Assembly: GCF_025446935.1 (NCBI RefSeq)
Contig: NZ_JAOEGN010000015.1
Coordinates: 1-45,214 of the forward strand
Direction of reading: 5' to 3'
DNA: 45,214 nucleotides
Source of the DNA: Paracholeplasma vituli
GTDB lineage: Bacteria > Bacillota_I > Bacilli_A > Acholeplasmatales > UBA5453
Shown: piece by piece, positions 1-45,214 of the stretch
Position numbering within the stretch: the first letter of the stretch is position 1
How the letters are laid out: each line of letters opens with the position of its first letter
Translations under genes and position numbers: made by a program
Notes under the pieces: generated by a model
What the model was told of the DNA's origin: nothing
The model's database searches: none
What the model saw: only the letters and a program-made list of their open reading frames with translations

Positions 1-55
1 TCCGATACTTTTTTACCAGGTCTAGCCTTTCTCGATCGGTTAGTGTTTTTCTCAT
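1..55 (-). CDS. 5' end of a gene cut by the window edge, possibly an HTH/transposase protein
   Basis: Only the first 18 codons are present, beginning MRKTLTDRERLDLVKKYR, with ATG at 55 and a good ribosome site (AGGAGAACG) just upstream. A short charged N-terminus followed by an ER-x-x-LVKKY pattern resembles the start of helix-turn-helix proteins, including the OrfA-type subunit of IS3-like transposases. Too little is visible to assign a family; the resemblance is a guess. Confidence 0.45.
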   Translation of the reverse strand, partial: MRKTLTDRERLDLVKKYR

Positions 56-82
56 ATTCGTTCTCCTTTTCCTTAAGGATAC

Positions 83-111
83 AAAAAAACACTCCGTTTG
101 ATTAGAGTGTT
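83..111 (-). terminator. Intrinsic terminator after the GH13 gene
   Basis: Read on the minus strand, AACACTC pairs perfectly with GAGTGTT (88-94 with 105-111) around a 10-base loop and is followed by a run of T. It lies 40 bases past the GH13 stop codon. Confidence 0.85.
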
Positions 112-150
112 ATTATTTGACGTCTACGGCTTAGGTGTGCTATTTATATA

Positions 151-1449
151 TTAAATACTTTGTTTTATCGTGAATAAAACAATCGGTTTATCTTCTAAAA
201 TCAACTTACCATCCTTAACAATGACTTGGTTTGGATAAAGGATATTTTGATACGTGCCATTTGGAATGTTCACAGTAACTTCACCCTTCGCATTACCCAC
301 ATTGAATACACCAACGGTCATGGAATTTTTATTTTCATAACTGATGACTGCGGCTTCTTTGGTTTGAAGGTGGATGTGGTAAACACCAACTTGGAATAAG
401 GAATCCTTCTTTAAGTGGGACATTCTATGGATGAGGTTACGAATATCGATATGTTTAATCGATAGATCCACTTTATCTACTTCAAATAAATCTGGCTTAT
501 GGTCTACACCGTATTCTTGTCCAGCATATATGAGGGTTGCACCTTTTAAGAAGAATAGTAAACCTGTGATATTTAAAAGTCTAACATGGTCTTTTACCCA
601 ATGTGCGATGCGTTCTTGGTCGTGGTTTTCTAAGTTTCTTAGTTTGATATAGTTTTTAGGGAATGTGTACTCTTGACGTAACATCGCCTTTAACCAATCA
701 TTGAGTGGGGCTTTGCCTTCAACATAATGTAAGAAGTCATGATGGATATCATAATCATATAAAATGTCGAATGCTTCATAGGTTTCGGAATCGGACATGC
801 TTTCAAATCCCATGTCACGGATGTACTTACAAAATTCGCCGTGGATGGATTCAGCAAGCCAAATGGTGTCTGGGTTGATCTCTTTGATTTCTTTTCGGGC
901 TTGTAACCAGAACGCTTGTGGCACTACGGATGCGACATCACAGCGGTAGCCATCGACACCCAGTTTAGACCATTTCTTTAAAGCGCCGATGAGGTATTCC
1001 CAAAGATCTTTATGTGAAAAATCTAAATCGGTGATATCCCACCAGTCGCCGACTTTACCAGCGAGTTTGCCATCTTTACGGTAATACCATTCAGGGTGTT
1101 GTTCTAGTAATATTGCGTCATGAGATGTGTGGTTAAATACCACGTCGATCATGACTTTGAGGCCTTCTTGATGGGCTGCATCAATCAAGGTTTTGAAGTC
1201 TGCTTCTGTACCGAAATCAGGATTTACAGCATAATAATCTTTAATCGAATAAGGGCTCCCAACCGACCCTTTACGATGTTTCTCGCCAATTGGATGAATC
1301 GGTAATAGATAAAGAACATCCATACCGAGGGTTTTGATTCGTGGTAAGTCTTTGATCAAACTCAAAAAGGTACCTTCTTGGGTATGTTGTCTTAAAAACA
1401 CTTGGTAGAAGTTTAAACTTCTTAAATTAACTTTAGTATCTTTTGCCAT
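151..1449 (-). CDS. GH13 alpha-amylase-family glycoside hydrolase, cytosolic
   Basis: A 432-residue protein with the conserved regions of the GH13 (beta/alpha)8 barrel: VMIDVVFNHTS (region I), DGYRCDVAS with the nucleophile Asp (region II), IWLAES with the acid/base Glu (region III) and NLENHDQER with the third catalytic Asp (region IV). There is no signal peptide, so it should act on imported alpha-glucans or oligosaccharides such as maltodextrins in the cytosol. It is shorter than most amylases and has only a small C-terminal beta domain. The start at 1449 is chosen because AAGGAGTG sits at the right distance; an upstream in-frame ATG would place that ribosome site inside the gene. It is transcribed alone, divergently from the SRAP gene. 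Exact substrate specificity cannot be read from the sequence. Confidence 0.9.
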   Translation of the reverse strand: MAKDTKVNLRSLNFYQVFLRQHTQEGTFLSLIKDLPRIKTLGMDVLYLLPIHPIGEKHRKGSVGSPYSIKDYYAVNPDFGTEADFKTLIDAAHQEGLKVMIDVVFNHTSHDAILLEQHPEWYYRKDGKLAGKVGDWWDITDLDFSHKDLWEYLIGALKKWSKLGVDGYRCDVASVVPQAFWLQARKEIKEINPDTIWLAESIHGEFCKYIRDMGFESMSDSETYEAFDILYDYDIHHDFLHYVEGKAPLNDWLKAMLRQEYTFPKNYIKLRNLENHDQERIAHWVKDHVRLLNITGLLFFLKGATLIYAGQEYGVDHKPDLFEVDKVDLSIKHIDIRNLIHRMSHLKKDSLFQVGVYHIHLQTKEAAVISYENKNSMTVGVFNVGNAKGEVTVNIPNGTYQNILYPNQVIVKDGKLILEDKPIVLFTIKQSI

Positions 1450-1468
1450 AATATCACTCCTTATTCCC

Positions 1469-1497
1469 ATTATATCGAAATTAAGCTTGTATTGATA
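1469..1497 (-). promoter_or_regulatory. Probable promoter of the GH13 gene
   Basis: On the minus strand a perfect TATAAT (1469-1474) lies about 20 bases upstream of the start codon. The -35 position, 17 bases further up (1492-1497), reads TATCAA and is a poor match, so the call rests on the -10 box. Confidence 0.45.
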
Positions 1498-1539
1498 GTC
1501 TAAAAAGGTTTTAAGATACCGGTTTTAAGCCTCTAAATA

Positions 1540-1548
1540 TGCTATAAT
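1540..1548 (+). promoter_or_regulatory. Extended -10 promoter of the SRAP gene
   Basis: TGCTATAAT is a perfect extended -10 element, 20 bases before the start codon, with no convincing -35 box. The M48 protease gene at 15346 has the same TGCTATAATT box at the same distance from its start. Confidence 0.65.
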
Positions 1549-1568
1549 TAAGGCTAGGAAGTGATACT

Positions 1569-2276
1569 ATGTGCGGTAGATTTACCATAGCAGTCTCATT
1601 AGATGACTTAAAAGATTTTCTTCATGAAACCTACGATATTGAGGACATTTCAGATCAAATCACCTCACCACGTTATAATGTCGCCCCTGGTCAAGATATC
1701 ATTGTTGTGTTATCAGATAAGACCAAATACCGTGTTGGACTCATCAAATGGGGCTTTGTCCCACCCTTTTCGAAAGACGATAAAGTGGGGTACCAAATGA
1801 TCAATGCACGGGCTGAGACCTTATCCGAAAAGAAAGCTTTCAAGCCTTCATTTGAAACCAAACGCTGTGTGATTATCGCCGATGGCTTCTTTGAATGGGC
1901 ACAAAACGAACGTTTAAAACAAGCGATGCGGATTACCGTTAAGAATCAAAAAATCTTTTCGATGGCAGGACTTTGGACGACCTGGACTCGAAAAGATGGA
2001 AGTAATCTATATACCTGTACCATCGTAACGACAAAATCTAACCATCAAATGTCCAAAGTTCATGAACGGATGCCTGTAATCCTTGATAAAAAAGCGGAGA
2101 AAGTATGGCTCAATCCTGAAATCTTGGATTTGAATACATTATCTCAACTTCTTAACACCAAAGAGGATATAGATTTAAACATATACCCTGTCACTAACGC
2201 AGTAGGGAATGCCGAATTCAATACGATGGAATGCATTTCTCCGATAAAAATAACAGAAGCGCCTAGTTTATTCTAG
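1569..2276 (+). CDS. SRAP-domain protein (YedK/HMCES type) that shields abasic sites
   Basis: The protein starts MCGRF, so the initiator Met is followed by the invariant Cys2 that in this family forms a thiazolidine crosslink with abasic sites in single-stranded DNA. Other family marks are PRYNVAPGQ, WGFVPPF, INARAET, the DGFFEW motif with its catalytic Glu, and the HERMPVIL motif with its active-site His. Its 235 residues match the usual length. The start is fixed by Cys2 and by AGGAAGTG upstream. In many bacteria the gene is SOS-linked, but I see no LexA box here. It stands alone, convergent with DegV and divergent from GH13. Confidence 0.95.
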   Translation: MCGRFTIAVSLDDLKDFLHETYDIEDISDQITSPRYNVAPGQDIIVVLSDKTKYRVGLIKWGFVPPFSKDDKVGYQMINARAETLSEKKAFKPSFETKRCVIIADGFFEWAQNERLKQAMRITVKNQKIFSMAGLWTTWTRKDGSNLYTCTIVTTKSNHQMSKVHERMPVILDKKAEKVWLNPEILDLNTLSQLLNTKEDIDLNIYPVTNAVGNAEFNTMECISPIKITEAPSLF

Positions 2277-2290
2277 ACGCTTCTTCTTTT
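2256..2290. terminator. Terminator between convergent SRAP and degV-family genes
   Basis: GAAGCGCCTAG (2256-2266) pairs with CTAGACGCTTC (2273-2283) with one mismatch, followed by a T-rich run on the plus strand. The hairpin includes the SRAP stop codon. T-rich sequence also flanks it on the minus strand, so it may act in both directions. Confidence 0.75.
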
Positions 2291-2297
2291 CAAAAGA

Positions 2298-3143
2298 TTA
2301 GATTTTTCTTGCAACAAATGCGAACATTTGTGGGCCGGTATGAATACCTAAAACTGGGGTTAATGCAGAAATATTTAAGTTTCTAACATTCAATGCTTTA
2401 GACATCATCGAACCGAGTTGAGAGGCTTTTTCTAAGTCTTCACCATAATGAACTGTTAAATCGATTTGAGCATTCCCAAACTTTTTGACCATGAGTTCTT
2501 TCATGTTGAGTAAGGATCTTTGCATCCCAATTGCTTTGCTTAAAGTAACATAGACACCGTCGTTATTAACGGTAATGACCGGTTTGATATGAAGTAAGTC
2601 ACCGATTGTACCTTCAACTTTACCAATACGTCCACCTTTTTTCAAATACTTGAGTGTATTGATGGTATAGATGGCTAAAGAGTCTTCAAAGCGGCATTTA
2701 TTCATCGCTTCAATGATTTCTTCAGGATTCTTCCCTGCTTCAATCAAATCGAGCGCTAGTTCAACAATATACCCTTGACCTGCCCCTAGAGTCTTTGTAT
2801 CGTAATGATGAACACGAATGCCTTTAACATCGTGTAGTGTCAATCTAAAGGCGTTATAGGTCCCTGATAATCCAGATGAAATGTTAATGACAAGAACATC
2901 GGTATAACCCTCTTTTTTTACCTTGTCGATTGCAGTTTCAAGTGCGGACATCGGTGGCAATGAGGTCGAGAAATTCTTTTGGTCGATCTCTTGATAAATT
3001 TGTTCTGCCGTTATGTCAATTTGGTCACGGAATTGTACCCCGTCTCTAACAATCATGAGTGGGATGATTTGTAAGTTCGTGTGTTTTTCCACAAACGCTT
3101 GGTTTAAGTTGGATCCTGAATCGGTAATGACTGCAATTTTCAT
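2298..3143 (-). CDS. DegV-family fatty-acid-binding protein
   Basis: A 281-residue protein that begins MKIAVITDSGSNL, the hallmark N-terminus of DegV proteins, and carries the conserved INISSGLSGTYN segment that contacts the bound fatty acid. Characterised relatives (such as FakB proteins) hold a fatty acid and present it to the kinase FakA for incorporation into phospholipid; DegV itself is less defined. No fakA is in this window. The ribosome site AGGGGGT precedes the ATG at 3143. Monocistronic by position. Confidence 0.92.
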   Translation of the reverse strand: MKIAVITDSGSNLNQAFVEKHTNLQIIPLMIVRDGVQFRDQIDITAEQIYQEIDQKNFSTSLPPMSALETAIDKVKKEGYTDVLVINISSGLSGTYNAFRLTLHDVKGIRVHHYDTKTLGAGQGYIVELALDLIEAGKNPEEIIEAMNKCRFEDSLAIYTINTLKYLKKGGRIGKVEGTIGDLLHIKPVITVNNDGVYVTLSKAIGMQRSLLNMKELMVKKFGNAQIDLTVHYGEDLEKASQLGSMMSKALNVRNLNISALTPVLGIHTGPQMFAFVARKI

Positions 3144-3246
3144 AATGAACCCCCTATAGTCATATCAGTTAGTATTTTATCTAGTATTCATAACTAGATT
3201 ATCACGTTATCTGTATTTTGTCAAATTATTGGGATTAGAAATCAGC

Positions 3247-3280
3247 CAAAAAAAACAAAAAAACCAGGTTTACTGGTTTT
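3247..3280 (-). terminator. Intrinsic terminator of the FAD-oxidoreductase pair
   Basis: AAAACCAG (3260-3267) pairs with CTGGTTTT (3273-3280) and is followed on the minus strand by a long T-rich tail. It overlaps the last codons of the upstream gene. Confidence 0.85.
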
Positions 3281-4880
3281 TAGCGTACTTTTTAATTACC
3301 AATTCTGCTTGTTTAAGACCATCGATGGCTGAAGACATGATGCCACCTGCATGACCTGCCCCTTCACCCATAGGATATAACCCTAGTATATTCGACTGCC
3401 CTGTTTCATCACGATTGATACGAATTGGGGATGAACTTCTCGATTCGACACCGGTCATAATTGCGTCGTCCATCGCGAATCCTTTGATTTTACGATCGAA
3501 GTCAAGAATGGCTTCATGTAAGGTTTGATGAATGAATTCTGGGAAGAATGCTTTGAAGTTTACGAAAGTGTACCCAGGTTCATAAGTTGGTTTCACTGAC
3601 CCAATTTGAGTAGAAACTTCATTATTGAGAAAGTCTTTGACCAATTGAAGTGGGGCTTTATATCCACCACCGGCTAATTTGAATGCGTTTTGTTCAAATT
3701 CACGTTGGAAATACATCCCTGCTAGTGGGTGATCCGATTTAAAATCTTCTGGCATCACGTTGACCAATAACGCAGCGTTGGCATTTTCGCCATCGCGTTT
3801 GGATTCGCTCATACCATTCGTGACCACACCGTTGGGTTCAGATGCTGAGCACATGACGTATCCGCCAGGGCACATACAGAACGTATAAGCGCCTCTGCCA
3901 TTTGGACTCTTATAACTGAGTTTATAATCCGCTGCACCTAAGTTTGGCATAGTTGAAAACTTACCAAACTGAGATTCATTAATAAGCTTTTGAGGGTGTT
4001 CAATACGAACACCAATCGAAAAGGCTTTTTGGGCGATTTGGATCCCTTGTTCATAAAGGGTTGTAAATAAATCACGTGCTGAATGACCAATGCCTAATAG
4101 GGCTAAATCCGTTGGAATACGGTCTTTATCGTTGACAATAACAGCTTTGAGTTCTTTCCCATCAATCTCAAAAGCAGTGACTTTTTGATTGAAGCGAACT
4201 TCACCCCCTAATTGTGTGATTTCCTTACGAATATTCTTGATAATACCCTTAAGGATATCGGTACCGACATGGGGTTTATTGATGTATAGAATGGATTCAT
4301 CCGCGCCATGTTTGACCAAGGCTTCTAAGACATATCGACTTCTTAAATCGTTAATTAGGGTGGTTAGTTTACCATCCGAAAAAGTGCCAGCACCGCCTTC
4401 TCCAAATAGGATGGTGGCGTGCTCATGAAACTTACCAGTCTTTTTAAAGTCTTCCCATAAAGCGGTTCTTTGATCGACATCTAAGCCACGTTCTAGGACG
4501 ATAGGTTTGTAGCCACGACGGGCTAATAGAAGCGCGCTAAAAATCCCTGAAGGACCAAATCCGATGACTATAGGACGGTGTTTGAGGGGCTCATCACCCA
4601 TTTCTACTTCGTGGTATGAAATATCTGGTGCGACCGAGAGATTCGGGTATTTCTTATCAATTAGTTTCTTTTCATAAGGCACTGTGATATCTACACTATA
4701 AACGAATATAACATGATCTTTCTTTCGCGCATCAATCGCTTTTTTGTAGATAGAAAATGTTCTAATATCCTGTTTTAAAATGCGATACTTATCAAGCAAA
4801 TACTGTTCTATCGATGCTTGTTCTTTGTCTTTAGTTAATGCGTCTTTTAATTCAATTTTAATTTCTGTAATTCGAATCAT
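3270..4880 (-). CDS. FAD-dependent oxidoreductase, uncharacterised NAD(P)/FAD family
   Basis: A 536-residue flavoprotein. About 90 N-terminal residues form a small alpha/beta domain, then a Rossmann FAD-binding motif (PIVIGFGPSGIFSALLLARRG) begins near residue 102, followed by GEGGAGTFSDGKL and a C-terminal MGEGAGHAGGIMSSA segment that also contacts FAD. This architecture matches the widespread 'FAD-dependent protein' family found in most Firmicutes, whose substrate is not established. The start at 4880 follows AGGTAAG and the stop of the upstream flavoprotein gene by seven bases, so the two are co-transcribed and probably translationally coupled. Longer in-frame starts would run into that upstream gene. 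Confidence 0.9.
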   Translation of the reverse strand: MIRITEIKIELKDALTKDKEQASIEQYLLDKYRILKQDIRTFSIYKKAIDARKKDHVIFVYSVDITVPYEKKLIDKKYPNLSVAPDISYHEVEMGDEPLKHRPIVIGFGPSGIFSALLLARRGYKPIVLERGLDVDQRTALWEDFKKTGKFHEHATILFGEGGAGTFSDGKLTTLINDLRSRYVLEALVKHGADESILYINKPHVGTDILKGIIKNIRKEITQLGGEVRFNQKVTAFEIDGKELKAVIVNDKDRIPTDLALLGIGHSARDLFTTLYEQGIQIAQKAFSIGVRIEHPQKLINESQFGKFSTMPNLGAADYKLSYKSPNGRGAYTFCMCPGGYVMCSASEPNGVVTNGMSESKRDGENANAALLVNVMPEDFKSDHPLAGMYFQREFEQNAFKLAGGGYKAPLQLVKDFLNNEVSTQIGSVKPTYEPGYTFVNFKAFFPEFIHQTLHEAILDFDRKIKGFAMDDAIMTGVESRSSSPIRINRDETGQSNILGLYPMGEGAGHAGGIMSSAIDGLKQAELVIKKYAKNQ

Positions 4881-4887
4881 ACTTACC

Positions 4888-6093
4888 TCATTTGGTTGCG
4901 TATAGGCCCGCAATATAGCCGCTACTCCAAGCCCATTGGAGGTTATAGCCTCCACATAGTCCATCGATGTCCATGACTTCACCGGAAAAATAAAGTCCTT
5001 TTGCTTTTAGCGATTCTAGTGTGACTGGATTGATTTCATCACAGTTGACACCACCCGCAGTGACTTGGGCTTCTTCATACCCCTTAGACCCTGTGACTTT
5101 GAATTTCATTGAAGATAAAATATTAGCTAAGAGTTTGATTTGGTTTGGTTTAAGTTGGTCGATTCGGACATCAGCCATGAGATGTGCTTCTTTTAATACA
5201 ACCGCTACGATTTTACGGTTGATGAGTCCAAGCAAAGCAAGTTCAACTGGTAAATTTTTAAGTTCTAACAAGCGATCATAGATTTGATCAACACTGAGTT
5301 CTGAAACCAACTTAACATCGATGAAAACCGATTCATGGTTGCTTAAGAGGGCATTGGCTTTACGAGATAATTGGAGGATGGTTGGTCCACTGATGCCGTA
5401 TTTCGTGAATAGAATGTCGCCAAATTCTGTTTGAATAGGCGTTTGATTGTGTATTAAGGTGACAAAACCTGGAAACTTAACCCCATCGAGTTGTTTAAGA
5501 TAAGGTGAGTCGAGTTTAAGTTTTACCAGTGCTGGAAATAATTTTGTAATTTCATGACCTAAATCTTTGGCGATTTGATACCCTGTCCCATCACTACCGG
5601 ATTGTGGTAATGCCAGCCCACCGGTTGAAATGATTAATCGATCACAATAGAATGATTCGCCCTTTTGATCGTATAGGACAAAACCTTTGGAGTCTTTGTG
5701 CGCGGATAGAATGACTGTTTCATAAACTACTTCAATGCCTAAACGTTTGACTTCATAAATGAGTACGTCAGTGATACTTGAAGCTTGTTCAGATAGTGGA
5801 TAAGTTTTACCGAGGTCTTCAATCTTCGGTGTAATCCCTAAAGATTTAAAGAATAAGAGCGTATCTTGTGGGCTGAATTGTTCAAAAACCGATTTTACAA
5901 AGGTTGGATTATTATAATGGATGGGTTCTGCGTCGACATTGGTGAAATTACAACGTCCATTGCCGGTTGCGAGAATTTTTTTTCCAAGTTTAATATTACG
6001 TTCGATAATGGTAACATCGGCGCCGTGTCTTTTCGCTGCGATGGCTGCGATTAACCCACTGGCTCCACCACCAATGATGATGACTTTTTTCAT
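4888..6093 (-). CDS. HI0933/YhiN-family flavoprotein
   Basis: A 401-residue protein with an N-terminal dinucleotide-binding motif (VIIIGGGASGLIAAIAAK), the family motif GNGRCNFTN near residue 45, STGGLALPQSGSDGTGY in the middle and a C-terminal SGEVMDIDGLCGGYNLQWA segment. These are diagnostic of the HI0933 (BaiN/YhiN) family, sometimes annotated as aminoacetone oxidases; the physiological substrate is uncertain. It is the first gene of a two-gene unit with the flavoprotein at 3270-4880. A ribosome site (AGAGGGG) precedes the ATG at 6093. Confidence 0.92.
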   Translation of the reverse strand: MKKVIIIGGGASGLIAAIAAKRHGADVTIIERNIKLGKKILATGNGRCNFTNVDAEPIHYNNPTFVKSVFEQFSPQDTLLFFKSLGITPKIEDLGKTYPLSEQASSITDVLIYEVKRLGIEVVYETVILSAHKDSKGFVLYDQKGESFYCDRLIISTGGLALPQSGSDGTGYQIAKDLGHEITKLFPALVKLKLDSPYLKQLDGVKFPGFVTLIHNQTPIQTEFGDILFTKYGISGPTILQLSRKANALLSNHESVFIDVKLVSELSVDQIYDRLLELKNLPVELALLGLINRKIVAVVLKEAHLMADVRIDQLKPNQIKLLANILSSMKFKVTGSKGYEEAQVTAGGVNCDEINPVTLESLKAKGLYFSGEVMDIDGLCGGYNLQWAWSSGYIAGLYATK

Positions 6094-6148
6094 ATTTAAA
6101 CCCCTCTAATCGAAAAGATTATACCATGAAGCAGATTCGCTTTTTCGA

Positions 6149-6835
6149 CTAATCTATCGTTTTATCTTTCGCACTTCGGATACTTTTTTCTTCATTCAGT
6201 GCTTTTTCACCCATTAAAGTGAGTGTATAAATGCCGCGGTCTACTTTTTTGAACCACATATAGTAATTCTTTTGTAGTATATTCGGGGTGTCCATAACCC
6301 CAGTAAAGGCTTTGATATCTTTGGGCGATCCTGTTTTAAACTCTTCTAAATAATGAGCAATCTTGAGGACACGCTCGCGGTAATGAGTCATTTTCTTCCC
6401 CTTCATACCGCCTACATTTTCATCGCTTTCTCGGAGTGAGAATTCCTTTAATATGGCCTTTTTCTTACGTTTGTTTTGAGCTATACTACGCTTCATATCG
6501 AACCCGTCAGATTCCATCAATAGTGAGGCTTCGTTGTCACTAACTTGAATCAATCCGATATCGAGCCGTTTAAGTAAGTAGATAAACTGTCTCATGTTAG
6601 CTTGATGACTTTTAATCGCACTTTTGGGTAATCCAATATAGACTTTATCGCACATTTTTTGGCGGTCTATGGCTTGATAAATCAGTTTAAGGGATACTGT
6701 CGTTTTAAGTTCAACGGCGATGGTGTGGTGTTCTTTGACACCTACGATGTCGATATCTTTTACTTCTGCTTTGATAACATACCCTTTAGACTCAAGATAC
6801 TTCTTGATGGGCAAATACAGTTCTTTTTCTTCCAT
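6149..6835 (-). CDS. PD-(D/E)XK-nuclease-like protein with a C-terminal helical domain (DUF2161-like)
   Basis: A 228-residue protein. The N-terminal third has the core pattern of PD-(D/E)XK phosphodiesterases: Glu24, then Asp29 after a beta strand (VKDIDIVG), then a V-E-L-K triad at 41-44 with Glu42 and Lys44. The middle (about 120-150) is lysine-rich, and the C-terminal 70 residues look like a winged-helix domain (SPKDIKAFTG... followed by GIYTLTLMGEKALNE). Family resemblance is to DUF2161 proteins, predicted nucleases of unknown role. The start at 6835 is preferred because AGGTG sits six bases upstream; a GTG three codons earlier overlaps that ribosome site. Confidence 0.75.
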   Translation of the reverse strand: MEEKELYLPIKKYLESKGYVIKAEVKDIDIVGVKEHHTIAVELKTTVSLKLIYQAIDRQKMCDKVYIGLPKSAIKSHQANMRQFIYLLKRLDIGLIQVSDNEASLLMESDGFDMKRSIAQNKRKKKAILKEFSLRESDENVGGMKGKKMTHYRERVLKIAHYLEEFKTGSPKDIKAFTGVMDTPNILQKNYYMWFKKVDRGIYTLTLMGEKALNEEKSIRSAKDKTID

Positions 6836-6862
6836 CTTGATCACCTACATCTATTATAAAAC

Positions 6863-6893
6863 AAAAAAGACGATTTTCGGGGATAAAATCATC
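6863..6893 (-). terminator. Terminator downstream of the HD-GYP relic
   Basis: On the minus strand GATGATTTT pairs with AAAATCGTC (6885-6893 with 6869-6877, one G-U pair) and is followed by six T. It is 46 bases beyond the HD-GYP stop. Confidence 0.8.
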
Positions 6894-6938
6894 CTTTTCG
6901 CATCCTCAGTTTGAGGCCGATGATGTTTGGGATTCCTG

Positions 6939-7457
6939 CTAGGTATGATAGATGACTTTGATTTCTTCTGCTTTGGTCATAAATGCAGCCACGATGGTGG
7001 GATCAAAGTGGCAGCCGGATTCAGCGTATATAATCTCTAATGCTTCATTGTGTGTCGAGGCTGCTTTATACACACGTTCAGATACTAACGCATCGTATAC
7101 ATCCGCAATCTCGTCGATTCGAGCCGATAGCGGAATCGTAGTGTGTTTGATACCCAGTGGGTAACCTTTGCCATTCCAACGTTCATGATGGTATAAGGCG
7201 ATGTCTTCTGCCATTTTTAGAAAGGGCGTATCATCATTTTGAATCAGTAAGCGAATGGCTTCTTGGCCTTTATTAGTGTGGTTTTAATTTGTTCAAATTC
7301 AGTTTCGGTAAGTTTACCTGGTTTTTTCAAGATTTCATCTGGTATCGCGAGTTTACCAATATCATGGAATGGTGCTGCTTTTCTATATCATCGATAAAGT
7401 TATCATTGATTTCACTGTCGCCTTGTTCTTTCAAAACTTTCGCAATCATACTTGATA
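6939..7457 (-). pseudogene. HD-GYP phosphodiesterase fragment with several frameshifts
   Basis: The 3' piece (6939 to about 7265) reads in one frame and contains HHERWNGKGYP, IPLSARIDEIADVYDAL and a C-terminal HFDPTIVAAF, the signature of HD-GYP domains that hydrolyse cyclic di-GMP. Upstream, other frames encode [20 protein letters not shown] and EFEQIKT, which are the expected preceding segments. The frame breaks near 7280 and again near 7375. The 5' part, including any sensor or receiver domain, is missing; the homology runs out at the terminator of the aldehyde dehydrogenase gene. With at least two indels and no start, this is a decayed gene and not a single sequencing slip. Confidence 0.85.
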
Positions 7458-7461
7458 TTAA

Positions 7462-7504
7462 GAAAAAAAGAGACTTCAAAGACTGATTTTGTCCTGAAAT
7501 CTCT
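7462..7504 (-). terminator. Terminator of the galactoside/aldehyde dehydrogenase operon
   Basis: AGAGATTTCA and TGAAGTCTCT (minus strand; 7495-7504 with 7469-7478) form a 10-bp stem with one G-U pair, followed by seven T. It lies 8 bases after the aldehyde dehydrogenase stop. Confidence 0.9.
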
Positions 7505-7512
7505 TCATTTTA

Positions 7513-8877
7513 TTATTTCAAAATCTTTCTGATAAGACTGTCTGTTCGTTTGGAGATTGGTAGGTACCGAAGCGGTAAATCAATCATAATCGAACGTTTT
7601 AAGACAGACTTTTCGTGGGTAAATGTGTTATAGCTACGAATGCCGTGGTAATTACCCATCCCACTGTGACCAACGCCACCAAAACCTAAATGATGATTCG
7701 CGAAATGCATGAGCGTATCGTTAATGGTTCCGCCACCAAAACTTAATGATGAAATCACCTTATTCTCTAATGATTTGTTATTTGTAAATAAGTAGAAAGC
7801 GAGCGGCTTTTCTTTGTGTTTTAGAATCTCAATGACCTCATCAATCTGGTTATACTCAATCAGCGGTAAAATCGGTCCAAAGATTTCTTCTTGCATCACT
7901 TTAGATTCAAAGGTGATGTCTGAAAGTATGGTCGGTTCTATTTTAAACCCATTGGATTTACCACCCAAGACAATGTTTTCATTTTCCGTTAATCCAAGTA
8001 ATCTTTCGACATGACGTGGACTCACAATTTTTGGATAATGTGGACTATCGATTGGGGATTCCCCATAAAAGGAGATTACTGCTTCATGGAAATATCTAAC
8101 AAAATCCTTTTTTAATTCCGATTTAATTAAGACATAATCTGGTGCGATACAGGTTTGTCCCGCATTGATTAATTTACCAAAAGCGACACGTTTCGCAGCC
8201 ATTTGAAGGTTGGTTTCGCTATCGATAATACATGGGCTTTTCCCCCCTAATTCTAAAGTGACAGGCACTAAGTTGTTAGACGCTATTTGCATCACTTTCT
8301 TACCAATCGGAATGCTACCAGTAAAGAAAATATGATCGACTTTTTGATGTAAGAGTTGTTCCGCTAAAACGGAACTACCAAGGACGACTGTAACAAACTC
8401 CTGTTTGAAAATCGAACGAATCATTTTATCAATCACTAAAGCGGTTTTTTCAGACGATGAACTTGGTTTTACAATCGCGGTATTCCCAGCGGCGATCGCA
8501 CCAACCAGTGGATTTATCGCAAGTTGAAACGGGTAGTTCCAAGGCGATAGTATCAATACTGTTCCAAGTGGATCACGATAAATTTTACTACTCGCTTTAA
8601 ACAGTACTAAAGGGGTATGAACTTTTTTAGGTTTCATCCATTTCTTTAAGTGTTTAATCGCGTAAGTGATTTCACTTAGAACCAAGCCAAGCTCCGTTAA
8701 AAAGACCTCTTCTTTGGATTTACCTAAGTCTTGATATAAGGCTTCATAAATCTCAGGTTCATGCTTGACAATCGCTTCTTTAAGCGATTCCAGTGCGTTG
8801 ATACGGTGTGTATAGGTTTTGGTAATACCGGTGTTATAGTATTGTTTTTGAGCGGTAACAATTGGGGTAAAGTCCAT
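7513..8877 (-). CDS. Aldehyde dehydrogenase, class-3-like
   Basis: A 454-residue NAD(P)-dependent aldehyde dehydrogenase. It has the SPWNYPFQLAINPL cofactor segment, VTLELGGKSPCIID with the general-base Glu, and NAGQTCIAPDYV with the catalytic Cys. The compact length and the C-terminal tail of about 25 residues ending in basic residues resemble the class-3/fatty-aldehyde group (YwdH, ALDH3-like). That group oxidises medium- and long-chain or aromatic aldehydes. A ribosome site (AGAGGTG) precedes the ATG. It lies 17 bases downstream of the rhodanese-like gene and is the last gene of a minus-strand run starting with the GH36 gene. Confidence 0.93.
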   Translation of the reverse strand: MDFTPIVTAQKQYYNTGITKTYTHRINALESLKEAIVKHEPEIYEALYQDLGKSKEEVFLTELGLVLSEITYAIKHLKKWMKPKKVHTPLVLFKASSKIYRDPLGTVLILSPWNYPFQLAINPLVGAIAAGNTAIVKPSSSSEKTALVIDKMIRSIFKQEFVTVVLGSSVLAEQLLHQKVDHIFFTGSIPIGKKVMQIASNNLVPVTLELGGKSPCIIDSETNLQMAAKRVAFGKLINAGQTCIAPDYVLIKSELKKDFVRYFHEAVISFYGESPIDSPHYPKIVSPRHVERLLGLTENENIVLGGKSNGFKIEPTILSDITFESKVMQEEIFGPILPLIEYNQIDEVIEILKHKEKPLAFYLFTNNKSLENKVISSLSFGGGTINDTLMHFANHHLGFGGVGHSGMGNYHGIRSYNTFTHEKSVLKRSIMIDLPLRYLPISKRTDSLIRKILK

Positions 8878-8894
8878 TCGGACACCTCTTTCTT

Positions 8895-9245
8895 TTATAA
8901 ATCCGATTCGGTTTCATATGGCCAGGTTTGAATCCCGCCCAAATCGTAAACGGATGTATAGTTGAGTTTTCTCATGTGTTCTAATGCTTGGTAGGATAAA
9001 ATCCCTTCATTACAATAAAGTACATACGTTTGATACTTATCTGGATAATCTTCTTCGATTTGTTTTAATAAGACTTCAATTGGGTAATGCTCTGCGTTTG
9101 GAATGTGTTTTTGATGGTACTCAAACGCGCTTCTCACATCGATTAAAACGATATATTCACCATCTTCAACCTTTTGTGCATAGGCTTGTGGTGTTAGGTC
9201 ATTGGCGTATTTTCCCTTAAAATGGACTTGAAAAAATGACATCAT
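8895..9245 (-). CDS. Single-domain rhodanese-like protein
   Basis: A 116-residue protein made of one rhodanese domain: IVLIDVRSAFEYHQKHIPNA is the CH2A-like segment and VLYCNEGILS holds the active-site Cys loop. The loop lacks the Arg that ends the usual C-x-x-x-x-R sulfurtransferase motif, so sulfur transfer is plausible but unproven. Start is either of two tandem ATG codons at 9245 or 9242; AGGAGG lies 4 and 7 bases upstream of them, which favours the second. It sits between the GH2 and aldehyde dehydrogenase genes with gaps of 18 and 17 bases, so it is likely co-transcribed. Nothing in its neighbours suggests a sulfur substrate. Confidence 0.85.
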   Translation of the reverse strand: MMSFFQVHFKGKYANDLTPQAYAQKVEDGEYIVLIDVRSAFEYHQKHIPNAEHYPIEVLLKQIEEDYPDKYQTYVLYCNEGILSYQALEHMRKLNYTSVYDLGGIQTWPYETESDL

Positions 9246-9263
9246 AATCCCTCCTCATAGGCA

Positions 9264-11640
9264 TTATAAAGCATTATCCTTTTTAGGTAAAATCTTATAC
9301 ACCGAAAGCTTATTTTTTAAGATCTTAATGGTCTTCACTAAAGTAATATCTGGGTGGGTTAACGTGAGTGTTCCTTCTCCTTTTTGTTTTGAACGGATGT
9401 AAATCGCTTTTGACCCACCATGTAGATGGTCGATTTCAGGAGAGATTAGTTCGATATCGCCACTGACGGAAACGGTAAAGCCATCCATCGCGTAAGCTAA
9501 GACATGGCCTTCGGTATCGGTCTTTTCAAATACGAGTTTTAACACATCATAGGTTTCTTCGATCATTAAGGTATCATTACCTTTCAAACGGTAAATTGGG
9601 GTTTTTGTTGAAGTGATGGTATCTGTTAATACGATTTGGTCATTTTGATAACCTACAAAGGTATAAATCGTTTCTTTCGAACCCCATCCACTGGTGTATT
9701 CGTAAAATAGTCTAACCCCATCTGAAAGTTTCATCTTATATTTTTTAAGTAAGAACAGCATTCTAAGTTGATCCCTGAGTGGTAAATGGTTACCGTCCTT
9801 TTGAATCTTTCTTAAAATACGCTTGGTGGCTTCTGCGTCTTTTTCACGCATGTGTTCTTTTTCTTTAAGGGTTTGTCCAATGAAATCGGTGATGAAAACT
9901 GGTGGATGTGGCAGGTGTGGGTACATATTCACATTTGGATAGTAAGTATCAATATAGGTATCGTTACGGTAGAGTTTAATGTAATCCATGTTTGTAAAAA
10001 TAACGACTTTGTCTAAATACCCACCTGCGTATTCACCGTTTTGCATGGTGGACGCGATATGCATAACGGGTTTATGGGAGCCTTGTGACTGATAGGCATA
10101 ACCAGCGGTCTTAAATAGTCTATCCATATCTAAGACACCATGATAACAAATTTTGTCCCCAGAACCGAATTCTTTATGGGTATTGTAATCACTCATACAC
10201 CAGCCTATCGCCCCAGCCATTAAAGCCTTTGGATTCACCGCACCCTGCAAGACATTTAAGTGCCTTAATGCGTGTTCGACCCGTTTAGATTCAGGGTCAA
10301 ATTTCTTGGTTGGAAACATATGTCCGTTATGTTCAGTGACTAAATAGGGTTTTGCCTTCGTAACTTTATGCTTTGATGTCACACCTGGGTTCAAACCGGT
10401 ATGGGAGAAATCATTATACGTATACACATCTTCAAAAAACTCAGAGTTTGAGAAGTTACGCACGCCGCCTGTAGGTCGACTAGGGTCTAATTGGTGAGCG
10501 AGCTTGTTTGAAGCTTCATAAAAGGATTTATGGTCTCCTGACTCATTGATCCTCACACCCCATAAAATGATAGACGGATGATTTCGGTCTCTTAGAATCA
10601 TTTCTTCAATGGCTTTTAAACCATTTTGAATGAAGGCTTCACCGCCAATGTGTTGCCACCCAGGGAGTTCTTCAAATAGAAGTAATCCAATTTCATCACA
10701 ACGTTCAATAAAGTGTTTTGAAGGTGGATAGTGGCTAGACCGAACAATATTTAATGAGAGTTCGTATTTCAGAATATCGGCGTCTAAACGCTGTATTGAC
10801 TTAGGCATAGCGTAACCAACATAAGGAAAACTTTGATGCCGATTAAGGCCTCTTAAGGCGATTTTACGGTGGTTAAGATAGAACCCATCGTCTTTAAACT
10901 CGATGGTTCTAAATCCAAACTTTATCGATAGCGTATCGGTTTTAGTTTTAACCATTAAACGATATAAGTTAGGGTGTTCGATATCCCACCAAAGGATATA
11001 ATCTAAAGTTTTCTCAATCTGAAACTTGGATGAACTTTGTTCTTTTTGAGTCCAAACAATTTCATTTTTCGGGTTCACGAGTTCTAATTCAATATCGGAT
11101 ACTTGGGATAGTTCGATTTGAATCTTTAACATCTCTTCTTGATTGTATACGAATACATCTTGGATATGAATAGGGTCTAACTCTATTAAAGAGACCTCAC
11201 GATAAATACCAACATAGCCTAGATAATCAACCACACCACCGAAAGGGGGGAATATCTTTATGTTCATTTCCATCGACCACGACACACAAATGATTATCTT
11301 GTTTGTAAGAAACATGGTTTTCGATATCGACTTCAAATGGGGTATACCCACCTGCATGTCTAGTTACTTCCTTACCATTGATATAAACGATGGCGTGATG
11401 CGCCACACCTTCAAATCGGAGTCTTAAAATCTTTCCCTTTTGTGTAGTATCAAAACTCAAAAAGCGGTGGTAGCTAAAGACCGCTTGTGTCATCGATTCA
11501 TCAAAATAATGATAGGGTAAATCAAAAGCGTTATGCGGAATTGAGATCAATTCTGCAGTTTCGATTTCAAAGGATTCCATATCCGATAAATGATACGGTT
11601 TCACATACCAACCTTCATTCAAATGGATGAGATTACGCAT
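9264..11640 (-). pseudogene. GH2 beta-galactosidase, interrupted by a frameshift in a C6 run
   Basis: Two overlapping frames together encode one glycoside hydrolase family 2 enzyme of about 791 residues. The first (from 11640) has the jelly-roll sugar-binding domain and ends ...KDIPPFRWCG. The second resumes as PPFGGVVDYLGYVGIYREV, so one extra base in the CCCCCC/TTT run near 11241-11250 causes the break. The barrel carries a GVRINES segment with the acid/base Glu and LVTEHNGHM with the nucleophile Glu, then FGSGDKICYHGVLD. This resembles GH2 beta-galactosidases with no signal peptide. The start at 11640 overlaps the GH36 stop by 8 bases, indicating translational coupling. The break in a homopolymer may be a sequencing error, in which case the gene is intact. 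Confidence 0.88.
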
Positions 11641-13966
11641 GGGTTTCACCAACTTCCTTAATGATATAGATTTGAGAACCAAAATCACCGAGTAATCGGG
11701 TTTGTTCGTTATAATAAGTGCCACTAAACTGTTGGATGACTGGAATGCCTTGCATGAGGGCAGCCCCACTCACTACATAGGATTCGGTCGCGTTATTGAG
11801 TCGTTTATACTGGCCAATCTTATGCATCAAATACCCATTTGGATTGAGTTTAATCGGAATCGCATGTGCAATCAAATGACCAAACTGTTGAATCGGCATT
11901 GTTTGTTGAACCGACTCAATTGAATAGGTTTGATTGGGCTTTAAGTTTTTCACTTGGATTACATCGGTATTTGGAGAGGCATCGTACCCGTTTTGATAAA
12001 ACCCTAAAATGTGGGTTTGATTATGGGATACTTGAAAGAGCGTTAAGTCTTTACGTGGTGAATTAAACCTGTAAAAGTGGCCTTGTTGGAATACCTCACG
12101 GTAAATTTTATAGAGTTCGATTTGATGTTTAATTTCAGTTTGTTCGGCTTTTGTTACGTATTTAAGGTTGAGTTCATACCCTAAACAGCCCATCGCTGCG
12201 ACATTGAACCTTGTGGATAGAGGCGTGGTTCTAATCGTTTGGGCATGAGGAGATAACGAAACATGGGCACTGATGGTAGATAGCGGATAAAAGTAAGAAA
12301 GCCCACCTTGAATCTTTAACCGTTCAATTGGGTCTGTGTTGTCAGAAGCCCATACATAAGGTGTATAAGATAACATCCCTAAGTCAAAACGGTTTCCACC
12401 ACTCGAACAGGATTCAATCCATAGATTTGGATAGGTTTCGGTTAGATCTTTAAGTATCGCATAAAGACCTTTGATGTATTCATGATAAAACATGCCTGGA
12501 TGCTTCACATGTTTTGAGTAAGCATCGGTGATGTGCCGATTCATATCCCACTTGATATAATCGATTAGTGTCTCATTAAGAATTTGTTTCATCGATTTTA
12601 ATATGTAGTTTCGGACTTCACCATTGGTTAAGTCCAAAACCCATTGGTTTCGACCTAGACTCGGGGTTCGTCCATCGACTTTTACAACCCAATCTGGGTG
12701 GGTTTGATAGAGTACACTTTTCTCAGATATCATCTCCGGCTCAAACCATAAACCAAACTTTAGTCCGAGTTTGTGGATGGTATCCGATAGTCGTTTAAGA
12801 CCACCTTTTAGTTTCTTTAGATTAACTGTGTAATCGCCTAGTGAAGACGTATCGTCGTTTCGATTACCAAACCAGCCATCGTCTAATACAAATAGTTCAA
12901 CGCCTAATTTCTTCGCTTTTTTCGCAAGCGAGACTAATTTGGATTCATTAAAATCAAAGAAAAAAGCTTCCCAACTGTTGATGACAACCGGTCTTAAAAG
13001 GCCTTTAAATTGCCTGGGTGTAATGTGTTCGTGGATAAAATGGTGAAACTGATTAGATAATGTATTTAAACCTAGAGCTGAGAAGGTTAGAATGGCTTCT
13101 GGGGTTTCAAAGCTTTGACCTTTAGCAAGCTCATAATGAAAAGCTTGTGGGTGAATCCCGGACATCACACGGGTCATCCCGTGGTTTGAAACTTGGATGG
13201 CTTCATAATGGTTCCCACTATAGATTAAGTTAAACCCATAACACGACCCAAAATCCTCATGGGTTCCCTTTTTCATTAATATAAAGCCTGGATTGACCCG
13301 ATTAGAGGAAGCCCCTGTGGTGGACTCTAAAAGGAGCGTTCCACGCTGTAAGGGTGTAATTTCTTTATGGGATTCTTTAATCCAGCCCCCTTGTAGACTT
13401 AATAAATCGTAGTCACAATCCACAAAATCAACCATCATTGACATCAATTTTCGAATATGTACGGTTTCATCGTTATTGACTAGTATCGCTCTTCTACCTA
13501 ATACATCGGAGTCTTCATAAAGGGTATAGATTAGTTTTAAGTATAAATCGTACTTGGTATCTTTCAAAGTTAGGATTAAAGATTCAACGGAATCATTTTC
13601 TTTCCCTATTGGTAAATCATTCGAAGGATAAATCCCCTTTTGAATCTCGTGACTATGGTATACAAAATCCGTGACAAAAGAACCATCTGGCATGTGTAAC
13701 TCCAATGGGGTTAATCGAAAATCCCCTTTACCAAACTCAGAGTATTCCGATGGAAAGAAATCAAGATTCAGGTTCTGTCCATTACGATCGTAAAGGATGG
13801 CACTACCCACACCTGCAGTAGGTTTAAATAATAAGGGTTTAAAATCGTCATCGATTAAAGGTTTTCCAAAATAAACATGTTCGATTTTCTCTACCTGTGT
13901 GATGTGAATGACATAACTGAATGCGTTGGTTTTTAAATGGATAAATGGTAATTTGATTTGTATCAT
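11633..13966 (-). CDS. GH36 alpha-galactosidase
   Basis: A 777-residue cytosolic enzyme with the full GH36 architecture: an N-terminal beta-sandwich of about 300 residues, then a barrel with INSWEAFFFDF, LFVLDDGWFG, DYIKWDMNR (nucleophile Asp) and ESCSSGGNRFDLGML followed by the SDNTDPIERLKIQ acid/base region. It releases terminal alpha-galactose from melibiose- or raffinose-type sugars. The start at 13966 follows AGGAGGATACTT; two upstream in-frame starts are less well placed. It is the first gene of the GH36-GH2-rhodanese-aldehyde dehydrogenase run. A TATAAT box and a cre-like site precede it, suggesting catabolite control. No transporter or regulator lies in this run. Confidence 0.95.
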   Translation of the reverse strand: MIQIKLPFIHLKTNAFSYVIHITQVEKIEHVYFGKPLIDDDFKPLLFKPTAGVGSAILYDRNGQNLNLDFFPSEYSEFGKGDFRLTPLELHMPDGSFVTDFVYHSHEIQKGIYPSNDLPIGKENDSVESLILTLKDTKYDLYLKLIYTLYEDSDVLGRRAILVNNDETVHIRKLMSMMVDFVDCDYDLLSLQGGWIKESHKEITPLQRGTLLLESTTGASSNRVNPGFILMKKGTHEDFGSCYGFNLIYSGNHYEAIQVSNHGMTRVMSGIHPQAFHYELAKGQSFETPEAILTFSALGLNTLSNQFHHFIHEHITPRQFKGLLRPVVINSWEAFFFDFNESKLVSLAKKAKKLGVELFVLDDGWFGNRNDDTSSLGDYTVNLKKLKGGLKRLSDTIHKLGLKFGLWFEPEMISEKSVLYQTHPDWVVKVDGRTPSLGRNQWVLDLTNGEVRNYILKSMKQILNETLIDYIKWDMNRHITDAYSKHVKHPGMFYHEYIKGLYAILKDLTETYPNLWIESCSSGGNRFDLGMLSYTPYVWASDNTDPIERLKIQGGLSYFYPLSTISAHVSLSPHAQTIRTTPLSTRFNVAAMGCLGYELNLKYVTKAEQTEIKHQIELYKIYREVFQQGHFYRFNSPRKDLTLFQVSHNQTHILGFYQNGYDASPNTDVIQVKNLKPNQTYSIESVQQTMPIQQFGHLIAHAIPIKLNPNGYLMHKIGQYKRLNNATESYVVSGAALMQGIPVIQQFSGTYYNEQTRLLGDFGSQIYIIKEVGETHA

Positions 13967-13980
13967 AAGTATCCTCCTCA

Positions 13981-14008
13981 ATGAAAGCGTTATTCTGATT
14001 CAATTATA
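13981..14008 (-). promoter_or_regulatory. -10 box and cre-like site before the GH36 operon
   Basis: A TATAAT (14003-14008, minus strand) precedes the GH36 gene by about 37 bases. In the leader, the plus-strand bases 13982-13995 (TGAAAGCGTTATTC) match 12 of 14 positions of the CcpA cre consensus, failing only the last two. A LacI-type or CcpA repressor bound there would block early elongation. No good -35 box is visible, so the promoter itself is less certain. Confidence 0.45.
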
Positions 14009-14014
14009 CCTTAT

Positions 14015-14043
14015 AAAAAACAAAACAGAGCGATTACTCTGTT
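14015..14043 (-). terminator. Terminator of the iron alcohol dehydrogenase gene
   Basis: AACAGAG (14024-14030) pairs perfectly with CTCTGTT (14037-14043) and is followed on the minus strand by TTGTTTTTT. It overlaps the stop codon, separating this gene from the GH36 operon downstream. Confidence 0.88.
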
Positions 14044-15248
14044 TAGTTTGTTACTTTCATAATGGCGTTATACAAGACCCTAAAGTCCATTTTAGTAAAT
14101 ATCTTCGGAACTGGGTAAAGCGGATTGGCTTCATGGTAAGCATGGTCTATCATCGCTTCAAGATCAGTCTTATGAGGCACCCCGATTTGAGAAGGGATCG
14201 ACAGGACTTGATTCATCGATTCAATCCAGTCGATAAAGGCTTTCGCTTTCATTTTGTTGGATACTGTTGATTCTGTTAAATGAATGAGGTCCGATAGTTT
14301 CGAAAGCTTCTTTTCAATAGATTTACCATAATACTTTAAGACATGAGGCATAATAATCGCGTTCGCGTAGCCATGAGGGACTTGGTAAAAGCCACCAAAT
14401 GTATGTGCGATGGCGTGAATATTTCCAACATAGGCTCTCGTAAACGCAGCCCCAGCTTGGAAGGATGCTTTCAACATGTGTTGACGAGCGGTGAGGTTTT
14501 CAGGTTCTTCATACGATACTTTTAAATAAGTGTGAATCGCTACGATGGCTTGTTCGGCCATTTTATTGGTATAACGGGTGCCTGAATGTCCGATATAAGC
14601 TTCAATCGCGTGCGTTAACGCGTCCATACCGGTGGTCGCTGTGAAGAACTTTGGTAATTCTTTAGTAAGGGTTGGATTCAATACCGCCACTTTAGGCATT
14701 AGACTTAAATCACTAATAGCGTATTTTTCTTTTGTGTCTGGATTGGACACGACCGTCGCGATGGTCGTTTCACTACCTGTACCGGCGGTCGTTGGAATCG
14801 CGATTAAATAAGGTAATCTCTTTCTAACTTTCAAAATCCCTTTCATTTTAGAGAGTGGAGTATTGGGTTTAACGACACGAATCCCTACCGCTTTGGCTGC
14901 GTCAATCGCGGACCCGCCACCTAAACCAATTAAAGCGTCACAACCTGTTTCAACGTATTGTTGATAGGCTTTTTCAATCGATTGTATAGTTGGATTTTGA
15001 GTAACCTCTGAATAAATACTCAACTGAATGGTTTCGAGATGTATCGATTGAATGACTTTATCGAGTAATCCAATCTTTTGAATACCGGGGTCTGTTAAAA
15101 TGAGATAATGTTTATATGGCAAACTCGCGAGGTGCTTTTTGAGTTCTGTTAAACTTTGATCGCCTTCAAAGACACGAGGTTGTTTCCATGGCAAAACTTT
15201 TGAAACCCACTTTAAAATCCATTGATAGATACGATATAGAACTTTCAA
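14043..15248 (-). CDS. Iron-containing alcohol dehydrogenase (type III)
   Basis: A 401-residue member of the Fe-dependent alcohol dehydrogenase family. The NAD(P) site is seen as LIGLGGGSAIDAAKAVGIR and PTTAGTGSETT, and the metal-binding His residues in AHTFGGFYQVPHGYANAIIMPHV. Such enzymes interconvert alcohols and aldehydes in fermentation; the exact substrate (ethanol, butanol, propanediol) cannot be told. The start is most likely a TTG at 15248, six bases after AGAGGTG; a GTG three codons earlier overlaps the ribosome site. It forms its own transcript, divergent from the M48 gene. Confidence 0.92.
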   Translation of the reverse strand: MKVLYRIYQWILKWVSKVLPWKQPRVFEGDQSLTELKKHLASLPYKHYLILTDPGIQKIGLLDKVIQSIHLETIQLSIYSEVTQNPTIQSIEKAYQQYVETGCDALIGLGGGSAIDAAKAVGIRVVKPNTPLSKMKGILKVRKRLPYLIAIPTTAGTGSETTIATVVSNPDTKEKYAISDLSLMPKVAVLNPTLTKELPKFFTATTGMDALTHAIEAYIGHSGTRYTNKMAEQAIVAIHTYLKVSYEEPENLTARQHMLKASFQAGAAFTRAYVGNIHAIAHTFGGFYQVPHGYANAIIMPHVLKYYGKSIEKKLSKLSDLIHLTESTVSNKMKAKAFIDWIESMNQVLSIPSQIGVPHKTDLEAMIDHAYHEANPLYPVPKIFTKMDFRVLYNAIMKVTN

Positions 15249-15316
15249 GGAAGACACCTCTTTTCAAAGTTATTATATCACACCGAAAATTGTGTTTGGT
15301 AAATAGTGCCTTGTAG

Positions 15317-15325
15317 TGCTATAAT
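15317..15325 (+). promoter_or_regulatory. Extended -10 promoter of the M48 protease gene
   Basis: TGCTATAAT, followed by 20 bases to the start codon. It matches the SRAP promoter at 1540 in both sequence and spacing; the leader then carries AGGAAGTG in both cases. Confidence 0.65.
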
Positions 15326-15345
15326 TCCGATAAGGAAGTGATTAT

Positions 15346-16572
15346 ATGAAATGGATTTTGTTAATACTAATCTTTATTATGTTTGTTTTTGATACGACCC
15401 TTTCCGTTCTAAATTATCGTAATCGTAAGGCAAAAATGCCGGATTCGGTTAAGGATATCTACGACCCTGAAAAGTACGAATCCTGGTTAAAGTACAACAT
15501 GGCAAACTTTAAAATGGGTATGATTGGTAGTGTCCTATCTACCGCACTCATGATTCTATTGTTGTCCATAAACGCATTTGGCTGGTTAGAACAAGTCATC
15601 GACCCACTATCTACTTCGGTTGGTGTAGAAACGCTACTATTCATGTTGTTTTATTATCTATTTACATGGGTCATTTCATTACCGCTTGAATATTATCAAA
15701 TATTTGAAATTGAAGCTTCATTCGGATTCAATAAGATGACCAAAAAACTCTTTTGGATTGACCAACTAAAAGGCATTCTACTTACCGTTATTTTTGGTGG
15801 TGGTATCATTGGTTTACTCCATTTAGTCTACCGTCAGTTTGAATCCAATGTCCTTGGATTCGCGATCTTAAGCTATTTAATCCTAACCATCATTATGATT
15901 CTAGTAATGTTACTTTCAAAGTATTTTATGCGTTGATTCAACAAAATTACGCCTTTAGAAGAAGGTCCACTAAAAACCGCGATTGATGCTTTAGGGGAAC
16001 GCTTAGGCTTTTCTGTGAAGAAAATCTTCGTGTTAGACGCCTCTAAGCGTTCAACCAAATTAAATGCATACTTTAGCGGAATTGGTCATCAAAAGGAAGT
16101 TGTTCTATTTGATACACTGATTGCGAAACTAACTGAAGCTGAAATCTTAGCTGTACTGGCTCATGAACTTGGTCACGCAACCCATAAAGACACCCTTAAG
16201 GGACTCTTTAGAACCTTACTACTCTTGTTCGTTTATGTGGGCATGCTCACCGTTATTTTGTTAAATCCAATTCTATTTAAGGCCTTTGGATTATCCGGTG
16301 TTCATTTTGGATTCACACTGGTATTGATGTTTATCCTATTAGAACCTGTTCAAATTTTGATTAGTCTATTCACCAATTACGAATCCCGTAAAGCGGAATA
16401 TAAAGCGGATCGTTTCGCAGCTCTCAATACATCTAAAGACGCGATGATTTCAGCCCTTCGAAAACTCACTGTAGAAAATTTCTCAAACTTAACGCCACAC
16501 CCACTTTACGTTAAAATACATTATAGTCATCCACCGATTGCGAGTCGAATCGAATCGATTGAACGCGGTTAA
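15346..16572 (+). pseudogene. M48 (Ste24/CAAX-type) zinc metalloprotease with an in-frame TGA
   Basis: One reading frame of 409 codons, broken only by TGA at 15934-15936. Before it are the N-terminal membrane segments of Ste24-like proteases (residues 1-196). After it come FNKITPLEEG, a hallmark of this family, then HELGHATHKD with the HExxH zinc motif near residue 273, and a further YKADRFAA helix holding the third zinc ligand. Relatives usually read 'LFNKFTPLEEG' here, so the ancestral codon was probably TTA (Leu) or TGG (Trp). UGA is a stop elsewhere in the window, so recoding is unlikely. As written the protein would be split before its active site: a fresh pseudogene or a base-call error. 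Terminated by the shared hairpin at 16580. Confidence 0.85.
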
Positions 16573-16579
16573 TTAGAAT

Positions 16580-16607
16580 AAAAGCACGCCATCACTAGCG
16601 TGCTTTT
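16580..16607. terminator. Bidirectional terminator between M48 and PAP2 genes
   Basis: AAAAGCACGC (16580-16589) pairs perfectly with GCGTGCTTTT (16598-16607), giving U-runs on both strands. The flanking genes converge on it. Confidence 0.92.
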
Positions 16608-16612
16608 TTATC

Positions 16613-17494
16613 TTAAAGTTGGAACTTGCCAAATAGTTTCTTAAATACCCACATTGAACCCAAGGACAGCCATACTGTTAAGATGAAATAACGGAACCCA
16701 TCTAGAATAAGGTCTAATTGCGTTAGGTTTAAATCATCGTTACCACTGTACGGGAAGACGAGTTTTAAACCCTCTTTTAAGAGTAACGCGACGATGATCC
16801 CAATCGCATACTTCGCGATTTGAATCGTAGCTTTCGCTTTAACTTCGTATTTGACATAGCGGAGTTCTAAATCGTAACCCAAAGTTAACCCAATCATTGA
16901 ACCTACAGCTACATAATAGTTTTTATCGACGATGAAGAATCCGATTAAGACCATAATGGGTATAGCATAATACACTAATTTGATTGGACTAATTTTGATT
17001 TTAGGGGCGAAATAAATGAAAGCGGCATATACAACGATAGACATGGCTAACCCAACAATGACGTCAGATAGGTAGTGTTGGCCTAGATAAATGCGGGCTA
17101 ACATGACCAAAACGACAATCGCGATTAAGACTGGTTGAACCCATTTCGCAACTTTACCGTAGCGTTCATTTAAGACTAACGCCATCGTACCGGCATTTTG
17201 TGCATGCCCGGAAGGAAAAGAATACCCATAAGTTGGCTCTGTGATTGAGACAACCGATGTATTGGTGTAAGGTCTAGGTCTTTTCACTAAGTTCTTAAAG
17301 ATATCATTAACTGCAACAGAGGTGAGGAAAATCATCATAAAACGATACGCGAAATGTTTATTGACCACCCACCATAATAGGGATGCGACGATGAGAAATA
17401 CCAATTCATCGCCAAATTCGTTGAAGATTTGGAAAAAGAAATCAAAAAAATCACTTCTAAAGCTTTGAAAAAACTCAACAATACTCAGTTCCAT
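16613..17494 (-). CDS. PAP2-family membrane phosphatase
   Basis: A 293-residue integral membrane protein, with about seven or eight predicted helices. The three PAP2 motifs are present: KNLVKRPRPY (motif 1), SFPSGHAQN (motif 2) and ARIYLGQHYLSD (motif 3, with the nucleophile His). Such enzymes dephosphorylate lipid or isoprenoid phosphates such as phosphatidic acid, phosphatidylglycerophosphate or undecaprenyl pyrophosphate at the outer membrane face. The extra 100 C-terminal residues beyond motif 3 are hydrophobic and not part of the minimal domain. AAAGGAG precedes the ATG at 17494. Confidence 0.92.
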   Translation of the reverse strand: MELSIVEFFQSFRSDFFDFFFQIFNEFGDELVFLIVASLLWWVVNKHFAYRFMMIFLTSVAVNDIFKNLVKRPRPYTNTSVVSITEPTYGYSFPSGHAQNAGTMALVLNERYGKVAKWVQPVLIAIVVLVMLARIYLGQHYLSDVIVGLAMSIVVYAAFIYFAPKIKISPIKLVYYAIPIMVLIGFFIVDKNYYVAVGSMIGLTLGYDLELRYVKYEVKAKATIQIAKYAIGIIVALLLKEGLKLVFPYSGNDDLNLTQLDLILDGFRYFILTVWLSLGSMWVFKKLFGKFQL

Positions 17495-17657
17495 AAAGTT
17501 CTCCTTTTGTGTTTTTCATGAACAGAATAACATATTTGCTTTCAAGTTCAAACTATTTGCTTATATTAATTATAATTAGTGGTTAGGTTAGGCAATTTTA
17601 CTTGTTTTTAAAACACTGTTCATATTATATTCAATACTAATTACAAGAGGTGCAATC

Positions 17658-18613
17658 ATGAGAAAATGGTGGATTAGACTCACATTAATATTTACGATGT
17701 TACTCGTATTTTTTGTTGTCTTATTCTACAGGCGCGACTATTCAAGTGCATATGTTCAAAGTTTGTATCTATCCGAACAATCGCATCTTATTGACCTTTC
17801 CATTAATTCTTTAGAGGGAGAACCCCTATCAATCGAAACCCATTATATGGATTTTGGTGATCCTGCTCAACCGGTAATTCTTCTGCTACATGGGGCATTC
17901 TCATCCTCACATACCTTCATACCTTGAGCACTAAAATTATCCGACAGTATCGTGTTATATTGATGGATTTGCCGTATTTTGGTTTAACTGGTCAATTTGT
18001 AGATAATCTCTCTAGTTATTGCCGTAGTGCAGCTTTAGTTAAGTCCCTGTTGGATGCGCTTGACATAACCCATGTGCATATTGCTGGTAATTCGTTAGGG
18101 GGGGCTGTCGCTTGGAATTTTGCGGGAAACTATCCTGAAATGACTGAATCACTATTACTCATCGATGCTGTACCGCCGATTCTAGAAAGACGCTCTTTTG
18201 GGTTACTGACTGAACCATGGTTGGCTGGGATTCTCAGTCAGTTTACACCGCGTTTTCTCATCAAACGACTCCTCAGAACAGCCTATGGTGACCCTACCAA
18301 ACTTACGGATGATAGTGTCCATATCATTTTACGCAAAGAGGGTACAAGGAAAGCTATTTTGACCACAAAGCCTGAACCTGTATCCGATGCTGAATTGTTA
18401 TCTGTACTGGAAAATGTGACTGCTCCAACGTTTATAATTTGGGGTGAAGAGGATACTTGGATTCCCATTGTGGCCTTATAAATTTTCAAAACAGCCTTAA
18501 ACATTTCAGATACAAACATTCATGTCTTTCCAGATTTAGGCCATCTGCCGATGGAAGAATCACCTGATCAGTCCTTAGTCCCTTACCAATCATTTCTAGA
18601 TTCTATTTTGTGA
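17658..18613 (+). pseudogene. Alpha/beta hydrolase pseudogene with a frameshift and a nonsense codon
   Basis: The N-terminal part has a membrane anchor and a HGAFSSSHTFIP oxyanion-loop segment, then hits TGA at 17925-17927. A single missing G (TGGAGC read as TGAGC) restores the frame, continuing as STKIIRQYRVILMDLPYFG. AGNSLGGAVAWNFA is the nucleophile elbow with the catalytic Ser, and IIWGEEDTWIP holds the acid region. A TAA follows at 18479-18481; the same frame then gives HVFPDLGHLPMEE with the catalytic His and ends at TGA 18611-18613. With both breaks repaired it would be a full hydrolase of about 318 residues. Two independent lesions favour true inactivation. A ribosome site (AAGAGGTG) remains at the start. 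Confidence 0.88.
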
Positions 18614-18643
18614 TATAACAAAATCAATTAGGAGGTCATACAT

Positions 18644-19000
18644 ATGACAATTTTCATCTCTGTTTTAGGTATTTTAACCGCCGTTTTCTTTGTTTTAGCA
18701 GCAACCAATGGTTTAAAGCCTTATCTTAAGCAACCCTTCATGAAAAAGATTTACCAGAACCATCGTATCTTTGGGATGATTGCAGCATTTCTCGCGATGA
18801 TTCACATGGTGGTCGCGATATCAAGTGGTGAACTCAGAGTCACTGGGGCACTCGCCTTACTCAGTCTATTCTCGACTAGTATGCTCGGCATGTTATTCAG
18901 TGAAAAGAAATCTAAAGCTCTGTATGTCGCACACCGAATTATTGGGCCTGTAACTTTCATTTTGATATTCATTCATATCATTTTTAATAGTTCAATATAA
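18644..19000 (+). CDS. Four-helix membrane protein with two His pairs, cytochrome b-like
   Basis: A 118-residue protein with four hydrophobic segments (about 3-21, 42-60, 66-84 and 99-115). Histidines 40 and 54, and 97 and 111, sit 14 residues apart in or next to helices 2 and 4. Paired His with this spacing on two helices is the pattern that binds two b-type hemes in ferric-reductase and cytochrome b561-like proteins. The function is not known and heme binding is an inference. AGGAGG precedes the ATG at 18644. It lies 30 bases downstream of the hydrolase pseudogene, so it could share that transcript. Confidence 0.75.
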   Translation: MTIFISVLGILTAVFFVLAATNGLKPYLKQPFMKKIYQNHRIFGMIAAFLAMIHMVVAISSGELRVTGALALLSLFSTSMLGMLFSEKKSKALYVAHRIIGPVTFILIFIHIIFNSSI

Positions 19001-19002
19001 GG

Positions 19003-19031
19003 AAAAAGCGTGAGAAATTCTCACACTTTTT
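19003..19031. terminator. Bidirectional terminator
   Basis: GTGAG (19010-19014) pairs with CTCAC (19020-19024) and, after one mismatch, AAAAAG pairs with CTTTTT (19026-19031). It ends the four-helix membrane protein gene on the plus strand and the riboswitch-controlled gene on the minus strand, whose stop lies within it. Confidence 0.85.
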
Positions 19032-19308
19032 TTTGTAAAAACTCGTCTAGGCTATACAGTTTAGCACCATGATACACTTGTTCTGCGACCACATGGACGC
19101 CCACATAACCAATTTGTTTATCCTTTTGATTCAATGGTAACGCAATGAATCCGGTTCGGGGTTTGAAGCTTGCAGACATCCCATACCCTTTTTCAATCAA
19201 TTGGATAGAGAACGATTCAAATCGACTTAAATCATCTAACCTCACAATATCCAAAAATACCCTGTTTCTGTTTTTTTCTGGTGTCTGATCACCGAATGGA
19301 AATACCAT
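19021..19308 (-). CDS. Unrecognised 95-residue protein under a SAM riboswitch
   Basis: I do not recognise a family. The protein starts MVFPFGDQTPEKNRNRVFLD, has no signal or membrane segment, is slightly basic, and looks like one small alpha/beta domain (strands around VFLDIVRL, GFIALPL and IGYVGVHVV). AGGAGG sits seven bases before the ATG at 19308, so an upstream in-frame ATG at 19332 is rejected. Its leader is a SAM-I riboswitch with its own promoter and terminator, so expression should rise when S-adenosylmethionine is low. That points to a role in methionine, SAM or sulfur metabolism, but only by association. It has no operon partner. Confidence 0.75.
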   Translation of the reverse strand: MVFPFGDQTPEKNRNRVFLDIVRLDDLSRFESFSIQLIEKGYGMSASFKPRTGFIALPLNQKDKQIGYVGVHVVAEQVYHGAKLYSLDEFLQKKV

Positions 19309-19331
19309 TTTACTGCCTCCTTTTTTGGCCA

Positions 19332-19365
19332 TAAAATGAAAGAAAACCCATCGATAGATGGGTTT
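19332..19365 (-). terminator. Expression-platform terminator of the SAM riboswitch
   Basis: On the minus strand AAACCCATC pairs with GATGGGTTT (19357-19365 with 19344-19352), followed by TTCTTTC. The ACCCATC arm is also complementary to the GATGGG at the 3' side of the aptamer, so the aptamer and terminator can compete through an antiterminator. Confidence 0.8.
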
Positions 19366-19371
19366 ATGCGC

Positions 19372-19465
19372 AGTTTATCCCATCTTTCAAGCGTTAGCAC
19401 CTTGCCTAAGTAGGTTGCTGAAGGGTCAATGAGCTTGTCTCTCGCCTTCTCTTTATGGTAACTTT
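19372..19465 (-). ncRNA. SAM-I (S-box) riboswitch
   Basis: On the minus strand the order AAAGAGAAGG, CGAGAGAC, GCTCATTGAC, CCTTCAGCAACC, AGGTGCTAA and GATGGG matches the S-box aptamer. GAGAAGG pairs with CCTTC, CGAG with GCTC next to the kink-turn AGAC, and GCAACC and AGGTGCTAA are the near-invariant core strands of the SAM pocket. In this class, SAM binding stabilises the aptamer, frees the terminator and turns expression off. The only downstream gene is the unrecognised protein at 19021-19308. Confidence 0.92.
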
Positions 19466-19494
19466 ATTATAGTTTATTCAGTTCTATTTAGCAA
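19466..19494 (-). promoter_or_regulatory. Promoter of the SAM riboswitch transcript
   Basis: TTGCTA (19489-19494), a 17-base spacer and TATAAT (19466-19471) on the minus strand. The -35 box begins four bases past the glpK stop codon, so the riboswitch gene has its own transcript and does not rely on read-through from glpK. Confidence 0.8.
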
Positions 19495-19497
19495 TGA

Positions 19498-21342
<1,845 letters not shown>

Positions 21343-21346
<4 letters not shown>

Positions 21347-22602
21347 ATCGATTCCTCCAAAATGATTTCGATTGGGTCTTGGCTAATCCATTCATTGGGT
21401 TTAATGAGGATTTGTTCCATTTCAGCTGGGGCGATGTATTTGGCTTTCTTTTGAACAATGACTTGCCCATTTTGAATGACTTTAAATACGCCTGAAGTCA
21501 TCTTTTTTGTGACTCTAAACGAACATTGTATCGGTTCATCGATGTGATCAAAATCAATCCAATGGGGTACCACATATCGAATGTTTTGTCCTGCTGTAAC
21601 GGATTTTAATGTCGCTGTGCGTTTCCGATTTTCGAGTAAGTATTGTTTAGCCGATAGACCAGCTTGATCGCCTTCTTTGGATACCCAGTCAACCAAATCA
21701 TGGACATGCAACGCATTCCCACAGACGAATAGTCCAGGCACATTGGTCATCAAGGATTGATCAACCATAGCACTTTTCGTCACTGGACTTTTCATCATTT
21801 GTAAGGTGTCAAATAACCCAACATCTGGAATCAATCCAATCGATAGTAATAAGGTGTCCACATCAAATACTTTTTCTGTTCCTGGGATGGGTTGAAATTG
21901 GGCATCAACTTGTTGAATGGTAATTTGTTCTAAGACGTTTTTCCCACGAATATCTGTGACGGTATGGGACAAATACAATGGTATATTGAAATCATCCAAG
22001 CATTGAACGATGTTGCGTGTCAATCCATTTGAATATGGCATCAACTCAGCAACCCCGAGGACTTCAGCCCCTTCTAGAGTCATTCTTCGAGCCATGATGA
22101 GGCCAATGTCTCCACTGCCCAAGATGAAGACTTTTTTACCCACTAAATAACCTGCCATATTCAAGTAACGTTGGGCACTGCCTGCTGGCAAGATGCCTTT
22201 CGGTCTTTCTCCTGGCAATTGAACTGCACCTCTGGTGCGTTCATAACAACCGGATGCGATGATGACCGCTCGACTCTGGATATGTTCATAGCCATGTTGT
22301 TCACTGCTCAATGTGATTAAAAACTCAGATTGTTTTTGAATGTCAATCACTGTTGTATTAAGACGGATTTCAATCGGATGTCCATCGAGCAATTCGATAG
22401 AACGATGGGCATACTCTGGACCTGTCAATTCAGTTTGATAACGGTGTAATCCAAACCCATTATGAATACACTGATTGAGGATCCCGCCAAGTTGTGGTTC
22501 TCGTTCAATAATGAGGATATCTAATTTGGGGTCGCTCGCAGCAAGCGCTGCAGCTAATCCGGCTGCGCCACCCCCGATGATGGTGAGGTCTTTTGTTATC
22601 AT
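21343..22602 (-). CDS. FAD/NAD(P) oxidoreductase partner of the GlpA-like dehydrogenase
   Basis: A 419-residue flavoprotein with an N-terminal FAD motif (LTIIGGGAAGLAAALAASD), a second dinucleotide-binding motif (VFILGSGDIGLIMARRM) near residue 155 and a VPGLFVCGNALHVHDLVDW segment before the end. It belongs to the pyridine-nucleotide-disulfide oxidoreductase superfamily but has no redox CxxxxC pair. Between the GlpA-like and DUF1667 genes it probably carries electrons from glycerol 3-phosphate oxidation to NAD(P) or another acceptor. Both ends overlap neighbours by ATGA. Precise acceptor unknown. Confidence 0.88.
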
Positions 22603-24035
22603 TTTGTTTTCGTCTCCTTTACCAAAATTGGGGTATGTTCTGCGTAGTAATTAACTTCATTCGGTTTTTCCCCGGTTTCTCTCGCAATAATCTTCAAAAC
22701 TTCTGATTCACAGTATCCGCCTTGACATAAGCCAGCACCGGCTCTGGAACGTTTTTTAATGCCTTTAATGGTATCATTACCTGTTGGACCATGAATCGCA
22801 TGGATGATATCTTGTTCCGTAACCTTTTCACATTTACAAATGAGTTTACCATGCTTTGGATATTTGGCGATTTCTTCGATTTTTTGGGCCTCTGATAGGG
22901 TATGAAATAGTGGCGTCTTTCGATAGATGGGATCATAATCTGGTTTAATTGGCAAATCGATTTTAATGACGTGTTCGACTAAGTATTGGGCAATGGCCGG
23001 GGCCGCTGTTAAACCTGGGGAATCAATGCCTGCCACATGATAAAAATGTGGGTATACTTTGGACTCTTGGATATAGAAGTCTTCAAACGATGAGGTTGCT
23101 CTCACACCTGCAAAGGTACGTATAATCAGATCAAATGGGATGTCATTAGATAATGATTGAAGGTGGGTTTTGACATAAGCTAAACCATCGCGTGTGGTGG
23201 ACTCATCTTCACGGTCAGTCACTGCATAACTGGTCGGTCCCAACAAAATGTTGCCATGGGTTTGAGGAACAATGAGTACACCTTTGCCTGCTTGGGTAGG
23301 TAACGGATAAATGACGTTTTTAAACAAGCCTACTGCTTTACGGTCGAGGACAAAATATTCCCCTTTTCGTGGGAGAATCTTGAATTCAGGTGTGGGTTCA
23401 ATCATGGCAGCGATGAGGTCACTCATGACCCCTGCTGCATTGATGACATGCTTCGCTTCAATCTTTGACCCATCTTTTAACTGAATGGTGAAATGCGATT
23501 CATTGGGTTCAATGGATACGACCTCAGCATTTTTTTGGAAGGTTGCGCCATTATGGATGGCATTCGCAACTGCATGAATCGCGACTTCCCATGGAAAGGT
23601 CACTTTCGTAGTGGGTAATGATAGTGCCTTAGTGATACCTTTGGACAATCTAGGTTCAAGGGTTTGTATGGTAGGTTGATCGATTATTTTAACATCAGTT
23701 ACCCCATTGGTGTGAGCACGTTCTAATAAAACTGCTAATTGGGCTTCTTCTGCTTCATTATGGGCGACAACGAGTGCGCCGGTTCTAAGTAGATCAATGT
23801 CCAGTTCTTGTTCCAAAGTGTCATATAGTTGATTGCCTAGTACACATAGTTTGGCTTTCAGTGATCCAGGTTTTGGATCATGTCCGGAATGGATGATGGC
23901 ACTATTCGCAATCGTTTGATGGCTAGCAATGTCATTTTCTTTGTCCAGTAAATGGACGGATACTGGGTATTTCGATAATGCTCGGGTAATCAATGATCCG
24001 ATGATGCCGGATCCAATCACAACATAGTCTTTCAT
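22599..24035 (-). CDS. glpA: GlpA-like FAD-dependent glycerol 3-phosphate dehydrogenase with a BFD-like Fe-S domain
   Basis: A 478-residue protein. Residues 1-380 form a DAO-type FAD domain (VIGSGIIGSLITRALSKYP at the start, then ATSSFEDFYIQ and VAGIDSPGLTAAPAIA). The C-terminal 80 residues carry KLICKCEKVTEQDI and GAGLCQGGYC, the CxC...CxxxxC pattern of a BFD-like [2Fe-2S] domain. It most likely oxidises sn-glycerol 3-phosphate to dihydroxyacetone phosphate. The order GlpA-like, FAD oxidoreductase, DUF1667, GlpK is found in other fermentative bacteria. AGGAGG precedes the ATG at 24035. It lies behind a GlpP-type attenuator. Assignment as G3P dehydrogenase rests mainly on context. Confidence 0.85.
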   Translation of the reverse strand: MKDYVVIGSGIIGSLITRALSKYPVSVHLLDKENDIASHQTIANSAIIHSGHDPKPGSLKAKLCVLGNQLYDTLEQELDIDLLRTGALVVAHNEAEEAQLAVLLERAHTNGVTDVKIIDQPTIQTLEPRLSKGITKALSLPTTKVTFPWEVAIHAVANAIHNGATFQKNAEVVSIEPNESHFTIQLKDGSKIEAKHVINAAGVMSDLIAAMIEPTPEFKILPRKGEYFVLDRKAVGLFKNVIYPLPTQAGKGVLIVPQTHGNILLGPTSYAVTDREDESTTRDGLAYVKTHLQSLSNDIPFDLIIRTFAGVRATSSFEDFYIQESKVYPHFYHVAGIDSPGLTAAPAIAQYLVEHVIKIDLPIKPDYDPIYRKTPLFHTLSEAQKIEEIAKYPKHGKLICKCEKVTEQDIIHAIHGPTGNDTIKGIKKRSRAGAGLCQGGYCESEVLKIIARETGEKPNEVNYYAEHTPILVKETKTK

Positions 24036-24047
24036 AAAAGGCCTCCT

Positions 24048-24095
24048 AAAAATGAAAAAGAGAAAAAATTGTATCTAAACAAGTCGTTTTTCTCT
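24048..24095 (-). promoter_or_regulatory. Leader attenuator between glpP and the glpA-like gene
   Basis: On the minus strand AGAGAAAAA (24087-24095) pairs perfectly with TTTTTCTCT (24059-24067) across a 19-base loop, followed by TTTTTC. This is an intrinsic terminator placed 25 bases before the glpA-like gene and after glpP. GlpP is known to bind an inverted repeat in glpD leaders and prevent termination when glycerol 3-phosphate is present, so this hairpin is the likely target. Confidence 0.75.
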
Positions 24096-24132
24096 AGGGT
24101 CTCTTTTGGGATTAGGTTTTATCGATTACTGC

Positions 24133-24675
24133 TTATGCCCAATAATCTGGGTTACTGGTAGTGACTGCGACAGCACCTGCCAACAAACAGGTAGCGATTT
24201 GATCTTTTGAACGGATTAAGCCACCCATCAAAATATCACAACGAATGTGTGTTTTGATTTCTGGAATCAAATCCGTACACAGTGCTGGTAATACCTCTAA
24301 GTAGTCTGGATTCGCTTTGCTTGCGACCTCAAGACTTTGTTGTAACGAGATGGAATCTTTTAGAAAGAACCTCAAGATGCCAATGACGTTACGTTTTTTA
24401 CAAACATCAATGACTTTCGGCTTCGAAGAAATAATCCCATCTACTTTAAGGGTTTGAATCAAATAGATGGCACCAAATTCATCCGATGAAAGGCCTTTGA
24501 TCAATTCTGAATGAATCAATACCTTTTTTTGTTTACTGCGCATTTCTGCAACCAAATCAGGTAATTGGGCTAATTGAAAATTCATCAATATACCGCAAGT
24601 CAAATCGGTCAATAAGAATTTTCTCAAATCAGCATGACTACTGATTGCTGGGATGATCCGTTGATTTTTCAACAT
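24133..24675 (-). CDS. glpP: Glycerol-3-phosphate-responsive antiterminator
   Basis: A 180-residue GlpP-family protein: IIPAISSHADLRKFL, HSELIKGLSSDEFGAIYLIQ, DGIISSKPKVIDVCKK, and a C-terminal DILMGGLIRSKDQI with VAVTTSNPDYW. The fold is a TIM-barrel that binds glycerol 3-phosphate and then binds leader RNA to permit read-through. It is the first gene of the glp operon and precedes the attenuator that it would control. The ATG at 24675 follows AAGGAG. Full length for the family, no odd features. Confidence 0.95.
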   Translation of the reverse strand: MLKNQRIIPAISSHADLRKFLLTDLTCGILMNFQLAQLPDLVAEMRSKQKKVLIHSELIKGLSSDEFGAIYLIQTLKVDGIISSKPKVIDVCKKRNVIGILRFFLKDSISLQQSLEVASKANPDYLEVLPALCTDLIPEIKTHIRCDILMGGLIRSKDQIATCLLAGAVAVTTSNPDYWA

Positions 24676-24690
24676 TTTTGGGACTCCTTA

Positions 24691-24752
24691 AAAAAATAAA
24701 TAGCAAAATCAAAAACACATAAAACTATGGTTTAATTCGACTTTGCTCTATT
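24691..24752 (-). promoter_or_regulatory. Terminator-like hairpin in the glpP leader
   Basis: AATAGAGCAAA (minus strand, 24752 downwards) can pair with TTTTGCTATT (24708-24699), with a two-base bulge and a loop of about 30 bases, followed by TATTTTTTT. It lies between the operon promoter and glpP, so glpP may regulate its own synthesis. The stem is bulged, which lowers confidence. Confidence 0.55.
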
Positions 24753-24778
24753 CTCTGCATACATTAAGTTCTATTTTC

Positions 24779-24807
24779 ATTATAATGGTTGATACCTGGG
24801 TTGTCAA
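24779..24807 (-). promoter_or_regulatory. Consensus sigma-A promoter of the glp operon
   Basis: On the minus strand TTGACA (24802-24807), a 17-base spacer and TATAAT (24779-24784): a perfect match to consensus. Transcription should start near 24772, giving a leader of about 95 bases before glpP. Confidence 0.92.
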
Positions 24808-24912
24808 GCGGGAGTCTCTATCGATATTCGTTCAACATCATAAACAAATATGCCCCTAAAAGGGGATTTCCTAATGACTCGCCATTTCATCCATATAATC
24901 ACATAAGGGTTA

Positions 24913-24942
24913 TTGACACGTCTATTCAAGCAATGTTATAAT
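24913..24942 (+). promoter_or_regulatory. Promoter of the hydrolase/membrane fusion gene
   Basis: TTGACA (24913-24918), an 18-base spacer and TATAAT (24937-24942), giving a start near 24949 and a leader of about 137 bases. With the glp promoter it makes a divergent pair in the 411-base gap between glpP and this gene, the only gap over 300 bases in the window. Apart from the promoters and leaders the gap holds a small CCCCT/AGGGG hairpin near 24852 of no clear use. Confidence 0.9.
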
Positions 24943-24958
24943 GACCTCGACAACGTAA

Positions 24959-24973
24959 TGTAAGCGCTTAGAG
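24959..24973 (+). promoter_or_regulatory. cre-like palindromic site just past the start of transcription
   Basis: TGTAAGCGCTTAGA (24960-24973) matches 13 of 14 positions of the CcpA cre consensus and holds a perfect 10-bp palindrome TAAGCGCTTA. It lies about 11 to 24 bases after the predicted transcription start, the usual place for CcpA roadblock repression. Confidence 0.55.
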
Positions 24974-24976
24974 AAC

Positions 24977-25030
24977 AAGAACGGGGGCCTGACTATCACT
25001 TATGTGATTTTATTGGTGTCGTTCTTTTTT
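24977..25030 (+). promoter_or_regulatory. Attenuator-like terminator in the leader of the fusion gene
   Basis: AAGAACG (24977-24983) pairs perfectly with CGTTCTT (25020-25026), followed by a T-run; inside is a second hairpin, ATCAC with GTGAT. It looks like an intrinsic terminator inside a 5' leader. GTAAG at 24960 can also pair with CTTAC near 25051, enclosing the whole structure, which would offer an alternative fold. No known riboswitch class matches by eye. Confidence 0.6.
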
Positions 25031-25086
25031 ATACTTTTATAGGGGCTTATCTTACAAAACTCAAAACTAAAAAGGGAGAAGAAAAG

Positions 25087-27141
25087 ATGTTAAGCAAACT
25101 GTCTAAACCAGCTAAATGGCTGGTGATACTGTTACTCATCGTAATCGTATCAAGTTTTTTCGCTTCAACGGTTCAAAACTCATTCTTTACTGTTAAAGTA
25201 GACAAAATCAGTTTTGAAACAGAACGTGGTGAACTGTCTGGGTATTTATACAAACCTAGAGGCGTGACTGCAAATAAACCTGCACCTGCCGTTATATTAA
25301 CCCATGGCTATCTCAATAATGCTGAAATGCAAATGATTGGGGCAATTGAGTTATCTAGAAGAGGTTTCGTTGTACTCGCATTTGATATGTATGACCATGG
25401 AGATTCTGAATGGGATACCCCAGCTGCGTTCAGCTTCTTTGCAAGATCAGTCTATGATGCAGTTCAATACATGTATGATCAAAACTACGTATTGAAAGCC
25501 GCTAACGGGGATGGAATGATCGGCGTTAGTGGACACTCCATGGGTGGTTTCTCATCGAGTTACGCAGTTGTATTTGATGAAATAGATTTCGCAACCAATG
25601 GTTACCGCAAGATTGCAGCAGCTTTACCAGTCGGTGCTGACTTTAGATATATTGGTGTGGCAGACCCAGATACCTATTTCGGACCTCGTTCCGCTGGCGT
25701 GATTGCAGCGCATTGGGACCAATTCTTCTTTGATAACGTGACTGCAGCTGCGAATGGTTCTGTCCGTTATAAGGACTTTGTCAAAGACCCTGTCGGTTTA
25801 AAATTCTTAGGTCGCGACGATGAAGGCAGTGCTCAAGCTTCTGTTTGGTATGATCGTGATGGCGGTCAACGCATTATTTATACACCAGATGAAACGCACC
25901 CTCAAAATCACTGGTCATTAGAAACAGGTAAAAATACAGCTGATTTCTTTGATCAAGCGTTCAAATTTCAACTCGATCGTCATGCTGACTTAAACAGTTT
26001 GTCATCCTATGGTATTGATACTAAGAGTGGCCAAGTATGGTGGTTGAAAGAGGTATTTACAACTATCTCATTGGTAGCCCTATTCTTAATGATTTGTCCA
26101 GCATTCTTATTGCTCACACAAGTGAAGATTTTTAATAAAGTCTTTGGTGAACCACAAAAAGTGGCTACAGTTGAGCTCAATTCAAATCTAAAAGCGTTAA
26201 AATTCATCGTCATTATCGTCACTACACTGCTTGGTGCGTTCTACATAACCATTTTTATGGATCGACAAGCAGCAGGACTTAATTTACTTGCGAAGACGAT
26301 GCACTATATCATGGGTGGTACATTCGTGGTTATTATTGGTGCGTGGCTCATGAGTATGAGTAAGCCAGAAACTGTCAAAGTAGCTCAAAAAGTGACACTA
26401 GGCGCTGGTTTAGTCTTATTTGTTGCGTTAGCATTCCGTTGGTTCTTGTTGAACCCAACCATCGTTACACGTTCAACTTATTGGAGTGCGCCTTCGATTA
26501 ATACAATCGCGTATTGGGCAGTAGCCGCTGCTGGATTAACCTTCCTAGCCGTATTTGGTACAACCCCTGTATTCAATGCAGGCTTAAATGTTGAAAATCC
26601 ATATGGTTTGAAAGCAACTTGGATCCAAGTAGGCGCTTCTCTATTAACTGCTGTGACCTTGACTGTTGGTATGTTCTTAGTCGTTGGACTCATGGAATGG
26701 ATTTTCTTAACAGACTTCAGACTCTATGCGTATGCGATTAAGATTTTCAATGCTCGCCAATTTACGGCTGCGCTTCGATACATGCCGTTATTCTTCATTT
26801 ATTACTTTGCATCCGCAATCGCGATATTTGTGAATACCAAAGGCATGAAAGCTTGGAAAGCTGACGTATTAGCCGCATTCTTATTGGTCGGACCAGTTCT
26901 ATTATTCTTAGTATATCAATACTTTGTACTTTATAATACCGGTGTGGCAGCATTCCCAAGTTTCTCATTATCTTCGATTCTATTGGTTGGTTTAGTGCCT
27001 ACCTTGGTCGTAGCTGGTATCGTGATCCGTCGATTCAGTGAAAAATCTGGCAATATTTGGACTTCAGTGTTTTTCACAACCCTATTCTTCACCTTGGTTG
27101 CCTTAGCGAATACGGCTGTATATTTCATTCAATTTAAATAA
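25087..27141 (+). CDS. Alpha/beta hydrolase fused to a polytopic membrane domain
   Basis: A 684-residue protein. A membrane anchor (residues 12-28) is followed by an extracytoplasmic alpha/beta hydrolase of about 280 residues, with PAVILTHGYLNNAEM, then GVSGHSMGGFSSSYA holding the nucleophile Ser (G-x-S-x-G), and a HPQNHWSLE segment with the likely catalytic His. The last 350 residues form about eight membrane helices. The hydrolase resembles dienelactone-hydrolase/acyl-peptidase types. The C-terminal membrane part is not a family I recognise. AGGGAG precedes the ATG. It is transcribed alone from a promoter with a cre-like site and an attenuator, so its expression appears tightly controlled. 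Confidence 0.85.
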   Translation: MLSKLSKPAKWLVILLLIVIVSSFFASTVQNSFFTVKVDKISFETERGELSGYLYKPRGVTANKPAPAVILTHGYLNNAEMQMIGAIELSRRGFVVLAFDMYDHGDSEWDTPAAFSFFARSVYDAVQYMYDQNYVLKAANGDGMIGVSGHSMGGFSSSYAVVFDEIDFATNGYRKIAAALPVGADFRYIGVADPDTYFGPRSAGVIAAHWDQFFFDNVTAAANGSVRYKDFVKDPVGLKFLGRDDEGSAQASVWYDRDGGQRIIYTPDETHPQNHWSLETGKNTADFFDQAFKFQLDRHADLNSLSSYGIDTKSGQVWWLKEVFTTISLVALFLMICPAFLLLTQVKIFNKVFGEPQKVATVELNSNLKALKFIVIIVTTLLGAFYITIFMDRQAAGLNLLAKTMHYIMGGTFVVIIGAWLMSMSKPETVKVAQKVTLGAGLVLFVALAFRWFLLNPTIVTRSTYWSAPSINTIAYWAVAAAGLTFLAVFGTTPVFNAGLNVENPYGLKATWIQVGASLLTAVTLTVGMFLVVGLMEWIFLTDFRLYAYAIKIFNARQFTAALRYMPLFFIYYFASAIAIFVNTKGMKAWKADVLAAFLLVGPVLLFLVYQYFVLYNTGVAAFPSFSLSSILLVGLVPTLVVAGIVIRRFSEKSGNIWTSVFFTTLFFTLVALANTAVYFIQFK

Positions 27142-27148
27142 GGCTCAA

Positions 27149-27174
27149 AAAAATCCACTATTCGGTGGATTTTT
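27149..27174. terminator. Bidirectional terminator
   Basis: AATCCAC pairs with GTGGATT (27152-27158 with 27165-27171) and A/T runs on both sides serve both strands. The fusion gene (plus) and the 124-residue membrane protein gene (minus) converge here. Confidence 0.88.
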
Positions 27175-27532
27175 CTTTGATTAGAATGCTGAGGACATAA
27201 TTGAGTGTGATGATGCCTAAAAAGCTTGTGAAAAAGTATGCATAAAGTGTTGCTTCTTGCCAAGTCATGATGAGCATTATGAGTAGGATAAGAAAAGGGA
27301 CGCCGTACAGTAGGGATAATGCGATGGCTGTGGAGGTTTCTTTATAAGGACTTTTGACACATTTGAAATTGACCAATCCAACGCCTAAAAAATAGATTAA
27401 TAGTACGATCAAGGCACTACCTGACATGCCTGATTGATATTTACCCCATAAATAGAATAAATTGGCATATTGTGTCATCCATAAAATGATGGCTAAAATA
27501 AATCCAATAACAAAAAAATGTTTTCTATGCAT
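27158..27532 (-). CDS. Small four-helix membrane protein, unrecognised
   Basis: A 124-residue protein with four hydrophobic segments (about 6-21, 38-53, 68-88 and 95-115) and no soluble domain. I do not recognise the family. The ATG at 27532 follows AGGAG by six bases. It is a single gene, convergent with the fusion protein. Confidence 0.75.
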   Translation of the reverse strand: MHRKHFFVIGFILAIILWMTQYANLFYLWGKYQSGMSGSALIVLLIYFLGVGLVNFKCVKSPYKETSTAIALSLLYGVPFLILLIMLIMTWQEATLYAYFFTSFLGIITLNYVLSILIKEKSTE

Positions 27533-27581
27533 ACGTTACTCCTTATAGATTGATTAATTATCACTATATCATACCTAAAGC

Positions 27582-27622
27582 TAAAAATAAACCCTTGGTG
27601 AGGATTACTACCAAGGGTTTAT
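27582..27622 (-). terminator. Terminator of the 75-residue protein gene
   Basis: A perfect 13-bp stem (27587-27599 with 27610-27622) is followed on the minus strand by TTTTTAG. It is 7 bases past the gene's stop codon. Confidence 0.92.
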
Positions 27623-27628
27623 GTTCGT

Positions 27629-27856
27629 TTATTCGATTTCTTGTGGGACTAATAATGCTAAGATGATTGACCCATCTGGGTCGACAACCCATAAGTCTGA
27701 GGTTGCGATATTGTTGAGGTTTGTGGTCCACCAAGCGGCGTCTGTTGGATTCGCTACATTCACAAATGCAACCGCATTACAATGTGGTGTATCATTCGTG
27801 ACATTTACAAGATGCTGGTTTGATCCATGACCACAATCGTCTATTTTATTATTCAT
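27629..27856 (-). CDS. Unrecognised 75-residue protein, possibly from a leaderless mRNA
   Basis: The protein begins MNNKIDDCGHGSNQHLVNV, has two Cys (8 and 26), two adjacent Trp, and ends in a hydrophobic beta-like segment DGSIILALLVPQEIE. It has no signal peptide or membrane helix, and I recognise no family. No ribosome site is present; a TATAAT box lies six bases before the ATG, so transcription would begin at or near the start codon. A perfect cre site is upstream and a perfect terminator downstream, which together argue for a real expressed gene. Confidence 0.65.
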   Translation of the reverse strand: MNNKIDDCGHGSNQHLVNVTNDTPHCNAVAFVNVANPTDAAWWTTNLNNIATSDLWVVDPDGSIILALLVPQEIE

Positions 27857-27862
27857 TGTTTA

Positions 27863-27911
27863 TTATATTTTTATTGTTTCACACTATTTTTGTTTATGTC
27901 ATCGCTTACAT
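27863..27911 (-). promoter_or_regulatory. -10 box and perfect cre site before the 75-residue protein gene
   Basis: TATAAT (27863-27868) has no good -35 partner. On the minus strand TGTAAGCGATGACA (27898-27911) fits all 14 positions of the CcpA cre consensus. Its centre is near -48 relative to the predicted start, a position typical of activation by CcpA and not of roadblock repression. Confidence 0.6.
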
Positions 27912-27944
27912 ATGCACGTACGCTATGTGTTTAAAATATCCATA

Positions 27945-27979
27945 ATAAAAGCCCCTCAAATGGCGACATTTAAGGGGCA
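27945..27979 (-). terminator. Terminator of the ABC-2 exporter operon
   Basis: GCCCCTTAAATG pairs with CATTTGAGGGGC on the minus strand (27952-27979, G-U pair inside), followed by TTTTATT. Confidence 0.9.
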
Positions 27980-27999
27980 TGTTATAAATTCAATTCAGT

Positions 28000-28869
28000 T
28001 TATTTGACCATTTTTTTGTTCATGTTACGGTAAGCCAGTAATAATAAAACCATCGCGATGAAGAAGCATCCAATCATTAAGTAAATCATTGGAATATCAA
28101 TCCCGAATACACCGATATTAAGTGTACCATAAGGTTCTTCAAGTGCGTTCGCTAATGGTTCTGGGACTGCTGCGTAGGCTTCTTTTAATAAGACTTGTTT
28201 CAATAAAACCGTCATGTGTGTAAAAGGCATTAAGGATGCGATGTTTACCATCCCTTTCCCCAATACCACTAGTGGCATATAAATCCCACTCATAAACCCA
28301 ATTACAGTACCTAAGACACCTGCAAGTGCACCAAATGCATTTTGGCTCTTGATTAAGGTGACTAAGAATAACATGAGGGCTGAGGAAATAAATGTATAAA
28401 ATAGTAATAATAAGGATGACACAAGAATGGTTTCTAGACTATACCAATACCCGGAAGCGAAACCAACATAAAGCACAGTTAAAATCCACATCATTAAGGA
28501 TAAAGCAAAGGTCACTAAAACAGATGAGATGAAATACGATAAGATGACTTTATAACGTTCAACTGGGGTGACCATAAACCCTTCTAAACGTCTGGTTTCT
28601 AAATCCGATACGATGGTGCCCATAACACCTAAGGATAAGGATACAGTGTTAATAACAAGGACTCCACCCATAATGACCCCTACACCTAAGAAGAGTCTAA
28701 GTTCTTCAGAGATGCTATCAAATTCGGAACCTGAAGTATATTGTTTACCTAAGAATAGGAAATATAAACCGAGTAGGATGATGACCGATAAGAATGAAAA
28801 GAATAAGGCTGCACGGTCTCTTAAGAAGACTTTAATGTTACGTTTGATCAATGCAAGCATATTATACAT
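28000..28869 (-). CDS. ABC-2-type permease
   Basis: A 289-residue integral membrane protein with six predicted helices, opening with ALIKRNIKVFLRDRAALFFSF, the conserved cytosolic-to-membrane start of ABC-2 permeases, and containing GTIVSDLETRRLEGFMVTP. With the ATPase upstream it forms an exporter of the drug/lipid/antibiotic (DrrAB-like) class; the substrate is unknown. The start at 28869 overlaps the ATPase stop by 8 bases, so the two are translationally coupled. An in-frame ATG three codons on is possible. Confidence 0.92.
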   Translation of the reverse strand: MYNMLALIKRNIKVFLRDRAALFFSFLSVIILLGLYFLFLGKQYTSGSEFDSISEELRLFLGVGVIMGGVLVINTVSLSLGVMGTIVSDLETRRLEGFMVTPVERYKVILSYFISSVLVTFALSLMMWILTVLYVGFASGYWYSLETILVSSLLLLFYTFISSALMLFLVTLIKSQNAFGALAGVLGTVIGFMSGIYMPLVVLGKGMVNIASLMPFTHMTVLLKQVLLKEAYAAVPEPLANALEEPYGTLNIGVFGIDIPMIYLMIGCFFIAMVLLLLAYRNMNKKMVK

Positions 28870-29767
28870 GGTGTTCACTTCCAATCACTTCGATGAACAC
28901 ATCGTCCATCGAACCTTTGATGACTTCAAATTGTTTGATGTTGTCTTTAAGCTTTTCAATAAGCATGATCGCATCTTTCGCATCTTCTACTTGCATAATG
29001 TATTCATCCGAGACTTTTTTGTGTGTTCGGTTCAATGCTTCTAGCTGTTCTACGAGTTTTACTTTATTGTAAGGTACCACTTTTAAGCGGTCATAAGAAT
29101 ACTTCGCTTTAAGACTTGCCGGGGTTCCTTCCGCAACAATCTTACCTGAGTTGATGATGACGACATGGTCGGCAACCGCGGCTTCTTCCATATAGTGGGT
29201 GGTTAAGAAAATCGTCATCCCTGAGGTGGTTCTTAAATCATCAATCACTTTCCAAACGACTTGTCTGGTTTCAGGGTCTAAACCAGTTGTTGGTTCATCG
29301 AGTAACAAAATTTCAGGATTAGAGAACAACGCTCTCGCAATCTCGGTACGACGTTTTTGTCCACCGGATAACGTTTTAAAACGTTGGTTTTCAAACTCAT
29401 CTAGCATTAAATACGTTCTGAGTTCTTCGTAGCGTTTTAACACACCTGCTTTATCGTTGATATATAAAGACCCTCGATATAAAAGGTTTTCTTTAACCGT
29501 GAGTAAATCATCTAAGATATTGCCTTGAAATACGACACCAATCTTGTTTCTAAAATAGGTGTCATCCGTTTGACCGTTTAATAACACGGTCCCTTGGTCT
29601 GCATCTAATAGAGTGGAAATCACATTGATGGTGGTGGATTTACCTGCCCCGTTCGGACCTAAAAATGCGAAAAGCGACCCGCGACGCACTTGAAAAGAGA
29701 TGTCGTCGACCGCTTTGATATCGCCATAGTACTTCTTTAACTGCTTGACTTCTAAAATACTGTCCAT
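28862..29767 (-). CDS. ABC transporter ATPase (DrrA-like)
   Basis: A 301-residue ATPase with Walker A (GPNGAGKST), Q-loop (GVVFQGNILDDLLT), signature (LSGGQKRRTEIARAL), Walker B (ILLLDEPTTGLD) and H-loop (LTTHYMEEA). The C-terminal 75 residues (DRLKVVPYNKV... onward) form the accessory domain seen in DrrA-type ATPases. It energises the ABC-2 permease encoded downstream. AGAGGTG precedes the ATG at 29767. Confidence 0.96.
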   Translation of the reverse strand: MDSILEVKQLKKYYGDIKAVDDISFQVRRGSLFAFLGPNGAGKSTTINVISTLLDADQGTVLLNGQTDDTYFRNKIGVVFQGNILDDLLTVKENLLYRGSLYINDKAGVLKRYEELRTYLMLDEFENQRFKTLSGGQKRRTEIARALFSNPEILLLDEPTTGLDPETRQVVWKVIDDLRTTSGMTIFLTTHYMEEAAVADHVVIINSGKIVAEGTPASLKAKYSYDRLKVVPYNKVKLVEQLEALNRTHKKVSDEYIMQVEDAKDAIMLIEKLKDNIKQFEVIKGSMDDVFIEVIGSEHHV

Positions 29768-29797
29768 ATTGCACCTCTACAATTGTTATTTTATATC

Positions 29798-29806
29798 AGT
29801 ATAGCA
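29798..29806 (-). promoter_or_regulatory. Extended -10 promoter of the ABC exporter operon
   Basis: TGCTATACT on the minus strand, about 30 bases before the ATPase start. It is the third TGC-type extended -10 in the window. Confidence 0.55.
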
Positions 29807-29871
29807 CAATTATTTCATTATTTTCACATTTCTTTCATTTATTACATAAATATTAAACAATCTTTTCCATC

Positions 29872-29896
29872 AAAAAAGGCCTTTAAAAAGCGCCTT
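29872..29896 (-). terminator. Terminator of the LacI-family regulator gene
   Basis: AAGGC pairs with GCCTT (29892-29896 with 29876-29880) and is followed on the minus strand by TTTTTT. It is short but well placed after the stop at 29910. Confidence 0.7.
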
Positions 29897-29909
29897 ATTT
29901 TTTTAATCT

Positions 29910-30863
29910 TTATGTGGAATCTCTTAAAATAATTTTACCTATTGGAATTTGTAAGTCAGGGGTTTTATCATTGAGTAGATCAACCAATGCGTTCGCGACC
30001 TGTTTTCCCCACTCTATATGGTCAATTCCAATCGTTGAAAGTTTGGGTGAAACGTAACTCCCTAAAACAATATTATCAAATCCTGCGACCGCGACATCGT
30101 CTGGAATCGCGATTTGATTTTCTTTTAAAGCTTGAATGAGTCCAATCGCGGATTCATCGTTTGCACAAAATATGAAGCGTGGGATTTGTTTGGAATGTAC
30201 CAATTGAATGCCTGCTTGATAGCCACTTTGAATGGTAAAGTCACCTTGTATATAAGTATGGGGTAAACCCACTTCACTTAGCGCTTGTTTAAACCCATCG
30301 TAGCGATGGTTGTTATTAAACGCGATGGTCGGACCGGATAAGTATCCAAAATCACGATAGCCTTTTTCAAGCATTTCTCGGATAAATCGGTACACCAAAC
30401 CTTCGTTATCGATGAGACTTGGATAAATGTTTGGCCCTTCTAAGATACGGTCTAAGACGAATAAGGGGTGACCAAACGAAGCATAATGCAGTAATGTGTC
30501 ATCGCTGAGCTGTCCATCAAATACGATTGCACCATCGATTTGGCGTTCCTTAAGTAGTGTCGATGACGCTTTGCCGGAACTCACGATGATGTTTAAATCG
30601 TTCGCTTGAAGGGCTTGACGAATGCCTTCAAGGACATCTGAGAATACCGGACCACCAAACCCATACACAAATACACCGACATTGCCAGTACGTTTGGTCT
30701 TTAAATTTCGTGCACTCGCGTTTGGATAATAATTCAGTTCTTTCGCAATCGCTAAGATCTTCCGTTTGGTTTCTGGATGGACATTGGATTGATTGTTCAG
30801 TGCGTAAGAGGCCGTTGAGATCGATACCCCAGCTTTTTTCGCAACATCTTTTATAGTTGGCAT
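29910..30863 (-). CDS. LacI-family transcriptional regulator
   Basis: A 317-residue protein with the family's N-terminal HTH and hinge (TIKDVAKKAGVSISTASYALN, then the PNASARNLKTKRT hinge) followed by a periplasmic-binding-protein-like effector domain (VGVFVYGFGGPVFSDVLEG, FVLDRILEG, FIFCANDESAIGLIQALK). The start at 30863 is fixed by the MPTIKDVA start and AAAGGAT upstream. It lies downstream of the two large lipoprotein genes but after a terminator, so it has its own transcript. The 18-bp palindrome at 37039, with the centred CG of LacI operators, is its likely target; the effector is probably a sugar. Confidence 0.95.
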   Translation of the reverse strand: MPTIKDVAKKAGVSISTASYALNNQSNVHPETKRKILAIAKELNYYPNASARNLKTKRTGNVGVFVYGFGGPVFSDVLEGIRQALQANDLNIIVSSGKASSTLLKERQIDGAIVFDGQLSDDTLLHYASFGHPLFVLDRILEGPNIYPSLIDNEGLVYRFIREMLEKGYRDFGYLSGPTIAFNNNHRYDGFKQALSEVGLPHTYIQGDFTIQSGYQAGIQLVHSKQIPRFIFCANDESAIGLIQALKENQIAIPDDVAVAGFDNIVLGSYVSPKLSTIGIDHIEWGKQVANALVDLLNDKTPDLQIPIGKIILRDST

Positions 30864-30901
30864 CTGATCATCCTTTCTAAATCTATTATAAACCACCCTA
30901 A

Positions 30902-30943
30902 AGAAAAATGCTTCTAAAGGTAAATCCTCTAAAAGCATTTTTC
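30902..30943 (-). terminator. Terminator of the lipoprotein operon
   Basis: AAAAATGCTT pairs perfectly with AAGCATTTTT (30904-30913 with 30933-30942), with further pairing inside the stem; a T-rich tail follows on the minus strand. It separates the lipoprotein operon from the LacI gene. Confidence 0.9.
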
Positions 30944-30963
30944 TATCTATAGTGGGGGATTAA

Positions 30964-33528
30964 TTAGGACGCGATGGCTTTGTTAGATACCATAGCAGAG
31001 ATGATGTCAAAGGATCCTGACACACTCTTTGTACCTGGTTCAGCAAAAATGATGACGCCTGTGATGCCCGCTTCAATTTGAACTTCAACGGTCACTGGGT
31101 TTGTACCATCAAAGGTCACGGTTCTTTCAACAGAGTTGTTGACTTTAACCATTACAGATTTACCAGCTGTACCTTTTAAGACTAGAGTGACTGTGTTCAA
31201 GCCTTCTAACTCTTTAGCAGTTACTGTTGATTTCAAGAAAATCCATTCTTGCGTATCACTCTTGGTGTAGTTAACTCTTGTTAAACTACCCAAAGTAACA
31301 ACTTCATAGGTATTCGGGTCATTTTCTACCCAAGTTTCTAGTAAATCAGCGGAATAGGATAGATATGCTTCTAAGATTTCAAATGAAGCTGTATCTGGTG
31401 CTAAATCTGGGCTACCAAACATATAAATTGACATAAATTGGTCCGCGGTAAATGTAAGGGTAACAGGTTGATCATTTTCGAAGGTGACAAACTTTTCAAG
31501 AGCACTAGAGTCATTTGGTTTAACCAATACACGTTTACCAGTAGTACCTTTTAAAGTAATTGTTAAGGTGTTATAACCTTGTGTGTCTTTCGCATTAAAT
31601 ACAACTCTGAACCATTCCCAACTTTGACCATTAACTTTAGTGTAGTTAACAACAGTCTTGTTCGCTTGGAAATCAAATGTGTAAACAGTCGCTAAGTTCG
31701 CAACCCATTTATCATTAAATAATACAGGTTTTGATAAGTCATTTTCACTTGGTACATAAGAAAGTGTAATTGAAACAATTTCAAATGATCCCGAAACAGA
31801 TTCTGTATTCGGTTCAGCGAAAATGAGTAACTTCGTGAAGGATGCAGCTTCGACAGTCACAGTGACTGGGTCTGCATTGGTGAAGCTAACAGTTTGTTCT
31901 AACGCACCTAAATCATTTGGTTTAAGTAAAATGGATTTACCTGCAGTACCTTTAAGTACGATAACCATCTTGTTCAATCCAGCGACTTTTTCTGCGTTAA
32001 ATGTATTGATCATATATGACCAATGTTGTCCAACACCTTTAGTATAGTTCACAACAGAACCATTAAATGTGTACACGCCTGGGTCATTGCTGGTCCATGG
32101 GGAATCTACAACATAGTCTGAAGATTTAAAGGTTACACTGTGAATTGTAAATTCGCCTGAACCCATACCGCCAGGTACAGCGAACATAACAACTTTGTTT
32201 AATGCTTCTAGTTGAGCAGTTGTCATTTGAGTTAAGTCGATTGTAAAGACTTGTTTAGTACCATCAAAGGTAAATTGCTTTTCATAGTTTCCAGCTGTGG
32301 ATTCAACTTTTAATAGAATGGTCTTGTTTAATTGTCCAGTCATTTCGAATTCAAGTTTGGAGAAACCACTGAAATCGCCATCAACCAAAGCATACATGAA
32401 GTTCCAATCGCCCTTCTTAGCGTAATCAACTTCAAATGCATTTCCACTTGGGGTAATGGTATATACTTTGTCGCCACCATCATACCAATTGCCTAAACTG
32501 AATGTAGCGTCTGTTCCGTTATATTCATTGACTTCAAATACAGGTTCTTCATATTCATAATCTGCAGTCATGAAGGCTTGTTTAATGGTGATTTGACCTG
32601 CAGCTGGTGCTAAACCGGCAGCGATGAAAATCTTAAAGTCGGTGATTGCGTTCTTTTGTTCTAATGTTAATGAGGTTAAGTTGATAACCAACGCTTGTTC
32701 AGAACCATCTAACCAAATTGAGGACTCAATTGCGTTGTATTCATTTGGTTTAGCTAAGACTTTATGGCCTGTAGCCCCTTGAATGATGAATACTGCATAG
32801 TTAAAGTCGGTGAAATCACCTTGTACACGGTTGATCATGAATGACCATTCCATACCAGCTGCTTTATCATAATCGATAACTGCATTGGTACCAGAGTAGC
32901 TGATTTCATAAACGCCTTCGTCATTGGATTCATACTTTTGATTAAAGTTGAATGTAGCGTCTGTACCGTTGTATTCGTTGACGTTGGTTTGAATGTTATT
33001 GAATCCATCATTAATGATGAATCCATCTGCAATCTCAGGTGAGAAGGTAAGTGCTGTGATCTTTAATAACCCGGTAGAAGCTTCTTTACCAGGTGCAGCG
33101 ATGATGACAACACGGTTTACTTTCTTCATGAAGTCTGATAATTGACTAAGATTCCATTCAAAAGTCCCTTTAATCGCTGTGATGTTTAAACCAACTTGTT
33201 TAGCTGGTGTACCATCTTTGGTTTCAAGACGGACTTGCATCGAACCCATACCTTCTGCAGTAATGACTAATTTCTTATATACGGATAAGTCTTTAGTAAT
33301 TTCTACACTTCGCATGGAAGCGTTCGGGAACGTCGCCTTATTGTAGGATACGTTAAGTTCAGTTGCAGTATTGGTATTGAAGGTGTAAACGCCATCGCCA
33401 CCATCGGTCCAACCGCTGAGGACACTTAAATCGGTTACTTCTTCAGGTGTATCTTCCTTACAAGCAGCAAGTCCGAATACCAACCCAACTACTAAAAAGA
33501 GTAAAAATAGTTTTGTTGCTTTTCTCAT
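30964..33528 (-). CDS. Large repeat-built surface lipoprotein
   Basis: An 854-residue protein with an export signal and lipobox (FGLAAC, Cys23), so it should be lipid-anchored at the outer cell face. The rest is six copies of a module of about 120 to 145 residues, each with a YTF/YEI strand, VxYxK, a W-x-x-M/F patch, LKGTAGK-x-LxKxN, then 'VxIFAxPG...SGSFxIxSxxxS'. The modules resemble beta-sandwich carbohydrate-binding domains, but I cannot name the family. No catalytic motif is visible, so it may bind glycans. It is co-transcribed with the SGNH lipoprotein gene 57 bases upstream and ends at the terminator at 30902. AGGAGG precedes the ATG. Confidence 0.85.
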   Translation of the reverse strand: MRKATKLFLLFLVVGLVFGLAACKEDTPEEVTDLSVLSGWTDGGDGVYTFNTNTATELNVSYNKATFPNASMRSVEITKDLSVYKKLVITAEGMGSMQVRLETKDGTPAKQVGLNITAIKGTFEWNLSQLSDFMKKVNRVVIIAAPGKEASTGLLKITALTFSPEIADGFIINDGFNNIQTNVNEYNGTDATFNFNQKYESNDEGVYEISYSGTNAVIDYDKAAGMEWSFMINRVQGDFTDFNYAVFIIQGATGHKVLAKPNEYNAIESSIWLDGSEQALVINLTSLTLEQKNAITDFKIFIAAGLAPAAGQITIKQAFMTADYEYEEPVFEVNEYNGTDATFSLGNWYDGGDKVYTITPSGNAFEVDYAKKGDWNFMYALVDGDFSGFSKLEFEMTGQLNKTILLKVESTAGNYEKQFTFDGTKQVFTIDLTQMTTAQLEALNKVVMFAVPGGMGSGEFTIHSVTFKSSDYVVDSPWTSNDPGVYTFNGSVVNYTKGVGQHWSYMINTFNAEKVAGLNKMVIVLKGTAGKSILLKPNDLGALEQTVSFTNADPVTVTVEAASFTKLLIFAEPNTESVSGSFEIVSITLSYVPSENDLSKPVLFNDKWVANLATVYTFDFQANKTVVNYTKVNGQSWEWFRVVFNAKDTQGYNTLTITLKGTTGKRVLVKPNDSSALEKFVTFENDQPVTLTFTADQFMSIYMFGSPDLAPDTASFEILEAYLSYSADLLETWVENDPNTYEVVTLGSLTRVNYTKSDTQEWIFLKSTVTAKELEGLNTVTLVLKGTAGKSVMVKVNNSVERTVTFDGTNPVTVEVQIEAGITGVIIFAEPGTKSVSGSFDIISAMVSNKAIAS

Positions 33529-33546
33529 ATTTCCTCCTATTGTTTG

Positions 33547-33569
33547 AGGGGTTTGACTGGCAAACCCCT
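33547..33569. other. Stem-loop between the two lipoprotein genes
   Basis: AGGGGTTTG pairs perfectly with CAAACCCCT around a five-base loop. There is no T-run, so it is not an intrinsic terminator; it may protect the upstream mRNA or set the ratio of the two proteins. Confidence 0.7.
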
Positions 33570-33585
33570 ACTAATGACCTAATCT

Positions 33586-36500
33586 TTAAATCGCTTCTGG
33601 TGTTACAAATGTGAATAAGGATGGTAAGGTTGCTAAAGACCCTGATAAATCGGTTGCAGTTGGGGTACTTGAAATATTAAATGCAACATATTGATAATTA
33701 CCCCAGAAGGCGTTATCGAGTACAATCGTACCGGTTAAGTTATTGGTTCTAAACATAACAGAATACGTATTGAAAGAGTAATCCATATAAATGACTCTAA
33801 CTTGATAACCTGCTGCAATTTGAATAGAGGTCATACCATCAAAATACGCTTTGGACAATACATTTGAAGCTGCGAAGCCCTTACTAAATGTATCTGTTCC
33901 TGGTGTCACAGCGATTGCGTAGTTATTCCAATAACCACTAACGAAAGCTAAATCGGCATCGACGTGAGCAATCTCTTCTGCCGTAAATGGTACGAAGGTT
34001 AACTTCGCTGGTAAGGTATCTAAAACGGTGGATATATTGGTTGCATTAGGCGCAGTTGAAATGTTGAATGCGACGTATTGGAAATCTTGGTAGAATCCAT
34101 CGGTAAGCGGCGCAGACCCGACAAAATTTTCGGTACGGCTCATGACTTTAAATCCGGTTTCGGTCTTCGATAAGAATACCAATCTCACTTGATAACCAGA
34201 TTCAATTTGTACTGTAGTACCTGGTCTCATGAATTGACGTGGAATGATGTTCGACCCACCAAAGTTTGGCCCTGCAGTTAAGGCTGTACCATTGAGATTC
34301 CAATAACCACTCGTAAATACGATTGGATCCATATCGAATGTAAACTTCGAATAAAGAGTATCAAGTTCTCCTGCAACACTGGTGTTATCGACCTTAGAAA
34401 TGTTGAAGGCGATGTATTGGTTTGACCCCCAGAACGTTTCATCCAAGGTTATTGTACCTGTTAAATTATTCGAACGGGATGAAACCGTGTATTTTCCGTA
34501 ATTATCATAGCTTAAGAAGATTACTCTTACTTGATAACCGGAAGCAATCGTAATCGAATTGATTGAATCGTAATAGGATTTCGATTGTGGTTGTGAAGCA
34601 GCGAAACGATTTAGGAAGTTTTGGTCTGCATTCACGGTAGTGATCGCGGTCTTACCGCCTTCCCAATACCCTGTGATAAAGCTGAATTCTTTATCGACAT
34701 GAGGGATAACCGCTGGATGTAAATCAACAACAGTTGCCATATCAAGGGCTGTCATATCGACATCGGAATTGGTGGTTGTGATGATGATCGCTAATAATTC
34801 TTTACCAGTTGAGAAGGTTTCATTGATATAAAGTGGTGCAGTTTGATAATCACTCACGCTTAATACATGGTATTGACCTTCTGAATAATTCATCACAACG
34901 TATGCAAACTTATAGCCTGCTTCGACTTCGATAACGGTATCGTTGTTGAAGTAACCTAAGGTGAGTGGATTGGATGAACGGTGGTAAACGGATTCCGCTA
35001 ACACATTACCGTCTAATTGCCATAAACCACTAGACCAGGTAAGGTCTTTGTCCATATGGCCTAAACCAGTACCTTCTGGATGGTAAAGTTTAAATTTTGA
35101 CGCGACTTCAGAAAGTTTAGATGAAATGTCAGAAGTTGGGTTGGTTGCGATATTGAATGCGACATACTGGTTTGTACCCCAGAATGCAGCGTCTACAACA
35201 AAGTAATTTGTCGTGACTAAACTTGATCTCGATAAGACCTTAAAGGTGTTTTCACCCGTCTTTTCAAGATAGATGACACGGTATTGATACCCAGGTTGAA
35301 CGACGATTTCAGAACCTACCGGTAACATGCCTTTCGAGATTGGCATTACAGCTGCGAAGTTTTTGTGTAATGCGTCTGTATCTGGTGAGATATTTGTTGC
35401 GTTATCTGCCCAGAAACCTTAGAACAAATTCAAATGGGTATAAGACACCATTCACTGGAATTGGTTCTGGTTCAGGTTCTGTTGTAAATGTAGAATTTGT
35501 GACTTCGTATGGTTTCATATAGGCATTGTTTACCGCTTCGATCGCCATTTCTTGTAAGAGTGCTGATACACCAGTTGGACGGAATATCGTTTCTTTATTT
35601 AAAGTGAATCCTGTAATGCTCTTAAAGAACATTAAGGCTGCGATATAACGACCTAGTGGGTCAGAAAGGTGATAACCATCTCTTGTGAGCATATCACCAA
35701 GATAGGATGTACGTGCATTTTGAATCGCAGTACCTGAAGGAATCACGGTCATCACTTGTGAGAGTGGGGTGATTTTCTTCAGTGTCGCGTCAACAATAGC
35801 TTCATACATGGTCATTTGATTTTTATCATAGTTGTTAAATCCACTGTGTGTTGAGTTTTGTTGATAAGCCCAAGTCATGTGCCATAGGATTTGTACATTT
35901 GGATTCGATGCGTTATCTAATACAAAGTTTGTTAAGGTTTCAACATGGTCTGCATAATTAGCTGCCATACCACTAAAGTGGCTCGCTTGTTGGAAAGTGA
36001 CAACGTCCCAGCGTTCAGCACGAATGGCTTGTGATAACTTCACGCCATTTAGGGTTTGCATGGTTGCGCCTTCATAATATTGATACGTGTACGCGTTTGC
36101 GTCATTGGTTAAGTTTGTAACATGCAGTGCAAGTTCAGCCCCACCAATATACATATTCGCAATCACAATGTTTTCAACCGCGACACCATACGATTGAGCG
36201 ATGCTCCATAAGTAACGATGTGCGTCTTCTGAGAAGCTATTACCAATCGATAAGACCTTGAAGGTTTGATTGAAGTTGGTTTCGCTTGCCCATTTCGCAT
36301 ACAATGTGATGTCTTCCATCACGACCTCTGTTTCGAAGTTAAATAGATTTTCATAAGCTTCGTCCATAAACCAGCCAGCGAACACGAATCCAGCTTTCAC
36401 TGGGTCTTCGGGTCTTGCAATGGTTCTACCACGAGAGGCAACTATTGAATCCACTTCGGATCCACCCTCTGTATCAAAAGTAACCACTGGTTTAATTAAA

Positions 36501-37006
36501 TTCCATTTCGCATAAAGTGTTAAGTTATTGTTTACGACATCGGTGAAGTCCCATTCAGTTGTGTAAGATAGGTCTGTGTACCAACCATCAAAAATGTACC
36601 CTTCTTTAACCGGTGTTTCTGGTTCTGTAAGGACAGACCCAGCAGTTACTAGAACCGGTTCATATGGGGTTCCGAAGTCGGAATCGAACACCACCAAGAA
36701 TTTACCTGGTATCGGAGTCCATTTTGCGTAAAGTTTTATATTGCCAGTCACTTTATCGCTAGCAAACTGCCAAGGTGTTGTTAAGCTACTTTCTTTAAAC
36801 CAGCCCGCAAAGGTGTACCCATCTCTTGTAGGGTCAGTTGGTTTAGCCATTAATGTGTCTTTTTCTACTTCTATTGAATCAATGGCTAAGCCGCCATTCG
36901 ATTCAAATGCTACTGTGAATTTCACAGGGTCACTTGGGGATGTTACACACGCTGCCAGCGAGAGTACCATCAACAATCCGACTAAAGCGTAGGTGAATCT
37001 TCTCAT
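33586..37006 (-). pseudogene. Lipoprotein with InlB repeats, an SGNH/DUF4886 domain and five repeats; one frameshift
   Basis: The first frame starts at 37006 (MRRFTYALVG..., lipobox LAAC; AGGGAGG upstream). It has three InlB-type (Listeria-Bacteroides) repeats, each ending LYAKW, then a DUF4886-like SGNH domain (VLSIGNSFSED, TFQQASHFSG, DGYHLSD with the likely catalytic Asp and His). It stops at 35402. The second frame from 33586 continues the same protein with five modules of about 115 residues built around F-x-SGYW, GYQVRVIYL and NxYVAFNIS. Two missing bases, or one extra, near 35412-35424 (read as LRFLGR, expected LSGFW) break it. Repaired, it is about 1140 residues. A promoter, a LacI operator and the next lipoprotein gene frame it as one operon. 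The SGNH domain suggests an esterase acting on acetylated glycans. Confidence 0.82.
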
Positions 37007-37038
37007 ACTTTTCCTCCCTTGTTTTATTTTAAAACTAG

Positions 37039-37056
37039 CATCGAAACGTTTCGATG
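37039..37056. promoter_or_regulatory. LacI-type operator before the lipoprotein operon
   Basis: CATCGAAACGTTTCGATG is a perfect 18-bp palindrome with the central CG of LacI/GalR operators. It lies about 40 to 57 bases after the predicted transcription start and 33 bases before the start codon, so a bound repressor would block elongation. An 11-bp inverted pair (ATTTTAAAACT at 37026-37036 and AGTTTTAAAAT at 37076-37086) flanks it symmetrically. Confidence 0.85.
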
Positions 37057-37102
37057 AATTGATGAGAAAATGGATAGTTTTAAAATCCATTATCTAATTC
37101 CT

Positions 37103-37131
37103 AGTATATTTGAAAAAAAACCATTTGTCAA
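37103..37131 (-). promoter_or_regulatory. Consensus promoter of the lipoprotein operon
   Basis: On the minus strand TTGACA (37126-37131), a 17-base spacer and TATACT (37103-37108). The predicted start is near 37096, giving a 90-base leader that contains the LacI operator. Confidence 0.9.
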
Positions 37132-37139
37132 AACAATTA

Positions 37140-37153
37140 TGTAAGCGATTTCT
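37140..37153 (+). promoter_or_regulatory. cre-like site upstream of the lipoprotein promoter
   Basis: TGTAAGCGATTTCT matches 13 of 14 positions of the cre consensus. Its centre is near -50 relative to the predicted start, the same placement as the perfect site before the 75-residue protein gene. Confidence 0.5.
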
Positions 37154-37283
37154 ATTTAAATGTATATTGAAATTATTGAAATAACGGCCTCATTTTTGAA
37201 TCATTTCAATTTCACTTTATACTATGTATAGTTTTCAAAGCATTTACTTACACTACTTCGCTTGAATAGAGATTCACTAAGTA

Positions 37284-37312
37284 GAAAAGAAAAGACCTCC
37301 AAGTGGAGGCCT
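37284..37312 (-). terminator. Terminator of the DUF898-like gene
   Basis: AGGCCTCC pairs with GGAGGTCT (37305-37312 with 37293-37300, one G-U pair), followed by TTTCTTTTC. It overlaps the gene's stop codon. Confidence 0.85.
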
Positions 37313-37619
37313 ATGCTTCATCAAATACGGTATTTCTAACCACCCATTGGTGCATCTTCAAATTGACCCAGAAACCATAAATGCCAAGGGTGATAAGGGT
37401 GAGTAATAACCATTTGATCCATTGACCAAATAATCCCATCCCAGTACCGATGAATTTTAGACGTTTCCCTTCAATATAGGTGTTGCTCGCAACAAATTGA
37501 TGCTTAATCACAATCGCGAAAGGTGTTAATATCCCTAAGCTGATTACGATGATAAAACTTGAAACTAAATTGTATACGATGGTCATAAATAGACCTGCTG
37601 TATATTCTGATTTTTGCAT
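37311..37619 (-). CDS. DUF898-like (YjgN-type) membrane protein
   Basis: A 102-residue protein with two long hydrophobic segments (about 10-37 and 67-85). The pattern of FVASNTYIEGKRLKFIGTG, LFGQWIKW and LITLGIYGFWV is that of DUF898/YjgN-family membrane proteins, whose function is unknown. The protein is shorter than most family members. The ribosome site before the ATG at 37619 is weak, so the start (or a second ATG 11 codons on) is uncertain. It lies right after the short relic at 37622-37777; the two may once have been one transcript. Confidence 0.65.
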   Translation of the reverse strand: MQKSEYTAGLFMTIVYNLVSSFIIVISLGILTPFAIVIKHQFVASNTYIEGKRLKFIGTGMGLFGQWIKWLLLTLITLGIYGFWVNLKMHQWVVRNTVFDEA

Positions 37620-37621
37620 AT

Positions 37622-37777
37622 TTATCTTTTATAGAACCCAATGGTCCTTTCTCCTTTGGTATTAGATGAAACAAAATAGATATTGGTGATATTCTCAATA
37701 CCACCTTCTTGAAGGCTAGTCCATACTTTATGTTGTAAAACTCTAGTCGACCCTAATGGAATCGTGTATAAGTACAC
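37622..37777 (-). pseudogene. Short coding relic, 51 residues, fused to a repeat end
   Basis: One open frame runs from a GTG at 37777 to a TAA at 37622: VYLYTIPLGSTRVLQHKVWT..., ending GERTIGFYKR. It has no ribosome site, and its first codons lie inside the conserved repeat that recurs at 45088. The downstream part has ordinary coding character (LQEGGIENITNIYFVSS) and looks like the C-terminal end of a longer protein whose 5' part was replaced. I do not recognise the family. Confidence 0.4.
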
Positions 37778-37865
37778 TATTATTATAACAGTATTTACAA
37801 TGATTTATAAATATATAAAAATCAATTCATCCCACTACCTAAAGAGAAAGAGGACTTCTTGATTG
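37763..37865 (-). repeat. Copy B of a 103-base repeat with a transposon-like hairpin end
   Basis: Read on the minus strand it starts CAATCAAGAAGTCC and runs through GGTAGTGGGATGAATTGATTT, an AT-rich stretch and TATAAT to TACACG. It aligns over its whole length with 45088-45191 in the opposite orientation; 42 of the first 47 bases match. The terminal hairpin (CCACC/AGAGGT type) followed by TTGATTG resembles the ends of IS200/IS605-family elements. In this copy the hairpin is eroded. Confidence 0.7.
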
Positions 37866-38276
37866 TACAAAACCATTTTGTTTTGAACCACCTAGAAACA
37901 ACATATTATAGGTTCCATAAAGCGGTGTTAAATCGCTGATTGAAGGCATTTTAAGGACTTTAATCGTAAATGTTTTTTCTAACCCATTTAGGGTAGCTTT
38001 CAATGTGACTTCAATATCGCTTTCCTCTTTTGAAGGACGGGTTACTGTCCCGGTTTCAGAAATAACATTTGGATGTGAGCTCGTCCAAGTAATGGTGTAT
38101 TTCCCGAGCTTCTCCATTAAGTCCAAATCGCTCTCAGTAATAAATAACCTTTCTGAGTCGCTGTAGGTGATCGAATCCCCACTTAATACAAGTTTTTCAA
38201 GGTCAATGTCTTCTTTAGTACACCCTGTGATGAATAGGATGAGTAAAATACCTAAAATTAGTTTTACATTTTTCAT
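37839..38276 (-). CDS. Truncated lipoprotein with an Ig-like domain
   Basis: A 145-residue protein with a lipobox (LFITGC, Cys19), then a domain like the atrophied bacterial Ig (aBig_2) family: TITWTSSHPNVISETGTVTRPS, then VTLKATLNGLEKTFTIKVLK. After residue 130 the frame runs into the repeat at 37763-37865, so the last ten residues (QSRSPLSL) are encoded by the repeat. It is therefore probably the N-terminal part of a longer surface protein cut by an insertion. AAGGAG precedes the ATG at 38276. Confidence 0.8.
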   Translation of the reverse strand: MKNVKLILGILLILFITGCTKEDIDLEKLVLSGDSITYSDSERLFITESDLDLMEKLGKYTITWTSSHPNVISETGTVTRPSKEESDIEVTLKATLNGLEKTFTIKVLKMPSISDLTPLYGTYNMLFLGGSKQNGFVQSRSPLSL

Positions 38277-38483
38277 CTATCTGATCTCCTTCATGACTTC
38301 AATCGTTTGGTCTAAAAGACCTTTCGAATCCATTATAACAAATATAGTTTACATCTATAGATATTTTTCAAAATTTATGTTTTAAGTCAATACTATGTTT
38401 ATTCTAATAAGTTAGTATCTATTAATATCGATAACATCTTAAAGTGGCGTTTCTAGTCCATCAAATCCTTTGGCTATGACAAG

Positions 38484-38510
38484 GAAAAAGAGGTAGATTT
38501 GGTATCTACC
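38484..38510 (-). terminator. Terminator of the metal-ATPase operon
   Basis: GGTAGAT pairs perfectly with ATCTACC (38492-38498 with 38504-38510), followed on the minus strand by CTCTTTTTCC. It lies 35 bases after the ATPase stop. The rest of 38277-38544 holds only a TATAAT box (38332-38337), the probable promoter of the truncated lipoprotein gene. Confidence 0.82.
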
Positions 38511-38544
38511 CCATAACATTTCTATACGAATTAAGTTCTTAAGA

Positions 38545-40497
38545 TTAATCTCTCTTCTTTAGCAGTCTAAGTCCGTTTAATATGACGACTAAAGTACTAC
38601 CTTCATGAACAGCTACTGCTAGAGATAACTCCAAATCAAGTATCAAGTTGGTCGTAATCAAGAATAAAACGACAGCAATTGAAAATAGAATATTTTGAAG
38701 CACAATCCTTCTAAGTCTTAAACTGGTTTTATGCGCTTTGACCATTTGATTCAAATCGGAATTCATTAAAACCATATCTGAGGTTTCAATGGCGATGTCG
38801 GTACCTGTCTTCATCGCGATGCCTAGGTCGGAGGCTGCTAAAGCGATGGCGTCATTCACACCATCACCGACCATCGCGGTGAAGCCTTTTGATTTCATTT
38901 CGTTAACGTATTTCGCTTTATCTTCAGGTAATACATTTCCATGAACCTCATCGACACCAATGCGTTTAGAGATGGCTAAAGCAGTATTTTGGGTATCCCC
39001 AGAAATCATGACTGTATGGATATTCTTTTGTTTGAAGTACTGAACTGCATCTAAGGCTGATGGTTTCGGTTGATCTTCTAACGCAATCAATCCGTAAACC
39101 TCATTTAAAGAACCAAAACAAATCACGGTTTTCGCTTGGTGTTCAAATGAAACAATCTGGTCTTTCATCTGTTCTGTTAACCCTTCAAAGCGGGCAGGTT
39201 TACCGATTTGATATAAAACCCCTTCATAAGTTGCTTGTAGACCATTACCGAGAATTTCATCTACTTTTATGTCTAGAATTGAATCGGTGATAAAGTGTCT
39301 TCGAATCGCTTCTGATAATGGGTGATTCGAGTGTTGTTCCATCGAAACGAGTATCTTGCTATAAAGTGGATTTTCGTTATACCAAACCACTTCAGTCACT
39401 TCAAGGATTCCTTTGGTTAAAGTCCCTGTTTTATCAAAAGCAACCAGTTTGATGTCCGCCAAATTCGATAAGTGTTTGCCACCTTTAAATAAGACGCCGC
39501 GTTTTGCTAAAGCGGACATCGCTGATAGGGTAGCTGGTATATCCGTTACAGCGAGTGCACACGGTGAAGCCCCAATGAGAAAGACCATGGTTTTGTAAAA
39601 GGCCATGTCAGATGGATGTTTAAATAGTGTAACCCATAAGATATATAAAACAGGTGCGATTAAAAGCACGATAGTTACATAGACGGGTTCTATACGTTTA
39701 ATAAACTCAGCGCGTGTGGAATGGGATTCCTGAGCGTTTTTCACCATGTTGAGAATGTTGGATAATACGGTTTCAAAACTGTCTTTAGTTACCTGAATTC
39801 TAAGTGTTCCACCTTGGTTAAATGTCCCTGCATAAACAGTATCATTCATGCCTTTTTCTACAGGCATGGATTCACCTGTGATGGCACTTTGATCGATTGT
39901 AGAATCACCTTCAAGGATGATTCCATCTAACGGGATTTGATCACCTTTTAATACAATGATCGTGTCTTCTACCTTTAGGTCTTCAACATCCATTAAGACC
40001 CATTCATTTAAAGCCATTTCTTTACGGGCTTTGGTCGGCGTCATCTTTAAGAGAGCGGTCATATCTTTACGACTTCTGTTTTCGGCGAAGTCTTCTAAGA
40101 AATGTGCCCCAGCGAATATAAGGATTAAGAGTGCTGCTTCGCGGTATTCTTGAATAAGGATCGCTCCAAAAGCACCTAAGACCATGAGTAAATGAATGTT
40201 CGGTTTGAATTTTTTCTCATGCATACTATCTTTGAGTGTATGGACTAAACCTTCGATGATGACATGATAGCCAGCGACAAATACGCTTAAGATATTGAAT
40301 ATGTTTTTAAGCCATTCGAGTTCAATAAACAAAGCACTGATAAATAAGACGACACCTAATCCATATAACAAGTATGGTACTAAACCATGTGAATGACCTT
40401 CATGATCATGAGTATGACCTTTATGATCGTTTGTATGAGCTCCATGCTCATGAGTATGACCTTTATGGTCGTGATGATGCCGATGATGTTTTCTCAT
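38545..40497 (-). CDS. P1B-type metal-exporting ATPase (Zn/Cd class) with a His-rich tail
   Basis: A 650-residue P-type ATPase. Residues 1-38 are a His-rich segment (about 15 His; repeated DHKGHTH/DHEGHSHG) that probably binds zinc. Then come TM helices, the TGES loop (ITGESMPVEKG), the metal-channel motif GASPCALA (SPC in place of the CPC of Zn/Cd/Cu pumps), DKTGTLTKG with the phosphorylated Asp, and GDGVNDAIALAASD. The SPC motif occurs in ZosA/CadA-like and Co/Zn pumps, so the ion is Zn, Cd or Co. It lies 3 bases after the ArsR gene stop and is regulated by it. There is no classical N-terminal CxxC metal-binding domain. Confidence 0.93.
   Translation of the reverse strand: MRKHHRHHHDHKGHTHEHGAHTNDHKGHTHDHEGHSHGLVPYLLYGLGVVLFISALFIELEWLKNIFNILSVFVAGYHVIIEGLVHTLKDSMHEKKFKPNIHLLMVLGAFGAILIQEYREAALLILIFAGAHFLEDFAENRSRKDMTALLKMTPTKARKEMALNEWVLMDVEDLKVEDTIIVLKGDQIPLDGIILEGDSTIDQSAITGESMPVEKGMNDTVYAGTFNQGGTLRIQVTKDSFETVLSNILNMVKNAQESHSTRAEFIKRIEPVYVTIVLLIAPVLYILWVTLFKHPSDMAFYKTMVFLIGASPCALAVTDIPATLSAMSALAKRGVLFKGGKHLSNLADIKLVAFDKTGTLTKGILEVTEVVWYNENPLYSKILVSMEQHSNHPLSEAIRRHFITDSILDIKVDEILGNGLQATYEGVLYQIGKPARFEGLTEQMKDQIVSFEHQAKTVICFGSLNEVYGLIALEDQPKPSALDAVQYFKQKNIHTVMISGDTQNTALAISKRIGVDEVHGNVLPEDKAKYVNEMKSKGFTAMVGDGVNDAIALAASDLGIAMKTGTDIAIETSDMVLMNSDLNQMVKAHKTSLRLRRIVLQNILFSIAVVLFLITTNLILDLELSLAVAVHEGSTLVVILNGLRLLKKRD
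40407..40471. repeat. 23-base direct repeat coding for part of the His-rich tail
   Basis: Bases 40407-40429 recur at 40449-40471 with one mismatch, 42 bases apart (14 codons). The tail has grown by duplication of DHKGHTHEHG-like units. Confidence 0.8.
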
Positions 40498-40500
40498 GGT

Positions 40501-40839
40501 TTATTCCCTGATATGATCCAGTGCTTGATTGAAGATCAAATGGACATGGTCATCGGATAGTCGATAATACATGGTTTGTCCTTCTCTTCGGCTACTGATC
40601 AGTTTGGCCTGTTTTAGATTTTTTAATTGATGAGAAACCGCACTTTGGGTCATATTTAAAATCTTCGCGATGTCATTTACACAGATTTCGTGTTTAGAAA
40701 TCGCGTATAAAATCTTGATACGGGTAGAATCGGATAAAACCTTAAATAGTTCTACCATACTATCTAATTCATCCGATTGAATCATATTGTGTTTAATGGA
40801 TTCCATGATGAGTTCATGTCCACAATTTTGATGTTCCAT
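40501..40839 (-). CDS. ArsR/SmtB-family metal-responsive repressor
   Basis: A 112-residue winged-helix repressor: LFKVLSDSTRIKILYAI, CVNDIAKILNMTQSAVSHQLKNL (recognition helix), then a wing (REGQTMYYRL). In the last helix Asp96, His98, His109 and Glu112 have the exact spacing (D-x-H-10-H-2-E) of the alpha5 zinc site in CzrA/SmtB-type sensors. There is one Cys in the alpha3 region (EICVNDIA), not the Cys pair of CadC. It is therefore a Zn/Co sensor that leaves DNA when metal binds. It heads the operon with the ATPase. AGGAGGT precedes the ATG at 40839. Confidence 0.95.
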   Translation of the reverse strand: MEHQNCGHELIMESIKHNMIQSDELDSMVELFKVLSDSTRIKILYAISKHEICVNDIAKILNMTQSAVSHQLKNLKQAKLISSRREGQTMYYRLSDDHVHLIFNQALDHIRE

Positions 40840-40855
40840 AAGTTACCTCCAATTT

Positions 40856-40911
40856 TATATGTCTATTTGTTCATATATTCATATTATAGGCCATAATACG
40901 TATGGGGTCAA
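40856..40911 (-). promoter_or_regulatory. Promoter and operator of the metal-resistance operon
   Basis: TTGACC (40906-40911), a 17-base spacer and TATAAT (40883-40888) form a strong promoter. Just downstream TATATG and CATATA (40872-40877 with 40856-40861) form an inverted repeat with a 10-base spacer, overlapping the predicted start and leader. This resembles the AT-rich operators of the ArsR/CzrA family. Confidence 0.75.
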
Positions 40912-40946
40912 GTAAAACTATTTTAAATTCGACTATACTTCAAAAT

Positions 40947-40985
40947 AAAAAGGGCTTCTATTCAAATGAATAGATTAGCCCTTTT
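40947..40985 (-). terminator. Terminator of the NYN/small-protein operon
   Basis: AAAAGGGCT pairs with AGCCCTTTT and TATTC with GAATA inside it, giving a long imperfect stem with a T-run on the minus strand. Confidence 0.8.
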
Positions 40986-40990
40986 ATCCT

Positions 40991-41236
40991 TTATTTCTTG
41001 ATGACATCGACAATTTGGTTGAGTTTGCCTTTAACTTCTTTAATGCCTTTGTTGATGTCCTTGTTGAGTTTCGCTGTTGGATTTTCTGAGAAAATCAAAA
41101 TGGTTTCTTGTCTTGCAGTTCCAATAGCTTCTTTGAAATCCCAGCCATCTTCTTCTTGTTGATGGATGACTTCTTCAATACGAACGGCACGTTCTTGTGC
41201 CTTCTTGATGCGTTCTAATACGACAGTTTTGTACAT
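40991..41236 (-). CDS. Small DUF4177-like protein (81 residues)
   Basis: The first 50 residues (MYKTVVLERIKKAQERAV...EEDGWDFKEAIGTARQET) match the pattern of DUF4177-type mini-domains, where 'x-EGW-x-F' follows a short strand-helix. The last 30 residues are lysine-rich with a likely helix (NKGIKEVKGKLNQIVDVIKK). Function unknown. AAAGGAG precedes the ATG. It is the last gene of the unit NYN, 41268-41438, this gene. Confidence 0.65.
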   Translation of the reverse strand: MYKTVVLERIKKAQERAVRIEEVIHQQEEDGWDFKEAIGTARQETILIFSENPTAKLNKDINKGIKEVKGKLNQIVDVIKK

Positions 41237-41267
41237 AGTGATTCACTCCTTTTTGTGTTGTACAAGT

Positions 41268-41438
41268 TTATTTATAGTATTCTTGTTCTGTTTCACGTTC
41301 TAAGGTGACGACAAATCGAGTCGTCCAGTATTGCCACATTGTGGTAGCAACGACACGCCAGCCCTCTTTTGCAAGAGCGTTCATCATCGTCTCTGCATCT
41401 TTTGGACTGTGTGCTTCAATGACTTTGTATTCTTTCAT
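41268..41438 (-). CDS. Small DUF4177-like protein (56 residues)
   Basis: A 56-residue open frame, MKEYKVIEAHSPKDAETMMN..., containing NALAKEGWRVVATTMWQYW and ending QEYYK. The strand-helix-EGW-strand pattern is the DUF4177-like fold, also seen in the next gene. AAGGGG lies seven bases before the ATG and the gene starts 14 bases after the NYN stop, so it belongs to that operon. Function unknown. Confidence 0.75.
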   Translation of the reverse strand: MKEYKVIEAHSPKDAETMMNALAKEGWRVVATTMWQYWTTRFVVTLERETEQEYYK

Positions 41439-41452
41439 CTTTATGCCCCTTT

Positions 41453-42319
41453 TTATTTAGTAGATTTACGGTAAGTATGCTGATCGGTCGTATAACCTAA
41501 CGATTTTAATAATAAACTGAGTTTAGAAAAACCGTAGTTTTTAGAGTTGAAGTCTGGGAAGGCTTTAACTAAGGAATCTCTGAGTTGTGCGATTACAGCT
41601 TGTTTCTTCTTACCTAAGAATTCATCGATGTGTTTTTCAATGAGTTCAAGTGAGGTTAACGTCTTGAATTCGACATAAGAGGTTGTGTCTTTAGTATACG
41701 TGGTAAATCCGAGTTTATTCACCAGTTGTAAGAGGTTGGTAGACCCATATTTTCTTGGGTCAAAGTCAGACATTTGATTGACTAAGATATCGCCTAATCT
41801 GGATAACAATAAGACTTTGTTCTCACCATTTTCAATGATGATATTTTGAATCGTGGTTTTGATGTCTGGTGCTACTGTGTCTTCTTCATCTTGATCCAAG
41901 TATTGGAAGTACTTGAATTCGCTACAAGCCGATTTAAAAGCTTTAGTTGTTTTATGCTCATCACCTACACCAATCACAATCGCACCGAGTTCTTTTAGTT
42001 TAATGGCTAAAGGGGTAAAATCAGAATCCGATGTCACAATGAAAAAAGTATCGGCCCGATTTTGGTATTTGATTTCTAGTGCATCTAAAGACATTTCCAT
42101 GTCAGATCCATTTTTACCGGATGCGTAATTATATTGGTGCATCGGTTTGATGGCGTAATCTTGTGCTTTTTGACGCCACTCTTTTGATATAGCGTTAATA
42201 TCGCCATAAAACCGTGCAATCACCAATTTCCCGTATTTCGCAATCTCATTCACGATAAAGTCGATGTATTTATAACTGACATTTTCGGAGTCTATCAGTA
42301 AGGCTATTTTATAGTCCAT
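41453..42319 (-). CDS. NYN-domain protein with a C-terminal OST-HTH-like domain (LabA/DUF88 type)
   Basis: A 288-residue protein. The N-terminal 145 residues form a NYN PIN-like nuclease domain: ALLIDSENVS (Asp10, Asn13), GSDMEMSLDAL, TSDSDFTPLA and GAIVIGVG, with the acidic residues of the active site intact. After a DQDEED linker there are two copies of an OST-HTH/LOTUS-like module (RKYGSTNLLQLVNKLGFTT and SKNYGFSKLSLLLKSLGYTT). Such proteins are predicted RNA-cleaving or RNA-binding factors. AGGGAGG precedes the ATG at 42319. A TATAAT with a weak -35 lies at 42362-42390. It is the first gene of a three-gene operon. Confidence 0.9.
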   Translation of the reverse strand: MDYKIALLIDSENVSYKYIDFIVNEIAKYGKLVIARFYGDINAISKEWRQKAQDYAIKPMHQYNYASGKNGSDMEMSLDALEIKYQNRADTFFIVTSDSDFTPLAIKLKELGAIVIGVGDEHKTTKAFKSACSEFKYFQYLDQDEEDTVAPDIKTTIQNIIIENGENKVLLLSRLGDILVNQMSDFDPRKYGSTNLLQLVNKLGFTTYTKDTTSYVEFKTLTSLELIEKHIDEFLGKKKQAVIAQLRDSLVKAFPDFNSKNYGFSKLSLLLKSLGYTTDQHTYRKSTK

Positions 42320-42444
42320 AGGGACCTCCCTTAAAATTTATTGAATTGTTAATATAGTTTTATTATATCGGTTTTTCTGATGTATGGAAAGTAAAGATTG
42401 TAAAGAAATCCTCAAAAGTTACAAGTCCTATCGAAAATCGAAAC

Positions 42445-42474
42445 CAAATATAAAACACCTTGATTTGGTGTTTT
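42445..42474 (-). terminator. Terminator of the MATE gene
   Basis: AAAACACC pairs perfectly with GGTGTTTT (42452-42459 with 42467-42474), followed by a T/A-rich tail on the minus strand. Confidence 0.85.
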
Positions 42475-42482
42475 ACTTACTT

Positions 42483-43802
42483 TTAGAATGAGAATTGTGT
42501 CATATGCTTTCTGTAAAGGTAAAATCCTACGATGTCTGCTAAGAACCATCCAATCGGAATGCTGAAGAAGATGCTTTCAACACCCAATCCAAAGTATACA
42601 AAACTATACGCTAAAACAACTCTGGTTAATAAGGAAATAATGGTCAAGATGATTGAGATCTTAACTTGGGCTAAGCCTCTAAAAAGGGCGTAGAAAATGA
42701 ATAAGTAACCAATCAAAATATAGAATAAACCCTCTATCCTTAAATAGGTCTTACCCAGTTCAATAACTGCGTTATCGATCGTGAATAACCCAATTAATGG
42801 TTTTGAAAAGACTAAGATAAACAGTGTAATGACCCCACAAAATAAGGTTGAGGTTAGAATCGCACTACGAAACCCTTTTTGGATTCGGTCATAGCGTTTC
42901 ACCCCAAGGTTTTGTGATACATAAATCGAAAACCCATTCGCGAAATCTTGTGCAGGCATATAAGCAAACGCATCGATTCTAACCCCAATCGTGAATGCCG
43001 CAATCGCAACCACACCAAAGGAATTCACCAAGCCTTGAACCATTAATATCCCAAAATTCATGATCGATTGTTGAACTGAGGTCAGGATGGAGAGTGAACT
43101 CACTTCTTTCAACATTACTTTATCGACTCTAAACTTTATAGGCAAATGCTTGATACGTTTATAGAGGTGAATCAAAATCGGAATAGAGGTTAGAAAGTGT
43201 GCTAGAAATGTGTATAAGGCAGGACCTTTTACACCAAGTGGTGTATAAATGACAAAGACAAAGTCAAAAACGACGTTGATTGAGGTTGATACAATCAAAT
43301 AGTATAAAGGGGTTTTCGAGTCGCCAAACGCTCTTAAAACGGCTGTTGATACTTGATAAATAGCTAGAAAGAATAATCCCGATAAGACGATTAATAAATA
43401 ATTTCTAGCATAATCAAAGGCACTATCTGGGATTTGAAATAGCTGTAATATGGGATTTATGAATATCGAAGTGATCAGGGTTAACCCTAACGCAATCCCA
43501 ACAATCAAAATGAACGCAGTTGAAATGGATTTCGCAAGCGCATCTAGTTCCTTCATCGCGTAGTATTTCGCAAATAGCACACTAGACCCCATCGATAACC
43601 CTAATAAAATCGACGTGATTAAGACCACAATCGCGGATGACGCGCCTACCGCAGCGAGCGCTTCTTTGCCTAAGTATCTGCCAACGACTAAGGTATCAGA
43701 TAAGCTATAGATCTGTTGAAAAATATTCCCTAATAAAATAGGTAATGAGAATAATAGTATTTTTTTAGTTGGACTCCCTTGAGTCATGTCTAATGTTTTC
43801 AA
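42483..43802 (-). CDS. MATE-family efflux transporter
   Basis: A 439-residue membrane protein with 12 predicted helices in two homologous halves of the MatE family. The N-terminus (KKILLFSLPILLGNIFQQIYSLSDTLVVGRYLG) is the usual start of DinF/NorM-like transporters. These export drugs or metabolites in exchange for Na+ or H+; the substrate is not evident. The predicted start is TTG at 43802, six bases after AAAGGGGG; an ATG at 43787 is a less well supported alternative. Confidence 0.93.
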   Translation of the reverse strand: MKTLDMTQGSPTKKILLFSLPILLGNIFQQIYSLSDTLVVGRYLGKEALAAVGASSAIVVLITSILLGLSMGSSVLFAKYYAMKELDALAKSISTAFILIVGIALGLTLITSIFINPILQLFQIPDSAFDYARNYLLIVLSGLFFLAIYQVSTAVLRAFGDSKTPLYYLIVSTSINVVFDFVFVIYTPLGVKGPALYTFLAHFLTSIPILIHLYKRIKHLPIKFRVDKVMLKEVSSLSILTSVQQSIMNFGILMVQGLVNSFGVVAIAAFTIGVRIDAFAYMPAQDFANGFSIYVSQNLGVKRYDRIQKGFRSAILTSTLFCGVITLFILVFSKPLIGLFTIDNAVIELGKTYLRIEGLFYILIGYLFIFYALFRGLAQVKISIILTIISLLTRVVLAYSFVYFGLGVESIFFSIPIGWFLADIVGFYLYRKHMTQFSF

Positions 43803-43817
43803 AAAAATCCCCCTTTA

Positions 43818-43848
43818 AAAGAAAAAGAAGCCCTTATCTAAAGATAAG
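43818..43848 (-). terminator. Terminator of the 357-residue lipoprotein gene
   Basis: CTTATC pairs with GATAAG (43843-43848 with 43833-43838, minus strand) followed by GGCTTCTTTTTC. The stem is only six pairs and there is a gap before the T-run, so it is a weak call. Confidence 0.6.
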
Positions 43849-43915
43849 CACCACTTTGACTATGATAACACATTGAATTATGAAATGTAAGGGGATAAAG
43901 CCTAATTATCGGCTT

Positions 43916-44989
43916 TTAGGATTGTGGTTTCAAAACAAAATAGCCTAATTCATAGGGGTGAGAAGCTACATAAACAGGTATCCCATCTACTAATTTAAAG
44001 ATGTATTGGTGTGTCGCGTTCACTAAAAACAATAACCCACCACCATCGTAATTGAGTGCGATGTAAGTTTCCCCATTTTGGGTAAATATAGCATAACGAT
44101 TAAACATACGATCGTATTTTCCTAATTCTTTTTTAAATGCTTTAAGGGTCTCGGTTTGGTTCATGAATTCATTAATCGTCCACGTTTTATCTAAAACGGT
44201 CAGGGTATCATTAAAAATTTCTTGATATAGAGGCATTTCATTAGATGGGTATAAACTAAGGATTGAATCATAATCGACGAAGGTTTGTGTTTGGATATTA
44301 TAGGCTAGTTTTTTTCTTGTATTGATTAAGTAGTGGTCATAAAGCCTATCAAAGGTTTCACTGGTTTCTATGTTATAGGTATTTGTTTCATAACCGGTGT
44401 TTGTGTAACTATATACAGTTAATACTTGATCTTTTATGAAGGCTGCTCTTAGTTGGTCATTGTAGGTTAAAAGATTAGTACCTGTAACTAAAAGGGTATC
44501 TAGTACGGTATAGGGGTTCAACTGAACGAGTTCTACTTTAGCTAGGTAACGAATAAGGGCGTGGTTTTGATCGATGAGTTTGAAACTGATGTCTTCTGAA
44601 TGATCATAATATACCGAATAGATGGTGACTGCTAAGGTATCAATATCAACAACACCACGAACGGATTCTGGAATTTGTTCTTCACGATTTCCACCTAAAC
44701 CTGTATAAACTTGAAAAAATAGTTTTCTACCAATTACGCGTGTTGTCATCATGGTGATGTGTTCGTTATAAGCTATATTCGCATCATCTAAAGCCGCTTC
44801 AATTTTTTCATAGACCATCTGATGTTTATAGTTTTTGCTGATGGCGTATTCCGATACGATTACATAGCCTGATTCTTCCATTTCAATCTTACGGACATCA
44901 CGGTCAAATCGCTCCATTTGGTTACAACCCGATAATAATAGTGTTAGTAACGTAACTACTATGATTTTTAAGGCTATCGATCTTTTCAT
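43916..44989 (-). CDS. Lipoprotein of unknown function
   Basis: A 357-residue protein with a signal and lipobox (LLSGC, Cys22), so it should be attached to the membrane exterior. The mature part is rich in Asp, Tyr and Asn, with beta-strand-like stretches and no repeat or catalytic motif that I recognise. ATGGAGG precedes the ATG at 44989. It is monocistronic, facing left towards the MATE gene. Confidence 0.85.
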   Translation of the reverse strand: MKRSIALKIIVVTLLTLLLSGCNQMERFDRDVRKIEMEESGYVIVSEYAISKNYKHQMVYEKIEAALDDANIAYNEHITMMTTRVIGRKLFFQVYTGLGGNREEQIPESVRGVVDIDTLAVTIYSVYYDHSEDISFKLIDQNHALIRYLAKVELVQLNPYTVLDTLLVTGTNLLTYNDQLRAAFIKDQVLTVYSYTNTGYETNTYNIETSETFDRLYDHYLINTRKKLAYNIQTQTFVDYDSILSLYPSNEMPLYQEIFNDTLTVLDKTWTINEFMNQTETLKAFKKELGKYDRMFNRYAIFTQNGETYIALNYDGGGLLFLVNATHQYIFKLVDGIPVYVASHPYELGYFVLKPQS

Positions 44990-45049
44990 AAAAAACCTCC
45001 ATAAAATATCTTACTTTCTATTATAAGTATAAATGTGGCAAAAGTATGA

Positions 45050-45088
45050 CAGAAAAATAAAGGGGCTGTAATGAAGATTTAACACCCC
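45050..45088 (-). terminator. Terminator-like hairpin at the edge of copy A
   Basis: On the minus strand GGGGTGT can pair with ACAGCCCC (45082-45088 with 45062-45069, imperfect), followed by TTTATTTTT. It lies against the outer end of the repeat at 45088. This suggests that a gene on the minus strand beyond the window ends here. Confidence 0.45.
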
Positions 45089-45191
45089 AATCAAGAAGTC
45101 CCCTACCTCTATAGGTGGTGGGATGAATTGATTTATTTTATATTTACAAATCATAATAAATAATGTTATAATAAAGGTGTATTCATACACG
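45088..45191 (+). repeat. Copy A of the 103-base repeat, with a transposon-like hairpin end
   Basis: Starts CAATCAAGAAGTCC and contains a hairpin (CC.CTACCT with AGGT.GTGGG, 45100-45122), ATGAATTGATTT, an AT-rich stretch, TATAAT at 45168-45173 and GTGTATTCATACACG. Copy B lies at 37763-37865 in inverted orientation. The conserved segment looks like the terminal region of an IS200/IS605-type element whose body would lie to the right of the window; orientation is not settled. The sequence after 45191 (open as YTFLHSTES... from a GTG) does not match copy B. Confidence 0.7.
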
Positions 45192-45214
45192 TTTCTGCAC
45201 TCTACTGAAAGCCA

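Follow-up and report, generated by a model that had tools for sequence, protein, structure and literature searches.

A short orphan gene of Paracholeplasma vituli, encoding a protein of 95 residues, appears to be governed by a SAM-I (S-box) OFF switch that lacks helix P4 and would control this one gene at two levels, transcription and translation; we put the probability of this reading at roughly 0.6. When SAM is bound, helix P1 would be closed and the terminator would form, and any RNA escaping termination would fold its start site into a hairpin. When SAM is absent, P1 would open and each of its strands would take a new partner: the 3′ strand would pair with the 5′ arm of the terminator to form an antiterminator, and the 5′ strand would pair with the segment after the terminator to form a helix, referred to here as the lock, that keeps this segment off the Shine-Dalgarno (SD) sequence and start codon. 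Production of the protein would be confined to times when SAM, and behind it methionine, is scarce. Computation shows the aptamer, the promoter, the terminator and the complementary segments, the conservation of the gene and of its association with the switch, and the occurrence of the lock and start-site hairpin throughout the leader class; SAM binding, the direction of regulation, the use of both levels and the role of the protein we infer from this anatomy.

The leader and the gene it precedes

The window (the whole 45,214-nucleotide stretch of P. vituli DNA analysed) contains a single Rfam match, to RF00162 (SAM-I) at 19461-19377 on the minus strand (cmscan; 49.9 bits against a gathering cut-off of 44.4, E 1.3e-8, full model 1-108), which agrees with the original prediction of a SAM-I riboswitch here; RF01725 (SAM-I/IV) gave zero matches across the whole P. 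vituli genome at E<=0.001. The aptamer (19461..19377) has P1, P2a, P2b, P3, the loop-2/J3-4 pseudoknot and the conserved core AGAG, AGCAACC and GGUGC. It had been described as a complete S-box, and this needs qualifying because, although the SAM core, P1-P3 and the pseudoknot are present, helix P4 is deleted in the RF00162 alignment, with 17 model positions missing.

The promoter, terminator and antiterminator expected for this gene are likewise found, all on the minus strand. A sigma-70-type promoter at 19494..19466 (-35 TTGCTA at 19494-19489, a 17-nt spacer, and -10 TATAAT at 19471-19466) matches the consensus at 10 of 12 positions, and the orthologous leaders have a TATAAT-like -10 at a roughly equivalent position. 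The intrinsic terminator at 19365..19344 has a 9-bp stem with four G-C pairs and a U-rich tail (AAACCCAUC-UAUC-GAUGGGUUU as RNA, AAACCCATC-TATC-GATGGGTTT as DNA). The P1 3′ strand GAUGGG (GATGGG as DNA, 19384..19379) doubles as the antiterminator 5′ arm, being complementary to CCCAUC in the terminator 5′ arm (CCCATC, 19362-19357), and the two are paired in the minimum-energy fold.

Two further helices are predicted on the same strand. The lock 5′ arm (CCAUAAAGAGAAGG, 19458..19445) consists of the P1 5′ strand, J1/2 and the start of P2, and forms a predicted 13-bp duplex of -13.1 kcal/mol (shuffle p 0.010) with the 3′ arm (CUUUCAUUUUAUGG, 19342..19329). In the predicted start-site hairpin (19338..19306), the arms are CAUUUUAUGGCC (19338-19327) and GGCAGUAAAAUG (19317-19306), and the base-paired region takes in the AUG together with the end of the SD sequence AAGGAGG, which is read directly at 19322..19316; the 5′ arm of the hairpin is common to the lock. 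Of 200 dinucleotide shuffles, 197 fold less well than the leader, whose three states lie within 4 kcal/mol of one another, as a switch requires (P1 plus terminator, -38.0; antiterminator, -39.9; antiterminator plus lock, -36.3 kcal/mol), the antiterminator plus lock not being the most stable ligand-free state.

The orphan gene itself (MVFPFGDQTPEK...AEQVYHGAKLYSLDEFLQKKV) has 95 codons and extends from 19308 to 19021 on the minus strand, stop included (coding part 19308..19024, stop 19023-19021), and is closed by a terminator at 19031..19003 on the same strand with a 13-bp stem and a T run. An alternative longer open reading frame begins at 19332 (minus strand), but we prefer the 19308 start because AAGGAGG lies just before it and the corresponding MxFPF is where all five homologues start. 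The gene was expected to belong to no known family, and searches of Pfam, NCBIfam, PHROGs and PDB sequences with the protein and its alignment indeed returned zero relatives. Orthologues are present in five of the 100 genomes searched, that of P. vituli and four congeneric ones (35-44% identity), corresponding to five of the seven genomes of that genus. A genome-wide scan with the single protein gave no matches, one with the alignment gave three metagenome-assembled genomes (MAGs) of the same genus, and RF00162 matches upstream of the orphan orthologues were reconfirmed in three named MAGs. An order-wide profile search found genus members and chance matches only; a profile match in G024, considered as a homologue, was read as a TrpR/YerC-like protein and rejected.

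Across the five proteins 20 residues are invariant, clustered in MxFPF and AEQxxHGA. The closest pair has a dN/dS of 0.16, and the remaining pairs for which it could be computed range over 0.12-0.57; this purifying selection identifies the orphan gene as encoding a real protein. An AlphaFold2 model built from the five sequences (mean pLDDT 68) has the element order b-a-b-b-a-b-a, and we considered an ACT/NIL-type ligand-binding domain because of its b-a-b-b-a-b order; a Foldseek comparison of this low-confidence model with the PDB gave no ACT/NIL-type or other fold match.

The pairing of gene and switch is conserved, as the original prediction requires: in five of five genus orthologues an RF00162 match lies 60-75 nt upstream. 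The glpK open reading frame (21063..19498, minus strand) lies directly upstream of the orphan gene on the same strand, and this order too is kept in all five genomes that hold the gene, which lends itself to the alternative that the protein is unconnected to SAM and serves glycerol metabolism, the switch having been captured by a gene beside glpK. We consider this improbable, since a promoter of its own precedes the orphan gene, the genes on its far side vary between species, and the two genus members without it (G003 and G005) retain glpK with no S-box orphan gene beside it. In G003 glpK is kept and the only S-box is at metK; in G005 glpK is elsewhere and a third S-box precedes a different protein of ~96 residues with no detectable similarity to the 95-residue protein. 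Comparison did not establish homology of the small proteins of G005, G007 and the phages described below to the 95-residue protein. It had also been argued that the gene is not read through from glpK. Such read-through may still occur: although the promoter seems genuine, we find no terminator in the stretch from the glpK stop (19498-19500) to the S-box, and a read-through RNA would simply carry the riboswitch as well.

Two other genes beside the orphan gene are each split into two open reading frames, an alpha/beta hydrolase gene at 17658-18481 (its homologue in L006 is intact at 320 residues) and a peptidase-like gene at 15346-16572, reflecting either decay or sequencing errors.

The lock and start-site hairpin across leaders

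In leaders of the orphan type, the stretch right after the terminator is complementary to the P1 5′ strand and J1/2. Of 38 orphan-type leaders 28 have a lock duplex with p<=0.05, as against 2 of 68 metK, metN or priA leaders (Fisher p 5e-15); shuffling was by single base and the leaders within a clade are related, so that pooled p values are not independent tests. The lock was first seen in the Acholeplasmatales, where 14 of 22 orphan leaders have it; the later leaders, from phages, virus contigs, Mycoplasmopsis and relatives, were gathered after the idea was formed, by aptamer pattern or similarity only, and 14 of 16 have it. Among the controls it is found in none of 12 metN, none of 39 metK-like and two of 17 priA leaders, a contrast unchanged by a few priA leaders that the script filed as metK-like.

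The start-site hairpin has a similar distribution. The lock 3′ arm is also complementary to the SD sequence or start codon in 32 of 38 orphan-type leaders, and the SD sequence is masked by 3 kcal/mol or more in 16 of 22 Acholeplasmatales orphan leaders and in all 16 of the later set, but in only one of 68 controls (0/12 metN, 0/39 metK-like, 1/17 priA). Class-wide support for this hairpin is much stronger than that from the P. vituli leader alone, in which SD opening costs 6.8 kcal/mol and is not significant against shuffles (p 0.104).

The two arms of the lock also vary together, with partners GAGUGCGC/GCGCUC in phages, GUAACUA/UAGUUAC in Mycoplasmopsis and CUACCA/UGGUAG in Acholeplasmatales. 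A column-wise covariation count was dropped because MAFFT failed to align the 3′ segment, and was replaced by a comparison of native with swapped arms. Native arms pair at -13.0 kcal/mol and swapped arms at -9.9 kcal/mol; the permutation p is 5e-5, and 5.5e-4 when each distinct 5′ arm is represented by a single leader. Clade mean duplexes are -16.8 kcal/mol for Rum/Rum, against -7.4 and -5.4 kcal/mol when swapped, and -17.7 kcal/mol for Myco/Myco, against -8.8 and -8.3 kcal/mol, corresponding to a between-clade swap penalty of about 8-11 kcal/mol for phage and Mycoplasmopsis arms.

These observations bear on whether the leader is simply an ordinary transcription-terminating S-box, in which the lock and start-site hairpin are functionless by-products of A/T-rich sequence. 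The standard parts would suffice for SAM control, the genus member G002 keeps the gene and the switch with neither lock nor SD hairpin, another (G004) has a weak lock (p 0.106), and the P. vituli hairpin is not significant by itself. We nonetheless regard this explanation as fairly unlikely, because the extra helices near-completely separate orphan leaders from metK, metN and priA leaders in the same A/T-rich genomes, and because native arms outpair swapped ones.

The lock might instead link the 5′ end of the RNA with the start region chiefly for stability of the full-length mRNA or for fixing the ON state, and not for release of the ribosome site. Judging by the -10 sequence, transcription would begin only a few bases from the 5′ arm of the lock, and lock formation would then sequester the 5′ terminus; moreover, the ligand-free minimum-energy fold contains both lock and antiterminator in ph_L152, ph_L154, ph_L145 and G024. 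Such a role is unlikely to be the main one, however, as it leaves unexplained why the lock 3′ arm is complementary to the SD sequence or start codon in so many leaders. Two-level control by the leader remains the reading that we favour.

Aptamer subtype, targets and methionine supply

Helix P4 is absent from all priA, metN and orphan aptamers that were aligned or read, and is present in the metK leader of the P. vituli genome. Among 33 distinct rows, 98.3% of cells in the P4-less structure are paired and 12 of 23 pairs have changed on both sides, a number reached by none of 500 shuffles; with the partners shifted one column, the pairing falls to half. The pseudoknot between the P2 loop and J3-4 is CAAG/CUUG in 33 of 33 rows, and since it is invariant it receives no covariation support. 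The absence of P4 and the unusual targets would fit a change of ligand, with the aptamer sensing a SAM relative or other metabolite and so explaining the non-methionine targets. This seems highly improbable, given that nearly all rows retain the core AGAG, AGCAACC and GGUGC and that metN and a metK operon, at which one would expect SAM to be sensed, also lie behind a P4-less aptamer of this kind.

Several related sequences were also seen. The metN leaders L003, L110 and L089 form another P4-less variety: their core pair is a compensated ACCAACC/GGUGGU, and their pseudoknot, UAUAGC/GCUAUA, is longer. A SAM-I-like leader with an apparent P4 hairpin precedes an 80-residue hypothetical protein in Priestia megaterium plasmid pPmC-129-3 (L148 4001-4418). 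Plasmid pA53P4 of the gammaproteobacterium Psychrobacter (L146 4996-5052) carries only the 5′ half of an aptamer, 91% identical to that of P. vituli and probably a truncated, dead copy.

The P. vituli genome has three SAM-I sites, at metK, metN and the orphan gene, and metK and metN as co-regulated genes fit a SAM/methionine response of the switch. Two methionine-synthase families, MetE-type and homocysteine S-methyltransferase, are absent from the P. vituli genome, and P. vituli is therefore probably a methionine auxotroph that imports methionine. In 100 genomes of the order, the 103 SAM-I sites read for downstream genes include 38 at metK, 12 at metN (as assigned by script), many at priA and a set of orphans. 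We considered priA as a new S-box target and rejected it at G033, the one locus read far enough (L162 196-6189): there a P4-less S-box heads priA-fmt-X-metK, X being a membrane protein, an order from which we conclude that the target is still SAM synthesis, with metK the likely target and priA a passenger. A P4-less S-box likewise precedes priA in other genomes of the same group of the order (f3).

Leaders of the orphan class are found in Acholeplasmatales, Mycoplasmopsis and gut phages before unrelated genes, including small Acholeplasmatales families, AAA ATPases, a relative of N-formylglutamate amidohydrolase, a MORN-repeat protein, DUF4116 proteins and phage genes. The original prediction took the S-box as a clue that the orphan protein acts in the methionine pathway; this is unsupported, since the same type of leader also precedes clearly unrelated genes and therefore signals that a gene responds to low SAM, not that it belongs to the biosynthetic pathway. 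The 95-residue protein likely answers SAM shortage, and our best guess is that it assists the SAM-starvation response as a small cytosolic protein, for example by restraining a SAM consumer or aiding methionine uptake.

In Ruminococcus-type phages the leader is followed by a protein of ~98-100 residues, whose gene is convergent with C5 and N6/N4 DNA methyltransferase genes in four of four loci with enough flank (L151 1336-5666; L144, L149, L150). One of these four (L151) also has a SAM synthetase gene, and an S-adenosylmethionine synthetase sequence is present in L156 too. An AlphaFold2 model of the phage protein has the same element order, b-a-b-b-a-b-a, as that of the 95-residue protein. We do not claim homology, because both models are modest and sequence comparison of the two detected no relation (hhalign probability 0.3%). 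The phage model matched nothing in the PDB, and among viral structures gave weak matches to uncharacterised phage proteins only (best E 0.02).

Two further occurrences are of note. In Mycoplasmopsis and related sequences (L145, L138-L141) the same switch precedes a gene annotated DUF4116 in M. cynos; translated with table 11 the gene gives ~55 residues, probably because TGA does not act as a stop in these genomes. The Acholeplasmatales genome G015 has five P4-less S-boxes, two of them before MoxR-like AAA ATPases, on contigs that look like mobile elements (C58, C83, C26, C21).

Taken across these genomes, we lean slightly towards a broader proposal, that a SAM-I subtype re-uses both P1 strands in the absence of SAM to give coherent two-level repression, and that it has spread through Mollicutes and Firmicutes phages, where it would guard an array of small proteins answering SAM shortage, which in phages lie beside DNA methyltransferases that consume SAM and in some cases beside a phage metK. 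The orphan gene would be an entry to this class, in which minimal bacteria and phages place a P4-less SAM-I leader with an additional gate at translation ahead of uncharacterised proteins. It raises the questions of how one helix may serve two decisions through its two strands, and of small proteins that would be kept tightly shut until SAM drops, in phages and in methionine-auxotrophic bacteria; the DNA methyltransferases and SAM synthetase beside the phage copies point to SAM supply in phage-host conflict.

Comparison with known systems

The literature that we covered on S-boxes in Acholeplasma or other Mollicutes, on priA and on two-gate SAM-I switches held no description of this design, which is weak evidence of novelty as subscription papers were mostly outside that coverage. 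The P. vituli leader resembles SAM-I riboswitches of RF00162 in its score above gathering, P1-P3, binding core, loop-2/J3-4 pseudoknot, terminator and antiterminator, and differs in that P4 is absent and that leaders of the orphan type add the lock helix and the start-site hairpin. SAM-IV (RF00634) also has no P4 and has the same core, with extra parts (PMC6890682), so that a P4-less aptamer with a common core is shared with P. vituli; however, neither the alignment nor the fold of the P. vituli aptamer gives any sign of the SAM-IV P5 and second pseudoknot (PK-2) after P1, and RF00162 was the best match, with RF00634 scored only via clan competition.

Control of translation by a SAM-I riboswitch is described for the met operon of Xanthomonas, where the expression platform hides the Shine-Dalgarno sequence and acts mainly on translation, and where uncharged initiator tRNA is sensed (PMC7270179); the P. 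vituli leader differs in having a terminator too and in the predicted re-use of both P1 strands. Dual control of transcription and translation has been reported for the c-di-GMP riboswitch Bc1 (PMC11218506) and for the SAM-II riboswitches of metA and metZ in Sinorhizobium (PMC9373788). Those are other aptamer classes with incoherent control, whereas in P. vituli both levels would respond in the same sense, each through one strand of a single helix. The S-box-driven small proteins of gut phages (~98-100 residues, alignment A3) have the same leader architecture, and differ from P. vituli in lying beside DNA methyltransferases.
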